From the NCBI RefSeq assembly GCF_024707525.1, contig NZ_CP062231.1:806001-870000 (forward strand): a stretch of 64,000 bases of DNA, in the 5' to 3' direction. The notes under the pieces are model-generated. The model saw nothing but the letters and a program-made list of their open reading frames with translations, had not been told where the DNA came from and ran no database searches. The stretch comes from Rhizobium sp. TH2. Its GTDB lineage: Bacteria > Pseudomonadota > Alphaproteobacteria > Rhizobiales > Rhizobiaceae. Positions within the stretch are counted from its first letter, which is position 1, and every line of letters starts with the position of its first letter. Below, piece by piece: positions 1 through 64,000 of this stretch. The translations under genes and the position numbers were made by a program.

Positions 1-283
1 GGGTCGGCAGGCCGAGCCTTATCAGCCGGTCGCGGGTGAAATCGGGCCAGCCCTTGCGATCATGGGAGCTCGGCGTCAGGTAGCCCGAGATCAGGAAGAA
101 GAAGCCCATGAAGAAGGCCTGGTTGACGGCTGCGAGCAGGGTCAGGACGAGACTGGACGTGCTCTTGTCATCCACCAGTCTCAGGAACCATCCGCCGCTG
201 GCGCCATAGGTGATGGCGCTATGATGCGCGATCACCAGGATCGTCAGAACGATCCTGATCCGGTCCAGATAATATGCGCGCAT
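1..283 (-). CDS. Acyltransferase family 3 protein (partial, 3' end outside window)
   Basis: The reverse strand encodes about 94 residues from an ATG at 283 and runs off the left edge. The N-terminus reads MRAYYLDRIRIVLTILVIAH, followed by hydrophobic segments and a GFFFLISGYL stretch. That is the start of membrane acyltransferase 3 family proteins (OafA/NodX-like), which transfer acyl groups to surface sugars in the inner membrane. The early conserved His of the family is present in the AHHS stretch. The acceptor cannot be deduced. The gene points out of the window, so its length and operon partners are unknown. Confidence 0.8.
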   Translation of the reverse strand, partial: MRAYYLDRIRIVLTILVIAHHSAITYGASGGWFLRLVDDKSTSSLVLTLLAAVNQAFFMGFFFLISGYLTPSSHDRKGWPDFTRDRLIRLGLPT

Positions 284-345
284 GCGAAAAACGTCCCTCG
301 AACTTCGGCGCACAATTTACGGAAAGGGCGGCAGGAATCAATGCG

Positions 346-1098
346 TTAATTGATCTCGTCGCGCAGTGCGGAGTAAATCACCTCATATCCCGGCCGCTTG
401 AAATGGCCGAAATCGTCGGCATAGTTCTCACAACGGTTTTTCGGCTCGTCGGGCGTGAGGTTAAGCGTGCTCTGCGCCTCGCCGTAACGGCCGCAGGTCA
501 TCCGCATGGCATCGACTTCGAAGTAGCGGGTTCTTTCGACCGTCGCGATCCAGCGGCGGACCTCGTGGTTGATCGACTTGCGCGCATCGTCGCGGAAATG
601 GAAATCGAAGCCACGCGGCGGGATGCCCATGACATGCACGGTCGCGCCCGGCCATGTCTCATGCGTCCTGCCCACCACCGCCTGGATGCCGGCGACGATC
701 GCGCAGGACGGCAGTTTCTCATCCGTAAGATTGTTGGTGCCGATCAGCACGACGACTTCGCGCGGATGCAGGTTGGTCGCGCCGAGCTTTTGCAGTTGCC
801 AGAGAATATGCTGTGTCCGGCTGCCGCCGACGGCGAAGTTCCAGACGCTACCCTTGCCGAACTGGGTCTCCGCGAGATCGCGCGGCCAGAAGGCAAGAAG
901 CGAGTCGCCGAGCAGGATGGTGTCCGCCTGGCTCGGCGGAGCCGCCAGCAGACCAGAGGCCTTTTCGAGCGCGCTGGTCCATTGATAGATCACAGGCGAC
1001 GTCGTGATCTCGATCGCATAGCGATTGCATTCCGATGCATGGGTGCTGAAAGCGCCAAGCACGACCAAACATGCAGCAACGAATAGAGTCTTCAACAC
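346..1098 (-). CDS. Secreted SGNH/GDSL-type hydrolase
   Basis: A 250-residue protein starting at GTG. Residues 1-22 form a signal peptide ending near THAS, so export to the periplasm or beyond is expected. Block I is GDSLL (catalytic Ser) near residue 65, a Gly follows in the AVGGSRT segment (block II), block III is GTNN, and DDFGHFKRPGY near the C-terminus supplies the Asp/His pair of block V. This is the layout of SGNH hydrolases acting on acyl esters of lipids or acetylated sugars. It lies 62 bases upstream of, and reads toward, the acyltransferase 3 gene, so a joint role in adding or removing acyl groups on a surface polymer is plausible but inferred. Confidence 0.82.
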   Translation of the reverse strand: MLKTLFVAACLVVLGAFSTHASECNRYAIEITTSPVIYQWTSALEKASGLLAAPPSQADTILLGDSLLAFWPRDLAETQFGKGSVWNFAVGGSRTQHILWQLQKLGATNLHPREVVVLIGTNNLTDEKLPSCAIVAGIQAVVGRTHETWPGATVHVMGIPPRGFDFHFRDDARKSINHEVRRWIATVERTRYFEVDAMRMTCGRYGEAQSTLNLTPDEPKNRCENYADDFGHFKRPGYEVIYSALRDEIN

Positions 1099-1193
1099 CC
1101 GCCCCGAAACAGAGTAACCACACTGCCTCCCACGGCAATCAATCTGCCATTGCCGGCCGGCTTGGGCAAGAGTCGTCTCCTCCCAAGAAATTG

Positions 1194-3383
1194 CTATGCG
1201 GTCTGCCGGAGCATCATACCCGTGGCGAAACGGGCCTCGTTGACGAGTATGTCGGCAAGCGCTTCGGCCGGCACCGGCTTGCCGTAGAGATAGCCCTGCA
1301 ATTCGTCGCAGCCGCAGAGTCGGAGGATCATGGCCTGCTCCTCGCGTTCCACGCCCTCGGCGGTGACAGGCAGGCCGAGCGACCGGGCAAGCGCCGTCGT
1401 CGCCTGCAGTATGCTGCGGGCTTCGTCGCTCGTATCGATCTCGGCGACCATGGATCGGTCGATCTTGAGGCGGTCGAATCCGAACTGGCGGAGATAGCCG
1501 ATGCTGGAGAAGCCGGAACCGAAATCATCGAGCGCGATCTTGACGCCCAGCGCCTTGAGCCGGTCGATCGACTGGCTCGCACGTTGCGGGTTCTGGATAA
1601 GATAGCCCTCGGTGAGCTCGAGCGTCAGGCGGGAGGGTTCGATCCCTGCTTCGTCCAGAATCCGGGCCACTTGTGTGGCGAATGTCGGGTTCCTGAGCTG
1701 GACCGGCGAGATGTTCACGGCGATCACGATGTCCCCCCAGTGCTTCGCCTTCTCGCAGGCCTGCTCCAGCACGAAAATGCCGAGTGGCTCGATCAGCCCG
1801 GTCTTTTCCGCCACGGGAATGAAGACGTCGGGCGATACCGGTCCGCGGGCGGGCCGGCTCCACCGCACCAGCGTTTCGACGGATGTGACCCGGAGTGTCG
1901 CGGCGCTGACGAGAGGCTGGAAGACGACGGTGAGTTGGCGGCGGTCGATCGCCACCCTGAGTTCGGCTTCCAGCGCGAGGATCATTTCGCGGTCGCTGTC
2001 CATCGAACCGTCATAGAGGAAGGCGCGTCCGCGTCCCATCTCCTTCGCCTTGTACATGGCGATGTCGGCGCGGCGCACGAGTTCCTCGCTGTTTATCGTC
2101 CCGATCTGAGAAGAGGCGACCCCGATCGAGGTGCCGACGGTCACGATCCTTTCGCCAATCTGGAATGGCTCGTCGAAGAAGGCGAGGATGACATCGGCGA
2201 GCTTCAAGGCAGCGGGATCGCAATTCTTCATGACGAAGGCGATGGCGAATTCGTCACCGCCGACGCGGGCAAGCGTCGCGCCCGGTGGAATGAGGCAGCG
2301 GAACCCGGCCGATACGCTGCGGATCAGGTCATCGCCGCAGCCATGGCCATAGGCATCGTTGACTTCCTTGAATCCATCCAGGTCGAGATAGAGCAGCGCG
2401 ACATCGGACTTGGCAAGTCTCGCCTCATCGATGAGGTCGTCCAGCGCGCGAAACAGGCCGGCGCGATTGAGAAGGCCGCTAAGCCGGTCTGTAACCGAGA
2501 GCTGCCGCGCCGCTTCCTCATCGGACCGCAGCCTCTTGGCCTCGATAAGTCCTATGGTGAAGACAGCCACCAAGAGAAAGCCGAACAGGCTCATCGCCGC
2601 GATCAGCTTGGTGCTCACCTGGCTGTAGGAGATGTCGCCCGGTGCCCGCGAGGGCCAGGTCAGCTTGGCCAGCACGGTGCCCGAGGGGTCCCAGACGGGC
2701 ACGAAATTGTCGACCTCGCTGGATGCCGTCGTGAGGTGCAGGCCGTCGATCACATAGGTGTCGGCGAGGTTCTGCACCTTGTTGTCGAGGTGGCGGGCGA
2801 AGATGAGAAACAGCCGCTTGTCCGAGGGCTGGTCGAGCGTGCCGGATTTGTTCCGGATCAATGCAATGCCGACAGCCGCGATCCCCGATTTCGTCCGGAT
2901 GAATGCCTTCGCCTCCGGAACCGCTGGATCGATAGGCGATAGCGCGCTGTCGAAAAGGATCCAGATCGACGGGGCGAAAAACTGGTCCATCGGCACGGTT
3001 TGCGGCTTGCCGTCCTGATAGGCCATCAACACATTGCGCTTGGCGTCGATCACGACGGCCACATCGAACAGCGCGCTGTTCACGGTCATGTCGCCGAAAT
3101 TGCTGATCATCCAAGCAAGGCCATTGGGATCATAGGCGTTGGCTGTCGCATCGTCCCAGGCCGCATAATCATTTAGGTTAGCGCCCAGTTGCGCGACGAA
3201 CGTCTTGAGAGCGCCATCCGTGGTCTGGCGGGAGCGTTCGTCATCGAGCCGGTTGGCGTGGTTGGAAACCTGTCCGATTGCTGACAGCACCGTGCCTCCG
3301 GCAACCATGACGATGATCACGACCGAGAGCAACAAGGATAGTATGGCGGTCCGGCGGCTAAACCGGTTCACTCCCGCGCGCAA
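1194..3383 (-). CDS. Membrane GGDEF/EAL protein (diguanylate cyclase / c-di-GMP phosphodiesterase) with CHASE4-like sensor
   Basis: A 729-residue protein with a TTG start preceded by AGGGA. Transmembrane segments lie at about residues 13-34 and 258-280 and enclose a periplasmic CHASE4-like sensor with a YAAWDDATANAY stretch. The cyclase domain has an intact GGDEF motif near residue 374 but no RxxD inhibitory site at the usual distance before it. The EAL domain carries ETLVRW near residue 503 in place of EALLRW, and keeps ELTEGY, DDFGSGFSS, KIDRS and EGVE, so phosphodiesterase activity is likely retained. Family knowledge gives synthesis and breakdown of cyclic di-GMP. Which activity dominates and what the sensor binds cannot be told. 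Confidence 0.93.
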   Translation of the reverse strand: MRAGVNRFSRRTAILSLLLSVVIIVMVAGGTVLSAIGQVSNHANRLDDERSRQTTDGALKTFVAQLGANLNDYAAWDDATANAYDPNGLAWMISNFGDMTVNSALFDVAVVIDAKRNVLMAYQDGKPQTVPMDQFFAPSIWILFDSALSPIDPAVPEAKAFIRTKSGIAAVGIALIRNKSGTLDQPSDKRLFLIFARHLDNKVQNLADTYVIDGLHLTTASSEVDNFVPVWDPSGTVLAKLTWPSRAPGDISYSQVSTKLIAAMSLFGFLLVAVFTIGLIEAKRLRSDEEAARQLSVTDRLSGLLNRAGLFRALDDLIDEARLAKSDVALLYLDLDGFKEVNDAYGHGCGDDLIRSVSAGFRCLIPPGATLARVGGDEFAIAFVMKNCDPAALKLADVILAFFDEPFQIGERIVTVGTSIGVASSQIGTINSEELVRRADIAMYKAKEMGRGRAFLYDGSMDSDREMILALEAELRVAIDRRQLTVVFQPLVSAATLRVTSVETLVRWSRPARGPVSPDVFIPVAEKTGLIEPLGIFVLEQACEKAKHWGDIVIAVNISPVQLRNPTFATQVARILDEAGIEPSRLTLELTEGYLIQNPQRASQSIDRLKALGVKIALDDFGSGFSSIGYLRQFGFDRLKIDRSMVAEIDTSDEARSILQATTALARSLGLPVTAEGVEREEQAMILRLCGCDELQGYLYGKPVPAEALADILVNEARFATGMMLRQTA

Positions 3384-3532
3384 ATGAATTTCCCTGCTAG
3401 ATATTCAATGCCCACAATCTCTTGGAAATCCATTGAGGAAGCCTTAACACGCTCGTATTTCAGTCCTTTCTCCGGAACCAAAGTCCTCTCCCGTTGATTG
3501 TGAAAGCAATCAATCAAACAATGGAGGCGACA

Positions 3533-4033
3533 ATGCCCATAGAGCCTAGGGACACGAGCGAAACCGCCCGCGAGGAAGACTATCGCGACTACGAGGAGCG
3601 TGACCTCGATGAAGGGTGGCCTTATGCGGATGCGGACGGCAGCCGCGGTCGCAAACGCAACGTCGCCTATGGGCAACCTGCGGCCAATTTCGATGCCGAG
3701 GAAAATCAGGGAGTGGAGATCGCGGGACAAACGGCCATCGTGAGCGAAGGCGGTCCAGCTCTATCGAGGGCCATTGCCCATGGCGCGATCGATGACGATG
3801 CCCTGGAAGAGGAGATATCCGACAGGCTTTCCCTCGACGATCGGATTGACGAGAGCCAGATCACCGTCACCGTTCATGGCGGCATCGCCCAGCTTGACGG
3901 CAGTGTCGAGACGCGCGAGGAGCAATTCGTTGCCGAGCAGATCGTCGAAGGCGTTTCCGGCATCCGCATCGTGCGCAACAAGCTTGTACTCACCGGCCTC
4001 GATAGCCACATTCCATATGACGCAACGGAATAG
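3533..4033 (+). CDS. BON domain protein
   Basis: A 166-residue protein. I chose the ATG at 3533 because GGAGG lies five bases upstream; a TTG at 3494 in the same frame has no such site. The N-terminal half is acidic and rich in Asp, Glu, Tyr and Arg and looks disordered. Residues from about 100 form one BON domain with the typical core ITVTVHGGIAQLDGSVETRE. BON domains bind phospholipid or membrane surfaces and occur in envelope-stress proteins such as OsmY. No signal peptide is evident, so location is uncertain. The next gene starts seven bases downstream, implying co-transcription. Confidence 0.82.
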   Translation: MPIEPRDTSETAREEDYRDYEERDLDEGWPYADADGSRGRKRNVAYGQPAANFDAEENQGVEIAGQTAIVSEGGPALSRAIAHGAIDDDALEEEISDRLSLDDRIDESQITVTVHGGIAQLDGSVETREEQFVAEQIVEGVSGIRIVRNKLVLTGLDSHIPYDATE

Positions 4034-4040
4034 ACGACAG

Positions 4041-4481
4041 ATGTCGCACGCCGATCCTTTCGATCTCGACCGCTTCGTGATGGCACAGGCGCCGGTCTAT
4101 GACATGGCGCTCGCCGAACTTATCGGTGGCAAGAAGCTTTCGCACTGGATGTGGTTCGTGTTCCCGCAATTGCGTGGGCTCGGTCGCTCATCGACGGCGC
4201 AGCAATTCGGCATCGATACGCTCGACGAGGCGCACGCCTACCTCGCCCATCCGGTTCTCGGCGTGCGGCTCAGGGAAAGTATCAACGCCGTGCTCGATTG
4301 CGGTGAGACATCACTGCACGAGATATTCGGTTCGCCCGACGACGTGAAGTTCTGTTCATCGATGACGCTCTTCGCACTTGCCGCCCAGGGGGATGGCGAG
4401 ATCTTCGATATGGCGCTGTCGAAATTTTGCGGCGGCGCAAAGGACGAGCAGACGCTGGCGCTTCTCAACATCAGCGCCTGA
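4041..4481 (+). CDS. DUF1810 family protein
   Basis: A 146-residue protein with family hallmarks: DPFDLDRFVMAQ at the start, GGKKLSHWMWFVFPQLRGLG in the first third, then a Tyr-Leu/His-Pro-Val-Leu-Gly-Xaa-Arg-Leu segment and FGSPDDVKFCSSMTLFA. DUF1810 is a small alpha-helical cytosolic family related to the NADAR fold; its reaction is not established. It starts seven bases after the BON gene and probably shares its mRNA. It converges with the stress protein that ends at 4482, with no gap. Confidence 0.88.
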   Translation: MSHADPFDLDRFVMAQAPVYDMALAELIGGKKLSHWMWFVFPQLRGLGRSSTAQQFGIDTLDEAHAYLAHPVLGVRLRESINAVLDCGETSLHEIFGSPDDVKFCSSMTLFALAAQGDGEIFDMALSKFCGGAKDEQTLALLNISA

Positions 4482-5081
4482 TCAGAGCCGGCTGATCGGT
4501 CGCGCGGTTTGCGGTCCACCTCGATCCAGATCGAGATAGGGTGGAGCATGATCGTCGAAGCGCGCCCAGCCTTCCTCAGCCAACGCGTCGCGTCGTGCCG
4601 CGACATCGACGCTGTGCTTGAGGAATATCGCCTCGGTCGCGATGACCAGATCGTCAGCCACCTGAACCGTCACCAACGTTCCGCCGCGACGCAAGCCTTC
4701 GGCAAAGACATGGGCATCGCTTTCGCTCACCCCGTGGCCGGCAATCCATGCCACGAAGCCGCCCGCGGCGCCGCCCAATATGGCACCGGTCGCGGCACCA
4801 GCTGCCGTCGTCATCAGCCAACCCGCACCCACGACCGGCCCGATACCCGGGAGCGTGAAGAGCCCAAGCCCTGCGAGGAGGCCGCTTGCGCCGCCGGCAA
4901 TGGCGCCGAGGCCTGCGCCGGTTTCGGCGCCGGCTTCGCTCTCGGAACCGTCGGCGTACCAGTCGCCTGCATTGTTGGCGAGGATGCTGATATCCGTACG
5001 GGGAACGCCCCGGTCGAGAAGGTCGGTGATGGCGGCCATGGCGTCGTCACGATGATCGAAGAGTCCGGCGATCGTTTTCAT
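4482..5081 (-). CDS. Glycine-zipper general stress protein (YflT/GsiB-like N-terminal domain)
   Basis: A 199-residue protein. The ATG at 5081 has GGAGG eight bases upstream and is preferred over ATGs further out. Residues 1-40 (KTIAGLFDHRDDAMAAITDL) match the N-terminal domain of general stress protein 17M types. Residues 60-125 are a Gly/Ala-rich glycine zipper able to insert into or associate with membrane. A paralogue of the same layout lies at 45020-45616. A possible EcfG-type promoter, GGAAC-N17-CATT on the reverse strand near 5115-5140, fits stress control but is imperfect. The molecular function of the family is unknown. Confidence 0.8.
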   Translation of the reverse strand: MKTIAGLFDHRDDAMAAITDLLDRGVPRTDISILANNAGDWYADGSESEAGAETGAGLGAIAGGASGLLAGLGLFTLPGIGPVVGAGWLMTTAAGAATGAILGGAAGGFVAWIAGHGVSESDAHVFAEGLRRGGTLVTVQVADDLVIATEAIFLKHSVDVAARRDALAEEGWARFDDHAPPYLDLDRGGPQTARPISRL

Positions 5082-5145
5082 TGGCTCGTCCTCCATTGCG
5101 TTCAATCTACCATGAAATGCGCCGGTGATCAGCCGAGTTCCGCAA

Positions 5146-5739
5146 TCAGAACTTCTTGCTCAGGAAGGGCGATCCCTCGAGACCGAACCGCAGCGGTTCA
5201 CCCACTGCCTTGGTGATGCCGATACGCGGCCCTACCACCACGGGCCTTGGCTCAAGGTTCGCATGCAATTCGAAGGGTGGTTCGAAGAGCGATTTCCCAT
5301 CATCAGCGCCTGATATGCCAAGCGCATCGCAAAGCCGTCCGGGCCCCGATGCCAGCAAGCGTGGTGGCATGTCGCCCCGGCGCTCGCTCATTTCATGCAG
5401 GCCGAATTCGGGCTGGAACGCGCGGATCAGCACGGCCGAACCGGGCAAGCACACGAAATTGAGACACCAATGCATGCCATAGATGCGGTAGACATAGATG
5501 CACCCCGCCGGGCCGAACATCGCGGCATTGCGCAGCGTCTGGCCCCGAAAACTATGCGAAGCCTGATCGCCGGGATGATAGGCCTCGGTTTCCACGATCG
5601 TACCGCCCACGCCCTCGTAGAGTAGCGTCACCCCAATGAGATCGCGTGCAACGGCTTCCGGCGGCCGTTCGAAGAAATCGCGGGTCAGGCGCTCCGGTTT
5701 TTCGACGTTGGGTGGTTCGATCGTCTTCTGATCGCTCAT
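5146..5739 (-). CDS. mpg: 3-methyladenine DNA glycosylase (AAG/MPG family)
   Basis: A 197-residue protein with all family blocks: RDLIGVTLLYEGVGGTIVETEAY, then DQASHSFRGQTLRNAAMFGP and AGCIYVYRIYGMHWCLNFVC, and a C-terminal GPRIGITKAVGEPLRF. It removes alkylated purines such as 3-methyladenine and hypoxanthine from DNA, flipping the base into a pocket and starting base excision repair. The VETEAY Glu is the catalytic residue in the human homologue. Length is usual for bacterial members. It lies upstream of the stress protein on the same strand, so co-transcription is possible. Confidence 0.93.
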   Translation of the reverse strand: MSDQKTIEPPNVEKPERLTRDFFERPPEAVARDLIGVTLLYEGVGGTIVETEAYHPGDQASHSFRGQTLRNAAMFGPAGCIYVYRIYGMHWCLNFVCLPGSAVLIRAFQPEFGLHEMSERRGDMPPRLLASGPGRLCDALGISGADDGKSLFEPPFELHANLEPRPVVVGPRIGITKAVGEPLRFGLEGSPFLSKKF

Positions 5740-5809
5740 GCCTGTTCCTCGCGGTAATCCACTACGAGAACGTAGAGCGCGAGTCTAAGTTCAGGTGCAA
5801 CAAGCAGAT

Positions 5810-5950
5810 TCAATTGACGGGAGGATTGGTATTCTGCTGATCCTGCTTGGCCAGTTCGCGGCCTAGATTTCTGAGGCGGCGGCCCGCCAAGGCACCGATG
5901 GCCAGGTAGGTCAGCATGATTCCAGCTCCGATGAGTATACCTGTCAGCAT
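5810..5950 (-). CDS. Possible 46-residue single-pass membrane protein
   Basis: An open frame too short for most callers: MLTGILIGAGIMLTYLAIGA forms one transmembrane helix, followed by a basic stretch (GRRLRNLGRELAK) and a polar tail ending in NPPVN. The frame stays open upstream to about 6110 but without any start codon. The ribosome site before the ATG is weak. The helix followed by positive charges suits an N-out small membrane protein. I do not recognise a family. Chance coding cannot be excluded. Confidence 0.4.
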   Translation of the reverse strand: MLTGILIGAGIMLTYLAIGALAGRRLRNLGRELAKQDQQNTNPPVN

Positions 5951-6134
5951 GGCGATACCCAGATGTGCGGACCGGATGGTCCCATCAAGGAAACGCCATT
6001 CTTGCCGGGATGTTCCGCAAGACGGTGCCGATTTTGGGCTTGCCTGCCTTATTCCGCCCGCAAGTATGTCGAAATCTCGCCGCCCTGCTGAATTATCACG
6101 GTAAAAACGTCCCTGATTACGGAGTTAAGTCAAG

Positions 6135-8201
6135 TTGACCGATGTTACGGTGAAATTCGAACCCGGTTCCGATGCCGCGACGATCGTACTGCGCGGTGCG
6201 GTGGTCGTTGAGCCACGTTTCCGGTTGCGCGATACCGCGACCGAGAAGTTCCTGACCAAGCGCGGCTGGAGCAAGTCGCCGGCCTTCCTGCCCGGCGAAG
6301 CGGAGACCGAGGGAGACCTCACGGTATTGGTGCTGGACGCCGATCTCGCGCGCCGCGTCACCGCCGGCATGAATCTTTCGCTCGAGCAACCCGCCTCCAA
6401 TGTCTTCGCCACGGTTAGCTGGCCCGCGACGAGTGTCAACCCGGCGCCGGAAAGCGCCGATGAGCTGGAAGCCGAAGACGATGCGCCGACCTCGCTCCAA
6501 CTAGCGACCCGCGAAACGGCCGATGCGCAGGTCGATCCAGTGCCGGAAAACGACGACGATCTCGAAGCCTCCGACGATGCGCCGACCTCGCTCGAGCCGG
6601 CGATCCGGGAAGAGGCCATCCTGCCGTTCCGTGCGCCGGATGTCGTTGCCAGTAAGCCGGAAAGCACCGACGATGAGGATGAGGATGGTGAGCCCGGCCG
6701 TTCCTGGGGGCTCGTGGCGGCCGCAGCGGTGCTCTTCCTCGTGCTCGGCTCGCTCCTGACCTATTTCTGGCAGAGCTCCACCTATGAGAGCGACCTCCGA
6801 ACCGCAATGCGGGCGCTGGAATCGCAGCGCGATCAGGAAAAGGTCGCGTTCGAAAAGCGCCTTGCCGAGGCCTCGTCGAGCGCGGATAGCTCTTCTACGG
6901 ATACGATCGCCAACCCCCAGATCGCCAGCCTGACGGACCAGACCGCGCAACTGACCAAGGATCGCGATACCGCACGCAATGCGCTTGCCGACCAGCAGAA
7001 TGCCGTCAAGGACCTCGAACAGCGTCTCGCGACAGCCAATGGCGAAATCGAAACGCTGAGGGCCGCCCAGGAGGCTGATGCGACGGAGCAGTCGGCGGTG
7101 TTCAATGACCGCATCACGACGCTTACGGCCGAACTCGACAAGGCCCGGAAAGAACTGACCACGGCCGGAAGCGACCTCCGGCAAAAAGACGAGTCGCTGG
7201 CAAAGTCCGAGACCGATCTCAAGGCCGCGAACACAGAAATCGCCGCTCTGAAGGCGGCAGCCGGCGAAGAGCAGGATACCCGCAACGAAGCGCTCGATAC
7301 CAAGATGAAGTCGCTCGGGGCGGAACTCGACAAGGCAAGCCAGGACCTCGCCGATCGCGACAAGGCGCTGCGCGATGTCCAAGCCAAGCTTTCCGTCGCC
7401 AATGTCCAGATAGAGGCGCTGAAGCAGGTCGCCGGCAAGGCAACGGAATCCGATCTCGAACGCTCGACGCTGGCCGACCAGATCACCGACCTGACGACCA
7501 AGCTCGACAAGGCCGACAAGGATCTCGCCGCGAGGGAACAGGACTTTGCCGCGAAGGAAAAGGAACTCGCCAAGGCCAAGACCAGCCTCGACGCGGCCAA
7601 CGCGTTGCTTTCCTCCAATGCCGAGGAAATCAAGCGGCTTACCGCTGCGAAGACTACAGGTCCGGCGGTGAACCCCGAGCCAGGCGAACAGCCGGCCGGG
7701 CTTCAGCAGGAGCGTGATCTTTACGCCAAGGAGCTTTCTACCATGACCGAGAGCTTCTCGGCACTGAAGGCTGAAAAAGACAAGCTGGCCGAGACGGTGA
7801 AGACCCTGGAAGAGCAGGTCGCAAGCGTGGGTACGAGCACGTCATCCAGCGGCACACGTGCCGTCTGGGGTGCGACCGCGATCGACCGGTCCGGCGCGGT
7901 CTACTCGCTGCAGAACCAGATCGCCGAGAAATCGGCGACCGAAAATGTCCTGGCGCTCTGCCGTGGCAAGTCGCAAGCCGGTTGCGAAGCGCTCAAGACC
8001 TATTCGAACAGCTGCTTCAGCGTCGCCCGCATTGAAGGCGAGGGACCGCGCAACGACAATTTCGGCTTCTCGGTGAACAAGGACTGGAAATCGGCCGAGG
8101 CTGCCGCGGTTCGCCAGTGCGAGGAACTGGGTGCGGATTGCACGGTCCGCTTCACAGCGTGCTCGCCCGATGTGCTCTCGAAGCCGGCGGTGAACCAGTA
8201 G
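6135..8201 (+). CDS. Large membrane-anchored coiled-coil protein with C-terminal DUF4189 domain
   Basis: A 688-residue protein with TTG start and GGAG eleven bases upstream. Residues 1-105 form a beta-rich cytoplasmic module. Residues 106-185 are an acidic linker with two diverged repeats ending EDDAPTSL and SDDAPTSL. One transmembrane helix lies at about 190-212, then a long heptad-rich coiled coil of about 350 residues built from repeated AELDKA/DLAARE-like units. The C-terminal 110 residues start with WGATAIDRSG and hold paired cysteines, matching DUF4189. The layout suggests a cytoplasmic sensor tied to a periplasmic rod and globular head, perhaps in envelope spacing. Function is unknown. 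Confidence 0.8.
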   Translation: MTDVTVKFEPGSDAATIVLRGAVVVEPRFRLRDTATEKFLTKRGWSKSPAFLPGEAETEGDLTVLVLDADLARRVTAGMNLSLEQPASNVFATVSWPATSVNPAPESADELEAEDDAPTSLQLATRETADAQVDPVPENDDDLEASDDAPTSLEPAIREEAILPFRAPDVVASKPESTDDEDEDGEPGRSWGLVAAAAVLFLVLGSLLTYFWQSSTYESDLRTAMRALESQRDQEKVAFEKRLAEASSSADSSSTDTIANPQIASLTDQTAQLTKDRDTARNALADQQNAVKDLEQRLATANGEIETLRAAQEADATEQSAVFNDRITTLTAELDKARKELTTAGSDLRQKDESLAKSETDLKAANTEIAALKAAAGEEQDTRNEALDTKMKSLGAELDKASQDLADRDKALRDVQAKLSVANVQIEALKQVAGKATESDLERSTLADQITDLTTKLDKADKDLAAREQDFAAKEKELAKAKTSLDAANALLSSNAEEIKRLTAAKTTGPAVNPEPGEQPAGLQQERDLYAKELSTMTESFSALKAEKDKLAETVKTLEEQVASVGTSTSSSGTRAVWGATAIDRSGAVYSLQNQIAEKSATENVLALCRGKSQAGCEALKTYSNSCFSVARIEGEGPRNDNFGFSVNKDWKSAEAAAVRQCEELGADCTVRFTACSPDVLSKPAVNQ

Positions 8202-8218
8202 AATTGTTCTTTTGTCGC

Positions 8219-8244
8219 GGAACAAGAACATCCTCCCGTACGTT
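8219..8244 (+). promoter_or_regulatory. Candidate EcfG general-stress promoter
   Basis: GGAAC at 8219-8223, then 17 bases, then CGTT at 8241-8244: an exact match to the alphaproteobacterial EcfG consensus (GGAAC-N16/17-CGTT). It lies 31 bases before the DUF982 gene at 8275. The -35 overlaps the right arm of a TTGTTC/GAACAA hairpin (8204-8225) that may end the preceding gene. Confidence 0.65.
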
Positions 8245-8274
8245 GCGCAAAAGCGCTGCGTTTGGGAGGAAAAA

Positions 8275-8526
8275 ATGCAAGGCCAATATTGGAAGAAATC
8301 CGTCCAGCTCGAACTCGCTGCCGCCGGCGGATTGCGCATTGTGACCAGCACCGACGAAGCGGCGCGTTGCCTGCTCTATAAGTGGCCGGATCAGTCGAGC
8401 AAGGCCTATCACCGCGCCAAGGGCATGTGCCTCGATGCGCTGGAAGGCCGCAAGCCTGACGAGGAGGCACGCCAGGCCTTCATCGATGCCGCGCTGGAGG
8501 CGCATATCAACGTTCGCGTTCAGTAA
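8275..8526 (+). CDS. DUF982 family protein
   Basis: An 83-residue protein starting at ATG 8275 with GGGAGGA five bases upstream. It follows the family pattern: an early basic-hydrophobic strand, RIVTSTDEAARCLLYKWP, an Ala-Tyr-His then Cys-Leu-Asp-Ala-Leu-Glu-Gly segment, and EEARQAFIDAALEAHINV. DUF982 proteins are small, of unknown function, and often many-copied in rhizobia. A second copy is at 38958-39257 and a remnant at about 32121-32225. The EcfG-like promoter just upstream points to stress induction. Confidence 0.85.
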   Translation: MQGQYWKKSVQLELAAAGGLRIVTSTDEAARCLLYKWPDQSSKAYHRAKGMCLDALEGRKPDEEARQAFIDAALEAHINVRVQ

Positions 8527-8580
8527 GGCTCCAGCGTCCGGAGCTACTTGCTCAATCGCCCGGAAAGCTGCGCGGCGGCC

Positions 8581-8606
8581 GGAACGATCACGAGACCCTG
8601 CGGGTT
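8581..8606 (+). promoter_or_regulatory. Candidate EcfG-like promoter before DUF6894 gene
   Basis: GGAAC at 8581-8585, then 17 bases, then GGTT at 8603-8606; three of four -10 bases match CGTT. It lies 30 bases before the ATG at 8636, where a GGGAG ribosome site is present. Confidence 0.45.
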
Positions 8607-8635
8607 AACCATCATTAGGGTTAGGGAGATTTCCG

Positions 8636-8869
8636 ATGCCGCATTTCTATTTCACGACGGTGGCCGGCGATGGCACGATCCAGTCACAGATTCCCGCCGA
8701 ATTCGATGATACCGAACTGGCAAAGCTCGAGGGCCGCCGCATCCTTGCCAATCTCGCATCCGATGGCCTGCCGCGCGAGCCGCTCGACATGATGTCCGTC
8801 GAGATTTACGACGCCGATCGCAAACCCTTGTTCGAGCTTCGCCTGGCCTTGCAGGAGATCGTGAAGTAG
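8636..8869 (+). CDS. DUF6894 family protein
   Basis: A 77-residue protein starting MPHFYFTTVAGDG, with a central Ala/Leu helix and a C-terminal VEIYDADRKPLFELRLAL strand pair. This matches the DUF6894 pattern of an early aromatic strand and a late V-x-D/E-x-G/R-x-P-L-F-x-L segment. Function unknown; such genes are abundant in rhizobia and often look stress-regulated. A broken homologue lies at 40519-40744. The candidate EcfG-like promoter upstream supports stress control. Confidence 0.75.
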   Translation: MPHFYFTTVAGDGTIQSQIPAEFDDTELAKLEGRRILANLASDGLPREPLDMMSVEIYDADRKPLFELRLALQEIVK

Positions 8870-8878
8870 TTTGAGTTG

Positions 8879-9036
8879 TCAGCCCTTGATGTAGCGAAGA
8901 AGTCCCTCGACCAGCGCATCGAATGTGGCGCGGCAGCGCGGCGAGCTTTTCAGGTCCTCGTGCATCGCGACCCACGTGTGCAGCGGCAGCTCAAACTGTT
9001 CGGGTAAAACACGGATGATCGCCAGTTGCAAACACG
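8879..9036 (-). pseudogene. C-terminal remnant of a LysR-type regulator
   Basis: The reverse strand encodes about 50 residues ending at a stop at 8879. The stretch LPLHTWVAMHEDLKSSPRCR followed by ATFDALVEGL is typical of the last part of the LysR effector-binding domain, where W-x-x-x-H-x-D-L-K/R-x-S-x-R-x-R-A is conserved. The frame stays open upstream but reads through the end of the sulfotransferase gene in another frame, so the DNA-binding part is gone. It looks like a truncated gene left at the junction of the polymer-modification cluster. Confidence 0.6.
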
Positions 9037-9966
9037 CTACAGGATGCCGCGCCAGTAGTCCGAGGGCTTGCCGATATGTTCCAGAAATTTTTGCGCATCC
9101 GGCGCAATCAGGGCCTTGAGCTTCTCCCGAAGCGCCGGATCCCATTGGGGTTCCGGCACATCGGATTTCTTGCCCGAGCCGGCAGCGTTGGCGTGGGCGA
9201 ACTTGCCGCCGTCGAGCAGCTTTTCCACCGTCGAAGGGTCTGAATCCAGTTCGAGGAATTCGAGTATCGTCTTCAGAAAGAACGGCGGATTGGCGATCAT
9301 GTCCTCGAAGGTCAGGCAAAGTATCTTGCCGTCTCCGAACAGTCGGCGGTATGGCGCGAGTTTCTCCCAATAGAGGGAGCATTCGAAGATCCGGCGGCGC
9401 TCGGCCTCATCGTCGAAGAAGTCGTCGAACGCGCCCGTGTGCTCGGGACGGATGCCTTTGTAATGACGCCAGTGCGATACGATCCGCGCCATCGGATCGC
9501 GCGCCACGAACAGGAATTTCGGGTTCGGAATGTAATGGTGGATCATCTGCGCGGAGCCGTGAAACAGCGCATCGCCGCTGGCATAGAGCACGCTCGCTTC
9601 CATCCGCACGGGTCGATCCTTGCCCGCTTCGAACAGAGAAAGATACCAGTCCCAGCCTTTGTAATATTGCGAGCCAAAGAATTTCGGCTCCTTCGGCTGG
9701 CTGCCGTGGATTTGGTTATGTTCGCGCAGCGTGCGAAACAGGGTTGTCGTGCCGCATTTCGCGGCGCCGATGAGAAATACGTTGGGCAGTGCATCTTCCC
9801 GTCCGGCAAAACGATCCGCATGCCGGCCGAACAGCCCGTCCAGGAACTCGCTCGTGGCCTGTCCATAGTAGTCGAAGTCAGGGTCGTTCTTGCGCGGGGT
9901 CCCGTCGGCGGCGCTCATCGAAGCCTTGCGCAATTCGCGTTTCGAACGCTTGTCCTCGCCTGCCAT
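9037..9966 (-). CDS. Sulfotransferase (PAPS-dependent)
   Basis: A 309-residue protein from ATG 9966; an in-frame ATG at 10053 would add 29 residues without homology. The 5'-phosphosulfate loop is FLIGAAKCGTTTLFRTL and the 3'-phosphate motif is FLFVARDPMARIVSHWRHY. KEPKFFGSQYY gives the substrate-side segment typical of bacterial sulfotransferase domain proteins. It would move sulfate from PAPS to a hydroxyl of a sugar or lipid in the cytosol. It is divergent from the FkbM methyltransferase across 160 bases, so the three neighbouring genes likely serve one surface or secreted glycan. Confidence 0.88.
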   Translation of the reverse strand: MAGEDKRSKRELRKASMSAADGTPRKNDPDFDYYGQATSEFLDGLFGRHADRFAGREDALPNVFLIGAAKCGTTTLFRTLREHNQIHGSQPKEPKFFGSQYYKGWDWYLSLFEAGKDRPVRMEASVLYASGDALFHGSAQMIHHYIPNPKFLFVARDPMARIVSHWRHYKGIRPEHTGAFDDFFDDEAERRRIFECSLYWEKLAPYRRLFGDGKILCLTFEDMIANPPFFLKTILEFLELDSDPSTVEKLLDGGKFAHANAAGSGKKSDVPEPQWDPALREKLKALIAPDAQKFLEHIGKPSDYWRGIL

Positions 9967-10126
9967 GGAAAATTCTCGAAAGCTGCCGGAAAGCTGGTGT
10001 CTATCCGGAAATTGTGCGTAAAAGCAAGCAGTTTGACATCGGCCGGAGCACATCTATAAGACTTGCCGCATCCGCTATTTCGCCCGATCGCTCAGGCGAG
10101 CATGCTTGCGGCAAAAGGAATGGAAG

Positions 10127-10894
10127 ATGGCAAAAGGCTCGTTCTCGTTCGACTTCTCCGATGTGACCGCACATCACGAAGCGCTCGGCTATCGGGTCGA
10201 TTTCTACCTTCCCGAGCGGGCGGCGCACCGCATCGCGGTGCGAGAGTTTGCGGAAGGGCGGTATTACGAGCCGTTTACCCACTTGGCGTTTAGGCACATC
10301 CTTGAGGCGAAGGGGCGGCGCAACGCGGTCCACGCCGGCGCCTTCTTCGGTGACATGCTGCACACTTTGTCCAAGTCTGCCGGCACGGTCTACGCCTTCG
10401 AGCCGGTCCTTGAGAACTTCGTCTTCGCAAAGAAGAATGCGGAACGGCTCGGCCTCAACAATGTCGTCCTGTTCAACGCCGGGCTTGGCGAGGCAACGTC
10501 GCTGCTGCCGATCCGGACGACCGACAAGCAGGGACGCTTTATCGGTGGCGGATCGAGCTTCGACGGCACCGTGCGTTTAGCAGACCACAGCTATGAAATG
10601 GCACCTGTTTTCCGCATCGATGATTTGCCTGTTGCGGATGTGGCGCTCATCGAACTCGATGTCGAAGGCTTCGAATTGCCGGCATTGAAAGGCGCCAGAC
10701 AAACGATGGAGCGTGACCGGCCGGTCGTTCTGATCGAGGACAACAAGAAAAACTGCGCGGACTTCCTCACGTCCCTTGGGTATTCATTCGTGTTTTCGAC
10801 CAGGGGGCTCAATTACTGGAGTAGCGCTGCGGACGCCGGGCTTGTCGGTGAGCTTAAGTCTCGCGCCTCCGAACTCGGCGTACTGGAATCGTAA
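10127..10894 (+). CDS. FkbM family methyltransferase
   Basis: A 255-residue protein. I chose ATG 10127, which follows AGGAATGGAAG; a TTG at 10106 is also possible. The SAM-binding core has VHAGAFFGDMLHTLSK (motif I region), VYAFEPVLENFVFAKKNAER (acidic residue after strand 2) and VALIELDVEGFELPALKGA, the IDVEGxE signature of FkbM methyltransferases. These enzymes O-methylate sugars or other hydroxyls. Ten bases separate it from the glycosyltransferase-sulfotransferase fusion, so the two are co-transcribed and probably decorate the same polymer. Confidence 0.88.
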   Translation: MAKGSFSFDFSDVTAHHEALGYRVDFYLPERAAHRIAVREFAEGRYYEPFTHLAFRHILEAKGRRNAVHAGAFFGDMLHTLSKSAGTVYAFEPVLENFVFAKKNAERLGLNNVVLFNAGLGEATSLLPIRTTDKQGRFIGGGSSFDGTVRLADHSYEMAPVFRIDDLPVADVALIELDVEGFELPALKGARQTMERDRPVVLIEDNKKNCADFLTSLGYSFVFSTRGLNYWSSAADAGLVGELKSRASELGVLES

Positions 10895-10904
10895 GAGGCA
10901 ACGG

Positions 10905-12962
10905 ATGGCATCCATGCGGGAAGACAGCTGGAGCGTTTGTGCGACGGTCAACGAACGTGCCGATGTTCTCGAAGCATTCGTCGCCCATTATCGGGCGATG
11001 GGCGCGGCGGAGATTTTCCTGTTCTTCGACCAGCCCGACCAGGAGCTGATGCAGGCCCTCGCGCGGGATGAAGGCGTGAAATGCCTGGCCTCTGTTGAAT
11101 TGCCTGCGATCGATGGCAAGCCCGCGCCGCATGAAGACAGGCAGAAGAACAATTTCCGCCACGCCATGGCCCATCTCTCTTCGGCCAACTGGGTTGGCCA
11201 TGTCGATGCGGACGAACTTCTGTTCCCGATCGGGGAACAGGCGTCATTTGCCCAATTCCTCGCTGCGGTCGACAGCAAGTTCAAGTCCGTGAAGATTTCG
11301 CCGGCAGAGGCAGTGTTCGGTCCATCCGACAATATGGACCAGGCGTGGGGAGCGACATATGCTCGTCTTCCGATCCGGCAGAAGCAGGCGGAGAAGCCTG
11401 CGCAAGTTCGCCCTATGCCGAACCGCGGACTGTTCAGCCGCCTAGTGCGCAGGCTCCGGCCTGGTAAAGTCGAACAGAGCAAGCCAAAGAACCCACCGAC
11501 CTTCCCCGATCGGCAGGTTCTGATCCGGGACGTCTACGGCCCACTTGCACGGAAATTCCTCCAGCAGGGGCTCGCGGGGCACTTTTCCGGCAAGAGCTTT
11601 CTCCGGCGGGGCGAGAGCTTCTCCGACATCACCCTTCATCGCGCGACGCCGGTGAACGGCGAGATTCTCAATCTCGAAGGCGAGCGGTTTGCCATCGTCC
11701 ACTACGATGCCATGAGCTACGACGACTGGCTGAGGAAGTGGCGGCGGCGGGCTGAAAAGCAGGTCAACATGGTGATGATGTCGGATCGCCGGGTCGCGAT
11801 GCTGGACGAATTCCGCATGTATGACGGCAATGCCGAAAGACAGCGACAGCTCTTCGAGGCGCTCAATGTGCTGGACCGGCGGCAGCTCGATTTGCTGGCC
11901 GGCGAAGGACTGGCCTATGCGATCAAAGGCGCTGGCTCCAGCACCCCGAAGCTTGAAGTTCTGACTCCAGGCGAGGTTCCTGCCGGGCGGGGTACTGGCC
12001 CAAGCCTTGAGGAATTTGCCAAGGGAAGCGCCAACCGTGCCTGGGACAAGCAATATCACCGGGCGGTCGAAAATGCCGATCCCGAGGTCATCGCGGCGAT
12101 GCGCGACGGCATCGCCAAATCGGATTTTGACCAGTATCGCACGGCATTTGCGCGCATCGGTACCGACCGCTTTACGGACCGCCGCAAGCTTGTCGAGCCG
12201 AGCGAGAGTACGACGATCGACAACGTCATCTTCATCGCCGGCGTGCATCGCAGCGGCACGACGCTGCTGGAGTCGCTGATCCAGGCGCGGTTCGACGTTC
12301 GAGTGCTGCGTGCGCCGGTGCCGGAAAACGAGGGCCAGTTCCTGCAGGACGTTATGCGCGACGAAGTGGCCTATGGCGGTCCCGGCATGTTCGCCTTCTT
12401 CGATCAGAGCCGGCTCTCGCCGGTCGTCGATCCGGCGTTGGCAGCCCAGGCCCGCGCTCAGCTGCTGCTGCAGTGGGATCACTGGACGCTCGGCGACTCG
12501 GCCACGCTTCTGGAAAAGACGCCAGCCAACATCGTGCGCATGCCCTATCTCAGGAGTGTCTTTCCGGGCGCGAAGTTCATCGTCCTGGTGCGTGATCCCC
12601 GTGCAGTGGTGCTGTCGGTGAAGAAATGGAATCCGAGCCCCAATGAGCTTCTATTCATGAACTGGTGCTCAGCCTACGCGGCCGCTTTGAACGACCTCGA
12701 CGATGATTGCCTGTTCGTGCGCTACGAAGATCTGTGTAACGATCCGGAGCGGGAATTGGAGCGGATCGGTGCGTTCACGTCGCTCGGCGAGCGCTCATTG
12801 CCCGGAATGCAGCAGCGCCGGTTCGAGGATGTGAGAAATACCAACGACAGCTACATCCAGTCATTCGGAAGGCTGCCGTCGGCGCTCAAGCAGCGGCTCG
12901 TGTTTCGCCCCTGGGAAATATTCGGCTACGATCTGGAAGACGCCTTCGAGGCGCCGAAGTGA
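10905..12962 (+). CDS. Bifunctional glycosyltransferase (GT2_4-like) - sulfotransferase fusion
   Basis: A 685-residue protein. Residues 1-330 match the family 2_4 glycosyltransferase-like domain: WSVCATVNERADVLEAFVAH at the start, AEIFLFFDQPDQ, and the metal-binding HVDADELLFP, with VHYDAMSYDDWLRKW closing the domain. Residues 440-685 are a sulfotransferase: NVIFIAGVHRSGTTLLESLI binds the PAPS 5'-phosphosulfate, and KFIVLVRDPRAVVLSVKKW is the 3'-phosphate motif. A linker of about 100 residues joins them. A single protein could thus add a sugar and sulfate it. The glycan is not known. Both catalytic sets look intact, so it is probably functional rather than a chance fusion. Confidence 0.85.
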   Translation: MASMREDSWSVCATVNERADVLEAFVAHYRAMGAAEIFLFFDQPDQELMQALARDEGVKCLASVELPAIDGKPAPHEDRQKNNFRHAMAHLSSANWVGHVDADELLFPIGEQASFAQFLAAVDSKFKSVKISPAEAVFGPSDNMDQAWGATYARLPIRQKQAEKPAQVRPMPNRGLFSRLVRRLRPGKVEQSKPKNPPTFPDRQVLIRDVYGPLARKFLQQGLAGHFSGKSFLRRGESFSDITLHRATPVNGEILNLEGERFAIVHYDAMSYDDWLRKWRRRAEKQVNMVMMSDRRVAMLDEFRMYDGNAERQRQLFEALNVLDRRQLDLLAGEGLAYAIKGAGSSTPKLEVLTPGEVPAGRGTGPSLEEFAKGSANRAWDKQYHRAVENADPEVIAAMRDGIAKSDFDQYRTAFARIGTDRFTDRRKLVEPSESTTIDNVIFIAGVHRSGTTLLESLIQARFDVRVLRAPVPENEGQFLQDVMRDEVAYGGPGMFAFFDQSRLSPVVDPALAAQARAQLLLQWDHWTLGDSATLLEKTPANIVRMPYLRSVFPGAKFIVLVRDPRAVVLSVKKWNPSPNELLFMNWCSAYAAALNDLDDDCLFVRYEDLCNDPERELERIGAFTSLGERSLPGMQQRRFEDVRNTNDSYIQSFGRLPSALKQRLVFRPWEIFGYDLEDAFEAPK

Positions 12963-12997
12963 CCCGTCTGCTGCCATGAGTTCCCGCGCGCAGCCCC

Positions 12998-13414
12998 TCA
13001 GATGCCCTTGCTCTCCGTCTCCGGCATCATGACCACGCCGCCTATCAGGTACGTTCCGTCGGGCTGGCGAACCATCTTGTAGAAGGCTCTCCAGTCCTTG
13101 CCGTCCTGGCCCGATATGATCACTTCGTGCAGGATCGTAGCGCCGTCGTCGATCGTCTTGTTGCGGCCGAAGGCATAGTTGCCGGGATGGTAGACCGGCT
13201 GGTAGCTCTTCTTCACCATCGCGAAGAAGGCATCCTTATCAGGATATCGCGCCTTGATGCCGGGTGCGGCGAAGGAATAGGCGGTCTCCGCATCGTCTTT
13301 GAGGAAAGCGTCGATCTGACGCTCGATGATGCCCTTGGTCGTTTCGATATTGTCCTCTGCCATGGCAGGCAGAGCAGCGAATAGAAGCAAGAGCGCAACA
13401 AGCAATGCACGCAT
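12998..13414 (-). CDS. DUF4864 family exported protein
   Basis: A 138-residue protein with a clear signal peptide (residues 1-19, ending AMA). The mature part starts with a helix containing IIERQIDAFLKDDAETAYSF, then APGIKARYPDKDAFFAMVKK and SYQPVYHPG, the pattern of DUF4864, an NTF2/SnoaL-like periplasmic fold. Function is unknown. It converges with the fusion gene and stands alone on its strand. Confidence 0.8.
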   Translation of the reverse strand: MRALLVALLLLFAALPAMAEDNIETTKGIIERQIDAFLKDDAETAYSFAAPGIKARYPDKDAFFAMVKKSYQPVYHPGNYAFGRNKTIDDGATILHEVIISGQDGKDWRAFYKMVRQPDGTYLIGGVVMMPETESKGI

Positions 13415-13505
13415 CGGAAGGCCTCCTCTAGTGAAACACGCAGTCTATGCAGCTTTTCAGTCGTTCACATGCATTTGTACGTGAGGGGGAGGGCGCCGGT
13501 TCACA

Positions 13506-13748
13506 TCAATGGCGTTGCCGCCTTCGGCTGCGGGACATCGGCGGCTGGGGATAGCTTGCCTGCACGAGCATGGTTCTAAGCCGGGTCATCTGCTCGGTGC
13601 GCAGAGGTGCCTCATCGATCCTCGCGATTTCAACACGGGCTGCCGCTGCTACGTCTGTGCTTTCCGGCAGACTGAAGAACCACGCGAGGAAGATGTCTTC
13701 GGATCGCGGAATGGCGCGAGCATTTTCGCTCATGTCGCTCATGCTCAT
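13506..13748 (-). CDS. Small hypothetical protein coupled to gbcB
   Basis: An 80-residue protein whose ATG overlaps the gbcB stop (ATGA), so it is probably translated together with the oxygenase-reductase genes. It has a helical core, RSEDIFLAWFFSLPESTDVA followed by AAARVEIARID, and a basic Arg-rich tail. No domain is recognised. Position suggests a helper or regulator of betaine demethylation, which is inference only. Confidence 0.55.
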   Translation of the reverse strand: MSMSDMSENARAIPRSEDIFLAWFFSLPESTDVAAAARVEIARIDEAPLRTEQMTRLRTMLVQASYPQPPMSRSRRRQRH

Positions 13749-14851
13749 GCCTCGACCTCGACGGGCGTCAGCGGCCGCGAGCAGCAGGCGAGCACATAGC
13801 CGCCGGCGATTTCCTGCTCGCTGATGCCGCCATTGTGGCGCATGTCCACGTCTCCGGCGCGTTTGAGAACCTTGCAGGTGCCGCAGATGCCGGATTCACA
13901 GGCCGCCGGGATGCGGACGCCTGCCGTCCGCGCGGTTTCGAGAATGGTCTGACCGGGCTCGCACACGGCTTGCTCGTTCGATCCAAGAAAGCTGACCGTC
14001 AGGCCCGCCACCTTGCCCGTTGCCACGACCTCGTTAGCCTGCTTGTGCACGCTCTCGGCGATCGATGTCGCGCCAAAGCTTTCCTGATGATAGTGGCCCA
14101 TGTCGAAGCCTTCGGCCCGGGCAATGGTGCTCACCGCCTTCATGAAAGGATCGGGGCCGCAGCAGAAGATCTCTCGGTCCATGAAATCCGGGACCAGCAG
14201 GGCGAACTTGTAGCGATCGATACGACCCATCAGACCGCCCCAGGGGGCGGCTGCGGAGCGGCCTTCGGGCAGGAAGCCGAGCGACAGGTTCGGCATGCGC
14301 CGGGCGAGCATTTCGAGCTCGTCACGGAAGATGATCTCTTCCGGCCGTCGCGCCGAGTTGAGGAAGGCAACATCGGCACCCGGATCGCAATCGGCGAGCC
14401 AGCGCAGCATCGACATCATGGGCGTGATGCCGGAACCGGCCGAGATGAAGAGGTATTTCCGTGCCGGGTTGCGGGCCAGCGTGAAGTGACCGCTCGGTCC
14501 ATAGGCACGAAGCCGGCTGCCCGCCGTTACATTCTCGAACATCCAGCGCGTGCCGATGCTTGCCGGCTGGGCCTTGATGGTGATCGCGATCGAATAGGGC
14601 CGCGAGGGCGAGGACGAGACCGTGTAGGTGCGGTGGAGATCACCACCCTTGGCGCGCAACTCGACGGTGATGAACTGCCCCGGCATGTAGCGGAACCAGC
14701 CGCCACCCTCGACCGCGAAGGTGAAGGTCTTTACGTCAAGTGCTTCGTCCGTGACGCTGGTGCAGACCAGCATCTGGCGTGCCGAGTTCCACGGCATCAT
14801 CTGGTCCAGCGGCAGGGCAGAGGGCGTCGTGCCCGTCAGCATAATGTTCAT
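13745..14851 (-). CDS. gbcB: Ferredoxin-NAD(P)H reductase component of a Rieske oxygenase (GbcB-like)
   Basis: A 368-residue protein from ATG 14851. Residues 30-130 are an FAD-binding barrel with RTYTVSSSPSRP (flavin motif R-x-Y-S/T). The NAD-binding part starts at FISAGSGITPMMSML and includes the CCGPDPFM motif. The C-terminal 85 residues are a plant-type 2Fe-2S domain with CESGICGTC and a distal Cys. It feeds electrons to the oxygenase encoded 17 bases upstream. By family this is the reductase of glycine betaine or stachydrine demethylation. Confidence 0.88.
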   Translation of the reverse strand: MNIMLTGTTPSALPLDQMMPWNSARQMLVCTSVTDEALDVKTFTFAVEGGGWFRYMPGQFITVELRAKGGDLHRTYTVSSSPSRPYSIAITIKAQPASIGTRWMFENVTAGSRLRAYGPSGHFTLARNPARKYLFISAGSGITPMMSMLRWLADCDPGADVAFLNSARRPEEIIFRDELEMLARRMPNLSLGFLPEGRSAAAPWGGLMGRIDRYKFALLVPDFMDREIFCCGPDPFMKAVSTIARAEGFDMGHYHQESFGATSIAESVHKQANEVVATGKVAGLTVSFLGSNEQAVCEPGQTILETARTAGVRIPAACESGICGTCKVLKRAGDVDMRHNGGISEQEIAGGYVLACCSRPLTPVEVEA

Positions 14852-14868
14852 CGTCGTGCGCCCCCCGA

Positions 14869-16116
14869 TCAGGCGACGTTTCGCAGCGCAGGCCTGCGCA
14901 CGCCGGAAAGCCGCTCTTCGATGAAGCGGGAATACCAATCGACGAACTGGATCACGCCGCCCTCGTGCATCTCGGAATAGGGGCCCGGCTGATAGGCCGG
15001 CGAGTGGATGCCGCGGGCATTTTCCTCGACGATCTGGCGGTCCTGGTCGTTGGTCTCGGTCCAGACGTGGATTAGTTCGTCGAGCCGGTAGTCGATGCCC
15101 TCGACGGCATCCTTGTGGACCAGCCATTTGGTGGTGACGGCGGTTTCGGTGGCGCTGAGCGGGATCACACGGAAGGTGATCGCGTGGTCGCTCAATATGT
15201 GGTTCCAGGTCGTGGGATAGTGATAGAGCAGCAGCGAGCCGATACGGTCCATGTTGACGTTGTCGGAGAGCCGCATCTGCACAGCTTTGCGGCCCGAGAG
15301 CGTGTAGCTGATCGCCTCGCGCAGCAGCGGCACGCGGGTGGTGCGGAACTGCCCAGCCTCATCGATAATGAACTCGCTCGGCAGGCCGATCGCCTCGCAC
15401 TTTTCCCAATGCGCGACGATCTCCGGATCGTCCTTGGCGCCATTGACGCCGGTCACCGTGGGCGCTTCGGGGAAAGTCTTGCAGAGTTCGGGATGGTTGC
15501 CGGCGCAATGGTAGCATTCGCGATTGTTTTCCCAGACTAGCTTCCAGTTGCCCTTTTCGATGATCGTGCTCTCATAGGCGATCTTGGCGTCGCGCAGCCG
15601 GTGCGGCAGGAAATAGGGCTCCATCATTTTCTTGAATGGCGCGAAATCCATCGGCTCATCGGCGAGACAGATGAAGATATAGCCGCCGGCGCTCTCGCAG
15701 GCGACGGGCTTCAGGCTGAAGCCGGCGGGATTGAAATCGTCGCCCATTTGGCGCGCGAAGAGCAGCGAGCCGTCGAGATCATAGGTCCACTGGTGATAGG
15801 GGCAGACGAGCTTGACCGCATTGCCGCGCTCGGTATTGCACACCCTGGAGCCGCGATGACGGCAGGAATTGTGCAAGGCGTTGATCCTGCCATCGGTGCC
15901 ACGCACGATGACGACGGGATAGTCGCCGACCTGCACCGTGAAATAGTTGCCCGGATTGGGGATTTCGCAATCGTGCCCGATGAACAGCCAGTCGCGATAC
16001 CAGATGGTCTCCATGTCGACCTTGTGGAAATCCGGGTCGATATAGAAGGGCTGGTCCAGGCTGTAGCCGGGTTTGCGATTCCTGAGCCGCGTGAGCATGT
16101 CGGAACGGATATCCAT
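14869..16116 (-). CDS. gbcA: Rieske aromatic-ring-hydroxylating-type oxygenase, betaine demethylase (GbcA/Stc2-like)
   Basis: A 415-residue protein from ATG 16116. The Rieske 2Fe-2S centre is CRHRGSRVCN...CPYHQW near residues 85-110. The mononuclear iron site is ENNRECYHCAGNHPELC near residue 200 (two His), with a later Asp. These enzymes use oxygen to remove an N-methyl group, releasing formaldehyde: glycine betaine to dimethylglycine in GbcA, stachydrine to N-methylproline in Stc2. The pair with the reductase supports this. Which quaternary amine is the substrate cannot be decided from sequence. Direct repeats about 330 bases upstream may be the activator site. Confidence 0.85.
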   Translation of the reverse strand: MDIRSDMLTRLRNRKPGYSLDQPFYIDPDFHKVDMETIWYRDWLFIGHDCEIPNPGNYFTVQVGDYPVVIVRGTDGRINALHNSCRHRGSRVCNTERGNAVKLVCPYHQWTYDLDGSLLFARQMGDDFNPAGFSLKPVACESAGGYIFICLADEPMDFAPFKKMMEPYFLPHRLRDAKIAYESTIIEKGNWKLVWENNRECYHCAGNHPELCKTFPEAPTVTGVNGAKDDPEIVAHWEKCEAIGLPSEFIIDEAGQFRTTRVPLLREAISYTLSGRKAVQMRLSDNVNMDRIGSLLLYHYPTTWNHILSDHAITFRVIPLSATETAVTTKWLVHKDAVEGIDYRLDELIHVWTETNDQDRQIVEENARGIHSPAYQPGPYSEMHEGGVIQFVDWYSRFIEERLSGVRRPALRNVA

Positions 16117-16520
16117 GGTCGGTCCTCGTCGGTTTCCAAGGACTGGGCATGGTGGACATGGAGGGAAGGTCGCTTGCACGCACGGAAATCCGGCGAGCAT
16201 GGCGATCCGCCTCTTGACCGCCCACCGCGATCAGTCGAGTTCAAAATCCCGAGGCTGGTTTCCGGGCTCTGGAACTGTCCTCACGGACTTTGTGACTCCT
16301 TCCCAGGCCATTCGGCCCAGTGGACTCCCGTCACAATTTACGTTCCAATACCGTTGCGGGGGCAGCGCCGGAATTTAACCGGCTTCCCAATTCTCCAACC
16401 GGTTTGACCCGATCGGCACCTCAAGTGTCCTGATAAGACCATAGTCGTTGCGACATGGCGTCATCATTTGCGACATCGCGATGGCGTCGTGAAAACATAA
16501 TCATTTTGCTCTGGAAAAGC
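16117..16520. promoter_or_regulatory. Control region of gbcAB with paired direct repeats
   Basis: This 404-base gap between gbcA and the lrp-type gene has no convincing gene. It contains TTGCGACAT at 16448-16456 and again at 16468-16476, exactly two helical turns apart, and ATGGCGTC at 16455-16462 and 16481-16488. Such spaced direct repeats suit an AraC-type activator of betaine catabolism. The regulator itself is not in the window. Confidence 0.4.
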
Positions 16521-17006
16521 TCAGCGATCGAGCGGTACGGCGAGGCCGACTTTGACCCGGTCCATCGCCACGAAGGTCCGGAATCGCTTCACATTTTTGT
16601 TGCCGAAGAACAGCCGGCGGGTGAGCGCCTCGTAATCGGCCATGGTGGGGACGACGATGACGAGGATGAAATCGGCTTCTCCGGTCACGTAATAGCATTG
16701 CTGGATTTCGGGCGTTCCGGCGAATTCCCACTTGACGCTCTCGATCTGCTCGGCCGTTTCGCTGAACACTTCGACCTCGACGAAGATGGTGATCGGCTGG
16801 CCGACGGCCTCGGGATCAAGGACGGCGACGTTGGCCTGGATCACGCCCGCTTCGGTCAACCGTTTGATGCGGCGCTGCACGGCCGGCGCCGATAGATTGA
16901 CTGCCTCGCCGATCGTCCGCTGCGGCGTCATGTTATCCGCCTGCAGAATCGCGAGGATCTTCCGGTCGAATTCATCGAGGGCAACAGGCTGATCGGACTT
17001 GCGCAA
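16521..17006 (-). CDS. Lrp/AsnC family transcriptional regulator
   Basis: A 161-residue protein. The TTG at 17006 has GGAG eight bases upstream and gives the usual family length; a longer upstream extension is hydrophobic and unlike the family. The N-terminal HTH reads LDEFDRKILAILQADNMTPQ followed by a recognition helix LSAPAVQRRIKRLTEAGVI. The C-terminal RAM domain has VTGEADFILVIVVPTMADYE, the effector-binding pattern. It is divergent from the diaminopropionate ammonia-lyase gene 103 bases away, so it most likely controls that gene and itself in response to an amino acid. Confidence 0.9.
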   Translation of the reverse strand: MRKSDQPVALDEFDRKILAILQADNMTPQRTIGEAVNLSAPAVQRRIKRLTEAGVIQANVAVLDPEAVGQPITIFVEVEVFSETAEQIESVKWEFAGTPEIQQCYYVTGEADFILVIVVPTMADYEALTRRLFFGNKNVKRFRTFVAMDRVKVGLAVPLDR

Positions 17007-18308
17007 AACCGGGCTCCAACGAAACAAACTTGCAAGGCTCAGAGCAATATAGAGCGCAAATCTCACCACGATTGCAATAATGTTCATGCAGCAACCGATG
17101 AGGGCCATCATGTTCCTGCGCAACACCAATCCCGAATACCGCCAACCGCTAACAGCGGAGGATGCCGAAACCCTCGGCCTCGCTTCCGCTCGGGAGGTGG
17201 AACGCTATCTCGGCTTCCGCGACAATCACGCCGAGACGCCGCTGCTCTCGTTGCCGGCCCTGGCTGCAAGCATCGGCATCGCCTCGATCCACATCAAGGA
17301 TGAGGGCCAACGGCTGGGGCTCGGCAGCTTCAAGGCCTTGGGCGGTTCCTATGCGGTGATCCGGCTGGTGCTCGAAGAGGCGGGCCGGAGGCTTGGCCGG
17401 ACGGTCGATGTCTCCGAACTCTCCACACCTGAAGTCAAAGCCATCTCCGCCACCATGACCTTTGCCTGCGCGACCGACGGCAATCACGGCCGTTCGGTGG
17501 CGCAGGGCGCGCAACTGGTCGGCGCCCGCGCCGCGATCTTCGTGCATGGCGGGGTGAGCGACGAGCGCGTCGCGGCGATCGCCCGCTTCGGCGCGGAGAT
17601 GATCCGGGTCAGTGGGACCTATGACGATTCGGTGCGCGAGGCGGCACGCATCGCCGGGGAGAAGGGTTGGACCATCGTCTCCGACACGTCCTGGCCCGGC
17701 TATGAGCGCATTCCCGGCCTTGTCATGCAAGGCTATACGGCGATCGTCCGCGAGGCGCTGCGCGCGCTGCCGGAACCGCCGACCCATGTCTTCGTCCAGT
17801 CCGGCGTCGGTGGCATCGCCGCCGCCGTGGCCGGTCATCTCGCCATCGCACTCGGCGACAAGCGCCCGATTCTGACCGTCGTCGATCCGGCGCGCTCAGC
17901 CTGCATCGTCGAGACGGCGCGCGCCGGACACCCTGTCAAGATTCCACACGGTGAGCCGACCGTGATGGCAATGCTCGAATGCTACGAACCGTCGCTGGTC
18001 GCATGGCGCATCCTCGCCCGCGTCGGCGACGCTTTCATGACCATCGACGAGGAAGATGCGATTGCTATCATGCGGCGGCTCGCCAACCCGCTCGGCAACG
18101 ACCCGGCGATCGTTGCGGGCGAGAGTGGCGGCGTCGGCCTTGCGGGACTGCTTCGTGCCGCCGCCGATCTGGCCATAAAGCTGAAGCTCGGGCTGAACGC
18201 GAAATCGCGCGTTTTCGTCATCAATACCGAAGGCGCGACAGATCCGGAGAAGTACCGCATGCTGGTCGGCAGATCGCCGGCGGAGGTTACGGCAGGGCTA
18301 GGCGTGGA

Positions 18309-22082
<3,774 letters not shown>

Positions 22083-22120
22083 CTCGGTTCTCCGATCATT
22101 CGCATAAAGACATTGTTATG

Positions 22121-22148
22121 TGATTATATCATTGAATGCGACGTCGCA
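22121..22148. promoter_or_regulatory. Adjacent inverted repeats upstream of metH
   Basis: TGAT-TAT-ATCA lies at 22121-22131, and a perfect 12-base palindrome TGCGACGTCGCA at 22137-22148, 39-66 bases upstream of the metH start. Either could be the operator of a methionine-pathway repressor (ArsR-type SahR or LysR-type MetR families act on metH in other bacteria). I could not fold a convincing SAM or SAH riboswitch here. Confidence 0.35.
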
Positions 22149-22252
22149 ATGAAAATATCTGAATCGCTTGGGCAGCGCAGGCAAAAAGCCGATGACGACG
22201 TGCCTTTCACGCGATACAAGCGCATCAACATAAAACGAGAGGGAAGTCGTTC

Positions 22253-22288
22253 ATGGCGCTTACGATGAATTTCTGGATCAATCCGTGA
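22253..22288 (+). CDS. Possible 11-residue leader peptide coupled to rsgA
   Basis: ATG at 22253 follows GAGGGAAG at a good distance and encodes MALTMNFWINP. Its TGA (22286-22288) overlaps the GTG start of rsgA as GTGA. The rsgA start has no good ribosome site of its own, so translation of this mini-gene may deliver ribosomes to it. For a ribosome-assembly GTPase such coupling could sense translation state. Short frames arise by chance, so this remains a hypothesis. Confidence 0.4.
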   Translation: MALTMNFWINP

Positions 22289-23307
22289 CCAACATCATTG
22301 GCTCTGAACCGCTGGCATCGCTCGGCTGGTCCGATTTTTTCGCCGCCCAAATCGAGGAGGGCGAGGCGGATTTTGCACCGCGCCGCATTTCATCGGTCCA
22401 TCGCGCCCGCCTTGAAGCGGTCGATGTCTCGGGGCCGGTCCACCTCGATCTTCCTCCCAACGCCAATACGGCGGAATTCGCTGTCGGCGACTGGGTTCTC
22501 GCCGATCCGTGGTCCGGCGCGTTCATCCGTCGTCTCGAGCGCCGGACCTTGCTGCAACGGCGCACCGAAGGCCGGAACGGCCAGCAACTGGCGGCCGCCA
22601 ATGTCGATACGCTGTTCATCGTCACCTCGTGCAATGCCGATTTCAACCCAGGGCGGCTCGAACGCTACCTGATCATGGCGAACGAGGCAGGCACCACGCC
22701 GGTGATCGTGCTGACCAAAGCCGACACATCAGACGACGCCCGTGGCTATGAGCAGGATGCGATGTCCCTGCAGCGAAATCTGCCGGTCGTTGTCCTGAAC
22801 GCAAAGTCCCCCGATGCCGTCGATATACTTGCCCCCTGGTGCGGCCCTGGGCAGACCGTGGCGCTGGTCGGCTCATCCGGTGTCGGCAAGTCGACCCTGG
22901 TGAACACGCTCGCCGGGACCGGGCGCGACGGCATCCAGAAAACCGGGGATATCCGCGCGCATGACGCAAAAGGCCGCCACACCACCACGGCGCGGTCGCT
23001 GCATGCGCTTCCCGGCGGCGGCTGGATCATCGACACGCCGGGGATACGGACGCTCTATGTGAGCGACGTGACCGACGGCATCGACACGCTCTATGCAGAA
23101 ATCACCGATCTCGCGCCGCTTTGCCGGTTTCGCGATTGCACCCACGAACATGAACCGGGCTGCGCCGTTCAGGCTGCCGTGGCCGCTGGCACCCTGTCCG
23201 CCGAACGCCTGCAACGCTGGCGCACCCTGCGCGACGAAAATCGCGACAAGACGCCGGTGCTGACCGGACCAAAAGGCAACAAGGTTATCCGTAAGAACAG
23301 ACGCTGA
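22285..23307 (+). CDS. rsgA: Ribosome small-subunit-dependent GTPase A
   Basis: A 340-residue circularly permuted GTPase: the G4 motif (VLTKAD) comes first near residue 144, then G1 (GSSGVGKST) near 195, a TTT switch in GRHTTTARSL, and G3 (DTPGIR). An N-terminal OB-fold precedes it, and a zinc site CRFRDCTHEHEPGC lies near residue 280. RsgA matures the 30S subunit and checks its decoding centre. The start is GTG at 22285; no in-frame ATG lies nearby upstream. A leader peptide overlaps this start. Confidence 0.93.
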   Translation: MTNIIGSEPLASLGWSDFFAAQIEEGEADFAPRRISSVHRARLEAVDVSGPVHLDLPPNANTAEFAVGDWVLADPWSGAFIRRLERRTLLQRRTEGRNGQQLAAANVDTLFIVTSCNADFNPGRLERYLIMANEAGTTPVIVLTKADTSDDARGYEQDAMSLQRNLPVVVLNAKSPDAVDILAPWCGPGQTVALVGSSGVGKSTLVNTLAGTGRDGIQKTGDIRAHDAKGRHTTTARSLHALPGGGWIIDTPGIRTLYVSDVTDGIDTLYAEITDLAPLCRFRDCTHEHEPGCAVQAAVAAGTLSAERLQRWRTLRDENRDKTPVLTGPKGNKVIRKNRR

Positions 23308-23488
23308 CTTTGCCGGTTTTGCCCCGGCCTTTCGTCTGCATTGAAAAAAGCATCCGTCAAGCCCATATTTGACGCACGAGAATGCCGCCGCCTGTGGTAT
23401 GTCGCCAAATACGCGGCCCATTTCCCTCACACCTCGATCATAAATGCGCTTTGGCACGACGCCGGAGCGATCAATTCAGGAGTCTCCC

Positions 23489-23647
23489 ATGTCCGACAAG
23501 AAAACGAATGCCGCCGAAAAGCCTTATGAACCGATCCAGTTCGCCAAGAAGCACCGTATTTCCGTCGAGGATGCCAAGGCGATCATCGCCAAGCACGGCG
23601 CCGACCGCAAGTCCGCCGACAAGGAAGGCCGGCGCGTAAGTGTCTAA
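23489..23647 (+). CDS. Small DUF3606-like protein
   Basis: A 52-residue protein from ATG 23489 with AGGAG upstream. The core FAKKHRISVEDAKAIIAKHG reads as a helix-turn-helix-like hairpin seen in DUF3606 and related small rhizobial proteins, ending in a basic tail RKSADKEGRR. Function unknown. It follows rsgA by 180 bases and probably has its own promoter. Confidence 0.6.
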   Translation: MSDKKTNAAEKPYEPIQFAKKHRISVEDAKAIIAKHGADRKSADKEGRRVSV

Positions 23648-23865
23648 CGGTGAAATCGCGTCACGGGCAATCGACCACGTGGCGCGATACCTCTCGTCGA
23701 AAATTTGGAATATCGGCGCGGTGTTTTGGCGGCAGTCGTGTTCGTGGTCAGCAACACTGATTTGGAAGTCAGTGTCGAAAATGAGCTGAAGTCTCCGCGA
23801 TCCGAAGTCGTCAGCAGCGTTGAAACCGGTCAAGGTCCACAACCCAGGCTGCGCTCTATTCGAAG

Positions 23866-24105
23866 CGTCCTATTGACGAGGACCTTTGCCGCAACGAGCT
23901 TTCGCCAGCTGAGCGCGCCACGCAGACGGCAAGGCGCAAGGCGATTTACCTCGAACTCCACCCGAAGGCCGCCCAAGGCATTGCGGGCGCGGAAGCGCGA
24001 CATGGTCGTGCAACTGAAAACTTTTCGTTTGCAGCATGGGTTAGATTAATCGCGGCCAAAGCAGTCAGTCAGTCTGATGCCAAACGCAGCCGGCAAGTTG
24101 GTTAA
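23866..24105 (+). pseudogene. Remnant of a ParB-like (plasmid/phage) protein
   Basis: The frame encodes about 79 residues containing EDLCRNELSPAERATQTARRKAIY and ENFSFAAWVR, which resemble the part after the ParB nuclease fold in phage and plasmid ParB-like proteins (E-N-L-x-R-x-E-L-x-x-x-E-R-A). There is no start codon with a ribosome site, and the preceding 200 bases do not read in frame. It is taken as decayed mobile DNA near tRNA-Thr. Confidence 0.5.
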
Positions 24106-24193
24106 GGGGCCACCCACCGGCCGCGCATTCATGCGCAGCGCACTACTAATTTCCCACCGGGGCCTTGCGCGGACCTTGCGCGGCGGGCGGAAC

Positions 24194-24520
24194 CTATGTT
24201 GCGGGAGGACGATACCGAATTGACTTTGCTTTGCCCAAGGCCTCAATCGTGTCCTCTACGGTTAAAAGGACTACAGTTTCAATGGAACTGAGCGCTCCTC
24301 CCGCGCCGATCGCAAGCGCGACGGCCGCCATTGAAACATTGTCAGGCGCCTCCCACAAATTCCAACCATCACGCTCCCCAAACGCGTACCAGAACCCATG
24401 GAGCTTTCCGCCCACTGATTCAATGTAGGCGCGTGCAGCGTCTCGTCGGTCTTCGGGCTTTTCGATCATACGTGCCCAAGTCTCAGGCGTGTAACTGAAG
24501 CGAGTAAGATACATTGCCAT
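24194..24520 (-). CDS. GYD domain protein
   Basis: A 108-residue protein from ATG 24520, which has AAGGAGG six bases upstream. It begins MAMYLTRFSYTPETWARMIE, contains AARAYIESVGGKLHGFWYAF and ERDGWNLWEAPDNVSMAAVA, and ends with a short basic tail: the GYD family pattern, a ferredoxin-like dimeric alpha/beta-barrel fold. The role of GYD proteins is unknown. It sits alone between a ParB-like remnant and tRNA-Thr, which suggests accessory DNA. Confidence 0.8.
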   Translation of the reverse strand: MAMYLTRFSYTPETWARMIEKPEDRRDAARAYIESVGGKLHGFWYAFGERDGWNLWEAPDNVSMAAVALAIGAGGALSSIETVVLLTVEDTIEALGKAKSIRYRPPAT

Positions 24521-24762
24521 AGCTGCCTCCTTGGTCTGGAAAGTGCAGTAAACGCTCAAACCAAAAAGAGCACCAGCGTTTTCTAATATATGGTTCCGGA
24601 GGCCCGACCGGGTGCCATCGTCTTCATCTGGACTTGAGAGTGGAGTTCTGGACTCGGGCGCGCCTCGCACCAAACGGGCCGCCGAAAGGGGGGTTAATAG
24701 GTGGATAGCCCGGCGAGGAAAAGCCTAATATTCGTTATATAACAATAGATTAGTGGAAAAAC

Positions 24763-24837
24763 TGGTGCTGCGAGAGAGGATTGAACTCTCGACCTCACCC
24801 TTACCAAGGGTGTGCTCTACCACTGAGCTACCGCAGC
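24763..24837 (-). tRNA. tRNA-Thr (anticodon GGT)
   Basis: Seventy-five bases on the reverse strand fold as a complete cloverleaf: acceptor GCTGCGG/TCGCAGC, D-arm GCTC/GAGC, anticodon stem CACCC/GGGTG with loop TTGGTAA, T-arm GAGAG/CTCTC with TTCAATC, and encoded ACCA. The anticodon GGT reads ACC. Confidence 0.96.
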
Positions 24838-24987
24838 ATTTGCCCCGGCGACGCATGTTGCTATCGGCCGGTGAAGCGGGCTGGCTATTGCCATAGGTTT
24901 TCCATCAGCGCAAGCGCATTTCCCGATAACGCAAAAGTTTTTGGCGGATAGCTTCCGGCCCGTCCGGATTTGTCTTATGAGCATGGG

Positions 24988-25221
24988 ATGAGCATCGACG
25001 AGGAAAACGGCGGCGAGGAAACTCCCCTATCGGCCGATATGCCGGCATCGAAGCGCGCGCGGCAGGAGCAGCTTGCCCGCAAGGCCGCCGAGCGCGACCT
25101 CAGGCTGAAGGCGCAGCTCAGGGCGAACCTGCAGCGCCGCAAGGTCCAGACGCGCGCCCGCCGCGAGGGTGAGGAGGACAGCCGTCCCGGCGATCTCCCG
25201 ACGCTTCGCGAAGAGCGCTGA
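24988..25221 (+). CDS. Small charged hypothetical protein upstream of murA
   Basis: A 77-residue protein from ATG 24988 (a TTG at 24970 is possible). It is made of acidic N-terminal residues followed by a long Ala/Arg/Lys/Gln helix (LARKAAERDLRLKAQLRANL) and an acidic end. Such a helix can bind nucleic acid or form a coiled coil. No domain recognised. Codon use resembles the core genes around it. Confidence 0.5.
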   Translation: MSIDEENGGEETPLSADMPASKRARQEQLARKAAERDLRLKAQLRANLQRRKVQTRARREGEEDSRPGDLPTLREER

Positions 25222-25362
25222 CCGGCCGCCCCAATTTCCCCCAAATTCCGGGCTTAACCGCATTTGCCCGCCTTCCTTGAATGTGCGTACTCAATCGTTT
25301 AAATGAGCCGGGATTTTTGAGAGGCGCCGCACCTCCCGCCGCGCCCACGGGGAAAGACTTTT

Positions 25363-26655
25363 ATGGATCGCATCAAGATTGTGGGCGGCCGTCCGCTCGA
25401 AGGCATTATTCCCATTTCCGGCGCCAAGAATGCGGCTTTGCCGCTGATGATCGCCTCGCTGATGACCTCGGACACGCTCACCCTCGAAAACGTGCCGCAT
25501 CTCGCCGATGTCGAGCAATTGATCCGCATTCTCGGCAATCATGGCGTCGATGTCTCGGTCAATGGCCGGCGCGAGAATCAGGACGGCTCCTACGCACGCA
25601 CCATCCATTTCACCTGCCGCACGATCGCCGATGTGACCGCGCCCTATGAGCTGGTTTCCAAGATGCGCGCGAGCTTCTGGGTCATCGGGCCGCTTCTCGC
25701 CCGCGAAGGCCATTGCCGCGTCTCGCTGCCGGGTGGCTGCGCCATCGGCACGCGTCCGGTCGATCTTTTCCTCGAAAGCCTGAAGGCGCTCGGCGCCGAG
25801 ATGGATATCGACAACGGCTATGTGAACGCCCGTGCCCCTAAGGGCGGCCTGATCGGCGCGAGATACACCTTCCCCAAGGTTTCCGTCGGCGCCACGCATG
25901 TGATGCTGATGGCCGCCAGCCTTGCCAACGGCACGACCGTTATCGGCAATGCGGCCCGGGAGCCTGAAATCGTCGATCTCGCCAAGTGCCTCAACGCGAT
26001 GGGCGCCAAGATTACCGGCGCCGGCACCCCGACCATCACCATCGAAGGCGTCACCTCGCTTGCCGGTGCCCGCCACCGCGTCATGCCCGACCGCATCGAG
26101 ACCGGCACCTATGCCATGGCCGTGGCCATGACCGGCGGCGATGTCGAGATCACCGAAACCGATCCGTCCTTCCTCGAAACGGCGCTGGAAGCGATCCGCC
26201 GCACCGGCGCCGAGGTTACGAACACGGCGCGCGGCATTCGCGTGCGCCGCAATGGCGGCGGCATCAATCCGGTCGATGTGGTCACCGATCCTTATCCGGG
26301 TTTTCCCACCGACATGCAGGCACAGTTCATGGGCCTTATGACGCGTTCGAGCGGCGTGTCGCATATCACCGAGACGATTTTCGAAAACCGTTTCATGCAT
26401 GTGCAGGAACTGGCGCGTCTTGGCGCCAAGATCACCCTGCACGGCCAGACCGCCACCATCGAAGGCGTCGACCGCCTCAAGGGCGCCCAGGTCATGGCGA
26501 CCGATCTTCGTGCCTCGGTCTCACTGGTCATCGCGGGCCTTGCGGCAGAGGGCGAAACCACGGTGTCGCGCGTCTATCACCTCGATCGCGGCTTCGAGCG
26601 GCTCGAGGAAAAGCTCACCCGTTGCGGCGCAATCGTCGAGCGCATCAGCGATTGA
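25363..26655 (+). CDS. murA: UDP-N-acetylglucosamine 1-carboxyvinyltransferase
   Basis: A 430-residue protein of normal length. [17 protein letters not shown] carries the substrate-binding Lys, and [20 protein letters not shown] holds the catalytic Cys that fosfomycin alkylates; the catalytic Asp is in the late [16 protein letters not shown] segment. MurA adds enolpyruvate to UDP-GlcNAc, the first committed step of peptidoglycan synthesis in the cytosol. It opens the conserved block that continues through DUF2948, hisD and beyond. Confidence 0.97.
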
Positions 26656-26743
26656 CGTTGCGAAACGGCTTCACGCACCTTATCTGACAACCGGATCGAG
26701 GCGCCCTGCAACGGGGGCGCCGGCACAACCCGGATTAACGGCC

Positions 26744-27181
26744 ATGACGCTCAAACTTCTGGCACTTGACGATGCGGACCTGGAGGTCGTGTCGGCCCAT
26801 ATGCAGGACGCCGTCTTCAAGACCGGCGACGTGCAATACTGGCCGTCGCGCAAGCAGTTCGCCGTCGCGGCGAATCGCTTTGTCTGGGAAAACACGGCGG
26901 TGGGCGATCAGCCGCTCGAGCGCAGGCGTGCCGCGCTGGTTTTCAAGCAGGTCAAGTCGGTGCGCTCGGTCGGTTTCGACCGCAAGGCGGATGAGAATGT
27001 CCTGTCCCTGCTCGCCGTGACCTTCGAGAAGGAAGGCGAAGGGCCGGATGGCGCCGTCGAACTCGTGCTTTCCGGCGGTGGTTCTATCCTGCTCGATGTG
27101 GACTGCATCGAAGTTCAGCTTGCGGATACCGGCGGAGCATGGGAAACGAAGCTGAAGCCGCGCCATCCGGGTGCGGCCTGA
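26744..27181 (+). CDS. DUF2948 family protein
   Basis: A 145-residue protein starting MTLKLLALDDADLEVVSAHM, with QYWPSRKQFAVAANRFVWE and a C-terminal ILLDVDCIEVQLADTGGAWE: the pattern of DUF2948, which sits between murA and hisD in many rhizobia. Function unknown. ATG 26744 is chosen because the frame upstream has no homology. Confidence 0.88.
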   Translation: MTLKLLALDDADLEVVSAHMQDAVFKTGDVQYWPSRKQFAVAANRFVWENTAVGDQPLERRRAALVFKQVKSVRSVGFDRKADENVLSLLAVTFEKEGEGPDGAVELVLSGGGSILLDVDCIEVQLADTGGAWETKLKPRHPGAA

Positions 27182-27202
27182 CACCCAAGGCACGGGGGCA
27201 TC

Positions 27203-28501
27203 TTGGCAATCTGGCTCAACTTCGAGGCGCCTGACTTCGAGCGCGATTTCTCAGGCTTTCTCACCACCAAGCGCGAGGCGTCGGAAGACGTCAATATTGC
27301 CGTCAAGGCGATCATCTCCGATGTCGTGGCGAGGGGCGACGCAGCGCTCAAGGATTATTCGCTCAGGTTCGATGCGCTCGATTTCAACCATGTTCCGATG
27401 CGTGTCACGGTCGATGACCTCGATGTCGCCGAACGCGCCATAGAGCCCGCCGTTCGCGACGCGCTGCATCTGGCGGCAGAGCGAATCGAGCGGCACCATA
27501 GGCGCCAGCTTCCCAAGGACGATATCTATCAGGACGCGCTGGGCGTGACGCTCGGATCGCGCTGGACCGCGATCGAGGCTGTCGGTCTCTACGTGCCGGG
27601 CGGCATGGCCAGCTATCCGAGTTCGGTTCTGATGAATGCGATTCCCGCGCGGGTCGCGGGCGTGCCGCGCATTGTCATGGTCGTGCCGGCCCGCAAAGGC
27701 GCGATCAATCCGGCCGTGCTGGCGGCCGCGAAAATCGCCGGTATCAACGAGATCTATCGCATCGGCGGCGCGCAGGCGGTGGCAGCCTTGGCTTTCGGAA
27801 CCGAGACGATCAGTCCGGTGGCCAAGATCACCGGCCCCGGCAATGCCTATGTGGCGGCCGCCAAGCGCCAGGTTTTCGGCACGGTCGGCATAGATATGAT
27901 CGCCGGCCCATCCGAGGTTCTGATCATAGCCGACAGGGATAATGACCCGGATTGGCTGGCTGCCGACCTGCTGGCACAGGCCGAGCACGATACCGGCGCG
28001 CAGTCGATCCTGATCACTGATGACGAGCCCTTCGCCAAATCCGTCGAAACCGCAGTCGAACGGCAGCTCAAGCGGCTCTCCCGTGCCGAGACCGCCGCCG
28101 CGAGCTGGCGCGATTTCGGTGCGATCATCCTGGTGCCCGATCTCGAAAAATCCGTGCCGCTGGCCGATCGCATCGCCGCCGAGCATGTCGAAATCGCCAC
28201 TTCTGATCCCGATGCGCTGATGCTGAAGATCCGCAATGCCGGAGCCTTCTTCCTCGGCCGTCATACGCCCGAAGTGATCGGCGACTATGTCGGTGGCTCG
28301 AACCATGTGCTGCCGACGGCGCGCTCGGCCCGCTTCTCCTCAGGCCTCTCGGTGCTCGATTACATGAAGCGCAGTTCCATCCTCCGGCTTGACGCCGCCC
28401 AGTTGAAGACGCTTGCGCCCGCTGCGATCACGCTCGCCGAATGTGAGGGCCTTGATGCGCATGCCCGCTCCGTCGCCATCCGATTGAACCCGGAGGCCTA
28501 A
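27203..28501 (+). CDS. hisD: Histidinol dehydrogenase
   Basis: A 432-residue protein of family length, TTG start, 21 bases after DUF2948. [24 protein letters not shown] begins the NAD-binding half, then [41 protein letters not shown] gives the zinc-binding Gln and His, and [14 protein letters not shown] the catalytic His pair. It oxidises histidinol to histidine in two NAD-dependent steps. Close spacing with its neighbours implies one mRNA. Confidence 0.97.
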
Positions 28502-28504
28502 GCG

Positions 28505-28978
28505 ATGGGTGAGGGCGCTTACCGGCTTTCGGACATTGTGCTCGATGAATCCATCGGGCGCTCAACGCCGGATGTCGAGCACGAGCGCGCCGTCGCCATC
28601 TTCGATCTTCTTGAGGAGAATTCGTTCACACCCAATGGCCATGCGGGCGGCCCCTACCACCTCAAGCTCTCGCTCATGGAGCAAAAGCTGGTTCTGTCGA
28701 TCAGCACCGAAGAGGGAGCTGCCGTCACCACCCACATCCTGTCGCTGACGCCCCTCCGCCGGATCATCAAGGATTACTTTATGATCTGCGAGAGCTATTA
28801 CCAGGCGATCCGCTCCTCGACGCCCAGCCAGATCGAGGCGATCGACATGGGCCGGCGCGGCATCCACAACGAGGGCTCACAGACCCTGCAGGATCGCCTG
28901 AGCGGCAAGATCACGCTCGATTTCGACACGGCGCGGCGCCTCTTCACGCTGGTCTGCGTGCTCTACTGGCGGGGCTGA
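28505..28978 (+). CDS. UPF0262 family protein
   Basis: A 157-residue protein three bases after hisD. It has [22 protein letters not shown] at the start, [20 protein letters not shown] in the middle and [13 protein letters not shown] at the end, the conserved blocks of UPF0262, a family restricted to alphaproteobacteria. Function unknown. Its fixed place between hisD and a phosphatase gene is typical for the order. Confidence 0.93.
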
Positions 28979-28983
28979 GCCTG

Positions 28984-29454
28984 ATGGCGAACCCCAACGA
29001 ACCGGCAAATGAAGGGAAGCGGCCGGGCGCGGTGCTTTTCATGTGCGGCATGAACTCGATCCGCTCGCCGATGGCCGAGGCGATCGCGCGCCACTACCTG
29101 CCGCAGAGTGTCTATGTCGCTTCCGCCGGCGTGCGGCGCGGCGAGCGCGACCCTTTCGTCGATGCGGTGCTCGATGAGATCGGGCTCACGCTCGGCCGCC
29201 ACCAGCCGCATCTGCTTGATGATCTGGAGGATGATTACTTTGACCTGATCGTCACACTGGCGCCGGAAGCCCACCACAAGGCCCTTGATCTCACGCGCTC
29301 GTGGTCGGTGGATGTCGACTATTGGCCGACGCCCGATCCCACCGTGGCATCAGGCACGCGCGAGCAGATACTGGATGCCTATCGCGACGTGCGCGACCAC
29401 ATTTCAAGGCTCATCATGGCACGGCTCGTGCGCAAGAACGGCCAGGGCGCCTGA
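28984..29454 (+). CDS. Low-molecular-weight protein-tyrosine phosphatase / arsenate reductase-like protein
   Basis: A 156-residue protein with the P-loop CGMNSIRS (C-x5-R-S) near residue 21 and a later WPTPDP with the general-acid Asp near residue 118. This is the low-molecular-weight tyrosine phosphatase fold, which also includes thioredoxin-type arsenate reductases. The extra cysteines of ArsC-type reductases are not evident, so phosphatase activity is more likely. It starts five bases after UPF0262 within the core operon. Confidence 0.85.
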   Translation: MANPNEPANEGKRPGAVLFMCGMNSIRSPMAEAIARHYLPQSVYVASAGVRRGERDPFVDAVLDEIGLTLGRHQPHLLDDLEDDYFDLIVTLAPEAHHKALDLTRSWSVDVDYWPTPDPTVASGTREQILDAYRDVRDHISRLIMARLVRKNGQGA

Positions 29455-29609
29455 AAAATTGGTGATTTTGATGCCGAGGCCTGCAAATTAGGCAGAAAAT
29501 CGCTGATAGAGCGGTTGAGAATGCCCAGACTTTTGTGTAGTTTCCGCGCCAATTCGCGACCGGGCGCATTCTACCCCATCGTGTGAACCTCTAGGAAGAT
29601 ACCCCAAAT

Positions 29610-29828
29610 ATGCCGAAAGAAGAAGTTCTGGAATTTCCGGGAATCGTTACTGAATTGCTGCCGAATGCCACATTCCGCGTGAAGCTCGAAAACGAGCATG
29701 AGATCATCGCCCATACGGCCGGCCGCATGCGCAAGAACCGCATCCGCGTTCTCGCAGGCGACAAGGTGCTGGTCGAGATGACGCCCTATGACCTGACCAA
29801 GGGCCGCATCACCTATCGTTTCAAGTGA
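29610..29828 (+). CDS. infA: Translation initiation factor IF-1
   Basis: A 72-residue OB-fold protein starting [20 protein letters not shown], with [20 protein letters not shown] and a C-terminal [13 protein letters not shown]: standard IF-1. It binds the A site of the 30S subunit during initiation. A gap of 155 bases before it likely holds its own promoter. Confidence 0.97.
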
Positions 29829-29850
29829 CATTTCATAGGGCAGGCGCCGG

Positions 29851-30468
29851 ATGCTGAAATCAAGGCTGATACTGGCATCGGGCTCGCCACGCCGTCTCGA
29901 CCTGCTTGCGCAGGCCGGCATTACCCCCGACAAGCTGCTGCCGATGGATCTCGACGAGACGCCGAAGCGTGCCGAGCATCCGCGCTCGCTCGCCCGACGC
30001 CTGGCGCATGAAAAGGCCGAAGCCGCGTTCCAGCATGTGCGCGGCGACCCGGCCTGGGCCGGCAGTTACATTCTGGCGGCCGACACGGTTGTCGCGGTCG
30101 GCCGGCGTATTCTCGGCAAGCCGGAATATGTCGAGGAGGCGTCCTCGGCACTGCATCTGCTCTCGGGCCGCAGCCACTGGGTCTATACCGGCATCTGCCT
30201 CATCACGCCGCAAAGCACGACGCGCCTGAAGGTCGTCGAGACCAAGGTGCGTTTCAAGCGGCTGTCCGGCATTGAACTCAAGAGCTATCTCGCCTCCGGC
30301 GATTGGCGCGGCAAGGCCGGCGGCTATGGCATCCAGGGCTTTGCCGGCACGTTCATACAAAAGCTTTCAGGCTCCTATACAGCCGTCGTCGGACTGCCAC
30401 TGTCTGAGACCGTGCAACTTCTCAACGGCGAGGGCTACGAGTTCCACGACAAATGGCAAGAGGGCTGA
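29851..30468 (+). CDS. maf: Maf family nucleoside triphosphate pyrophosphatase
   Basis: A 205-residue protein with ILASGSPRRLDLLAQAGI (N-terminal S-x-S-x-R-R phosphate-binding motif), LARRLAHEKAEAA, ILAADTVVAVGRRILGKPE (catalytic Asp) and GDWRGKAGGYGIQGFAGTFI. Maf enzymes hydrolyse modified or canonical nucleoside triphosphates and are linked to septum control. It lies 22 bases after infA and three before yacG. Confidence 0.95.
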   Translation: MLKSRLILASGSPRRLDLLAQAGITPDKLLPMDLDETPKRAEHPRSLARRLAHEKAEAAFQHVRGDPAWAGSYILAADTVVAVGRRILGKPEYVEEASSALHLLSGRSHWVYTGICLITPQSTTRLKVVETKVRFKRLSGIELKSYLASGDWRGKAGGYGIQGFAGTFIQKLSGSYTAVVGLPLSETVQLLNGEGYEFHDKWQEG

Positions 30469-30471
30469 GAA

Positions 30472-30681
30472 TTGGCTTCCAACGTTGAACCGCTGCGCAA
30501 GGCCCGGCCGTGCCCGGAATGTAAACGGCCCTCGACGCGCGAAAACTATCCGTTCTGCTCCGATCGCTGCCGCAATCTCGACCTCTCGCGCTGGCTGACC
30601 GGCGCCTATGCGATCCCGGTCGCCGACGACGAGTCGAAGGCGGATGAAGAGGAAGAAGCCAGGCGCCACGACGGCGAATAA
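30472..30681 (+). CDS. yacG: DNA gyrase inhibitor YacG
   Basis: A 69-residue protein with TTG start. The zinc site is CPECKRPS...FPFCSDRCRN-like (CPEC and CSDRCR, four Cys), followed by LDLSRWLTGAYAIP, the YacG signature, and an acidic tail. YacG binds GyrB and blocks DNA binding. It ends the core block before tRNA-Phe. Confidence 0.95.
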   Translation: MASNVEPLRKARPCPECKRPSTRENYPFCSDRCRNLDLSRWLTGAYAIPVADDESKADEEEEARRHDGE

Positions 30682-30824
30682 TTTCAAGCTTTTACAAAGG
30701 CTTGGACGTTGTCAAAAAAATGTCGGATTGGGGCTTGCACCGAAAGGTCAAGATGCTATAACCCCGCTCGCTTCCGGGGCGCACCAACCCCCGGCAGTCT
30801 CGAAAGAGACCGCGACAAGCATTT

Positions 30825-30900
30825 GCCCGGGTAGCTCAGTTGGTAGAGCAGCGGATTGAAAATCCGCGTGTCACTGGTTCGATTCCGGTCCCGGGCACCA
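30825..30900 (+). tRNA. tRNA-Phe (anticodon GAA)
   Basis: A complete 76-base cloverleaf: acceptor GCCCGGG/CCCGGGC, D-arm GCTC/GAGC, anticodon stem GCGGA/TCCGC with loop TTGAAAA, T-arm with GGTTCGATTCC, and encoded ACCA. It marks the end of the conserved block; everything beyond looks accessory, so its 3' end may be an integration site. Confidence 0.97.
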
Positions 30901-30954
30901 TCAATACCAGCTAACTAATTGATTTAGCGACATAGTTTGATTTTTCAAAAAATT

Positions 30955-31164
30955 TTATCCCCCTTTTAGTCCACCTATCATCACGCGTTTCACCCTCAAG
31001 GCAGCAGTTTGAGAGTGCCACTTACAAACGATTCCGTCACCATCTCCATCCAAGCCATCGACGTCGTAGCCGAGGACCTGGACGCGGCGGGGATGGAGTC
31101 GGAACTCTACCGTCATCGACGACGTTACTGCTTGGCTATCAAGCGGGAGCGACGACATGAACAA
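30955..31164 (-). CDS. Possible small protein with an Excalibur-like calcium motif
   Basis: A 69-residue reverse-strand frame containing YDVDGLDGDGDGIVCKW, an EF-hand-like D-x-D-x-D-G loop followed by Cys as in Excalibur domains, which often accompany extracellular nucleases. A broken SNase-type nuclease lies 1.2 kb away. The upstream part lacks a signal peptide and has no family match, so it may be a fragment. Confidence 0.33.
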   Translation of the reverse strand: MFMSSLPLDSQAVTSSMTVEFRLHPRRVQVLGYDVDGLDGDGDGIVCKWHSQTAALRVKRVMIGGLKGG

Positions 31165-31414
31165 GAACGAATTCGAAGTTACCCAACTTCAGAACCAAAT
31201 CGCAGACCTGAAAGCGGAACTTGTTGAGCTTTCCGGTAGGGTGAGCGCTGGGGTAGACGAAGTTCAAAAGATTGCGCGTCCGGCAATTGGCGTAATTCGG
31301 GACAATCCAGGGACCGTATCGTCGGTGGCCATCACGGCCGGCGTTGTCGGGCTCGCACTCGGTTATGTCATCGGCACGAGTGCATCTGCTAACGGCTCAC
31401 GCTGGCACTTCTAG
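31157..31414 (+). CDS. ElaB/YqjD/DUF883-like glycine-zipper membrane protein
   Basis: An 85-residue protein with GGAG nine bases before ATG 31157. An N-terminal helix (LQNQIADLKAELVELSGRVS) is followed by RPAIGVIRDNPGTVSSVAIT and a Gly-rich helix GVVGLALGYVIGTS. This is the ElaB/YqjD/DUF883 layout: a coiled coil anchored to the inner membrane by a C-terminal tail. Relatives bind stationary-phase ribosomes. The stress setting of the island fits this. Confidence 0.68.
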   Translation: MNKNEFEVTQLQNQIADLKAELVELSGRVSAGVDEVQKIARPAIGVIRDNPGTVSSVAITAGVVGLALGYVIGTSASANGSRWHF

Positions 31415-31610
31415 ACGCTCTGGCGAGCCGCTTTTCAAAAGCAAGTATGAGCTGAGGCAGAGCATTGCAGTTCATTACCATCAATGTTTCCCCCGGTGAC
31501 GTAGCGGGTAATTTGTGCTCCGCCACCTCCCGCCAAAACCGGAAGGCCCGTTGACTCTTGGTGGCAGCGGCTCAATACTGACCGGTTGCAACTTGGTTAG
31601 GGAGGAAGCA

Positions 31611-32033
31611 ATGGAACCCGTCAATCGAAGATCCACCCTCGCACTCGGCATTACAATCGCGGCCACACCTCTGATCGCTTGGGTGACGCCAGCAGCCGCA
31701 CAGTCTTACGGCCCGGATGATGGTAGGGAGATCGGTCCCGGTGTCAGAGTTGTTGAACTTGGTGAGCGGGCTTCGGTCATACCCGCTTATAAAATGGTGA
31801 AGCTGCGGGATGTGGTTATCCAACCCGGTGCGAAGACGCCGGACAACGTGATGATGAACGACATGCTCTGCCACATGACCGAGGGAGAACTTTCGGTGGT
31901 TCAAAACGAAAAAAAATTCACGGTCAAGAAGGGTGATGTTTGGACGTGCGCTAAAACCGATACGACAGAAGGCACCCAGAATATGAGCAGTGCGGTCGCC
32001 ATCATGCGGGTCATCGATTTGATGACCTCGTAA
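31611..32033 (+). CDS. Exported cupin-like protein
   Basis: A 140-residue protein from ATG 31611 with GGAGG upstream. NRRSTLALGITIAATPLIAW ending in AAA-like cleavage residues is a signal peptide with a twin-Arg flavour. The mature part has VVIQPGAKTPDNVMMNDMLC, EGELSVVQNEKKFTVKKGDV and a short C-terminal strand, the beta-strand pattern of a small single cupin barrel. The typical metal His residues are sparse. Function unknown. Confidence 0.6.
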   Translation: MEPVNRRSTLALGITIAATPLIAWVTPAAAQSYGPDDGREIGPGVRVVELGERASVIPAYKMVKLRDVVIQPGAKTPDNVMMNDMLCHMTEGELSVVQNEKKFTVKKGDVWTCAKTDTTEGTQNMSSAVAIMRVIDLMTS

Positions 32034-32120
32034 GGAGGCGACGCGCGGAAGTGAGGCAACGGCGGCTCTTAGAAGCCGCCGGAGACGTCGTTGCCGCCAT
32101 GTTGGCGATCTATCAACTGG

Positions 32121-32225
32121 TGGGCACCACCGGCTGCCACGGCAAAGAGTGCGCGTCAGGGATTTGTCAAGGCCGCCCATGAAGCAAATATCCACATCGA
32201 TCGACTGAAAACCCGCCCAAGATAG
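32121..32225 (+). pseudogene. C-terminal DUF982 remnant
   Basis: About 34 residues ending at a stop at 32223-32225 include ARQGFVKAAHEANIHID, close to EARQAFIDAALEAHINV of the intact DUF982 protein at 8275. No intact N-terminal half reads in the same frame. It is interpreted as a decayed DUF982 gene. Confidence 0.4.
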
Positions 32226-32238
32226 CTATGGGTACCCA

Positions 32239-32346
32239 TCAAAATCTAAGGCTTGGCAGCAAGCCAACCGCGATGCGATGCGCGGTGTCGAGAAGTCGGT
32301 CACGAAGATCAAGGCCGAGCGCGAAAGGTTCTCTCCGAGACGGTAG
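32239..32346 (+). pseudogene. Truncated copy of the small basic protein encoded at 48271
   Basis: The frame reads SKAWQQANRDAMRGVEKSV then TKIKAERERFSPRR before a stop, matching SKAFIAAQKAMMKSIEASV and IKLKAERERFFRDRR of the 67-residue protein at 48271-48474. The N-terminal third and any start codon are missing. It shows that this family has been copied and lost within the island. Confidence 0.55.
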
Positions 32347-32404
32347 GAATGCCGACGATTGAGCATGATGTAAGTAGACGACGTGGCCTGCATCATGTCC
32401 TGGC

Positions 32405-32820
32405 TTACTCGCACCACACGTTCCCGACGTTCGGCCACGGCTGCGCAAGCCCTTCCTCGATCAAGACGCGGCCGGCATCGCGACCATCGGGCAGTGTGAC
32501 GGATAATAGCGCCCGCTTGTTCCTATCCCGGCGCCCATTCCATTGGATGCTGTAGCCGGGCGCCATGAGTTGGGCGAGCCTGTCTCTGGAGCGAAGCGCT
32601 AGCGACCGCTCGCGTGGGCAAGCCGCGTCTTGGATCTCGGGAGCATCAATATCGAGCAGCCGCCACTTGAGGCCATGCTGCGGCCTGTGTCGCCGTCGTA
32701 GACGCAAGTGACCTTGCGGGCGGCGCGATTTCCGCCTCTGCAAATGTCCATCGCATAAGCAGGTGCGGCAATCGCGCTAGCGACCACCGCCCATAAAATC
32801 AGTTTCAGTCGAGTTGGCAT
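32405..32820 (-). pseudogene. Frameshifted SNase-like thermonuclease
   Basis: The N-terminal frame (ATG 32820) gives a signal peptide MPTRLKLILWAVVASAIAAP and CVYDGDTG, the start of the Staphylococcal nuclease catalytic site. One base is then out of register, and the rest of the domain continues in another frame: GLKWRLLDIDAPEIQDAACP, then QLMAPGYSIQWNGRRDRNKR and AGRVLIEEGLAQPW. Together the two frames make a nearly complete nuclease, including the Arg and Asp of DIDAPE. It is a recent pseudogene or a sequencing error near 32680-32700. Confidence 0.75.
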
Positions 32821-32863
32821 CTTGGAACCCTATCAAATGGGCGGGGAATGCTAAAGATTGGTG

Positions 32864-33322
32864 CTAACCGCCGATCTTGCGAACTGCGATTTGCCGGAAC
32901 CAGTCCTCGAAATAATATCGGGTGTGGAGGTCGGTGTCCTTTGGAGAGGCCCTGAACAATCGGCCCATCATGGCATCGGACCGGTCAGTAGGCTCGATCC
33001 ACATCACCTCGACGCGGTCGGGCGTCCCATCCTCCACTTCGTACCATCCAGCGCCAGAAAACTCCACCATGCGCGGAGGGGGCGGTGGCGGCACGAACAA
33101 GAGTGATCCGTCAACCTCATTGCGGACCATCGTGCAGCCTTCGCCATAGTGAGCTTTCATCGCATTGAAGAGTTCTCGGGCAAGCCGCATGCACTTCATA
33201 TCGCTATCTTCGATCGGCTCGGACTGCGCTTCCGCAACGGCTATTGTGACTGGTGTTGCGATAGCAGCGGCGGCGATCGGCGCGCGCTGGAGAAATGTGC
33301 GGCGTGAAAGAAGGGCGTTCAT
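32864..33322 (-). CDS. Hypothetical protein with Tat-like signal
   Basis: A 152-residue protein. The start LSRRTFLQRAPIAAAAIATP is a twin-arginine signal (R-R-T-F-L), so folded export is likely. The mature part has an ARELFNAMKAHYGEGC helix, a Pro6 run in LLFVPPPPPP and a C-terminal acidic/aromatic region (TRYYFEDWFRQ). The ATG overlaps the stop of the gene before it (ATGA). I do not recognise a family. Confidence 0.6.
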   Translation of the reverse strand: MNALLSRRTFLQRAPIAAAAIATPVTIAVAEAQSEPIEDSDMKCMRLARELFNAMKAHYGEGCTMVRNEVDGSLLFVPPPPPPRMVEFSGAGWYEVEDGTPDRVEVMWIEPTDRSDAMMGRLFRASPKDTDLHTRYYFEDWFRQIAVRKIGG

Positions 33323-34133
33323 GCGGCACCTCCCAACTCGACTGTGTTTTTGATGAAGCGTGCCATGTCTCCCAAAATGCCGGTTTGGGCCTTGCAGGCT
33401 TCTACCAGCCCGTCGTGCATAAGCGCCTCACCCTTGATCACCATATCTTTGAGATTGATCGCCGGAATATCCGAAATATCACGGCAGGCCGACGACACCA
33501 GACGCTCAGCAACTTGAATACGTTCTTGCGCTTTGGTGACGCCGGCCGCTTTCCTCAGGCGTTCCGTCTCGGATTCGTACTCGCGAGCCAGAGCGACCTT
33601 GGCGCTGTACTCCTGAATGCAACTCGCCCGCTGGCAGCGATTTCGAGCCAGTGCCTTCTCGGTCCGTCCTGTCGGCTCGCACTTCCGCCAGGCATCAACT
33701 GTTTTCTGGAGCGCTACAGATGTCTGGACGCTAAAGCAGGTCCGGGGCGTCTCACGGCGAAATTTTGCGGACATGCACTTGGTGAGGACGCTGGTGTCCC
33801 GGAAAATGAAGTTGCCAATTATGTCCCGTTCGGCCTTATCTTGCCACGGGCCGTATCGGTCGGCGTTTGCGGCCCACAACAATTCCACGGGGGCGAGCGG
33901 CCAAAGGTGGCGCCATTCGTCGGCAATCCATTCAGCGCGTCCTCCGCTTCTTGCCGCTCTGCGATAGCCGCTTTCAGCCGGCTATGTGCTTCGATGAGTG
34001 CAGGGTTGGCCGTCATCGGCCCAACATTGACGCTAGCGGCTGCTGCATAGGCCGATGCCGGCAGAATGGCCGATGATACTATCGCGGCAGGTGCGCTTTT
34101 GAGAAACGCACGGCGGGTGGAAACAGTCGTCAT
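33319..34133 (-). pseudogene. Tat-exported hypothetical protein split by a frameshift
   Basis: From ATG 34133 the first frame gives a signal (STRRAFLKSAPAAIVSSAI) and a helix to AERQEAEDAL. Near 33930-33945 the coding sense moves to another frame, which reads AEWIADEWRHLWPLAPVELL, then WAANADRYGPWQDKAERDII and on to a stop at 33319, giving a protein of about 270 residues. The second frame has no good start of its own, so the two parts are one gene. The product has a Cys-rich middle and overlaps the next gene by ATGA. Function unknown. Confidence 0.6.
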
Positions 34134-34160
34134 GGGAGGCTCTCCTATATTGAGTTGCTG

Positions 34161-34484
34161 TCAGGCGGTGATGAGGGATGCCAAGTGGGCCTCAAGGCTC
34201 TTGCGCTCGGCTGCGATGTTGTGGCGGAAGCTCTTGAACTGAAGTTCCGTGATAGCGTGCTTGATGGCGCGGATTGCGGGACCGTTCGGGCCGTTCATTG
34301 CGGCCTCTTCCTCCATGCGAGCCACGACGCGGGCAGTTGCAGCCTTGACGATGCGCCATGCTTGACGAAGGCAGCCGGCAAAGGTGCCATCCTCGCGATT
34401 GACCAACTGCCATGCACCGCAACGAGGGCGGGCGTCGCGGAAGATGGCCCAAGCGGTGTTCATGATTTCTCGACAGTCGAACAT
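34161..34484 (-). CDS. Hypothetical protein, possibly phage-type
   Basis: A 107-residue protein starting MFDCREIMNTAWAIFRD, with GAWQLVNREDGTFAGCLRQAW and a long C-terminal helix. Short proteins opening with an E-I-M-x-x-A-W-A motif are common on rhizobial plasmids and phages; their role is unknown. It is divergent from the XRE regulator at 34585 across about 100 bases carrying repeated CCTnAGG-like sites, so it may be under that regulator's control. Confidence 0.6.
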   Translation of the reverse strand: MFDCREIMNTAWAIFRDARPRCGAWQLVNREDGTFAGCLRQAWRIVKAATARVVARMEEEAAMNGPNGPAIRAIKHAITELQFKSFRHNIAAERKSLEAHLASLITA

Positions 34485-34493
34485 TGCCTTGCA

Positions 34494-34584
34494 TCCTCAG
34501 GGCGTTTAATTTATACCTAGAGAATAATTGCGAAGCCGCAAGGTGTCAATACCTTGGGTGCATTTTTTTGAACCTGAGGGATAA
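34494..34584. promoter_or_regulatory. Cluster of four ACCTnnGGG-like operator candidates
   Basis: Between divergent genes there are four related sites: TCCTCAGGG (34494-34502), ACCTAGAG followed by AATAA (34515-34527), ACCTTGGG (34551-34558) and ACCTGAGG followed by GATAA (34572-34584). Their core is a CCTnAGG palindrome. They are placed to control both genes and are likely bound by the adjacent HTH protein. Confidence 0.45.
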
Positions 34585-34842
34585 ATGCTGAGCGCAGAGC
34601 AGATTAGAGCGGCAAGAGCGCTGCTGCGATTGGAGCAACGGGACTTGGCGGAGATGTCGGGAGTTTCCCTCCCGTCTATCAAGAGACTTGAGGCCATGGA
34701 GGGGGACATTGTCGCAGTGCGAGTTTCTACAGTGATGGCAATCAAAAATGCGTTTGAGGCTGCCGGCGTTGTTTTCATTCCAGAGAACGGCGGTGGTGCC
34801 GGTGTGCGGCTGGCCAAGCCCAAGGGTCAGACAAACGCGTAG
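34585..34842 (+). CDS. XRE-family HTH regulator
   Basis: An 85-residue protein: IRAARALLRLEQRDLAEMSG then VSLPSIKRLEAMEGD is a classic XRE helix-turn-helix, followed by VSTVMAIKNAFEAAGVVFIP and a short tail. Such small regulators act as dimers and often repress their own promoter. The ATG lies inside the last operator-like repeat, which supports autorepression. The next gene begins immediately after its stop. Confidence 0.85.
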   Translation: MLSAEQIRAARALLRLEQRDLAEMSGVSLPSIKRLEAMEGDIVAVRVSTVMAIKNAFEAAGVVFIPENGGGAGVRLAKPKGQTNA

Positions 34843-35193
34843 ATGGTCAATGACCGATCGACAGCACTTTGCCTGAGGACTGTGATAGCCGGTGTCGCTC
34901 TGTTCTGCCTCGCCACGTCTTCGGCTGAGGGGGCCAACACTCCCTGTAGCGGCAAGAAGGGTGGCGTCTCTCATTGCCAAGGAAAGACATTCGTCTGCAA
35001 TGATGGCTCAGTCAGCGCCAGCAAGAAAAACTGCTCGGCCACGATGGGGACAATGAGCCTTATGCCATCAGAGGAAATGGAAGCGGTGGGGGGCAAGGAC
35101 TGTCCTTGTCGGTCGGGCTCGTATTGCGTCGGCCCGCGAGGGGGTCATTACTGTATCGAAGATGACGGTGGGAAAAGCTACCTGCGGAAGTGA
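34843..35193 (+). CDS. Exported cysteine-rich protein
   Basis: A 116-residue protein directly after the XRE gene. A signal peptide (VIAGVALFCLATSSAEGA) is followed by CSGKKGGVSHCQGKTFVCND, NCSATMGTMS and a C-terminal CPCRSGSYCVGPRGGHYCIE. Ten mature cysteines suggest several disulfides. The last block, C-R-x-G-x-Y-C-x-G-P-R-G-G-x-Y-C, recurs in small rhizobial proteins near SNase-type nucleases. Function unknown. Confidence 0.6.
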   Translation: MVNDRSTALCLRTVIAGVALFCLATSSAEGANTPCSGKKGGVSHCQGKTFVCNDGSVSASKKNCSATMGTMSLMPSEEMEAVGGKDCPCRSGSYCVGPRGGHYCIEDDGGKSYLRK

Positions 35194-35220
35194 CCCTTCC
35201 TAATTTCCAAATTTTTGGGC

Positions 35221-35565
35221 TCAGAACAGCGCCCATCGGATAAAACGATAGTTGAGGAGACACCAATACGACAACACCGCCACTGATGACGCTATGCAGA
35301 GAAGAAAGAATATTCTCACCACCGCCGCATTGAGCGCCTGAAACAATTCTGCGCTCCATCTGATCATGACGGCCCACCCCTCCATCAAGAGGTAGAATAG
35401 TATTGCTCCGCTCAGGAAGGCGGCGGGCACTGCGATTATCAGGGCAGCCGCCATGTGCGGAATGTCCTGGTAGACTTCAATGTAAATAACCAAGGCCACT
35501 GCTATCACGCTCGCGGGCACGAAGAGCATCAGGAAGAGCGTTAAAAAGCCGAGCAGGTCCCTCAT
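35221..35565 (-). CDS. Small multi-pass membrane protein
   Basis: A 114-residue protein with three hydrophobic helices: FLTLFLMLFVPASVIAVALV, ALIIAVPAAFLSGAILFYLL and VRIFFLLCIASSVAVLSYWC. No family is recognised. It converges with the cysteine-rich protein gene. Confidence 0.55.
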   Translation of the reverse strand: MRDLLGFLTLFLMLFVPASVIAVALVIYIEVYQDIPHMAAALIIAVPAAFLSGAILFYLLMEGWAVMIRWSAELFQALNAAVVRIFFLLCIASSVAVLSYWCLLNYRFIRWALF

Positions 35566-35748
35566 GCCAATATTTTTATCGAGGGCCTAGCGTCCGTCAA
35601 TGCTCGTCCAATTCCCGATCGTTCAAATGGCTTTAGGACACAGGGCAACGCCTATAGGCCACTGGAGGTAACGAAGGTGCACTTCTCGGCGCACCTTATG
35701 GATCGGCGGAAGTCGCCGTGCGAAGCCGGCTTTTTTGGCGCACGCCGG

Positions 35749-36774
35749 TCAGAGGACGAAGTCGCCCTTCACCAATTCGAAACGCCCCTGCAGCTCAACG
35801 GCGAAATCGGCCAGCTTGTCGCCGTCGAAATCGGCACTCACCAGCGTATTGTCGCCGAACTTGGAGAAGCGCAACTCGCCAGCTTCGCCGCTGAAGGACT
35901 GCTTGCCGATAAAGCTGAACTCGTCGTCGTTGTCGATGCCGTTCGACGGTATAGCGTCGACCCAGGCGAGATCGAGGATATCCTGCTGTGCATGCGAGAA
36001 GTCTTTGATAATATCGCGGCCGGCTTTGGTGGTGGTGCTCTCCCCATCGTCGAAGATGAAGTGATCCGCGCCGCCGCCGCCCTTCAGCGTGTCGGCCCCA
36101 ACGCCACCGATGAAAACCTCGTCTCTCATACCGCCAAGGAGCGTGTCGTCCCCCATGCCCCCACTGACATAGGCGTTTTTGAGAACGCCTTCCCTGCCGT
36201 CGTAAACGTCGTTGCCGTCGGCAAACACGACATTGCCGTTAATGACGCCGCTATTTTCAATGGTCTGGTCGCCCGTGCCTGTAGAAACATAGGCGTGGGG
36301 ATAGCCCTGCTCCTTCCTGATCGTTCCTTCGTTGACCAGTTCGAAATCCTCGCTGCCGTCGCGAGAGATGCCACCCACGATCAATCCATAATTAGACAGG
36401 CTAGATTGACCGCTGTGTGCGTTGCCAGTCATGGAAATTCCCCAGGTGCTTCCCCGGATTACGCCGTCGTTCTCGATGGAGCTGCTGTGAGCGTTTAAAT
36501 AAATGCCGTAGGACCCCGAGAGCGAGCCGGTCGTGCCGACGGTGACGGTCTCGCCGGCGATGGGTGATGAATAATTGGCTATGTAAATGGCATAGCCACT
36601 GCCGGCCAACTCGCCCTGCACGGTTATCTCGTGGTCGCTACCCGAGCCGTAGACAGCAAAACCGCCCGTGCTTCCGAGAAAGCCGCTCTTGCCTACATAA
36701 AGGTCGTCGGTGGTGCCGAGATCTGCGGCGGTGCCGCCCGTAATTATGGTGGAATTGTACATCTGCAAGGCCAT
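35749..36774 (-). CDS. RTX-type calcium-binding protein
   Basis: A 341-residue protein from ATG 36774 (GGAGG upstream). It has no N-terminal signal. The first 220 residues are Gly/Ser/Thr/Asn-rich beta-helix-like repeats. Residues about 225-270 hold RTX nonapeptides (AYVSGGMGDDTLLGGM and GGVGADTLKGGGGADHF) that bind calcium. The final 70 residues (DFSHAQQDILDLAWVDAIPS onward) match the C-terminal region of type I secretion substrates. Export by an ABC-type I system is expected, but no such genes are nearby. The role may be adhesion or matrix binding. Confidence 0.75.
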   Translation of the reverse strand: MALQMYNSTIITGGTAADLGTTDDLYVGKSGFLGSTGGFAVYGSGSDHEITVQGELAGSGYAIYIANYSSPIAGETVTVGTTGSLSGSYGIYLNAHSSSIENDGVIRGSTWGISMTGNAHSGQSSLSNYGLIVGGISRDGSEDFELVNEGTIRKEQGYPHAYVSTGTGDQTIENSGVINGNVVFADGNDVYDGREGVLKNAYVSGGMGDDTLLGGMRDEVFIGGVGADTLKGGGGADHFIFDDGESTTTKAGRDIIKDFSHAQQDILDLAWVDAIPSNGIDNDDEFSFIGKQSFSGEAGELRFSKFGDNTLVSADFDGDKLADFAVELQGRFELVKGDFVL

Positions 36775-37012
36775 TGTCGCCTCCTTATCAGGCTGTTGGA
36801 CTTGATAAGGTAACGACGCCGGGAACGGTATTATTCCTGGACCGTTCGAACCTGTCACCCAGGTAACTTGAGGGGCCGAGGAAAATCTCGATCGGTTGCC
36901 TTGGTCCATGACTCTGGGCATGATTGATCGCCGGGTCCTTAAATGCCAGTCTGTGGCCATGCACGGCCCACTCAGCGCTGATTCCTATCCTGACCGACAT
37001 CTCGACTGCGAG

Positions 37013-37195
37013 ATGGATCTGGAGGCCGCTGTCATCTCAATCATTGATCAAGGCGCCGCTGCTGGATGGTCCATTACAGACGTGACGAACGCACTTCTCG
37101 GACTTGCCGACAACCTCTCGCTTGCAGATCGAGCCAATGCGGAGACCGATCGCCAAATTGCCGAGGCGCTATCTAAGAAAAAGCCGATAACGTGA
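37013..37195 (+). CDS. Small helical protein, copy 1 of a diverged duplicate
   Basis: A 60-residue protein from ATG 37013 (an ATG at 36959 would add 18 residues): MDLEAAVISIIDQGAAAGWS then ITDVTNALLGLADNLSLADR and a basic end. It is about three-quarters identical in DNA to the gene at 38502, and shares the A-G-W-[ST]-x-x-[ED]-x-x-x-A-L-x-x-L-A pattern with small genes at 48477, 53681 and 54371. Function unknown. Confidence 0.55.
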   Translation: MDLEAAVISIIDQGAAAGWSITDVTNALLGLADNLSLADRANAETDRQIAEALSKKKPIT

Positions 37196-37314
37196 CGGCC
37201 AGCAGCTTTATAAGGCAAGCCGATCTGCAACGGATATTCAAGGCGGCGAAGGCGTCTGGCTCGACCGTTCAAATCGACTTGGCAACGCGCTTAGTGTGGA
37301 CGCACGCGGCATAA
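37192..37314 (+). CDS. 40-residue hypothetical protein
   Basis: GTG start overlaps the stop of the previous gene (GTGA). The product reads QADLQRIFKAAKASGSTVQI and ends LATRLVWTHAA. Small proteins with I-T/R-Q-A-D-[IL]-x-R-x-x-K-A-A-K-A-x-G followed by V-x-I-D are frequent beside integrases in rhizobial mobile DNA. No integrase follows here, so this may be what is left of such a module. Confidence 0.5.
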   Translation: MTASSFIRQADLQRIFKAAKASGSTVQIDLATRLVWTHAA

Positions 37315-37465
37315 TCACAATACGAAGGCAGAAGAAGTTCCCCGTCGAACATCCGGCTATGTCCTGACAGAAGATGGGCGCGCCGTAGCGATAGAATAGC
37401 AGCCATGACCGACAGCCGATCACCGCATCTCTCCGGCCAGATATGCAGGAATGGCAGAGAAAATC

Positions 37466-38266
37466 TCACAAAGTTTTTACAGTCCCATCTCGGATTATTG
37501 TATTGTTTCGAAGGATATTGTGCTTGCATCCGTCATCATCAGTGCACCAATAGTGCCTTTGATTGCGTGTGTAACCTGCGCCAAAGAGGCTACGCTTTAT
37601 TACCGTCACCGGCTCTTCTATCAGGAACTTTCGGTTTTGCTGGCCTCCTTCAAACCAGCCAGAAAACAGTAATACGGACTGCCTATACTCCGCATCAGAG
37701 ACAACAAATGTGACATGTGCACATACGAGGGCTTTGCGGTGTCCGACTTGTTTCCGCCGCCCTTTATTTACGGCGCTCATTGGAATAGCTCTCATCTCCT
37801 GAACGCTAGTCTTTTGGAACCTGAATGGCTTAACCACGATGTCGAATGGTTTTATCGCCGTTTGCTCAAAGTCCATATCGAACACTGAATGGTCGCCGGA
37901 CTCACTGCAAAGCTGCGGATCTGGGTAATTCCCAAAGGGTTGGACTACATCGATAAGTACTTCCGTTATGGCAATAGGTCTATTTCCGGAATTTACGAAG
38001 GTTATTGTACGCGGCGAATTAATTGCCAACCAGTCTTTGTTATGAACTTTAATGTAATGCTTATCGAATACAATTTTCGCCTCATCACGAACATACAGCA
38101 TGGAATAAAACGCAGTGCTTGCGGAAATAAATAGCGCCAGCCAAGCGGTTGGCGATCCTATCCATTGCCCCCAGTTAATCTTTTTTTCCGAAGATGGCTG
38201 CCTTTTTGAAAGATACGTCCTGAACGCCTGCGGGGAGGCTTTTTTGCTCCGACTAATTTGGGCCAT
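37466..38266 (-). CDS. Hypothetical membrane-anchored protein, AT-rich
   Basis: A 266-residue protein with a basic N-terminus, one transmembrane helix near residues 41-62 (AWLALFISASTAFYSMLYV) and a large domain that reads as beta strands (PRTITFVNSGNRPIAITEVL, VVKPFRFQKTSVQEMRAIPM). The gene is visibly richer in A and T than its neighbours, suggesting recent transfer. It is flanked by the two copies of the small helical gene at 37013 and 38502. No family recognised; a role in phage or plasmid competition is only a guess. Confidence 0.6.
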   Translation of the reverse strand: MAQISRSKKASPQAFRTYLSKRQPSSEKKINWGQWIGSPTAWLALFISASTAFYSMLYVRDEAKIVFDKHYIKVHNKDWLAINSPRTITFVNSGNRPIAITEVLIDVVQPFGNYPDPQLCSESGDHSVFDMDFEQTAIKPFDIVVKPFRFQKTSVQEMRAIPMSAVNKGRRKQVGHRKALVCAHVTFVVSDAEYRQSVLLFSGWFEGGQQNRKFLIEEPVTVIKRSLFGAGYTRNQRHYWCTDDDGCKHNILRNNTIIRDGTVKTL

Positions 38267-38501
38267 TTGAGGCTCCGCAAGGAACGAATTGTGTGTATTT
38301 TACACGCTTTGATATTCAAAGCTAGGATTGCATTGTTGGATGGGCACAAAGTCGTTTATCGATTCGCATTCCATATCTTGATCCCCCAAGATTGATCTAA
38401 GGATGCGCGGATTGCCCACGCCAATTGCAACGATTTTTGCTTGAGGTCGGCGTTGGTAATCCTGCTTTGGCCAGAAACCTTATCGTCATCTTGACTGTGA
38501 G

Positions 38502-38678
38502 ATGGATCTGGAGGCGGCTGTTATTTCACTCATCGATCAGGGCGCCGCAGTTGGCTCCACTACAGACGTGACCAATGCGCCAATTGCCCTGGCTGACAAC
38601 CTACTGCTTGCAGACCGTGCGAACGCTGAGACCGATCGGCAGATAGCCCAGGCGCTGGCCCGGCGAAAGCGAGCGTAA
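38502..38678 (+). CDS. Small helical protein, copy 2 of a diverged duplicate
   Basis: A 58-residue protein (MDLEAAVISLIDQGAAVGST then TDVTNAPIALADNL). Compared with the copy at 37013 it has a three-base deletion that removes the Trp, and the frame is preserved, so selection for coding is possible. Upstream the frame is closed by a stop, so ATG 38502 is the only start. The 5' parts of both copies keep the same codons before the ATG, showing that the duplicated unit began upstream. Confidence 0.5.
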   Translation: MDLEAAVISLIDQGAAVGSTTDVTNAPIALADNLLLADRANAETDRQIAQALARRKRA

Positions 38679-38957
38679 TCAAGCACCGCGCTAGATGATT
38701 CAACCTCACCTACGCTGAGGCTGTTAGGCCCGCCATTCACCAACTCAGCCAACAAAACAGAAGACGCGGAAGTGTTGGAAGCAATGGGCGTCAAACTGAT
38801 CCAAGGTTGTTATTTTTGCAAAGCCTGCATTCGAGGCACTTCCGTTGATTGCGGGCTATTAACCTGCGTTAGAGGACCTCCGCAAAACAGCGCGCCAAGA
38901 CGCTCTCTGTGAACGTCGAGACGCAGAGGGATGTGTGCGGAGGCCCTTGTCGCGCCA

Positions 38958-39257
38958 TCAATGAATATGCGGGTCACCTCTACGTCGTGCTGATACTTCC
39001 ACCAAATAGTCGGTTTCCGGCGCGATTAGATCGTGCTTGCTGGCGAAGGCCTCGAATGCTCCGCGCGCAGTTTCAGCCTCTATTTCGCCCAGCAAAGCTG
39101 CCTTGCACGCGTTCAGGGCCATCCGCTGCGCCGGGTTACGCATATAGCCGGGCGCGTCATTCAAGAACATATAAGCTTCCAAGACGTTGCGGATTTCCCG
39201 CACCGCCCCGAGACCAACCAGAACGCGGACCGGCTTGTCAAAAGTATCGGGTTTCAT
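38958..39257 (-). CDS. DUF982 family protein
   Basis: A 99-residue protein from ATG 39257 (AGGAGAGGAG upstream). FDKPVRVLVGLGAVREIRNV, LEAYMFLNDAPGYMRNPAQR and ACKAALLGEIEAETARGAFE match DUF982 closely. It is the third gene of the heat-shock operon after the hypothetical protein and Hsp20, 87 bases below Hsp20, so it is probably heat-induced too. Function unknown. Confidence 0.82.
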   Translation of the reverse strand: MKPDTFDKPVRVLVGLGAVREIRNVLEAYMFLNDAPGYMRNPAQRMALNACKAALLGEIEAETARGAFEAFASKHDLIAPETDYLVEVSARRRGDPHIH

Positions 39258-39344
39258 GGCTCCTCTCCTTTTCATCCCGATCATTGAGCGGCACCGGACT
39301 TTCCCGCCCGGTGCCGAGAGTTCTTGCCGACAACTGGCGCCCGG

Positions 39345-39821
39345 TCAAGCAGCCCGTTGTCCCTCGATCTGCTGGGGGTCAACCGAAGTTATGGACGGAG
39401 CCACGGTCTGGATCGCAATCTTTCGCGGTTTCATTTGGTCAGGAATCTCCCGGACCAGATCCACAGACAGCAGGCCGTTGACCAGGCTCGCTCCCGTCAC
39501 CCTGACGTGGTCGGCTAGCTCGAACTTGTGCTCGAACGGCCGGCCGGCAATGCCGCGATGGAGATAGCCGTCAGCCTTGTCCCCTTCCTTGCGGCCGGTG
39601 ACGATCAGCAGGTTCGACTTGAATGTAAGGTCAAGATCCTTTTCACCGAAGCCCGCGACCGCCAGCGTAATGCGGTAGGTGTCGTCTCCAATTTTCAGAA
39701 TGTCATAAGGCGGCCAATCACTGATCGGACGGACGCGCTGGGCGTTTTCCAGCAAATTGAAAACCCGGTCGAAACCGACGCTGGACCGGAACAGGGGGCT
39801 GTAATCGTAAGATGTTGCCAT
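39345..39821 (-). CDS. Small heat shock protein Hsp20 (IbpA-like)
   Basis: A 158-residue protein. Two ATGs lie close together; 39821 has GGAGG eight bases upstream, while 39827 is only two bases from it. The start MATSYDYSPLFRSSVGFDRV is typical of rhizobial class A sHsps, the alpha-crystallin domain runs from about residue 40 (YRITLAVAGFGEKDLDL, LIVTGRK) to 135, with GLLSVDLVREIP near its end. sHsps hold unfolding proteins for refolding by DnaK and ClpB. Translation is likely controlled by the ROSE-like leader, transcription by RpoH. Confidence 0.92.
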   Translation of the reverse strand: MATSYDYSPLFRSSVGFDRVFNLLENAQRVRPISDWPPYDILKIGDDTYRITLAVAGFGEKDLDLTFKSNLLIVTGRKEGDKADGYLHRGIAGRPFEHKFELADHVRVTGASLVNGLLSVDLVREIPDQMKPRKIAIQTVAPSITSVDPQQIEGQRAA

Positions 39822-39905
39822 AGCCATATCCTCCTTGAAGCAACATGGGTATCAAGGCCATCGAGCCTTGTGAAGCCGGCCCTCTCGGCGCCGGCAGCGA
39901 TCGAT
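39822..39905 (-). ncRNA. ROSE-like RNA thermometer in the hsp20 leader
   Basis: The leader can form three hairpins: GCCGGC/GCCGGC (39875-39895), AAGGC/GCCTT (39854-39869), and a last one (39828-39843) where TTGCTTC faces GGAGGAT with an unpaired G. The UYGCU element opposite the Shine-Dalgarno with a bulged G is the hallmark of ROSE elements, which melt on heating and free the ribosome site of rhizobial sHsp genes. Confidence 0.68.
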
Positions 39906-40319
39906 TTAGTTGGGCGAATTTTGCATTTCAATATCTCCCTCAAGAATTTTTTTGACGGCCTTATTTGCCCCGTGCATCGGATACTCGTTGTATCTCTTGA
40001 GCCTCTTGGGCCACCTCAACGTCCACGAGCGCTGGATCTCGACATGGGGTCCATCAAGTTGTTTTAGCGCTGCGAGAATATCTTGAATTCTGACCAGGGC
40101 ATGAGACCCTGGCAACTCCCGGAGGGCTGGAACGGATTCCACTGCATACTGATCGGACGCCCACGACGCGAGAATGGCGCGTTTCTCCTGCTTCGAGAGC
40201 GTCGGCGCCTCCAGAACCTGCTTTGGACTAGAGAAATATTCGGCCGGGTTCAGTAGTGATACAAGGTCGATCTCGGCATGCGTTTCATTGTGGCGGTTGA
40301 TGGTTTCTACCTTTCTCAT
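39906..40319 (-). CDS. Hypothetical protein, first gene of the heat-shock operon
   Basis: A 137-residue protein from ATG 40319 with GGAGG five bases upstream. It contains LNPAEYFSSPKQVLEAPTLS, KQEKRAILASWASDQYAVES and VPALRELPGS, a pattern I associate with small rhizobial proteins encoded next to sHsps. The last third is basic and Trp/Arg/Lys-rich. It precedes hsp20 by 84 bases behind a candidate RpoH promoter. Function unknown. Confidence 0.68.
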   Translation of the reverse strand: MRKVETINRHNETHAEIDLVSLLNPAEYFSSPKQVLEAPTLSKQEKRAILASWASDQYAVESVPALRELPGSHALVRIQDILAALKQLDGPHVEIQRSWTLRWPKRLKRYNEYPMHGANKAVKKILEGDIEMQNSPN

Positions 40320-40352
40320 AAAAACCTCCTGACTGATGTTAGGACGAAAAAA

Positions 40353-40380
40353 ATTTAAGATTGCCGCGCTCTGTTTCAAG
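40353..40380 (-). promoter_or_regulatory. Candidate RpoH (sigma-32) promoter of the hsp20 operon
   Basis: On the reverse strand CTTG (40377-40380), 17 bases, then CTTAAAT (40353-40359). The alphaproteobacterial RpoH consensus is close to CTTG-N17/18-CYTATNT, so one core base differs. It lies 34 bases before the ATG at 40319. Confidence 0.55.
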
Positions 40381-40518
40381 TCGTCAACCTACTTGAAAAG
40401 CGGACAAATTATTGGTCGCGAAGTCGAGTGGTTCGGACAACTCCTCGCCCACTCTATCTTTCCAAATTTTAAAGGCGCTTAGTTGCTCCCGACCGCTTTA
40501 TTGATCTGGAGGAATCAG

Positions 40519-40744
40519 ATGGCCCGATACCATTTCCACGTGCGCGACGGTGAGAAGTTGATCAAGGACATTGTTGGAGCCGAATTCCCTAACGAGAAAG
40601 CCGCCTTCGAACACGCTGAAAAGGCCGCGCGGACGACCGCATGCCGGTGGAGCGAACATAGAGGGCAGCGAATTCGAGGTGGAGGACGAACTCGGCGCGC
40701 GGCTATTCAACGTGCCCTTTACTGTCGGAATGCGAACGGATTAG
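40519..40744 (+). pseudogene. Frameshifted DUF6894 gene
   Basis: ATG 40519 has GGAGG upstream and opens MARYHFHVRDGEKLIKDIVG, a good DUF6894 start. After AEKAAR the frame is lost near 40630-40645; the expected end continues in another frame as GSEFEVEDELGARLFNVPFT and stops at 40742-40744. One missing base explains it. It is a homologue of the intact gene at 8636. Confidence 0.65.
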
Positions 40745-40859
40745 AGCCGCGCAACCAGTATCCACGCTAAAGCCACCTCTTCGAGCGCGCATGCACTACA
40801 ATTCGCTTCTCTCGTTTCACTCTCGGCAAGCGGGCTTGTTCCCGAAACTAGGAATTCTG

Positions 40860-41204
40860 ATGACCCAATATCCAGCCGATGATGCAGTTGTTTCTGAGGT
40901 CGTCACCCTGCGCATGGCTCTGCCCACCTGGGTCGTAAGCACCGTCGAACTCGTCGAATTGGCAGACAACGCTGAGCGTGCGGCCCGAAATCCTAACCCT
41001 GAAACAGCGGATCGGTCTCGCAAGCTCATTGTCGAGGTCGCCGAATGGCAGGAGAAGCTTGGCAACTGGCAGTCACAAGCTCTTAGCCCGCGCCTACTGG
41101 CTGAGCTTCGTATTCTTAAAGCCACCCTGGATGCGTCGATGGATGAAGCCAATGGTGCTGCCGCAAAGCTGAAAATTTTCGAAGAAGAACCCTCCGGTCA
41201 ATGA
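40860..41204 (+). CDS. Hypothetical helical protein
   Basis: A 114-residue protein from ATG 40860 (weak AGGAATTC site). It is almost all helix: TWVVSTVELVELADNAERAA, then SRKLIVEVAEWQEKLGNWQS and LLAELRILKATLDASMDEAN. Likely a coiled coil. No family recognised. Confidence 0.5.
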   Translation: MTQYPADDAVVSEVVTLRMALPTWVVSTVELVELADNAERAARNPNPETADRSRKLIVEVAEWQEKLGNWQSQALSPRLLAELRILKATLDASMDEANGAAAKLKIFEEEPSGQ

Positions 41205-41455
41205 AGGCCGAAGGGCTGGTTAGGTCGGTTGCCGGCACGCGACGCGGCTTGGTATCCTCGCCTCCGACGAACAAGCCCATCAGCCAGGCGCCGCCGAGTA
41301 TGACGATGATGCCGCCAAGGCTTCCTCTTCGCCGTGGCCATCTTCCCCCAACAAATGAAGGATGCCCGACAAAGTTGAAAGTGTCGATAGCTCGCCCGAC
41401 TTGACTTAGATCGCCGCTGTGTCAGGATGAGATCAAAGCAAGAACAGGATGAACT

Positions 41456-41701
41456 ATGGCCCAACCACTTGGGAAGCTAATTGTCATGGCTGCCTTCAAT
41501 GAGGACGACGAGGGCAATCTCGTGCCGGCCTTCGATCCTTGGGAATTTAACGATGCCGCCCGGGCCAAGCGAGAGGCTCAGATCATCGCTGGCAAGCATG
41601 CGGGCGTTACAGCCTGGCAGCGGTCAGCTGATCCAAGTGTCGGAGAGTATGGTCCCCCAGAGGTGCTATTTCAGCACGGCAAACTTCCGGAGATGGAGTA
41701 A
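41456..41701 (+). CDS. Conserved hypothetical protein
   Basis: An 81-residue protein: LGKLIVMAAFNEDDEGNLVP, then EFNDAARAKREAQIIAGKHA and GVTAWQRSADPSVGEYGPPE. Proteins with this A-x-F-x-x-x-x-E-G-x-L-x-P-A-F and G-E-Y-G-P-P-E layout are found across rhizobia, often several per genome, without a known role. The alpha/beta pattern and acidic start suggest a small soluble fold. Confidence 0.65.
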   Translation: MAQPLGKLIVMAAFNEDDEGNLVPAFDPWEFNDAARAKREAQIIAGKHAGVTAWQRSADPSVGEYGPPEVLFQHGKLPEME

Positions 41702-41891
41702 TCGCCCTTCGTCGATCGTCTTGACCAGGCGCCTCTGTGAGCATGCTTTGCGCCTCCCCCGTACCAGAGCAGGTTCCATTCAGCCATCAACGAGGAGTCA
41801 TCGCAAACTGTGCGTTTTCGTACCGAAACCTTAGGAACTGAAGCGGGTTCCTTTTGTGGCCATGTGGCCGAAACCAATGGAGTATACGAGA

Positions 41892-42053
41892 ATGGCAACT
41901 CAAGGCGGTACGCACGAACAGCATGTTAAGGCGGGCGAGCAAAGCCACAAGAATGACGGCAAGTCGAGCAGTTCGGGCAGCAAGAGCTCAAGCAGCAAAG
42001 GCTCTGGAGGTGACTCCAAGGGCGGCTCGAAGTCGTCCAATAAAGGCAAGTAG
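41892..42053 (+). CDS. Ser/Gly/Lys-rich low-complexity protein
   Basis: A 53-residue protein from ATG 41892: MATQGGTHEQHVKAGEQSHK followed by a Ser/Gly/Lys-only tail. The opening with G-G-x-H-E-Q-H-x-x-A-G-x-Q-S-H-K recalls KGG-motif stress proteins. It is expected to be disordered and very soluble. Function unknown; a desiccation or stress role would be a guess. Confidence 0.5.
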   Translation: MATQGGTHEQHVKAGEQSHKNDGKSSSSGSKSSSSKGSGGDSKGGSKSSNKGK

Positions 42054-42297
42054 GTATCAGGTATAGTCCCAGCTGGACGTTGACCTCGTTCAGCTGGGCG
42101 CTCCTTTCAATGCCGATGAAAGTCGTGGTCGCGCGTGCGACGGCCATAGATTTTCAGGCCGGCATCTATGAACGAGCCGATCGCCGTAGGCCTGGTTGGG
42201 TAGCGCTTCTCGAGTATGACATCAGAGAATACACCTCTGGATTATCCGCGCCATCCCGCGCCCACCGCATGACGGAAAGCGACGAACGTTTCAGCTT

Positions 42298-42687
42298 TCA
42301 AATCGTCTCGGTCTTCCCTACTGCCGCACCCGTTTCATGGGCACCGTGGCGCATCGACAGCCGCCGATTGGGCGCAGACTGCTTAACGAGTGCCTCGAAA
42401 GCCGCGCGGGCCGCAATAGCATTGTTGGCGCCGCCCATTGCTTCTAGGACATTGCCGTGGGCATCGACCTCATAAATGATGTTGTGGAACAGATCGCGCG
42501 CAATGGCCGCATCCGGGGTGTAGTTGCCTGGCAACGGCTCAATGGCATCGGCTTCACCAACCTTGCATATGAACGCGTCGTCGCATGTCCGCAGCCAGGC
42601 AATGGCCCGCTTGCCTTCAATGGTGCCGCGCGCTTTGAAGCAGATATGCCAGTCCCGTCCCTTTCGTATCAGTTTGGTCTCTCGCAT
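42298..42687 (-). CDS. Hypothetical protein
   Basis: A 129-residue protein from ATG 42687 (a start at 42699 adds four residues). It has a basic start (RETKLIRKGRDWHICFKARG), then CDDAFICKVGEADAIEPLPG, and an Ala-rich helix AIAARAAFEALVKQ. It is followed by a 21-residue polar tail. No domain recognised. It is divergent from the SRAP gene 81 bases away. Confidence 0.45.
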   Translation of the reverse strand: MRETKLIRKGRDWHICFKARGTIEGKRAIAWLRTCDDAFICKVGEADAIEPLPGNYTPDAAIARDLFHNIIYEVDAHGNVLEAMGGANNAIAARAAFEALVKQSAPNRRLSMRHGAHETGAAVGKTETI

Positions 42688-42768
42688 CGTATTTCTCAAT
42701 ATTCTTGACGTTGGTGGCTAGGCTGCCTTTACTGCCGGACTGACCACGAGAAACGAGAATAATCGCCC

Positions 42769-43455
42769 ATGTGCGGACGCCTCACTCATCGCCTGTCTTG
42801 GGCCGAAATCCACGGCCTTTACCGCCTCACCCTTGATCCACTCGTCGGCCGCAACGACATGCCGGCGCGGTTCAACATCTCCCCCACCCAAACCGTCCCG
42901 ATCGTCCACAACGACAAGGACGGCAACGAAATCGCCCAGGAAGCGCGCTGGTGGCTCGTGCCATTCTGGGCAAAGGAAATGCCCAAGGCGGCAATGTTCA
43001 ATGCCAGGATCGAAACTGTCGCCACGTCAGGAGCCTTCAAAGATGCATTCAAGTCGAAGCGCTGCCTGATCCCGGCCGATGGCTTTTACGAATGGACGCT
43101 CAATCCCGAAGACCCGAAGGGCAAGACGAAAGATCCGTGGTACATCCACCTGCCCGGCGGAAAGCCGTTCTCGTTCGCAGGGCTGTGGGCGCACAATGAC
43201 AAACTTGGCGTGACGAGCTGCACCATCATCACCCGGGAGGCCGGAGAACCGGTCAGCCAGCTTCATGACCGCATGCCGGTCATTCTCGATCCGGCAGTCT
43301 ATGACGAATGGCTGGCGGCCGAAACGGGACCGGGCGATGCCATGGAACTGCTCGACCATCACCTTGATGGGCAGCTACAGTTCCACCGCGTCAGCAGAGA
43401 TGTGAACAGCTCTAAATTCGCCGGCGATCCGGGGATCGAGATCAACCCGCTTTGA
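42769..43455 (+). CDS. yedK: SRAP family protein (YedK/HMCES-like), abasic-site shield
   Basis: A 228-residue protein with the catalytic Cys2 (MCGRLTHR), ARFNISPTQTVPIV with the conserved Asn, CLIPADGFYEW with the conserved Glu, and QLHDRMPVIL with the active His. SRAP proteins form a covalent thiazolidine link with abasic sites in single-stranded DNA and protect them from strand breakage. It belongs with the DNA ligase at 45699 as DNA-repair cargo in the island. Length is normal. Confidence 0.93.
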   Translation: MCGRLTHRLSWAEIHGLYRLTLDPLVGRNDMPARFNISPTQTVPIVHNDKDGNEIAQEARWWLVPFWAKEMPKAAMFNARIETVATSGAFKDAFKSKRCLIPADGFYEWTLNPEDPKGKTKDPWYIHLPGGKPFSFAGLWAHNDKLGVTSCTIITREAGEPVSQLHDRMPVILDPAVYDEWLAAETGPGDAMELLDHHLDGQLQFHRVSRDVNSSKFAGDPGIEINPL

Positions 43456-43459
43456 AATC

Positions 43460-43768
43460 TCAGGCCCCAGCGTCGATAAGAGCCTGCAGTTCTTGGAAGT
43501 AGCTCTCATATGCAGGCAACTCCCACTTCGGCACTTTGCTCATGTGAGAAAACTCGGGAATAAGAGGTTGCCCGCGCGCCCTGCGGGCAGCAATCTCCTT
43601 CCTCAAGCGATGCTCGCGTGACAAGGTTTCGCGAATAGGGGCATGGGCGAATGTCTCGGGCGCGTACTTCTCACCATAGACCTGGATAGTCTCGTAGGTG
43701 CTTTTGCCCCGCTTCTGTCGATAATCGATGATGGAACGTAGCGTGTCAGGCTCCTCTGGCGTGCTCAT
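43460..43768 (-). CDS. Hypothetical protein
   Basis: A 102-residue protein from ATG 43768 with GAGGAG upstream. It contains TLRSIIDYRQKRGKSTYETI, then RETLSREHRLRKEIAARRAR and a C-terminal YESYFQELQALIDAG helix. Charged and helical with a basic centre; no family recognised. It converges with the SRAP gene. Confidence 0.5.
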   Translation of the reverse strand: MSTPEEPDTLRSIIDYRQKRGKSTYETIQVYGEKYAPETFAHAPIRETLSREHRLRKEIAARRARGQPLIPEFSHMSKVPKWELPAYESYFQELQALIDAGA

Positions 43769-43857
43769 GAGAACTCCTCTCGGTTCGAATGTTCTCATTC
43801 TGTTCACGGATAGGAAAATAGTCAAGACAGCCGAAAACGCGAAATGGATTCTTTTTG

Positions 43858-43899
43858 CACTCGCGGAACAGTCGCGGGAGATTCAATTGAATCGCATTG
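43858..43899. repeat. Conserved 42-base intergenic element, copy A
   Basis: It reads CACTCGCGGAAC, then GTCGC, then a perfect palindrome GATTCAATTGAATC (43880-43893), then GCATT. A second copy at 48206-48248 has the same order and spacing with several substitutions. Both lie upstream of rightward genes. The GANTC words inside are CcrM methylation sites. Confidence 0.55.
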
Positions 43900-43958
43900 C
43901 CTAGCCTCATCGCAAAAGGCCAACGAGCGCAGGGCGGAATAGTGTCCGGTATCGTACC

Positions 43959-43984
43959 GGAACCTCCGTTGTCGCTTGCGGTTA
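43959..43984 (+). promoter_or_regulatory. Candidate EcfG-like promoter before the DUF892 gene
   Basis: GGAAC at 43959-43963, 16 bases, then GGTT at 43980-43983. It lies 65 bases before the TTG start at 44049. DUF892 genes are stress-induced in other bacteria, so EcfG control is sensible. Confidence 0.5.
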
Positions 43985-44048
43985 CTAAGCGCGCAATCTG
44001 CGTATTACCGCCATACGGCTGTATTCCCCCCGATGACAGGAGGCCACT

Positions 44049-44543
44049 TTGGCCAAGGAAATTAAGAAGCTTAACGAGCTGTTCCACGACACGCTGATGG
44101 ATGTCTATTTCGCAGAGAACAAGATTGTCGAGGTTCTCCCGAAAATGCAGGAAGCGGCCAAGAGTAGCCAGCTCAAGGGTGCATTCGAAAAGCATCTCGC
44201 GGAAACCAAGGTCCATGTCACTCGGCTTGAAGAGGTTTTTGCCATCATCGGCAAGGAGCCTGCGAAGAAGACCTGTCCCGCAATCCTCGGCATCACCGAC
44301 GAAGGCGCCGAAATCATGGAAGAATATGAGGGGTCGCCCGCTCTCGACGCCGGCCTTCTTTCCGCTGCGCAGGCCGTCGAACATTACGAAATGTCTCGCT
44401 ACGGCACCCTGAGGACATGGGCTCTGGAACTGGGTCTTACCGATGCGGCAGGCTTATTGCAGACAACGCTGGACGAAGAACAGGCGACCGATCTTGCATT
44501 GACTTCGATCGCGACCTCCGTGGTCAATCAGAACGCGGAATAG
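44049..44543 (+). CDS. DUF892 ferritin-like protein (YciE/YciF family)
   Basis: A 164-residue protein. TTG 44049 has AGGAGG six bases upstream. Four long helices carry metal-ligand candidates: DVYFAENKIVEVLPKMQ, FEKHLAETKVHVTRLEEVF, AVEHYEMSRYGTLRTWALEL and TTLDEEQATDLALT. YciF-type proteins form ferritin-like dimers with a di-iron site and are induced by osmotic and general stress. The next two genes also look stress-linked, and the promoter upstream resembles EcfG sites. Confidence 0.9.
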   Translation: MAKEIKKLNELFHDTLMDVYFAENKIVEVLPKMQEAAKSSQLKGAFEKHLAETKVHVTRLEEVFAIIGKEPAKKTCPAILGITDEGAEIMEEYEGSPALDAGLLSAAQAVEHYEMSRYGTLRTWALELGLTDAAGLLQTTLDEEQATDLALTSIATSVVNQNAE

Positions 44544-44620
44544 CCCAGGAAAAACGGGGCGGCGAAAAGCGCCACCCCCGAAACCGAAGTGAAACCAGCA
44601 ATCTAAATTTTCGCGGGCAA

Positions 44621-44645
44621 GGAACCTCCATTTCCATTGCGAGTT
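44621..44645 (+). promoter_or_regulatory. Candidate EcfG-like promoter before the PepSY-like gene
   Basis: GGAAC at 44621-44625, 16 bases, then AGTT at 44642-44645, 43 bases before ATG 44688. Confidence 0.42.
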
Positions 44646-44687
44646 TCCCAGACACGAGGTTAATTCGTTCCACCATAAGGAAAAATC

Positions 44688-44996
44688 ATGAAAATGACAC
44701 TTATCGCAGCGGCGCTGCTCAGCGCCGTCTCAATGCATGCCTTTGCCCAGACGACAGCGACCGATGGCGATACGCCAGCCGTCGCCACGCCGGATTCGAA
44801 GAACGCCACCGCGCCAGTAGAAGGCGCCAACAGCTTCACGGAATCACAGGCGCAGGAGCGCATCGTCGAGGCCGGCTTCACCGATGTGTCGGCGCTCAAG
44901 CTGGACGACAAGGGCGTATGGCGCGGCACCGCCATGAAGGGCGGCAAGTCGATGCCGGTCGGCCTCGATTATCAAGGCAACATCGTCTCTCAATAA
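44688..44996 (+). CDS. Exported small PepSY-like protein
   Basis: A 102-residue protein with signal peptide (MTLIAAALLSAVSMHAFAQ). The mature part has a Thr/Ala/Pro-rich linker and FTESQAQERIVEAGFTDVSA then LKLDDKGVWRGTAMKGGKSM: one PepSY-like beta-alpha unit of the type found in small periplasmic rhizobial proteins. It lies 23 bases before the glycine-zipper gene, so they are likely co-transcribed. Binding or inhibiting a protease is known for some PepSY proteins, unproven here. Confidence 0.7.
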   Translation: MKMTLIAAALLSAVSMHAFAQTTATDGDTPAVATPDSKNATAPVEGANSFTESQAQERIVEAGFTDVSALKLDDKGVWRGTAMKGGKSMPVGLDYQGNIVSQ

Positions 44997-45019
44997 GAAT
45001 TTTAGGGAAGGAATGACCC

Positions 45020-45616
45020 ATGAGAACAGTTACAGGACTATTCGACAATTACGACAATGCCCGCTCTGCTGTATCCCAGCTCGAAAGCGCTGGCATTTCG
45101 CATGATGACATCAGCATCGTGTCCAACAATGGCGACGGCCGCTATGACGGCGACACCGATGCCGCCGAAGGCGCGGGCACCGGTGCTGGTCTCGGCGCTG
45201 TGGCGGGCGGAGCAGGTGGCCTGTTGGCCGGGCTCGGCATGCTTGCCATCCCAGGCGTAGGCCCCGTTGTGGCTGCCGGCTGGCTCGCAGCCACGGCCGT
45301 CGGCGCGGTCGCTGGTGCAGCAGTAGGCGGCGCGGCCGGCGGCATCATCGGCGCGCTGACAGAGTCAGGCGTGCCGGAAAATGACGCGCATGTCTATGCC
45401 GAGGGCGTCCGTCGCGGTGGTTCGTTGGTGACCGCCCGGGTTGACGAAAACCGTGTCGCGGAAGCGGAGGGCATTCTGAAGGGCAACCAGCCCGTCGATC
45501 CCGCCATGCGCCGCAGTGCCTATGAGCAGCAGGGCTGGAAGGGCTTCGATCCGAGCCTCGATCCCTATTCCCGCGATCAGATCGCTCAGGAGCGGAATAG
45601 ATATCCACTCGTATGA
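45020..45616 (+). CDS. Glycine-zipper general stress protein, paralogue of 4482-5081
   Basis: A 198-residue protein: RTVTGLFDNYDNARSAVSQL and ESAGISHDDISIVSNN form the N-terminal stress-protein domain; residues 52-120 are a Gly/Ala zipper; then SGVPENDAHVYAEGVRRGGS and a C-terminal AYEQQGWKGFDP. The order of blocks equals that of the protein at 4482-5081. It is probably transcribed with the PepSY-like gene from a stress promoter. Function unknown. Confidence 0.82.
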   Translation: MRTVTGLFDNYDNARSAVSQLESAGISHDDISIVSNNGDGRYDGDTDAAEGAGTGAGLGAVAGGAGGLLAGLGMLAIPGVGPVVAAGWLAATAVGAVAGAAVGGAAGGIIGALTESGVPENDAHVYAEGVRRGGSLVTARVDENRVAEAEGILKGNQPVDPAMRRSAYEQQGWKGFDPSLDPYSRDQIAQERNRYPLV

Positions 45617-45698
45617 TACCATTGCGCCGCCGGTCCCCGAGATCGGCGGCGTTCAATTTCTTAAACTGCGGCGAGAATGGTAGCCGCTGTCAGAAGTT

Positions 45699-46763
45699 TC
45701 ATTCAGAAGCACTGGGCCCTTCAAGAGTAAAGATGCTTTTCGCATCCACTTTATCTCTCAGCCCTTTGAATGACGCGTGTCGCAATTTTGCGTCATCGGT
45801 CCAACCGCGATACTCGATTTCGGCAGTGAATTCGGGCCGAACAAAGACCAGCGTCTTTCCCTTCTTGGCTATTGCCGGCCGATCGGTTTTCATTCCGTCC
45901 AGCAGCGACTTCAGGTCGCGCGCCTGAGCGTGTTTGAAGCCCGTCCCGACCGATCCCACGTAGACGAGCTTACCGTCCTTCATCGCAGCCAAGAGAAGCC
46001 TCGCGATGGCGCCGGGCATTGAGGTGGATGGCTCATAGCCCACGATGACAAAACTGTCGCTCTGGACGCATTTGATCTTGAGCCAATCACCAGTCCTGCC
46101 CGATCGATAGGGCCGGTCATCATGCTTGGCGATAATGCCTTCGAGGCCGAGCGCACAGGCTTGCTTCAGCAGTTCCTCGCCATCGGCTTCAATCGTCTCC
46201 GAGAACTTGATGGCGCCGTCGCGATCGGCAAGCAAGTCCTCTAGCATCTGCCGGCGCTCATGCTGTCCGAACTTGGTCAAGTCGTGGCCATCGAGATAAA
46301 GTAGGTCGAACGCGATGAAGACAGCCTCGCCCGCGCTGCGCTTGCCGCCACGGCCACCCAGAGCCTTCTGGAGCGCGCTGAAGTCCGATCGCCCTTGCTC
46401 GTCAAGCACGACGGCCTCTCCGTCGAGAATGAGCGTCCTGGGGCTGAATGAACGGGCAGCGGCTGCGATATGGGGGAAACGGTCAGTCCAGGTATGACCG
46501 CCGCGCGTGATGATGCGAATGCCGTTGAGCTCGACATGGATTGCGAGGCGATAGCCATCCCACTTGATCTCGTATTGCCATTGGTCGCCGGCCGGGGCTT
46601 TTTGCGCCAAGAGAGCCAGGCACGGCTCGATACGTTCCGGCATGAGGTCGAACGGGATACGACCCTGGCGAGGATCAGGCGGGGTGATCGGCCGGGAAAC
46701 GAGCGGCAGATCAACATCGCGCTTGAGCGGCGCGGACTTGGGAGGGTGGGAACGCTTTACCAT
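45699..46763 (-). CDS. ATP-dependent DNA ligase (LigD ligase-domain/LigC type)
   Basis: A 354-residue stand-alone ligase. Motif I is EIKWDGYRLAIH with the adenylated Lys near residue 68; motif III is LDGEAVVLD; motif IIIa is FDLLYLDG; motif IV is EGIIAKH; motif V is DWLKIKC. The C-terminal OB-fold contains VGSVGTGF and VRPEFTAEIEYRGWT. No Ku, polymerase or nuclease gene is nearby. Such ligases serve non-homologous end joining or nick sealing under stress. It converges with the stress genes. Confidence 0.92.
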   Translation of the reverse strand: MVKRSHPPKSAPLKRDVDLPLVSRPITPPDPRQGRIPFDLMPERIEPCLALLAQKAPAGDQWQYEIKWDGYRLAIHVELNGIRIITRGGHTWTDRFPHIAAAARSFSPRTLILDGEAVVLDEQGRSDFSALQKALGGRGGKRSAGEAVFIAFDLLYLDGHDLTKFGQHERRQMLEDLLADRDGAIKFSETIEADGEELLKQACALGLEGIIAKHDDRPYRSGRTGDWLKIKCVQSDSFVIVGYEPSTSMPGAIARLLLAAMKDGKLVYVGSVGTGFKHAQARDLKSLLDGMKTDRPAIAKKGKTLVFVRPEFTAEIEYRGWTDDAKLRHASFKGLRDKVDAKSIFTLEGPSASE

Positions 46764-46822
46764 TTCCCAATTGCGCCATAGAATAATTAAAATGCTGTCT
46801 ATAGCCCATGTAAGGAGTGGCT

Positions 46823-46945
46823 ATGGTTTACGACTGGGAAAGCAAGTCCTGGCGCAAGACTGTACTGTGGTGGGCAGTTATCTTTGCCGCTTTTTTTGTT
46901 GCGGGCCTTATTGGCGCTTACCAGATGTCAGAGTTGCTTAGGTGA
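46823..46945 (+). CDS. 40-residue membrane protein
   Basis: ATG 46823 follows AAGGAGTGGCT. The product MVYDWESKSWRKTVLWWAVI continues as one transmembrane helix (FAAFFVAGLIGAY) and ends MSELLR. Too short for ordinary gene finding, but the ribosome site is strong and its TGA overlaps the next ATG (TGATG), so translation is coupled. Function unknown. Confidence 0.55.
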   Translation: MVYDWESKSWRKTVLWWAVIFAAFFVAGLIGAYQMSELLR

Positions 46946-47205
46946 TGAGACCGCGCCGCGCGCATGGCGTGCCGAAGCTTTCACATTATCGCGGGGAAAA
47001 GATAGCTGTCATGTGCGACAAGTGCGGCTTGGAGCGCCGGTACGACGCGGATGCGATGATGGAGCGTATCGAGGATACGCCAATGCCGCTGTTGCTGATC
47101 AAAATCGCCGAGGGCGAGGGCTGTCCACGCGCGGGAAGCAAAGGCGAGGATCGATGCATGTTGCGATATGATCTGACATTTGCACCGATGTTCAAAGGAA
47201 GGTAG
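46945..47205 (+). CDS. Small protein with zinc-ribbon-like cysteines
   Basis: An 86-residue protein from ATG 46945, coupled to the gene before. It contains IAVMCDKCGLERRYDADAMM, then LLLIKIAEGEGCPRAGSKGE and DRCMLRYDLTF. Four Cys in a C-x2-C...C...C order suggest a zinc site. Proteins of this pattern recur in rhizobial phages and islands; the role is unknown. Confidence 0.6.
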   Translation: MRPRRAHGVPKLSHYRGEKIAVMCDKCGLERRYDADAMMERIEDTPMPLLLIKIAEGEGCPRAGSKGEDRCMLRYDLTFAPMFKGR

Positions 47206-47319
47206 GCGCTAAAGGCCATCGGCACTAGCGCAACCAGCCATCCCCACCAATTGAAGCTTTGCGGGGCGGTCGTCCTCGGGTCGGCGCTTGCCGTAGCCTG
47301 AGACCATAGAAACATTTCG

Positions 47320-48126
47320 CTAAGGCGTGCCGAGCGCTACTATTCTTGCGGTCTCGGTTTCGATGGCCGTCACGATTCTCTCGACTTCGCCCGCCATAGC
47401 GTTGAGGATACCAGTTAGGCTTTTCCCAACCAAAAGAGGGCTGTTGCCGACCGTGAGGAACGCATCGACCTCCAGGTGGAAAGTCCGCTCGACACCGTGC
47501 GAACAGGCGAAAATCTCCATGCCGTTTTCAGCATCTTGCCACGGGCCAATACGGAATCGCTGCCTGCCATAATAGGCGTATGACGTTTGCCCAGGCTCCA
47601 TATGAGGCACCGCAACGACGCCATTCGTAGCGACACAGGGATGGATGAGCAACGCATGCATCTTGGTATTGCGAAGCTTGTTTAACGCCCAAATGGTAGG
47701 GTTGCCCATCTTGTGAGTGCCGAACGCTCGGAAGAAAGGGCGAATCTGAGCCGGAATGTTTCTTGAACCCCCGTTGTCGAGGGCGTTTGTCAGCCCTTCG
47801 GGTCTTTCGGCGATCGGGAAATGCAATCCGCTGCTAGGCGCGTTTCCAAAGTTGGCTGCACATGCATGAACGGCCTGATCAAGAGCGGAACGAAGCTCTC
47901 CTACGATATCAAAGGTCTGCAAGGAAAACCGCTTCGGGATAGCTTCCCTCAACCTCAATGTGAAGACGTCCATACCGTCCACTTCATCAAATGCTTCAGT
48001 TAATTGGTATGGGCCGGAGTTAGTCCAGTCTGTGACATCAACGTCTAGCCGGTAGAGGTTGTTTCGCGCATGGTCGATCAGCGCCTTAGGTGACTCAAAA
48101 TGTTGTTCCACACCAGCCCCGCTCAT
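47320..48126 (-). CDS. Hypothetical protein
   Basis: A 268-residue protein from ATG 48126, preceded by GGAGGCGAGAGG. It opens with a helical HFESPKALIDHARNNLYRL, continues through ELRSALDQAVHACAANFGNA, FPIAERPEG and WALNKLRNTKMHALLIHPCV, and then reads as beta strands to a final helix (MAGEVERIVTAIETETARIV). The L-R-S-A-L-D-x-A-V-x-A and N-K-x-R-N-x-K-M-H stretches recall uncharacterised HEPN-like proteins of islands, but no R-x4-6-H motif can be assigned with confidence. Function unknown. Confidence 0.55.
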   Translation of the reverse strand: MSGAGVEQHFESPKALIDHARNNLYRLDVDVTDWTNSGPYQLTEAFDEVDGMDVFTLRLREAIPKRFSLQTFDIVGELRSALDQAVHACAANFGNAPSSGLHFPIAERPEGLTNALDNGGSRNIPAQIRPFFRAFGTHKMGNPTIWALNKLRNTKMHALLIHPCVATNGVVAVPHMEPGQTSYAYYGRQRFRIGPWQDAENGMEIFACSHGVERTFHLEVDAFLTVGNSPLLVGKSLTGILNAMAGEVERIVTAIETETARIVALGTP

Positions 48127-48205
48127 CCTCTCGCCTCCAGATGCGATAAAGGAACTGACCAGACGTCGCACCCTTCGGTCAAGTCGGTTGCGAAGAATCT
48201 TTCCT

Positions 48206-48248
48206 CACTCGCGGAACGAGTCGCAGGCCATTCGATTGACTCGCGTTA
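48206..48248. repeat. Conserved 43-base intergenic element, copy B
   Basis: CACTCGCGGAAC, then GAGTCGC, then ATTCGATTGACTCGCGTT, in the same order as the copy at 43858-43899. It ends 22 bases before the small basic-protein gene at 48271 and may be its promoter or operator. Confidence 0.55.
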
Positions 48249-48270
48249 GTCGAGTTTCGGAGGTTTCAAT

Positions 48271-48474
48271 ATGGCCGGGCATGTAGAGAGTAACCGGCCT
48301 ATGCGGCCGCGCCCGATCGATCAAATGAAGGGCGCGGCTACGCTCCCATCGTCCAACTCGAAAGCCTTCATAGCGGCCCAGAAAGCGATGATGAAATCGA
48401 TCGAGGCGTCCGTTATCAAGCTCAAGGCGGAACGAGAGCGCTTCTTTCGAGACAGGCGTAACAGCGAGGATTGA
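48271..48474 (+). CDS. Small basic hypothetical protein
   Basis: A 67-residue protein with GGAGG eight bases before ATG 48271. It has a Pro/Arg-rich start and a helix SKAFIAAQKAMMKSIEASV then IKLKAERERFFRDRR. A truncated relative is at 32239-32346. Highly basic and helical, so nucleic-acid binding is possible. It begins a run of three closely spaced genes. Confidence 0.6.
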   Translation: MAGHVESNRPMRPRPIDQMKGAATLPSSNSKAFIAAQKAMMKSIEASVIKLKAERERFFRDRRNSED

Positions 48475-48476
48475 CC

Positions 48477-48683
48477 ATGAAACTTGCCCGCCGCGCCCTC
48501 GATGACCCAGATAGGAAGACCGAACTTCAAGCCACCATGGATGACCGCGTCTCTGAATTGATGGCCGAAGCCAATGACGCCGGCTACAGCACGGGGGAAG
48601 CAATGGACGCCCTGCAAGCGGTCGTGAAGAACCAGTCAGCAATTAATGCCGAAGACCCCGACCCCGCAGATGATCCGGATTGA
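48477..48683 (+). CDS. Small helical hypothetical protein
   Basis: A 68-residue protein two bases after the previous stop (ATG 48477). It reads DRVSELMAEANDAGYSTGEA then MDALQAVVKNQSA with an acidic Asp/Pro tail. It shares the A-G-[WY]-[ST]-x-x-E-x-x-x-A-L pattern with the genes at 37013, 38502, 53681 and 54371. Function unknown. Confidence 0.55.
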   Translation: MKLARRALDDPDRKTELQATMDDRVSELMAEANDAGYSTGEAMDALQAVVKNQSAINAEDPDPADDPD

Positions 48684-48685
48684 TC

Positions 48686-48988
48686 ATGGCTGACGACTGG
48701 CAGAAAAAATACCGCTGGCGCCGAACCTGGCAGGATGAACAAGACATTAATGGAAAGCCATTCGAAGACTACTGCGCATTTGATGGCGATATGAACGCAG
48801 GAAGAATCCGACTTGACCGAGAGAGCTTGAAAAAAGGTCCGTGGCGTTGGTCCGGTAGTTATCCTCCGCGATTTCGCGGCTCGCCTATCATGCCAAATGC
48901 CGGATATAGCCTATCGGCGGCTGAGGCTGCGAAGGCGGTTGAGGACTATTGGGATCGGATGAAAGCCCGCACGAGAACGCGCTCATAA
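48686..48988 (+). CDS. Hypothetical protein
   Basis: A 100-residue protein from ATG 48686, two bases after the preceding stop. It is rich in Trp, Arg and Asp: DDWQKKYRWRRTWQDEQDIN, then FDGDMNAGRIRLDRESLKKG, and a closing helix SAAEAAKAVEDYWDRMKART. No family recognised. Third gene of the small operon. Confidence 0.55.
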   Translation: MADDWQKKYRWRRTWQDEQDINGKPFEDYCAFDGDMNAGRIRLDRESLKKGPWRWSGSYPPRFRGSPIMPNAGYSLSAAEAAKAVEDYWDRMKARTRTRS

Positions 48989-49158
48989 TCGCGCCATTTC
49001 TTTTGCCGTAGCCTTGGCCCGGCACGTTGAGGTCAGTGGGAATTGAGGCCACAATGCCTTGGTGTCACCTTGAATGGCGCTAATACTCGCTAGCTTGCAA
49101 CACCACTGATCAGCGCGACCACGCCTGACGCATAACGCACACACGAAAGGTAAAGCGC

Positions 49159-49440
49159 ATGACCAATAACAACGAAAACGCGATGACTTATGACGAGGCC
49201 ATCGCTGCAGGGCTATTTCCCCACGGCGCGGACGGCCTCGAAACCAAAGTCGCTGAAATGATGGAAATCGTCCGCGATACAGAAACACTTGAGCCGCGTA
49301 CAGCACGGCAGGTCGGCGAAAATGACGCCCCCGACTTAATCAGCCTGGACTTAACGCAGGAAGAGCACGGCGTCGTAGGCGACGGCCCCCCAAAGCAAAA
49401 GGCCGACGCGAGAGCCGGCCTGAATTCGCGGCAGGGGTAG
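49159..49440 (+). CDS. Small acidic hypothetical protein
   Basis: A 93-residue acidic protein (NAMTYDEAIAAGLFPHGADG then LETKVAEMMEIVRDTETLEP). The tail is polar and likely disordered. The ribosome site is weak (AAAGGTAAAG). No family recognised. Confidence 0.45.
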   Translation: MTNNNENAMTYDEAIAAGLFPHGADGLETKVAEMMEIVRDTETLEPRTARQVGENDAPDLISLDLTQEEHGVVGDGPPKQKADARAGLNSRQG

Positions 49441-50035
49441 ACACCGCTATGTGGTGTTGATTCTCACCTAGATTTCATCATACTTTTTCGCTAAACCTCC
49501 GTCAAGTAATTCTAACTTAAGTCTTATTAAGCTTCACTTATAATTGACCTGGATCAATTCCCTGAACAAAAACCACTCTTCGGGCGTTGTCTATTTAAGC
49601 GCGCAGGCCAAAGCCTGAGACCAGTACCCCGGTCTACCCAAACAGCCCTGCATGGGTCGCGCGACTACTCTCGCCGTTGGGTCACATTCCTAATCTGATT
49701 TTTGTTCAGTCACAGATAAACTATGGAATGCTAATTCCGCGCCTCAATCGCGGAGTCACCCCGACCGGCGGCTATGGAAACATGGATCCCGGTCGGCGGG
49801 GCAGCTATCATTCCTTCGCCAAACCTCGCGCGTCTCCGCCCATTTATCTTTAGTTCGGTTCGACGCAACTGATGTCCGATCGGTACGTTACTAAATGCTC
49901 GTCCCCACGAGTGCCGGACGGGATTTGTATCTAGTTCTGGCGCATCATACCGGCAAGTTTGGTGCGCCATCCTTCAAAAGACCGTCCGGTCGTGCGGCGT
50001 CGCCGCTGTTCGAGGAAAGTGAACAGGAGGCCTCC
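49441..50035. other. 595-base gap without a convincing gene
   Basis: The segment is richer in A and T than its surroundings. Only short frames without ribosome sites occur. The one clear signal is a TTGACCTGGATCAA box at 49544-49557. Nothing else is recognised. Confidence 0.5.
49544..49557. promoter_or_regulatory. FNR/FixK-type box (anaerobox)
   Basis: TTGAC-CTGG-ATCAA matches nine of ten bases of the TTGAT-N4-ATCAA consensus for FNR/FixK regulators. No gene starts close by on either strand, so its target is unclear. Confidence 0.45.
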
Positions 50036-50602
50036 ATGCCGATACCCGGAGAGCACCTTGAGGTATTCAATCGTCACCTGCGCAGTTCAATTGTCGAGGC
50101 GACGGTCGAAGGGGGAGCATATGCATTCCGGGTCAGCGTCCCGAACCTAGAAAGCACGGCCGAGGCTTTAGAAGCCGCCATCAGCGAGCTTCGCGAGAGC
50201 GGTCAAACCGTACCGCGTATTAAATGGGGCCAACGACAGTCCTGCCCGCGCGGTAGAACTAATCGGAAGCCTGCGTCATCTGGGCGAGGTAAGGTTAATG
50301 ATCGGTTTAACTTGCGTGCCAAAATAATCGTGGCATCCTTCATTCTCCGGGCGGGGCGGTTTACTGCCATGTTTTCCGCCAGTACCCACTCACAGAGATG
50401 TGCCGCCCGGACCACGCATCAATTACTATCTTCAAACGAGCAGCTGAACCTCATATCCGGCTGTTCCCCGCGAGGTAGTGGTGGGTGCCCCTGGGACGCT
50501 ATTCGCTCCGAGAGTGTACATCAACGGATAAGGTGGATACGGGGGTGGATTCCGCCGGAACGTAATGCCTATTTATCTAGTCTCTTCAAAAGCATCGTGT
50601 GA
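50036..50602 (+). CDS. Hypothetical protein, possibly extended by read-through of lost stop
   Basis: ATG 50036 has AGGAGG six bases upstream. The first 65 residues (MPIPGEHLEVFNRHLRSSIV, then VSVPNLESTAEALEAAISEL) look like a genuine small alpha/beta protein. The following 120 residues are rich in Arg, Ser and Cys and look like noncoding sequence read by chance, so the original stop may have been lost. No family recognised. Confidence 0.45.
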   Translation: MPIPGEHLEVFNRHLRSSIVEATVEGGAYAFRVSVPNLESTAEALEAAISELRESGQTVPRIKWGQRQSCPRGRTNRKPASSGRGKVNDRFNLRAKIIVASFILRAGRFTAMFSASTHSQRCAARTTHQLLSSNEQLNLISGCSPRGSGGCPWDAIRSESVHQRIRWIRGWIPPERNAYLSSLFKSIV

Positions 50603-50649
50603 TGAAATGGTGCCTCTCTGCGGCAACGAACGCAGTTTTTCTCATGAAA

Positions 50650-50680
50650 AACCCGACGCCTCAGGGGAAGGCATCGGGTT
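50650..50680. terminator. Bidirectional rho-independent terminator
   Basis: AACCCGACGCC pairs with GGCATCGGGTT with one mismatch. It is followed by TTTATT on the forward strand and by GTTTTTCAT on the reverse strand, so it can end both the 50036 gene and the TadG-like gene. Confidence 0.7.
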
Positions 50681-50886
50681 TATTGACTGGAGTCATCCGA
50701 CGGCGGGAAGGATGCTCTAGCTGTGGTCAAAAAAGGCGGGGGACGATCCACAGCTGTGCACCTAGAATGGATCGGCTTGGGAAAGGTTCCGTAGCGACCA
50801 CCAATTTACGGCGACGCTGCTAACGTACGTCCGCGTGGCACGCGTTGCGAGTTTGGAGTGCACGGCAAAACAGGTCTCGTCGACTG

Positions 50887-52023
50887 TCAATTCGTCAGTC
50901 TCACGAGCGTCTTCGCGGCCGTGGCACCAATCAGCTTGAATGCCGCAACGAGTTCCTTGGTATTGTCGGCAGAGAAATAGTGCGCGGACGAAGTAGCGCA
51001 GTATTTAAGTAGGGCCTCGCCGGCCGCAGGCGCCATAAACGCGATTGAATATACCGTCATTTTCTGCGTTTTCGCCTTGTCGCAATATTTCTTCGTCTTA
51101 GCGTCCGCGCCGTTTACGTTGTTCTCACCATCGGTCATCAGGACAATGTACTTGTCCGGCTTCTTGGTGCCATTCTTGTCTTTGTGCGCTTTGTCTTCGT
51201 CGGAGTCTTTCAGGCTTTCGTACGCCTCCTCCATGGCTTCACCAGAGTTCGTGGTGCCGGTTGCCGTCAAAGCGTTTACATATTGCAGGATTGCGGAGGT
51301 GCCCCAATTAAGGTCGGACGGCGTTTGCATAGCATTGTTGTAGGAGACGCCGCCTGTGCGGACATATTTGAGATCCGGATCAACGTCTACGAATTGGGTA
51401 AGGAGGTCGGAAGTCGCCAGCTTCAGCGCTTCGATTTTTTTGTAAACCTTGGTGCAAATATACGGCTTGTTGCTCGCGTTCATGCACGTCGTCGTATAGG
51501 CGGTGGTCGTAGGGTAATCCATCGAACCGGATCGGTCCAGCACCAGATACATGGAAAACGCAGTCTTCGTCACGATGTCCGCGCCGCCCAGCACGCTCGC
51601 CTGCACAGACACGGGGACGGTGTCTACACCCAGGATTTTGAGGAAACTCGTTGGTACGGTTGCCTGCGCCGTGGCGGTGATGTCCTGGCCCCCGAAGTCT
51701 ATAACGATACTGTTGGTATCAAGTTTGTACTTGCTGCCTGACTGGGCTTCAGCCGCCAACCAGTTTTCCATATGAGCTCGAATGGACTTTTCGTCTTTGT
51801 TCTTGGCTTCTATCTGTTTGATTGCTGCCACGAGCGCGGCGTCCAGACTGCTCTGCATCTCACGATGGGTATTCAGTGCCATGGTGTAGTCGAACGCGAC
51901 CCCCATGCCGCCCAGCAAGGGGACACTGATTATGGCGAACGCCATTGCAAGGTTTCCACCCCGGTCTTGCGTGAATCTTCCGAAAGCGTTGGAGCATTTC
52001 TGCCGCAGTGACCAAAATCGCAT
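50887..52023 (-). CDS. TadG-like pilus protein with von Willebrand A domain
   Basis: A 378-residue protein. Residues 20-60 (DRGGNLAMAFAIISVPLLGG and VAFDYTMALN) form the single TadE/TadG-type transmembrane segment. From about residue 155 there is a vWA domain with the metal site DRSGSMD, then TGTTNSGEAMEEAY and LMTDGENN. These proteins sit at the inner membrane facing the periplasm and belong to Tad/Flp pilus or related surface systems. No other tad gene is in the window, so it is an orphan copy. Confidence 0.85.
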   Translation of the reverse strand: MRFWSLRQKCSNAFGRFTQDRGGNLAMAFAIISVPLLGGMGVAFDYTMALNTHREMQSSLDAALVAAIKQIEAKNKDEKSIRAHMENWLAAEAQSGSKYKLDTNSIVIDFGGQDITATAQATVPTSFLKILGVDTVPVSVQASVLGGADIVTKTAFSMYLVLDRSGSMDYPTTTAYTTTCMNASNKPYICTKVYKKIEALKLATSDLLTQFVDVDPDLKYVRTGGVSYNNAMQTPSDLNWGTSAILQYVNALTATGTTNSGEAMEEAYESLKDSDEDKAHKDKNGTKKPDKYIVLMTDGENNVNGADAKTKKYCDKAKTQKMTVYSIAFMAPAAGEALLKYCATSSAHYFSADNTKELVAAFKLIGATAAKTLVRLTN

Positions 52024-52426
52024 GCCACTCTCCTATCAAACCTCCGATCAATTGTATGGCTCAGTTGCTAATCGACATTTAAATTCCGCAACTGCTTTTC
52101 CAGGCACCATCGGTGAGGGTTAACGGACTATATCCAGCATTAGAACAATAGAATTTTAACCGCCAAACAGTATTAGAGAGGGGCGCTGATCCCGTAAAAT
52201 CTGCGTTCTAAAAGAAGCGGCCGCACGCTTGATCCCGAGCGGCCGCTTCCTTTTGCTCGCACTGCGAGGTCCGACTCCGTTTCAGCCTACCTAGAACGAA
52301 ATTGATCGTTCAACCAATCAGGAACCGGGGTATTTTGAAATGGACGCTATTCAAATGGAACATACCTTAAGCGAGCCGCGTTCCCAGCCACCTCGATTAG
52401 TACGACGTTTGACGAGCGGGTGATCC
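52024..52426. other. Intergenic region with one strong hairpin
   Basis: About 400 bases between the TadG-like gene and the response-regulator remnant. Apart from the terminator at 52214-52254 I see no gene. It presumably holds the tadG promoter. Confidence 0.5.
52214..52254 (+). terminator. Strong hairpin terminator
   Basis: GAAGCGGCCGC and GCGGCCGCTTC form a perfect 11-base stem around a 14-base loop, followed by CTTTTG. No gene ends close upstream on this strand, so it may end an unrecognised short transcript or be a leftover of a lost gene. Confidence 0.65.
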
Positions 52427-52808
52427 ATGAACGAAGCAGCTTTGCCCAAGGATACTCGTTGTAGAAGACGATGCATTATTGTTGTTGGAAGCTGAGACAA
52501 TCTTACAGGATGGGGTTCTCACGGCTAATGACGGTCCGTCGGCGTTTGTTGAGATTGAGAACGGCGAGATAAGCGCGCTGGTCACAGACATCAATTTGGG
52601 AAGCGGTCCAAGTGGCTGGGATGTCGCACGCCGCGCTCGCGAAGCCCGTCCGGATCTGCCGGTCGTTTACGTTAGCGGCCAGCACAGTGCAGAATGGACC
52701 GTGCACGGCGTCCCGAACAGCATTATGATTTCAAAACCGTATGTCCCTGCGCTACTGGTAACGGCGATTGCAACGCTACTCAACGCTGCAGTGCCAGCAG
52801 CGAACTAA
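52427..52808 (+). pseudogene. Response regulator receiver domain with N-terminal frameshift
   Basis: From ATG 52427 the frame reads MNEAALP and then fails; with one base removed in the CCCAAGG run near 52447 it continues ILVVEDDALLLLEAETILQD, followed by LVTDINLGSGPSGWDVARRA and ISKPYVPALL. All receiver hallmarks are present: acidic pair EDD, phospho-acceptor Asp in TDINLG and the SKP lysine. Without the correction the only start would be TTG codons after the EDD pair. A pseudogene or a sequencing error. Confidence 0.65.
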
Positions 52809-52916
52809 CTCACACCAATCACAATCGGTGCATTCAATTTCTGGATAGTGTCTCAGCTCAGTTCCGCAAGCTTGACGCGAAAATCATTACAAATTCAGAG
52901 CGTTGGCGCTGAATTC

Positions 52917-52941
52917 GGAACTTTCTTGATTGGTCTCCGTT
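52917..52941 (+). promoter_or_regulatory. Candidate EcfG promoter before DUF1236 gene
   Basis: GGAAC at 52917-52921, exactly 16 bases, then CGTT at 52938-52941: a full match to the consensus, 37 bases before ATG 52979. Confidence 0.65.
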
Positions 52942-52978
52942 TGGGCGCCACACCACGCCACCCAACTGGAGAACCACA

Positions 52979-53266
52979 ATGAAAAACGTTCTTATTGCTT
53001 TCACCGGCCTGTCGCTGGCTCTGTCGGCCCCCTACGCCATGGCGCAGGACACGGTGGTCATTCCCGACACGGTGACCACCTACGTCACACAGCAGCAGGT
53101 CGAAGACACGACCATTGACGGTGATATCGTCGTCGGCTCATCGCTGCCGGACAAGGTGGTGATCAAGAATGTTCCAGACCACGACGATTATGGCTTTGCC
53201 TTCGTCAACAAGAAACGCGTCATCGTCGAACCGAAGACCCGCAAGGTCGTGAAAATCGTCGATTGA
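52979..53266 (+). CDS. DUF1236 family exported protein
   Basis: A 95-residue protein. Residues 1-22 are a signal peptide ending YAMAQ. The mature part contains VTTYVTQQQVEDTTIDGDIV, GSSLPDKVVIKNVPD and FVNKKRVIVEPKTRKVVKIV, which is the DUF1236 signature (V-x-[IL]-x-x-V-P-D followed by Y-x-[FY]-x-x-V-N-x-x-x-V-[IL]-V-[ED]-P). Family members are small periplasmic proteins, common in rhizobia and often stress-induced; this agrees with the promoter found upstream. Confidence 0.88.
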   Translation: MKNVLIAFTGLSLALSAPYAMAQDTVVIPDTVTTYVTQQQVEDTTIDGDIVVGSSLPDKVVIKNVPDHDDYGFAFVNKKRVIVEPKTRKVVKIVD

Positions 53267-53340
53267 CGCAATGCCGTGGAAGGGGCGCTGGCGTCGGCTG
53301 GAGCCGACGCCAGATTAAAGCAAGGCTCCTGGAGCCACCA

Positions 53341-53562
53341 ATGTGGAAATTTGCAATATTCTCAACCGCACTGATTTTGATCATATCTTTAAAAGTGGCG
53401 GCCGAGGCGCCGGTGGCCGAACCACAGGCCACAATCGTTGAGCGGCAGTGCCTTACTGCGATCAAGAAAGCACCCAAGGATTGGTTGGATCGTCTGCGAG
53501 CCGGACGATGCGGAGCATGGCGCAATCGCTCGGCAGACTCCAAGTCTGCACAGACCCTTTAG
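53341..53562 (+). CDS. Small exported hypothetical protein
   Basis: A 73-residue protein from ATG 53341 with GGAG upstream. A signal peptide (MWKFAIFSTALILIISLKVA) precedes a short mature part with two Cys and a basic helix. No family recognised. It may be transcribed with the DUF1236 gene 74 bases upstream. Confidence 0.4.
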   Translation: MWKFAIFSTALILIISLKVAAEAPVAEPQATIVERQCLTAIKKAPKDWLDRLRAGRCGAWRNRSADSKSAQTL

Positions 53563-53680
53563 GCCGTCCGACATCGGCGTCTGCAAGACACTCGCCGGCC
53601 AATCGTGTGCGGCGCGGACGCGTTCGAAAAAAACAGCCAGCCGGCATGTGCACGACCGGGCTGCTGCATCCCGCAGTTAT

Positions 53681-53887
53681 TCATAGCGCCAAAGATGCGA
53701 AGCTGCGAAAGCGGTTCATCCTGTGGCGGCGCGCCAGCTCGACAACTGCATCTGTCAACTCTTGTTCTGTCCATCCGGCTTTCGTTGCGTCCTCCGCAAG
53801 TGCTTCCAGAACGTGATCAAGGTCGACGTAGGGTGCGTGGAGATCAATGACTTGCCGAAGGAAGTCGGATTCGATGCGAGCTCGCAT
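53681..53887 (-). CDS. Small helical hypothetical protein
   Basis: A 68-residue protein from ATG 53887 (AGGGAAGGA directly upstream); an ATG at 53953 or a TTG at 53989 would lengthen it. It reads DLDHVLEALAEDATKAGWTE then QELTDAVVELARRHRMN, with the A-G-W-T-x-x-E-x-x-x-A-x-x-x-L-A pattern of the other tiny helical proteins in this island. Function unknown. Confidence 0.5.
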   Translation of the reverse strand: MRARIESDFLRQVIDLHAPYVDLDHVLEALAEDATKAGWTEQELTDAVVELARRHRMNRFRSFASLAL

Positions 53888-54370
53888 TCCTTCCCTCGCT
53901 GTGGGTATTGTCCAGGACGACTTGGCGAGTTGATAGAGAGCACGGCCTTTCATTTCCCCAAATCGTGCCACAAATCCCGTCGAGGTCAATATATTCCAAG
54001 TTGTGCCCGGTGCGCGAACTTCATCCCTTGACTATCGGCTCCCTGGTCATAGACGGAATTGCGGATCAAACAGTCGAACAAGGATTCACTAAAAGCAGGA
54101 TTGCTGCCACTGGTAGTTCCGTGGCTATGGCCACTTGCGACCAACGGAACATGTTTGCGACATACTACCACAGCTACTCAGAAAATTGACTCTGTACATT
54201 GATCGCCACGGCAAATCGGGTCATACCAATATTGACCAGCTGGCATATTACCCCGCCGTTTAACGGCTGTCGGCTTGGTCACTTTCGTTCAGATTCAGAA
54301 AGATGGAACCCCCTTAATTTTCAGGGGTTGTTGTGCGTTAAATCGCATTGCGGAGGCTCACGTGCCTATT

Positions 54371-54625
54371 ATGGTCGATCTCCATTCACCGATCTTCGAT
54401 GCCTCAAATCCTCAACGAACTGCACAATGCCGGCGAGAAACGGAAGCGGTAGCACGGCGGATTGTTTTAGATATGGTTGCTGCCGGCTGGCGCGAAAGCG
54501 AAGCCGCTCTTGCACTCGCTGATGCGTTCGATGACTATTGCATCTATCTGGCAAAGCGTCCGGTGACCACACTCGTCGCCGCGAACTCAAATCAATTTGC
54601 CGTCCGACAGCCAAGGCTTCGATGA
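54371..54625 (+). CDS. Small helical hypothetical protein
   Basis: An 84-residue protein from ATG 54371: VDLHSPIFDASNPQRTAQCR, then RIVLDMVAAGWRESEAALAL and ADAFDDYCIYLAKR. I recall rhizobial proteins with the same L-H-S-P-x-F-D-A-x-N-P-x-R start and the G-W-x-x-x-E-A-x-x-x-[IL]-A-D-A-x-D-D-x core; they have no known role. It is the longest member of the island's tiny helical set. Confidence 0.58.
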   Translation: MVDLHSPIFDASNPQRTAQCRRETEAVARRIVLDMVAAGWRESEAALALADAFDDYCIYLAKRPVTTLVAANSNQFAVRQPRLR

Positions 54626-54661
54626 CGAGACGACAGGTATGAAATACAGGGCCGAGACTCG

Positions 54662-54874
54662 ATGATGACCGTCAAGCTCGGAAGCGCCGAAGTGCGGATT
54701 GATGTTTTCCAAACGAGCAACTCACTTTGGATGGCTGTCGGAAATTACATGGACGTTGAGGTAAGAACGACAGGACCCTCAGCAGCGGCCGCAAGGGCAC
54801 GATGGCTCCAGGCGGCACAGTACCAAAGCAAATTCAGATCCGAACAGGGACTGGAAACTATTGGCGAGACCTGA
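54662..54874 (+). CDS. Hypothetical protein overlapping the repressor gene
   Basis: A 70-residue protein (ATG 54662 or 54665): VKLGSAEVRIDVFQTSNSLW then a Thr/Ala-rich helix AAAARARWLQAAQYQSKF. Its end overlaps the start of the HTH gene by 14 bases, so translation is coupled. No family recognised. Confidence 0.5.
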   Translation: MMTVKLGSAEVRIDVFQTSNSLWMAVGNYMDVEVRTTGPSAAAARARWLQAAQYQSKFRSEQGLETIGET

Positions 54875-55531
54875 ACTTGAGCCGAAAACCGAACTCGGCG
54901 CGCGGCTGCGCGCGATCCGACGGCATTTCAACGATCCGGATCGGGAGGTGTGGGCACGAAAGCTCGGTGTTGGGAAACAAACGCTGGCTTCGTATGAGCG
55001 GGGGAAAACTGAGCCTACAGCGTCAATCTTGCTTGCTTACCAGCGGGCGTTTGGCATCCGCCCTGACTGGTTACTGACCGGCGCTGGAAGCATGTTCGTC
55101 GATCCGTATAAGGGGGCCCGCACCACCAACTGCAGTTGATCCCTGGGCAATGGAGCGGCTCTATATCGCCGTCGAACGGGTTTATCGTGCCGATCACAGG
55201 CAACGCAGTCGCCAGCGAAGCTGCCTCACTGTTCAATGTCTTGCTAACGCGAGTCGGCGACATACGCGATCGGCCGATCGTCGAGGAAGTCTTGCCCGTG
55301 TTGGCAAATGAACTAAAGCGGAGGTTGATTGCTGCCGGGCCAGGTTCCAGCAAAGCCTCGACCTCAGGATCGTCAATTGATGTCAATCGTGTATTCCGGA
55401 TCGACCGTCAGCGGTCGCGCAGTCTCCACCCCAGACGGGATATAGACTTCGTCGGCGTCGAGGCCTGCGCGGCGTGCGCGATGGATCTGTGCATATGTTC
55501 CTCGTTAGGTCTGCGCATGTACGCTCTTTGA
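54861..55531 (+). pseudogene. Phage-type HTH repressor broken by two frameshifts
   Basis: TTG 54861 starts an XRE HTH: ELGARLRAIRRHFNDPDREV, WARKLGVGKQTLASYERGKT and AFGIRPDWLLTGAGS. At a G5 run near 55112 the frame is lost; the coherent continuation is in another frame, PAPPTAVDPWAMERLYIAVE, and then a third, ASEAASLFNVLLTRVGDIRD to VLPVLANELKRRL. The pieces join into a cI-like repressor without a peptidase domain. As it stands only the 92-residue HTH part would be made. Confidence 0.65.
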
Positions 55532-55704
55532 ACTCGCATTCGCGCAACCTTGCTAATGTCTATGGGGCAGGCAGTGTTGACCGGCGCCAGAGAAAGGGTC
55601 TGTGCGGTGCCACCTGTTTTTCCTTTGGGTCGAGCATTGCTCAACTTTGTCGCACCGCAGCAAAAATGGTTGACGGTGCTGCGCTGCGATTTTATTGTAT
55701 GATT

Positions 55705-55818
55705 ATTGGCCGCTTATCTCCTCCCAAGCGCGCAATGCGACCAGCCGGCGCTCCTCCTCCCAGTCGGCGGTCCATCATCAAGGGCTCGGCGCACCTCCTC
55801 CCGCACCGAGCCCTTTTT
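55705..55818 (+). ncRNA. Anti-Shine-Dalgarno small RNA (cuckoo/alpha-r14-like)
   Basis: Three successive hairpins each expose CTCCTCCC in the loop: CGCTT/AAGCG with ATCTCCTCCC (55711-55730), a GACC-GCCG/CGGC-GGTC hairpin with CTCCTCCTCCC (about 55738-55772), and the terminator stem AAGGGCTCGG/CCGAGCCCTT with CACCTCCTCCC (55780-55815) followed by TTTTTT. A promoter fits: TTGACG at 55670-55675, 17 bases, TATTGT at 55693-55698. Rhizobial RNAs of this kind pair with ribosome-binding sites and lower translation of many mRNAs. Confidence 0.78.
55780..55818 (+). terminator. Terminator of the small RNA
   Basis: A perfect ten-base stem, AAGGGCTCGG with CCGAGCCCTT, a 16-base loop holding CTCCTCCC, and a run of T directly after the stem. 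The hairpin serves both as terminator and as third target-binding loop. Confidence 0.85.
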
Positions 55819-55885
55819 TATTTTCAAGATGGAACTGGTTTTGAGGGCTGTGTGTTGATCGCGCGCACAGAAAACGGAGACATCC

Positions 55886-56047
55886 ATGCAGCGTAATGAA
55901 AGCCCTCAGCCGCGAGAAGTAATCGAGGTGCCGGCCGCGTGCTATCGAAAGCGCGCAGGTAAGCCGCGTATGCTTTCGTATGTGCGGGTGCAGAATGTGG
56001 GCAAGGATGGCAGGCGCCGCACCGTATTTACATTTCTCTGGAAATGA
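55886..56047 (+). CDS. 53-residue basic phage-type protein
   Basis: ATG 55886 has GGAG eight bases upstream. The product has SPQPREVIEVPAACYRKRAG then LSYVRVQNVGKDGRRRTVFT: a small beta-rich, basic protein. Its TGA overlaps the next ATG (ATGA). No family recognised; it begins the first rightward pair of the phage region. Confidence 0.5.
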   Translation: MQRNESPQPREVIEVPAACYRKRAGKPRMLSYVRVQNVGKDGRRRTVFTFLWK

Positions 56048-56352
56048 CCATGGCGGAAGTGGACTGGCATAGTGCCGGGGAGTTCGTAGGGCGTGACCTC
56101 GCGGAGCAAGGCGGCACGGCGATACTGGATAACGTCGGGTCGATTGGTCTGATCCAGGCAATCCTATGGCTAGACGGTGTACTCGATGGCTTGCATGAGC
56201 GCGGCATTGACGCCAAGAGCATCGCTATATCGCGTACCGCTTATGAGGATTTCATCGAAGCGTCGGGATCGATTGATGAGACGTATCGGGGGATTATTCT
56301 TTTGGACGCCGATGACGGCGGCGCGCGCCCGTCGGTCGTGGTGGCGGCGTGA
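56044..56352 (+). CDS. Hypothetical phage-type protein
   Basis: A 102-residue protein translationally coupled to the previous gene by ATGA (a second ATG lies at 56050). It reads VDWHSAGEFVGRDLAEQGGT, then IGLIQAILWLDGVLDGLHER and YRGIILLDADDGGARPSVVV. Alpha/beta and acidic; no family recognised. Confidence 0.5.
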   Translation: MTMAEVDWHSAGEFVGRDLAEQGGTAILDNVGSIGLIQAILWLDGVLDGLHERGIDAKSIAISRTAYEDFIEASGSIDETYRGIILLDADDGGARPSVVVAA

Positions 56353-56420
56353 TGGGCCGGCGTGGCGCTTACGGCCGCCAGAACTCGGTACGCCCGACGC
56401 CTCTTGCATTCCTCCATTTC

Positions 56421-56660
56421 TCAATAGAGCCCCGGCTTGCCGAACATTCCCATGATGCGCCCGATGCCAGAGAATGGCGAATTACCAGGTGCCTTCGGAT
56501 ACGGATTATTCTTCTGAGCGCGGTAAGCCAGGGCATCACCCATCATGGCCATGCCGCTTCCTACGTCCCGTGGTGGGCGCATGAGGGCGCGGGCGATCCG
56601 TTGGCGTGAGGTCTCGGGGCTATTGCGCCGTGGGTCGTTTCCGTCGAATATGAAGGCCAT
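56421..56660 (-). CDS. Small phage structural-type protein
   Basis: A 79-residue protein: AFIFDGNDPRRNSPETSRQR, then VGSGMAMMGDALAYRAQKNN and a Gly/Pro-rich tail with IGRIMGMFGKPGLY. The G-M-A-M-M-G-D-A-L-A-Y-R-A stretch resembles the N-terminal G-I-A-S-I-G-D-A-I-L-Y-R-A of the 668-residue virion-type protein at 59011, so it may be a related short component. Confidence 0.55.
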   Translation of the reverse strand: MAFIFDGNDPRRNSPETSRQRIARALMRPPRDVGSGMAMMGDALAYRAQKNNPYPKAPGNSPFSGIGRIMGMFGKPGLY

Positions 56661-56690
56661 GTTTTTGTCCTATGCCACGAGGGCCGGGAA

Positions 56691-56939
56691 TTGCAGATTG
56701 ATCACGACCCGAATGAGCCGACGCATCGCTCTCTGAAGGTTATCGTCGAATTGGCAGGCGCCGTAACGATCGGCCTCCTGCTCGTGCTGAGATACGGGCT
56801 TGAGCAAGTAGTGGGGTTCATTCCGTTTCCTGCGCAAACCGCCATTGGCGGCCTTGTGTTCGGTGTTTTCATTGGCATGCGGCTCGGTTGGTGGGACTCG
56901 GAGCGATATCATTCCCGAACTCCAGGTAAAGACGGATAG
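56691..56939 (+). CDS. Small membrane protein in the phage region
   Basis: An 82-residue protein with TTG start and GAGGG nine bases upstream. Two hydrophobic helices (VIVELAGAVTIGLLLVLRYG and AIGGLVFGVFIGMRLGWW) follow a polar N-terminus. Size and topology would suit a holin, but position alone does not prove it. It is divergent from the 56421 gene and its end overlaps the 701-residue gene by 31 bases. Confidence 0.5.
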   Translation: MQIDHDPNEPTHRSLKVIVELAGAVTIGLLLVLRYGLEQVVGFIPFPAQTAIGGLVFGVFIGMRLGWWDSERYHSRTPGKDG

Positions 56940-59014
56940 GCCGAACGGCCTCCGGTCTGGAGAAGGGCCGCAATCAACTTCTGGATCTTCGGATCGTTAA
57001 CCGACTGAAGCCGCAGGCCTCGGTTCATGAGCGCCTGAACGATTGCATCACGGCTATCGCCCTTTGCCACGCTGAGGCTTCCTATCTGCTCTGCGAAGCG
57101 AGAGGCGGCACTGTCCGCGTTTTCCCTCAGCAGCGAGTCAGCGATGCTCTTGCCGCCCTTGAGGGCCAATCCAGTGAGAGTCGTATCGCCGGGGAGTGTC
57201 TTCGGCTTTGCTGTTTCGTCAAGGAAGTCCCCGAAGCGGTTTGCCATAGCGGTGTCTGAGCCGCGCGCGACGCGGTTAGCAGTGTCGGCAAATGCGGCTT
57301 CCCGATCGATCGCCGCCAGCGCCCGTTCGGCGTTTTCATCCCCGAACATCATGCCGAGTTTGGCGCGGTTCCAATCGCCTTCACCCTGCACAATCCGCTT
57401 TAGTGCGCCGAGGTCGTTAGCCTTGGTGCCAACTGCGCGCTCGATCTCCGCGCGCGTGCTCTGCTTGATGCGCGTGGGAACACCGGATGGCCCGATCATC
57501 TCGCCTGCGGGCAATGCCCCTTCCGTGAGCATGCCATCGACTTCCTCTGGCCGAAGTGCGCTTGCCTCATTGTTCAGAACTGGCCGACCTTGAGTAAGGC
57601 CTTCCTTTTGACGGGCCAACTCTTGGAATTGCGCATCCACTTCCTTGATCTGTGGGACCGCCTCGCTCAGAAGACCGTCAATCTCTTGCCGAGCCTGGGT
57701 AAGCTGTTGGACTACTTTGGGGTTCGTTTCACTGGTGATGAGCCCGTCAATCGCCTGCCTGCTTTCGAAGAGCGCACGCGGGTTCGGGTCAAGAACTTGC
57801 TCCCCCGGAATGTTGAGATAGCCGCGCACTCGGCGAAGTGCTTCCTGCGCGGGGCCGCGAAGATTGACAACCGCCGAATCCAGACTGTTTGCAAGGTCGG
57901 TGGTATCCACGGCCCGCGCGTTTTCGAACAGCGGGGCGTACAACTGACCAACTGCCCTTTGGCTCTCCTCAATGCCTTCATTGACTTGCGAGGGAATAAC
58001 GGCATCGCCGAGGTTCTGCCGGACATCCTCGCCAAGTCGCGTGTTAGCGGCCTTTGAACGGTCCATGAGAGCGTTGACGATATCATCGCGGGTGCCGGGA
58101 CGGGTGGAGGCTCCGCGAGCAACGCCGAGCCAATCGGGCGACACATCCGCCAGCATCGCCTCAGGACCGAGCTTGTCCAGTTCGGCTTTCTGCATCGCGA
58201 CCTTGGCGGGGTCGGCAAGCTCCTTCTCGACATACTTCGCCGCGTCACGATTGATGCCAGACAGGGCGTCTGCAACCTTCTGGCGCGTGAAATACTCTTT
58301 GCCAAGCTTTATGCCTTTGCTCGCTAAAGCGGAAATGGGTACTACGGCACCGCCAAGAATCCCGCCGATTACCATCTCTTCAGCGGATTGCTTCGCCCGA
58401 TTTTCAGCATTTCCTTCGCCAGCACCAAATCCTTGCACAGCCCCCGCACCAGCCCCGGCAGCTGTTGACGCAATAACCTTTCCAGCGGTCGTTCGACCCA
58501 TATTGCCTAGAACGTACTGACCAGCGACAGGTGCCGCCTTCAAGAGACCGAGCCCAGACAGCACGCCGCCGCCGATTTTCAGTCCTGTCGAGGTCGCAGG
58601 ATTTTCCTCGTCAAATGTCTTGTCCTTGCCGCGCTGGATTTCCAAGGCCTTGTCATACCGATCGCCCCAGGTCTCTTGAGGCAGCTTCTGGTAGCTGTCT
58701 GGCAACAGTGGATCCACGACAGGCGCAAGGGTTGCGTTCGTCGCCGCGTCCGCTTCATCCAGATAGGAGCCGACTCCAAGAACACCACGTCCCATCGTGC
58801 GCACCATTTCCTCGGCGCGACCCGGTATCGCCTTCAGATCATCAACAAGCGAGTTATCACGCGTTGCCTGGCTGACTTTAGCGGCCTCGGCCCTCATGAG
58901 AGTTTCGAAGTCGTCGGCAGGCGCCTCAGCGTCCACTGTCTCGCCGGTTTCAGACTGCATTCGTTTGCGCCTGGCTTGCGCAATGGCAATGGCCTTCATC
59001 TGCTCTGGCGTCAT
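56909..59014 (-). CDS. Large phage virion/ejection-type protein
   Basis: A 701-residue protein starting MTPEQMKAIAIAQARRKRMQ. Residues 150-245 are Gly/Ala-rich with hydrophobic stretches (GGGVLSGLGLLKAAPVAGQY, GKVIASTAAGAGAGAVQGFG, IGGILGGAVVPISALASKG). The remainder is helical and Gln/Ala/Glu-rich (VVQQLTQARQEIDGLLSEAV). Long, helical, partly membrane-seeking proteins with this start occur as internal or DNA-ejection proteins of podovirus-like phages. Its ATG overlaps the stop of the 668-residue gene (ATGA). Confidence 0.65.
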   Translation of the reverse strand: MTPEQMKAIAIAQARRKRMQSETGETVDAEAPADDFETLMRAEAAKVSQATRDNSLVDDLKAIPGRAEEMVRTMGRGVLGVGSYLDEADAATNATLAPVVDPLLPDSYQKLPQETWGDRYDKALEIQRGKDKTFDEENPATSTGLKIGGGVLSGLGLLKAAPVAGQYVLGNMGRTTAGKVIASTAAGAGAGAVQGFGAGEGNAENRAKQSAEEMVIGGILGGAVVPISALASKGIKLGKEYFTRQKVADALSGINRDAAKYVEKELADPAKVAMQKAELDKLGPEAMLADVSPDWLGVARGASTRPGTRDDIVNALMDRSKAANTRLGEDVRQNLGDAVIPSQVNEGIEESQRAVGQLYAPLFENARAVDTTDLANSLDSAVVNLRGPAQEALRRVRGYLNIPGEQVLDPNPRALFESRQAIDGLITSETNPKVVQQLTQARQEIDGLLSEAVPQIKEVDAQFQELARQKEGLTQGRPVLNNEASALRPEEVDGMLTEGALPAGEMIGPSGVPTRIKQSTRAEIERAVGTKANDLGALKRIVQGEGDWNRAKLGMMFGDENAERALAAIDREAAFADTANRVARGSDTAMANRFGDFLDETAKPKTLPGDTTLTGLALKGGKSIADSLLRENADSAASRFAEQIGSLSVAKGDSRDAIVQALMNRGLRLQSVNDPKIQKLIAALLQTGGRSAYPSLPGVRE

Positions 59015-61017
59015 TGGAAAAGCTTCCTTTGCTCAGGCGTCATGAATTTCCAGTCCTCAGGATCCACGCCGTCCGGAACAGAGTTCGCTAAAGGCATCAC
59101 AGTGGCATTGGTACCATCCATCGGCATTTGCCCTGTCGCGGGGTCAGCCTGCGAGGCGTCAGCCTGCCAAGGGGCGTAGGGATTGAATGTCGGGATAACG
59201 TCGGCTTCGTTGAACTTGTTGCGCGCCGCAATGCCCTTGAATTGCGTGCTGTCGTTCTGGAACTGACCATCATAAGCCTTCACGCGGCTGTAAGCCTCTT
59301 GCATCAGCGCTTTGCGGGTTTCAGGCGTCAACGTAGCGCCGCCGTTGATGCTGGCAACAACACCCTGGAACCAGTCAGGCAGGGAAGCGGTGTTGCGAAC
59401 CATGACCTGTTCGCCTTCCCTCACAACGGAGGTCGGGTCGAATATCTTGCCCATGCCATAGACGAGATTGAGGTCAGACGCCTTGGAATTGCGGCCCGCC
59501 GTTTCTGCCATGCTCTGATAGATCGGGAGCGCCTGGGACAGGTTCTTGTAGCTGGGGAGGTCTTGGATTTCCTTGCGGAGTGAAGTCACATCCTTGAAAT
59601 CGCTGGTCGGGGCACCATCGAGCTTTTTGATTTCGTTGGTACGCTTGTTGTAAATCGTCGTGTCGTTCAGCTTCTCCCAGTCGGCGTCAGGTGTCGAAAA
59701 ATCGGCGATGACTTCCTTCGTGTCAGCGTCGATAACCCTGTCATTCACGGTCACGGAGTTGCGCTTCTTGGGCTCCTGCACCGTCTTGGTGCTGCCATCT
59801 GGCATAACTTCGTAGACGCCGGTCGTGTCGAAGCCTTGTTCCTTCTCTTCCTGCTCGGTCATGCGGCGCGCTTTGGGCGGATTCTTGATCTTGTCGATTT
59901 CGAGCCGGCCCTTTTCGAGATCCATCTGGTACTTCGGGTCGGCTTGCTGCCTTTGCGTTTCGCGGGCGGCATCCTCTTCTTCGAACCTACGCTTGATCAG
60001 CGCCTGGATGATGGCTTTCTTGCCGGGCGAGAGGAACGGATTCGAAAGCGCCTCGGTCGCCTTCATGATGTCGGGCGACATGCCTTGCGAGAGAGCGGCA
60101 GCAACCATCTTGCGAGGTGCTGGGGGAAAGTAATCGGAGTTCTGGGCCACTTCCACAGGCTGCTGCATCTGCTGCTGGGCCATCGGGTCGGGCTGCTGGA
60201 AACCATCAGGCACAGGCACGACCGGCACCTGATCCTGTTGCGGCATCATGGCGCTCGCAGGCACCTTGGCGTCAAGGCTCGCGACCTGGTTGGCGTTGAT
60301 GCCGTCCCAGCGGTTCACGCCAGCCTTCTTCGCACCGTACCAGGCGCGCCAACCGTCCTTCTTCGCGTGATCGAGCGCGAAATCAATCATGGCGTTGGCG
60401 TTCTTCGGGTCGCGGGGATCTAGGCCAGTTCGTTCCTGGAAGTCGTTGCCGAGACCCTTCGGGAAGGTTTTCCCGTCGCCGACAAGCATCTGGAAGTCGC
60501 CATAGGACGGTTCGTATTGGTCGCCCTTTTTCACGCGGGACTGCCAGACGCCTGGAGCCAAGCCCTCGGAACGGGCAACCCTGACCGCAATATCAGGATC
60601 GACACCGCGCTTTTGCGCTGCTTGGCGGATATAGGATTCCCGCGCGGCCAGGTCGCGAGTGAGCGGCTGCTGAGGCGATGCGTCTACAGCATCCTGTGGC
60701 GACTTTATTGTCGGCACGACGGCCGGCGCCGCATCCGTGACGCTAAGGTTCGTATCGGGTTGGTCGCGTGGACCAAACAGGCTGCTGATGGCGTCATCGC
60801 CCACGGTGTCCGCTGCCTCGATACCGGACTTTTCCGCCTTGTCGGCTTTGTTCATCGTGGCCCGGTACAAAATGGCGTCGCCGATCGATGCAATGCCCTC
60901 GCCAACAGTCTGCGGGGTGCGGCGCCGGCCGCCAAGCGCTTCCGCTACGGCGCGAAGCCTTGCCAGTTCCTGAGGTGTCTTGGGGAGACCTTCCCCACCG
61001 AAAATGTATCCAACCAC
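59011..61017 (-). CDS. Phage virion protein with lytic-transglycosylase-like domain
   Basis: A 668-residue protein. Residues about 122-245 form a lysozyme-like domain: ESYIRQAAQKRGVDPDIAVR, a likely catalytic Glu in VARSEGL, SYGDFQMLVGDG, and NANAMIDFALDHAKKDGWRA with WYGAKKAG. Then come a Gln/Pro-rich linker and a long helical part with a strand-rich insert (VTVNDRVIDADTKEVIADFS). Such proteins enter the cell wall during DNA injection. It ends TPEQRKLFQ, and the next gene begins with a very similar TPEQMKAI motif, an internal echo at the junction. Confidence 0.72.
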   Translation of the reverse strand: MVGYIFGGEGLPKTPQELARLRAVAEALGGRRRTPQTVGEGIASIGDAILYRATMNKADKAEKSGIEAADTVGDDAISSLFGPRDQPDTNLSVTDAAPAVVPTIKSPQDAVDASPQQPLTRDLAARESYIRQAAQKRGVDPDIAVRVARSEGLAPGVWQSRVKKGDQYEPSYGDFQMLVGDGKTFPKGLGNDFQERTGLDPRDPKNANAMIDFALDHAKKDGWRAWYGAKKAGVNRWDGINANQVASLDAKVPASAMMPQQDQVPVVPVPDGFQQPDPMAQQQMQQPVEVAQNSDYFPPAPRKMVAAALSQGMSPDIMKATEALSNPFLSPGKKAIIQALIKRRFEEEDAARETQRQQADPKYQMDLEKGRLEIDKIKNPPKARRMTEQEEKEQGFDTTGVYEVMPDGSTKTVQEPKKRNSVTVNDRVIDADTKEVIADFSTPDADWEKLNDTTIYNKRTNEIKKLDGAPTSDFKDVTSLRKEIQDLPSYKNLSQALPIYQSMAETAGRNSKASDLNLVYGMGKIFDPTSVVREGEQVMVRNTASLPDWFQGVVASINGGATLTPETRKALMQEAYSRVKAYDGQFQNDSTQFKGIAARNKFNEADVIPTFNPYAPWQADASQADPATGQMPMDGTNATVMPLANSVPDGVDPEDWKFMTPEQRKLFQ

Positions 61018-61029
61018 GCTGTTGACCCC

Positions 61030-61245
61030 CTATGCGTTCATTCGGCTGCCGGGAAACACGGCTGGGAAATGATATCCGGCCGCCTTCAGGCTTTCGCCAG
61101 CGGCTTCCAGCACGAGTTCATTGACGGATTTGCCTTGCCTACCCGCAGCCTCGAAAAGCGCTGAGCGGAAGCCTTCACACACTCGGCCGCCGTTCAGCGT
61201 AATCGACACGGGACGAACCGGGTTCTGAGCGTTGTATTCTGACAT
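61030..61245 (-). CDS. Arc-like ribbon-helix-helix protein
   Basis: A 71-residue protein: RPVSITLNGGRVCEGFRSAL gives a strand and first helix, GKSVNELVLEAAGESLKAAG the second helix, as in Arc/MetJ repressors and HicB-type C-termini. A tail of about 15 residues follows. It probably binds DNA as a dimer and may control this phage segment. It lies 12 bases upstream of the 668-residue gene. Confidence 0.6.
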   Translation of the reverse strand: MSEYNAQNPVRPVSITLNGGRVCEGFRSALFEAAGRQGKSVNELVLEAAGESLKAAGYHFPAVFPGSRMNA

Positions 61246-61448
61246 GGTCGCGCCTCATCAGGATTGATCGATGAGGGCATTTGACCACATCCTTGCGACC
61301 GTGGGTATTTGCTCAATGTGGACATCTGTGCCCTAACCAGCGGGCAAAAAAAATTCTATGAGTGTTTCGGGAGGTACAAAATGACTCGATAACCCGCCTT
61401 GGCTGGCTTAACCTAGCTTGGTGACGCGGCTGACAGGGAGCATCCAGC

Positions 61449-61721
61449 ATGACTACAGCACCACCGCTACTGAATAATCCTAATGCTCCGGATGTTTTTG
61501 CCGATTCAGCAGTGGGTTTTTTTAACTTCAATGGGAACATGAGAATAACGTTCGAGGCTGTTCATTCCGACTACACTACCAATCCTCCTGGTATTGATCG
61601 AGTAGTCATAGGAAGGCTTGTTATGCCAGTCGCCGCCGCTGAGGCTATGGCTCGCTCAGTCTTGGATCTTGTTGAGAAAATGAAAGCCGAACCGGGTCCA
61701 ATTACGGTTTCTGTTCAGTAG
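61449..61721 (+). CDS. Conserved small protein (DUF3467-like)
   Basis: A 90-residue protein: PLLNNPNAPDVFADSAVGFF, NFNGNMRITFEAVHSDY and VIGRLVMPVAAAEAMARSVL. The strand-rich first half and R-[LV]-V-M-x-x-x-x-A-x-x-x-x-x-x-L-x-x-x-[IL] end recall DUF3467 proteins of unknown role. It is the only rightward gene between leftward phage genes and may be a later insertion. Confidence 0.6.
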   Translation: MTTAPPLLNNPNAPDVFADSAVGFFNFNGNMRITFEAVHSDYTTNPPGIDRVVIGRLVMPVAAAEAMARSVLDLVEKMKAEPGPITVSVQ

Positions 61722-61757
61722 TCATTTGCTGGCGCGCGCCATGTAACAATCGTCCTG

Positions 61758-62084
61758 CTATTGCGCCGCCCTCGTATCGAGCACGACCGCAAGCAGGCCA
61801 GACCGCTCCATTTCCTCTTGTTCTTCGGTCAGGTGCGAGACGTCAGTGGAATCAAATTCCGTGCTTTCCTTGATCATTTGGCCAAGAAACGCCAGGCGCT
61901 GTTGTTTGCACTTCCCGAACGCAGCCTCCACAATGACCTCCGGTCGCTCGCGTGTCTTGGCAGCATATTTCGCGGCAGCGGTGGCCAGGCATTCCAGCCA
62001 TCTGCCTCGTTGTTCCTCGGCAGTCTGCGCAAGGCAAGTGATGGGAAATGTTAGACTTAGAACCACAAACAAAAATCGGCGCAT
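61758..62084 (-). CDS. Exported hypothetical protein
   Basis: A 108-residue protein with signal peptide (RRFLFVVLSLTFPITCLAQ). The mature part has two conserved Cys in a helical hairpin (GRWLECLATAAAKYAAKTRE ... AAFGKCKQQRLAFLGQM). No family recognised. It reads in the direction of the phage genes. Confidence 0.6.
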   Translation of the reverse strand: MRRFLFVVLSLTFPITCLAQTAEEQRGRWLECLATAAAKYAAKTRERPEVIVEAAFGKCKQQRLAFLGQMIKESTEFDSTDVSHLTEEQEEMERSGLLAVVLDTRAAQ

Positions 62085-62146
62085 AGCTGCCTCCCCATTA
62101 CGGTCATTGAAATAACGTAAGAGTAACTGCGCGGTCTGTCATCCCC

Positions 62147-62389
62147 CTATATTGGGCGACAATGCCTCTGAACTTTACGCAAGACATCCATCATCTCAGT
62201 GAACGGTTTTTCCGTAGCCCCGTGGCGCCAGTTGCCGTTGGCGATACCGGATGGCGCCCCTGCTTTCGCCCCATGCATTCGGCAAACGCGCTTTCCCTTG
62301 ACCGCAGGTGATTGACACTTGAGACCGGAGCGTTTGGACTTTGCACCGCAACGAGGAGCAAGTTGCATGGGATTGATGGGCTTTTTCAT
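62147..62389 (-). CDS. Zinc-binding-like small phage protein with GNWRHG motif
   Basis: An 80-residue protein: RCGAKSKRSGLKCQSPAVKG then KRVCRMHGAKAGAPSGIANG and NWRHGA. Four Cys plus His (C-G-A-K-...-C-x-x-x-A-x-x-G-x-x-x-C-x-x-H-G) suggest a zinc knuckle; the G-N-x-x-H-G end is a hallmark of a small family frequent in alphaproteobacterial phages. Its start directly follows the stop of the gene upstream. Confidence 0.68.
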   Translation of the reverse strand: MKKPINPMQLAPRCGAKSKRSGLKCQSPAVKGKRVCRMHGAKAGAPSGIANGNWRHGATEKPFTEMMDVLRKVQRHCRPI

Positions 62390-62935
62390 TTACCTCCCCC
62401 CGGTCGTGACGTCGCCTATAACCGCTTGAGCGCCTTCGTGAATATGGATGTGCTCGACCTTCACTTTCTGCTTGCCACCGTTCCGCAGCTTGTGAAGTGC
62501 CTCCATCTGCGCTGTCGTGGTACGCATCATCTTCGTCATCATGGTTTCTAGCTTTTGCAATTTCTCGATCCCGTCGCATGTCACGGCGAGCCGAGCTATT
62601 TTCATTGCCAGGACGTGATTGGCGACGGTCTGCGCCGCAAGCAGCCCTTCAGTTGCATTACGCGGGCTGATGTCCATCATCGCGCCGGCGACGAAGTGGA
62701 GCGTTTTTTCGTTGATCTTCCCATTGACGGCGGTCATCTGGACAAGTTGCTCGATTAGTCCGTCTTTGAAGCCATCGTCATCGGACCCGAACGCCTGCCG
62801 GGTTTTGTCACCGTCGAGGCTGATTTCCATAGTGGCGGGGTTGAAGGTTAGGATCAGCCCTCGTTTCTTCGGCACGCCTACCAGTGTTTGCGTAGGCGCC
62901 TTTGCCGGCGATTTGGTTTTTGTGGTTTTTGTCAT
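62390..62935 (-). CDS. Conserved phage protein
   Basis: A 181-residue protein from ATG 62935. A basic N-terminus (MTKTTKTKSPAKAPTQTLVG) is followed by KDGLIEQLVQMTAVNGKINE, AARLVAQTVANHV-like helices and a C-terminal VKVEHIHIHEGAQAVIGDVT. That last stretch is a strong hallmark of a protein family found in rhizobial prophages next to the zinc-knuckle gene. Function unknown. Its ATG overlaps the stop of the HTH gene (ATGA). Confidence 0.68.
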   Translation of the reverse strand: MTKTTKTKSPAKAPTQTLVGVPKKRGLILTFNPATMEISLDGDKTRQAFGSDDDGFKDGLIEQLVQMTAVNGKINEKTLHFVAGAMMDISPRNATEGLLAAQTVANHVLAMKIARLAVTCDGIEKLQKLETMMTKMMRTTTAQMEALHKLRNGGKQKVKVEHIHIHEGAQAVIGDVTTGGR

Positions 62936-63216
62936 GCAGGTAATCCTAGAAAATCGAGATAGCGCTTGACCGAGGGGTGATGACGCTCCCCGGTACGAAG
63001 CAGTTCGAGTGCGTCCAGATCGCCAGATGCCACCATGTGAGCAGCCGGGAGCGATATCTGGAGTGTGGCGTTCGGCGCGGATTGCCGGCCTATCTTGTGG
63101 TCCCCAAACCAACGTCTGATCGTTTTCGGCGATCGACCAACAGAATGCGCGGCCGTATCCACGTTGACGATGTCGTCGGGCTTGAGAAGGATGGGTGCTG
63201 GGCGGTTCTCGTTCAT
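62932..63216 (-). CDS. HTH-type DNA-binding phage protein
   Basis: A 94-residue protein from ATG 63216, overlapping the stop of the preceding gene (ATGA). IVNVDTAAHSVGRSPKTIRR then WFGDHKIGRQ is a MerR/excisionase-like helix-turn-helix with a Trp before the wing. The tail HHPSVKRYLDFLGLP is basic. It could be an excisionase, a terminase small subunit or a regulator; the sequence does not decide. Confidence 0.6.
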   Translation of the reverse strand: MNENRPAPILLKPDDIVNVDTAAHSVGRSPKTIRRWFGDHKIGRQSAPNATLQISLPAAHMVASGDLDALELLRTGERHHPSVKRYLDFLGLPA

Positions 63217-63485
63217 TGGAGCGCCCACCTGTCGAGATGAAGATGGCAGGTGGTGAAGTCGGACTCGATCGCGCCGCCAAAGTCATAGATCGGCAGTTCG
63301 TAACGGTGCTTGAGCCGGATGGCTTCGATGAGTGCGTCCACGTAGCTCGGGCCTTGATAGGTCATGTCCAGGAGATTGCGCCCGCAGTGGAATACCCAGA
63401 ATTCCATGCTGCCGTCATCCTCGGGCCAGGCATAGATATCGATCCGGTCTAGGGGCAGCGTGTTCAGATGGCTTGCGAAGTCCAT
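63213..63485 (-). CDS. Hypothetical phage protein
   Basis: A 90-residue protein: HLNTLPLDRIDIYAWPEDDG, then FWVFHCGRNLLDMTYQGPSY and IEAIRLKHRYELPIYDFGGA. Strand-rich, acidic. Its start lies within the last codons of the RNase H gene, and its stop overlaps the HTH gene start, so four genes are translated in a chain. No family recognised. Confidence 0.55.
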   Translation of the reverse strand: MDFASHLNTLPLDRIDIYAWPEDDGSMEFWVFHCGRNLLDMTYQGPSYVDALIEAIRLKHRYELPIYDFGGAIESDFTTCHLHLDRWALQ

Positions 63486-64000
63486 GACTGGCCTCCCATG
63501 ATTGCGGCGTACTCTCTGTCCAGCGCCGCGCTAGGATTTTCATCGCGGCTGTCGAGCGAGGCACGGCCGATCGATGCCAGTTCGTCGGCGCGGATGTTGC
63601 CGAGGATGCCCGAATGACCCTTGCACCACGCGATGGAGATTAACGGATTTTCCGTTAACGCCGCATCGATTGCCTGCCATAGATCAAGGTTCGCAACTGC
63701 CTGATTTGCTGGCTTAGCATTGGCGCCCTTGCGCTTCCATCCCTTCGACCGCCACGAATGGCGCCAGATGTTGCAGCCTTCCACGACATACTTGCTATCG
63801 CTGATGATGGTCGCCGACTCACCGGCCGCGTTCTCGGCGATCCATTCCACTGCACGGAGCAGTGCCGTCAGTTCGGCAACGTTGTTCGTGGCGATGTCTA
63901 TGCCGCCGAAGTCGTGGGCGATTTCCAGGCCATCCCGATAGGCCACGAAAGCCCATCCGCCTACGCCTGGATTTGGCACGCACGCGCCATCGGTAAATAC
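63464..64000 (-). CDS. rnhA: Ribonuclease HI (5' end outside window)
   Basis: About 178 residues are visible, reading to the right edge. Active-site residues are all present: Asp in VFTDGAC, Glu in NNVAELTALLRAVE, Asp in IISDSKYVVEG and Asp in NIRADELAS, with His in CKGHSG. It cleaves the RNA strand of RNA-DNA hybrids. A C-terminal extension of about 25 residues follows the domain. It is linked by overlaps to phage genes downstream, so it is probably a phage copy rather than the housekeeping rnhA. Confidence 0.9.
   Translation of the reverse strand, partial: VFTDGACVPNPGVGGWAFVAYRDGLEIAHDFGGIDIATNNVAELTALLRAVEWIAENAAGESATIISDSKYVVEGCNIWRHSWRSKGWKRKGANAKPANQAVANLDLWQAIDAALTENPLISIAWCKGHSGILGNIRADELASIGRASLDSRDENPSAALDREYAAIMGGQSWTSQAI

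What the first reader, a model, noticed from the sequence alone, without database searches (positions are those of the whole stretch)
55670..55818. Three-hairpin anti-Shine-Dalgarno RNA with its own promoter beside phage genes
Seen in sequence: three consecutive hairpins, each with CTCCTCCC in its loop, the last also a perfect terminator; a TTGACG-N17-TATTGT promoter sits just upstream. Known: cuckoo/alpha-r14 RNAs of rhizobia carry this motif and repress translation. Inference: placed between a decayed repressor and phage genes, it may shut host translation or silence phage genes. Targets with strong GGAGG sites nearby include hsp20, DUF982 and the genes at 48271 and 50036.
Basis: partly seen in the sequence, partly recalled or inferred. 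Interest (0 to 1): 0.72.

Follow-up and report, generated by a model that had tools for sequence, protein, structure and literature searches.

The report
Phage-carried copy of ar14 small RNA
The spot holds a clear copy of a known family of bacterial small RNAs that can block the start of protein synthesis, lying in a decayed phage-like island, and some phages elsewhere carry the same kind of RNA as a neat optional cassette, which suggests that phages make use of it.

Summary
Window 55701-55818 (+) is a full-length member of Rfam RF02344 (ar14; alpha-r14, NfeR1, "cuckoo"): 82.1 bits, cut-off 58.8. It has three hairpins with CTCCTCCC loops, the third a terminator. The promoter is plausible but at chance level. 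It is one of six copies here. Two copies are syntenic in four congeners compared; this one is not. It lies between a phage-repressor-type gene and phage genes, with an integrase about 13 kb on. A shut-off of host translation is not supported.

The phage lead gave more. Of 111 viral stretches with a triple motif, 48 match an ar14 model built from bacterial copies. Of the 49 matches, 41 are one type: part of a ~0.5 kb cassette beside a helicase gene related to that of Rhizobium phage 16-3. It is present in 37 of 75 testable viral helicase loci and cleanly missing from close relatives. Its stems covary while the loops stay fixed. My ten literature searches listed no report of this. Whether the window copy belonged to the phage or is a passenger is undecided; 0 of 20 related phage neighbourhoods carry one. 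Transcription was not tested.

The parts
55670..55698 (+). Possible sigma-70-type promoter TTGACG-N17-TATTGT
   Evidence: 9 of 12 consensus positions; 0.9 expected in shuffles, so plausible by position only
55701..55818 (+). ar14-family small RNA (RF02344)
   Evidence: 82.1 bits, cut-off 58.8; z -4.51
55709..55733 (+). Hairpin 1, loop motif CTCCTCCC at 55718-55725
55735..55775 (+). Hairpin 2, loop motif CTCCTCCTCCC at 55751-55761
55780..55819 (+). Hairpin 3 and T run: intrinsic terminator, loop motif CTCCTCCC at 55795-55802
54861..55139 (+). HTH gene of phage-repressor type; begins 13 bases after the end of a block shared with contig C4
   Evidence: phrog_4 E 6e-12; HTH_3 E 9.9e-11; block ends at 54848
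56044..56352 (+). Small ORF (102 aa) of unknown function between the RNA and the phage genes
   Evidence: no match in 296 other family genomes; two other proteins in the protein database (79% and 47%)
56909..59014 (-). Phage-family gene, 701 aa
   Evidence: phrog_5880 E 6.3e-83 (function unknown); relatives in 18 of 296 other family genomes
59011..61017 (-). Phage-family gene, 668 aa
   Evidence: phrog_13634 E 7.4e-28, weaker matches to endolysin and tape-measure families
63464..63979 (-). RNase H gene of the island (start lies beyond this reading; longer ORF to 64093)
   Evidence: phrog_531 E 3.8e-39; PF00075 E 3.1e-25

Best explanation
The locus encodes an ar14-family trans-acting small RNA. 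Like the characterised member NfeR1, it would expose three C-rich loops that pair with purine-rich Shine-Dalgarno regions of selected mRNAs and block ribosome entry. It is one of six copies in this genome, has no syntenic counterpart in the congeners compared, and sits in a decayed phage-derived island, so it was probably brought in or moved by mobile DNA. Shown here: family membership, structure, copy number, lack of synteny, phage-type genes on both sides, and that other ar14 RNAs are carried by phages as an optional cassette with conserved loops and covarying stems. Inferred: transcription, Shine-Dalgarno pairing by this copy, and arrival with the phage.
For: RF02344 at 82.1 bits; fold z -4.51; six copies; synteny kept by two other copies but not by this one; repressor-type gene before it and phage genes after it; integrase about 13 kb on; block shared with C4 ends 13 bases before the repressor-type gene. 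Mechanism from literature: anti-SD loops of NfeR1 repress ntrB (passages of PMC10746234); hairpin loops with CCUCCUCCC (PMC3927594 section 2.7). Phage carriage elsewhere.
Against: No expression data; promoter match at chance level. In S. meliloti only one of six copies was reliably detected by northern blot in the conditions tested (passage of PMC7143759). 0 of 20 neighbourhoods of related phage genes hold an ar14, and the related viral contig L175 has none in the 17 kb held. No attachment repeats found. Loop 1 departs by one base from the 9-mer.
Confidence: 0.68

Rival explanations
1. Host passenger: an ordinary bacterial ar14 copy that happens to lie beside a phage integration site, with no functional relation to the phage.
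For: 0 of 20 neighbourhoods of related phage genes hold an ar14. In congener G003 foreign DNA joins another genome's layout inside a tRNA-Gly gene just upstream of a bacterial ar14, so phages do land beside host copies. ar14-like RNAs also occur on plasmids (100 records at E <= 0.01, none covering 80% of the query).
Against: A repressor-type gene lies on the side away from the phage structural genes and the C4 block ends before it, so phage-type genes bracket the RNA. No congener has this copy in a host context.
Confidence: 0.35
2. Relic: a decayed, untranscribed copy in a decayed island.
For: The island looks decayed (my reading); only one of six S. meliloti copies was reliably seen by northern blot (PMC7143759); promoter at chance level.
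Against: All three hairpins, loops and the terminator are intact, and the copy scores well over the family cut-off.
Confidence: 0.25
3. General shut-off: the RNA lowers host translation as a whole by masking Shine-Dalgarno sites or the ribosome, in favour of the phage.
For: Three loops complementary to consensus Shine-Dalgarno sequence; phage carriage in other lineages.
Against: Characterised members act on selected mRNAs (passages). Perfect 8-base sites before ATG are few: 26 in the genome, 10 for the reversed control. A phage gene after the cassette itself has a GAGGAG start site (L234), so a general block would hit the phage too.
Confidence: 0.06

Closest known systems
Rfam RF02344 ar14 / alpha-r14 family; NfeR1 of Sinorhizobium meliloti; cuckoo RNAs
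   Same: Three hairpins with anti-Shine-Dalgarno loops, terminator as third hairpin, several copies per genome (passages)
   Different: This copy lies in a phage-like island without synteny in congeners; expression and targets unknown. The phage cassette is a setting for which my searches listed no report
CcsR RNAs with the DUF1127 protein CcaF1 of Rhodobacter sphaeroides (CIN1 locus; passages of PMC10253847)
   Same: Hairpin RNAs described there as CcsR-like and linked with cuckoo RNAs
   Different: Co-transcribed with a DUF1127 gene; I noticed none beside the window copy (by eye)
Phage-borne small RNAs: c4 of P1/P7 (passage of PMC12197685); DicF and svsR of E. coli prophages (titles and abstract starts only)
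   Same: Small RNAs carried by phages; c4 acts around a ribosome binding site
   Different: They are not ar14 RNAs; the passages I saw describe no multi-hairpin anti-SD RNA

Membership tests
RF02344 ar14 | Covariance score over the curated cut-off, full length | tested here: met
   82.1 bits against 58.8, positions 1-123 of 123
RF02344 ar14 | Three hairpins, each with CCUCCUCCC unpaired | tested here: met
   Three hairpins with CUCCUCCC unpaired; full 9-mer in loops 2 and 3, loop 1 has U for the first C
RF02344 ar14 | Intrinsic terminator as third hairpin | tested here: met
   Stem 55780-55815 followed by six T
RF02344 ar14 | Several copies per genome | tested here: met
   Six copies over the cut-off
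RF02344 ar14 (NfeR1-type control) | Sigma-70 promoter with conserved upstream motif | tested here: inconclusive
   Core promoter match at chance level; one TGC-N11-GCA upstream, by my estimate about 5% likely by chance
RF02344 ar14 (function) | Transcribed; represses mRNAs through the loops | not testable with these tools
   Needs RNA-seq and reporter assays
Phage accessory cassette (moron) | Viral-contig type: present or absent as a unit between phage genes | tested here: met
   37 of 75 testable viral helicase loci have it; in 33 loci measured, 16 with the RNA have the next-gene anchor at +502 to +507, 9 without it at +2 to +7 (exceptions in the full report)
Phage accessory cassette (moron) | Viral-contig type: own promoter and terminator | tested here: inconclusive
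   Terminator hairpin and promoter-like hexamers by eye; no promoter scan or expression data
Phage accessory cassette (moron) | Window copy: part of the phage rather than of the host | tested here: inconclusive
   Bracketed by phage-type genes, but 0 of 20 related neighbourhoods carry it and no attachment repeats were found

The most novel reading that the evidence does not exclude
Temperate phages of Rhizobiales have taken up ar14 anti-Shine-Dalgarno RNAs as optional regulatory cassettes that retune host (and perhaps rival-phage) translation, expressed from their own promoter in the prophage or on induction. The window copy is a fossil or still active example from a second phage lineage.
Probability: 0.4. 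Interest if true: 0.75.

Novelty: new variant of a known kind. Interest (0 to 1): 0.5.

Why it matters
ar14/cuckoo RNAs act in nitrogen metabolism, stress response and symbiosis of rhizobia, and they are multi-copy and scattered in genomes. Carriage by phages offers a concrete vehicle for that scattering. It also makes testable whether phages use a host-type anti-Shine-Dalgarno RNA to adjust translation in their hosts: close phage relatives with and without the cassette are a natural experiment.

Tried and rejected
Phage records by blastn with the window RNA and two other copies: no ar14-like match, only short chance words or nothing. tblastn of the 701-aa gene in phage records: no match. The genome-contig scan with it: 65 pattern stretches, no relative. 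Viral scan with it: one relative (L175), without ar14 in the stretch held. Viral scan with the repressor-type protein: four distant relatives over 38 residues, none with ar14.

Attachment repeats between 52.0-57.5 kb and 61-75 kb: best match 24 bases at 91.7% (54542-54565 with 68320-68343, E 0.002), outside the left junction that C4 marks, so not convincing. Contig C4 as an empty site: it shares 50886-54848 but nothing of the right side, so it marks a left junction only.

ar14 beside relatives of the 701-aa gene: 0 of 20; I fetched 20 of the 21 other matches, leaving out G072. ar14 in six named phages related to 16-3: 0 of 6 whole records; four of them have a gap of 237-293 bases after the helicase with TTGACAAATTTGTA-type repeats instead.

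Viral hits L103 and L146 pass my model R1 (53.2 and 40.2 bits) but not Rfam's cut-off; I count them in the 48 but do not trust them. L130 passed my fold filter but neither R1 at E 1e-6 nor Rfam. The TGC-N11-GCA before the window copy is not used as evidence. I did not identify the window's genus: two plasmid searches gave only distant matches. No structure prediction was run.

Full report
WHAT IS THERE. The sequence shows the three hairpins as described. The Rfam search of the whole window gives RF02344 (ar14) at 55701-55818 on the + strand, full length, 82.1 bits against a cut-off of 58.8, E 2.9e-13. The strand folds into the three hairpins with each CUCCUCCC unpaired, at -47 kcal/mol against -31.84 (sd 3.36) for 200 shuffles. 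The third hairpin runs into six T. TTGACG-N17-TATTGT ends at 55698, about where the family model begins; but shuffles of the region hold 0.9 such matches on average, so the promoter is plausible, not shown.

COPIES. The family search finds six copies over the cut-off in this 6.44 Mb genome, four on C1 and two on C3. Over 61 genomes (own and 60 relatives) 45 have a match at E <= 0.001 and 37 one over the cut-off; 14 control genomes have none. I compared about 10 kb around each of the six own copies (RNA masked) with the 20 copies that one search counts in four congeners (completeness 98-99%; stretches) by tblastx at E <= 1e-15. C1:1995443 and C1:3254004 keep long matching flanks in all four congeners. 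C3:99690 has a match of about 1 kb in one congener and smaller ones in others. C1:1564003, C3:211693 and the window copy have none. A DNA search with 50800-57200 in the 9 genomes of the genus found, in the other eight, the RNA and scattered pieces, but no match that spans the RNA and its flanks; the closest RNA there is 83% over 94 bases.

THE ISLAND. Window 50886-54848 recurs at 84% on the 98-kb contig C4 and the likeness stops at 54848. Thirteen bases on begins an HTH gene that matches phage repressor families (phrog_4, E 6e-12). After the RNA come small ORFs and then, on the other strand, phage-family genes of 701 and 668 aa and an RNase H gene. An integrase gene (phrog_1, E 2.4e-45) lies at 68.5-69.8 kb in window numbering, outside the window, about 13 kb beyond the RNA. 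So phage-type genes bracket the RNA. I found no convincing attachment repeats, and ARAGORN finds no tRNA within 24 kb before the RNA or in the next 20-kb stretch (868001-888000). Against a phage origin: relatives of the 701-aa gene occur in 18 of 296 other family genomes; of their 21 matches I fetched 20 neighbourhoods (15-20 kb each), and none holds an ar14 at E <= 0.05. The RNA is not a fixed part of this phage type.

PHAGES ELSEWHERE. A pattern of three CTCCTCCC with gaps of 18-48 finds 111 stretches in the viral contigs; the reversed motif finds 35. A covariance model, R1, was built from 35 copies of this genome and relatives; it has 21 base pairs, in the second and third hairpins only. 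R1 matches 48 of the 111 stretches at E <= 1e-6, 49 matches in all. The 35 control stretches give one match even at E <= 0.01, at 26.4 bits. Rfam itself was run on 15 of the 111: 12 loci (13 matches) pass its cut-off; L103, L130 and L146 do not. Of the 49 R1 matches 41 are one sequence type, and 40 of these have the 3' end of a phage helicase gene on the opposite strand just downstream (in the exception, L058, only 435 bases are held there). In the two contigs whose neighbours I ran against PHROGs, L105 and L136, these match helicase phrog_16, Cas4-type exonuclease phrog_1990, processivity factor phrog_947, methyltransferase phrog_359, exonuclease phrog_10477 and primase phrog_3022: a replication module, not a host flank. 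Other settings: beside an endolysin gene and tail-fibre genes (L091), near an integrase and a helicase gene (L082), and near an end of the stretch held (L120, L085, L123).

A CLEAN CASSETTE. With an alignment of five such helicases I fetched 80 viral loci, the best of 107, and 21 loci from named genomes. R1 finds the RNA beside the helicase in 37 of the 80 viral loci; five of the 80 hold fewer than 300 bases past the gene, so 37 of 75 can be judged. Of the named loci 2 of 21 have it: Ochrobactrum sp. CM-21-5 and Brucella pseudogrignonensis CCUG 30717. In 33 loci chosen by me (helicase identity 87-100%) I measured the distance from the helicase stop to a conserved sequence before the next gene. 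Nineteen have the RNA: 16 with the anchor at +502 to +507, one (L253) at +818, two (L235, L247) with no anchor found. Fourteen lack it: nine with the anchor at +2 to +7, two (L218, L246) at +220, three (L219, L254, L255) with none found. So about 0.5 kb is present or absent as a unit. Some loci of the two collections look like the same phage (for example L214 and L248 read alike). The cassette also holds a second terminator-like hairpin upstream of the RNA (by eye). In 36 of 39 cassettes a TGC-N11-GC(A/G) dyad lies 56 bases before the model start, in 21 as TGC-N11-GCA. An NtrC site TGC-N11-GCA is reported farther upstream in the nfeR1 promoter (passage of PMC10746234); whether the phage dyad binds anything is unknown.

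SELECTION. I aligned 17 cassette RNAs (16 distinct). The loops 1 and 2 are invariant in their motif, loop 3 nearly so, while stems change in step: 31 pairs, 99.0% of cells paired (shuffled 94.5%, 0 of 500 as high), 8 pairs with changes on both sides (shuffled 5.0; 6 of 500), 32 such cells (11.6; 0 of 500), covariation score 0.280 (0.186; 0 of 500), but 22 further pair types, which 101 of 500 shuffles reach; slid partners pair in 25-46% of cells. The structure came from the same alignment and related sequences inflate such counts, so this is support, not proof. By tblastn the best-ranked named relatives of the helicase are Rhizobium and Sinorhizobium phages including 16-3, 44-56% identical; six whole records hold no ar14. 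Eight named genomes of Brucella, Ochrobactrum and Falsochrobactrum hold 5-7 ar14 matches each, so a phage copy comes on top of others.

HOW IT PROBABLY WORKS. From passages I read: alpha-r14 RNAs carry the anti-Shine-Dalgarno motif in three hairpins, and NfeR1 represses ntrB through three redundant motifs (PMC10746234; PMC3927594 section 2.7); of six S. meliloti loci one is reliably detected by northern blot (PMC7143759). I take the window RNA to work in the same way. In its own genome 26 places have GGGAGGAG 4-9 bases before ATG, against 10 for the pattern read backwards: perfect targets are few, though shorter pairing may suffice. A cell-wide shut-off is unlikely. Why a phage would carry such an RNA is open; tuning of the host in lysogeny or action against rival phages are guesses.

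WHAT IS NEW. The RNA is a new member of a known family. For its carriage by phages as a cassette, my ten searches listed no paper whose title or abstract start describes it; one search listed 20 of 619. The paper that defines the cuckoo family (PMC4615179) is not held, and most subscription journals are missing, so this is a weak negative.

LIMITS. IMG/VR contigs may be proviruses with host flanks: the replication-module cassettes lie among phage genes, the edge cases may be host DNA. The two viral sets overlap, and many contigs are near copies: 39 cassettes give 14 distinct RNA sequences. No expression data were at hand. After rechecking I corrected the anchor count from 14 to 16 of 19; confidence in the best explanation stands at 0.68.

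Noticed in passing
window 16236-16438 (-): Cobalamin riboswitch, 107.7 bits against a cut-off of 31.5.
   Followed up: no
window 39815-39895 (-): ROSE RNA thermometer over the cut-off (54.0 bits) just before the hsp20-type gene at 39827.
   Followed up: no
window 50886-54848 and L174 2795-6753 (contig C4): A 4-kb block is repeated between chromosome and the 98-kb contig C4 at 84% identity; its end marks the left junction of the phage-like island.
   Followed up: partly
L357 4800-5130 (G003:C2) against L361 4750-4823: In one congener foreign DNA with phage-like ORFs (my reading) joins inside a tRNA-Gly gene just upstream of a bacterial ar14; the other congener has the intact tRNA there.
   Followed up: partly
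L014 (G000:C1:3254004), just upstream of the RNA: One more CTCCTCCTCCC copy flanked by GATCGGC...GCCATCGGGATC lies before the family match, so this copy may have four hairpins.
   Followed up: no
L085, L120: Viral contigs with ar14 near the end of the stretch held; L120 has a phage RNA polymerase gene (phrog_414), and a DUF1127-like ORF (label recalled) lies beside the RNA. L085 has two ar14 in tandem.
   Followed up: no
window 22431-22554 (+): Weak match to model R1, 17.9 bits, E 0.0022; not over Rfam's cut-off.
   Followed up: no
L376, L378, L379, L380: gap after the helicase gene: Phages related to 16-3 carry paired TTGACAAATTTGTA-type repeats in the gap where other phages carry the ar14 cassette.
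   Followed up: no
window 55603-55659 (+): Inverted repeat TGCGGTGC (55603) / GCACCGCA (55652), just upstream of the promoter-like site; possibly an operator, untested.
   Followed up: no
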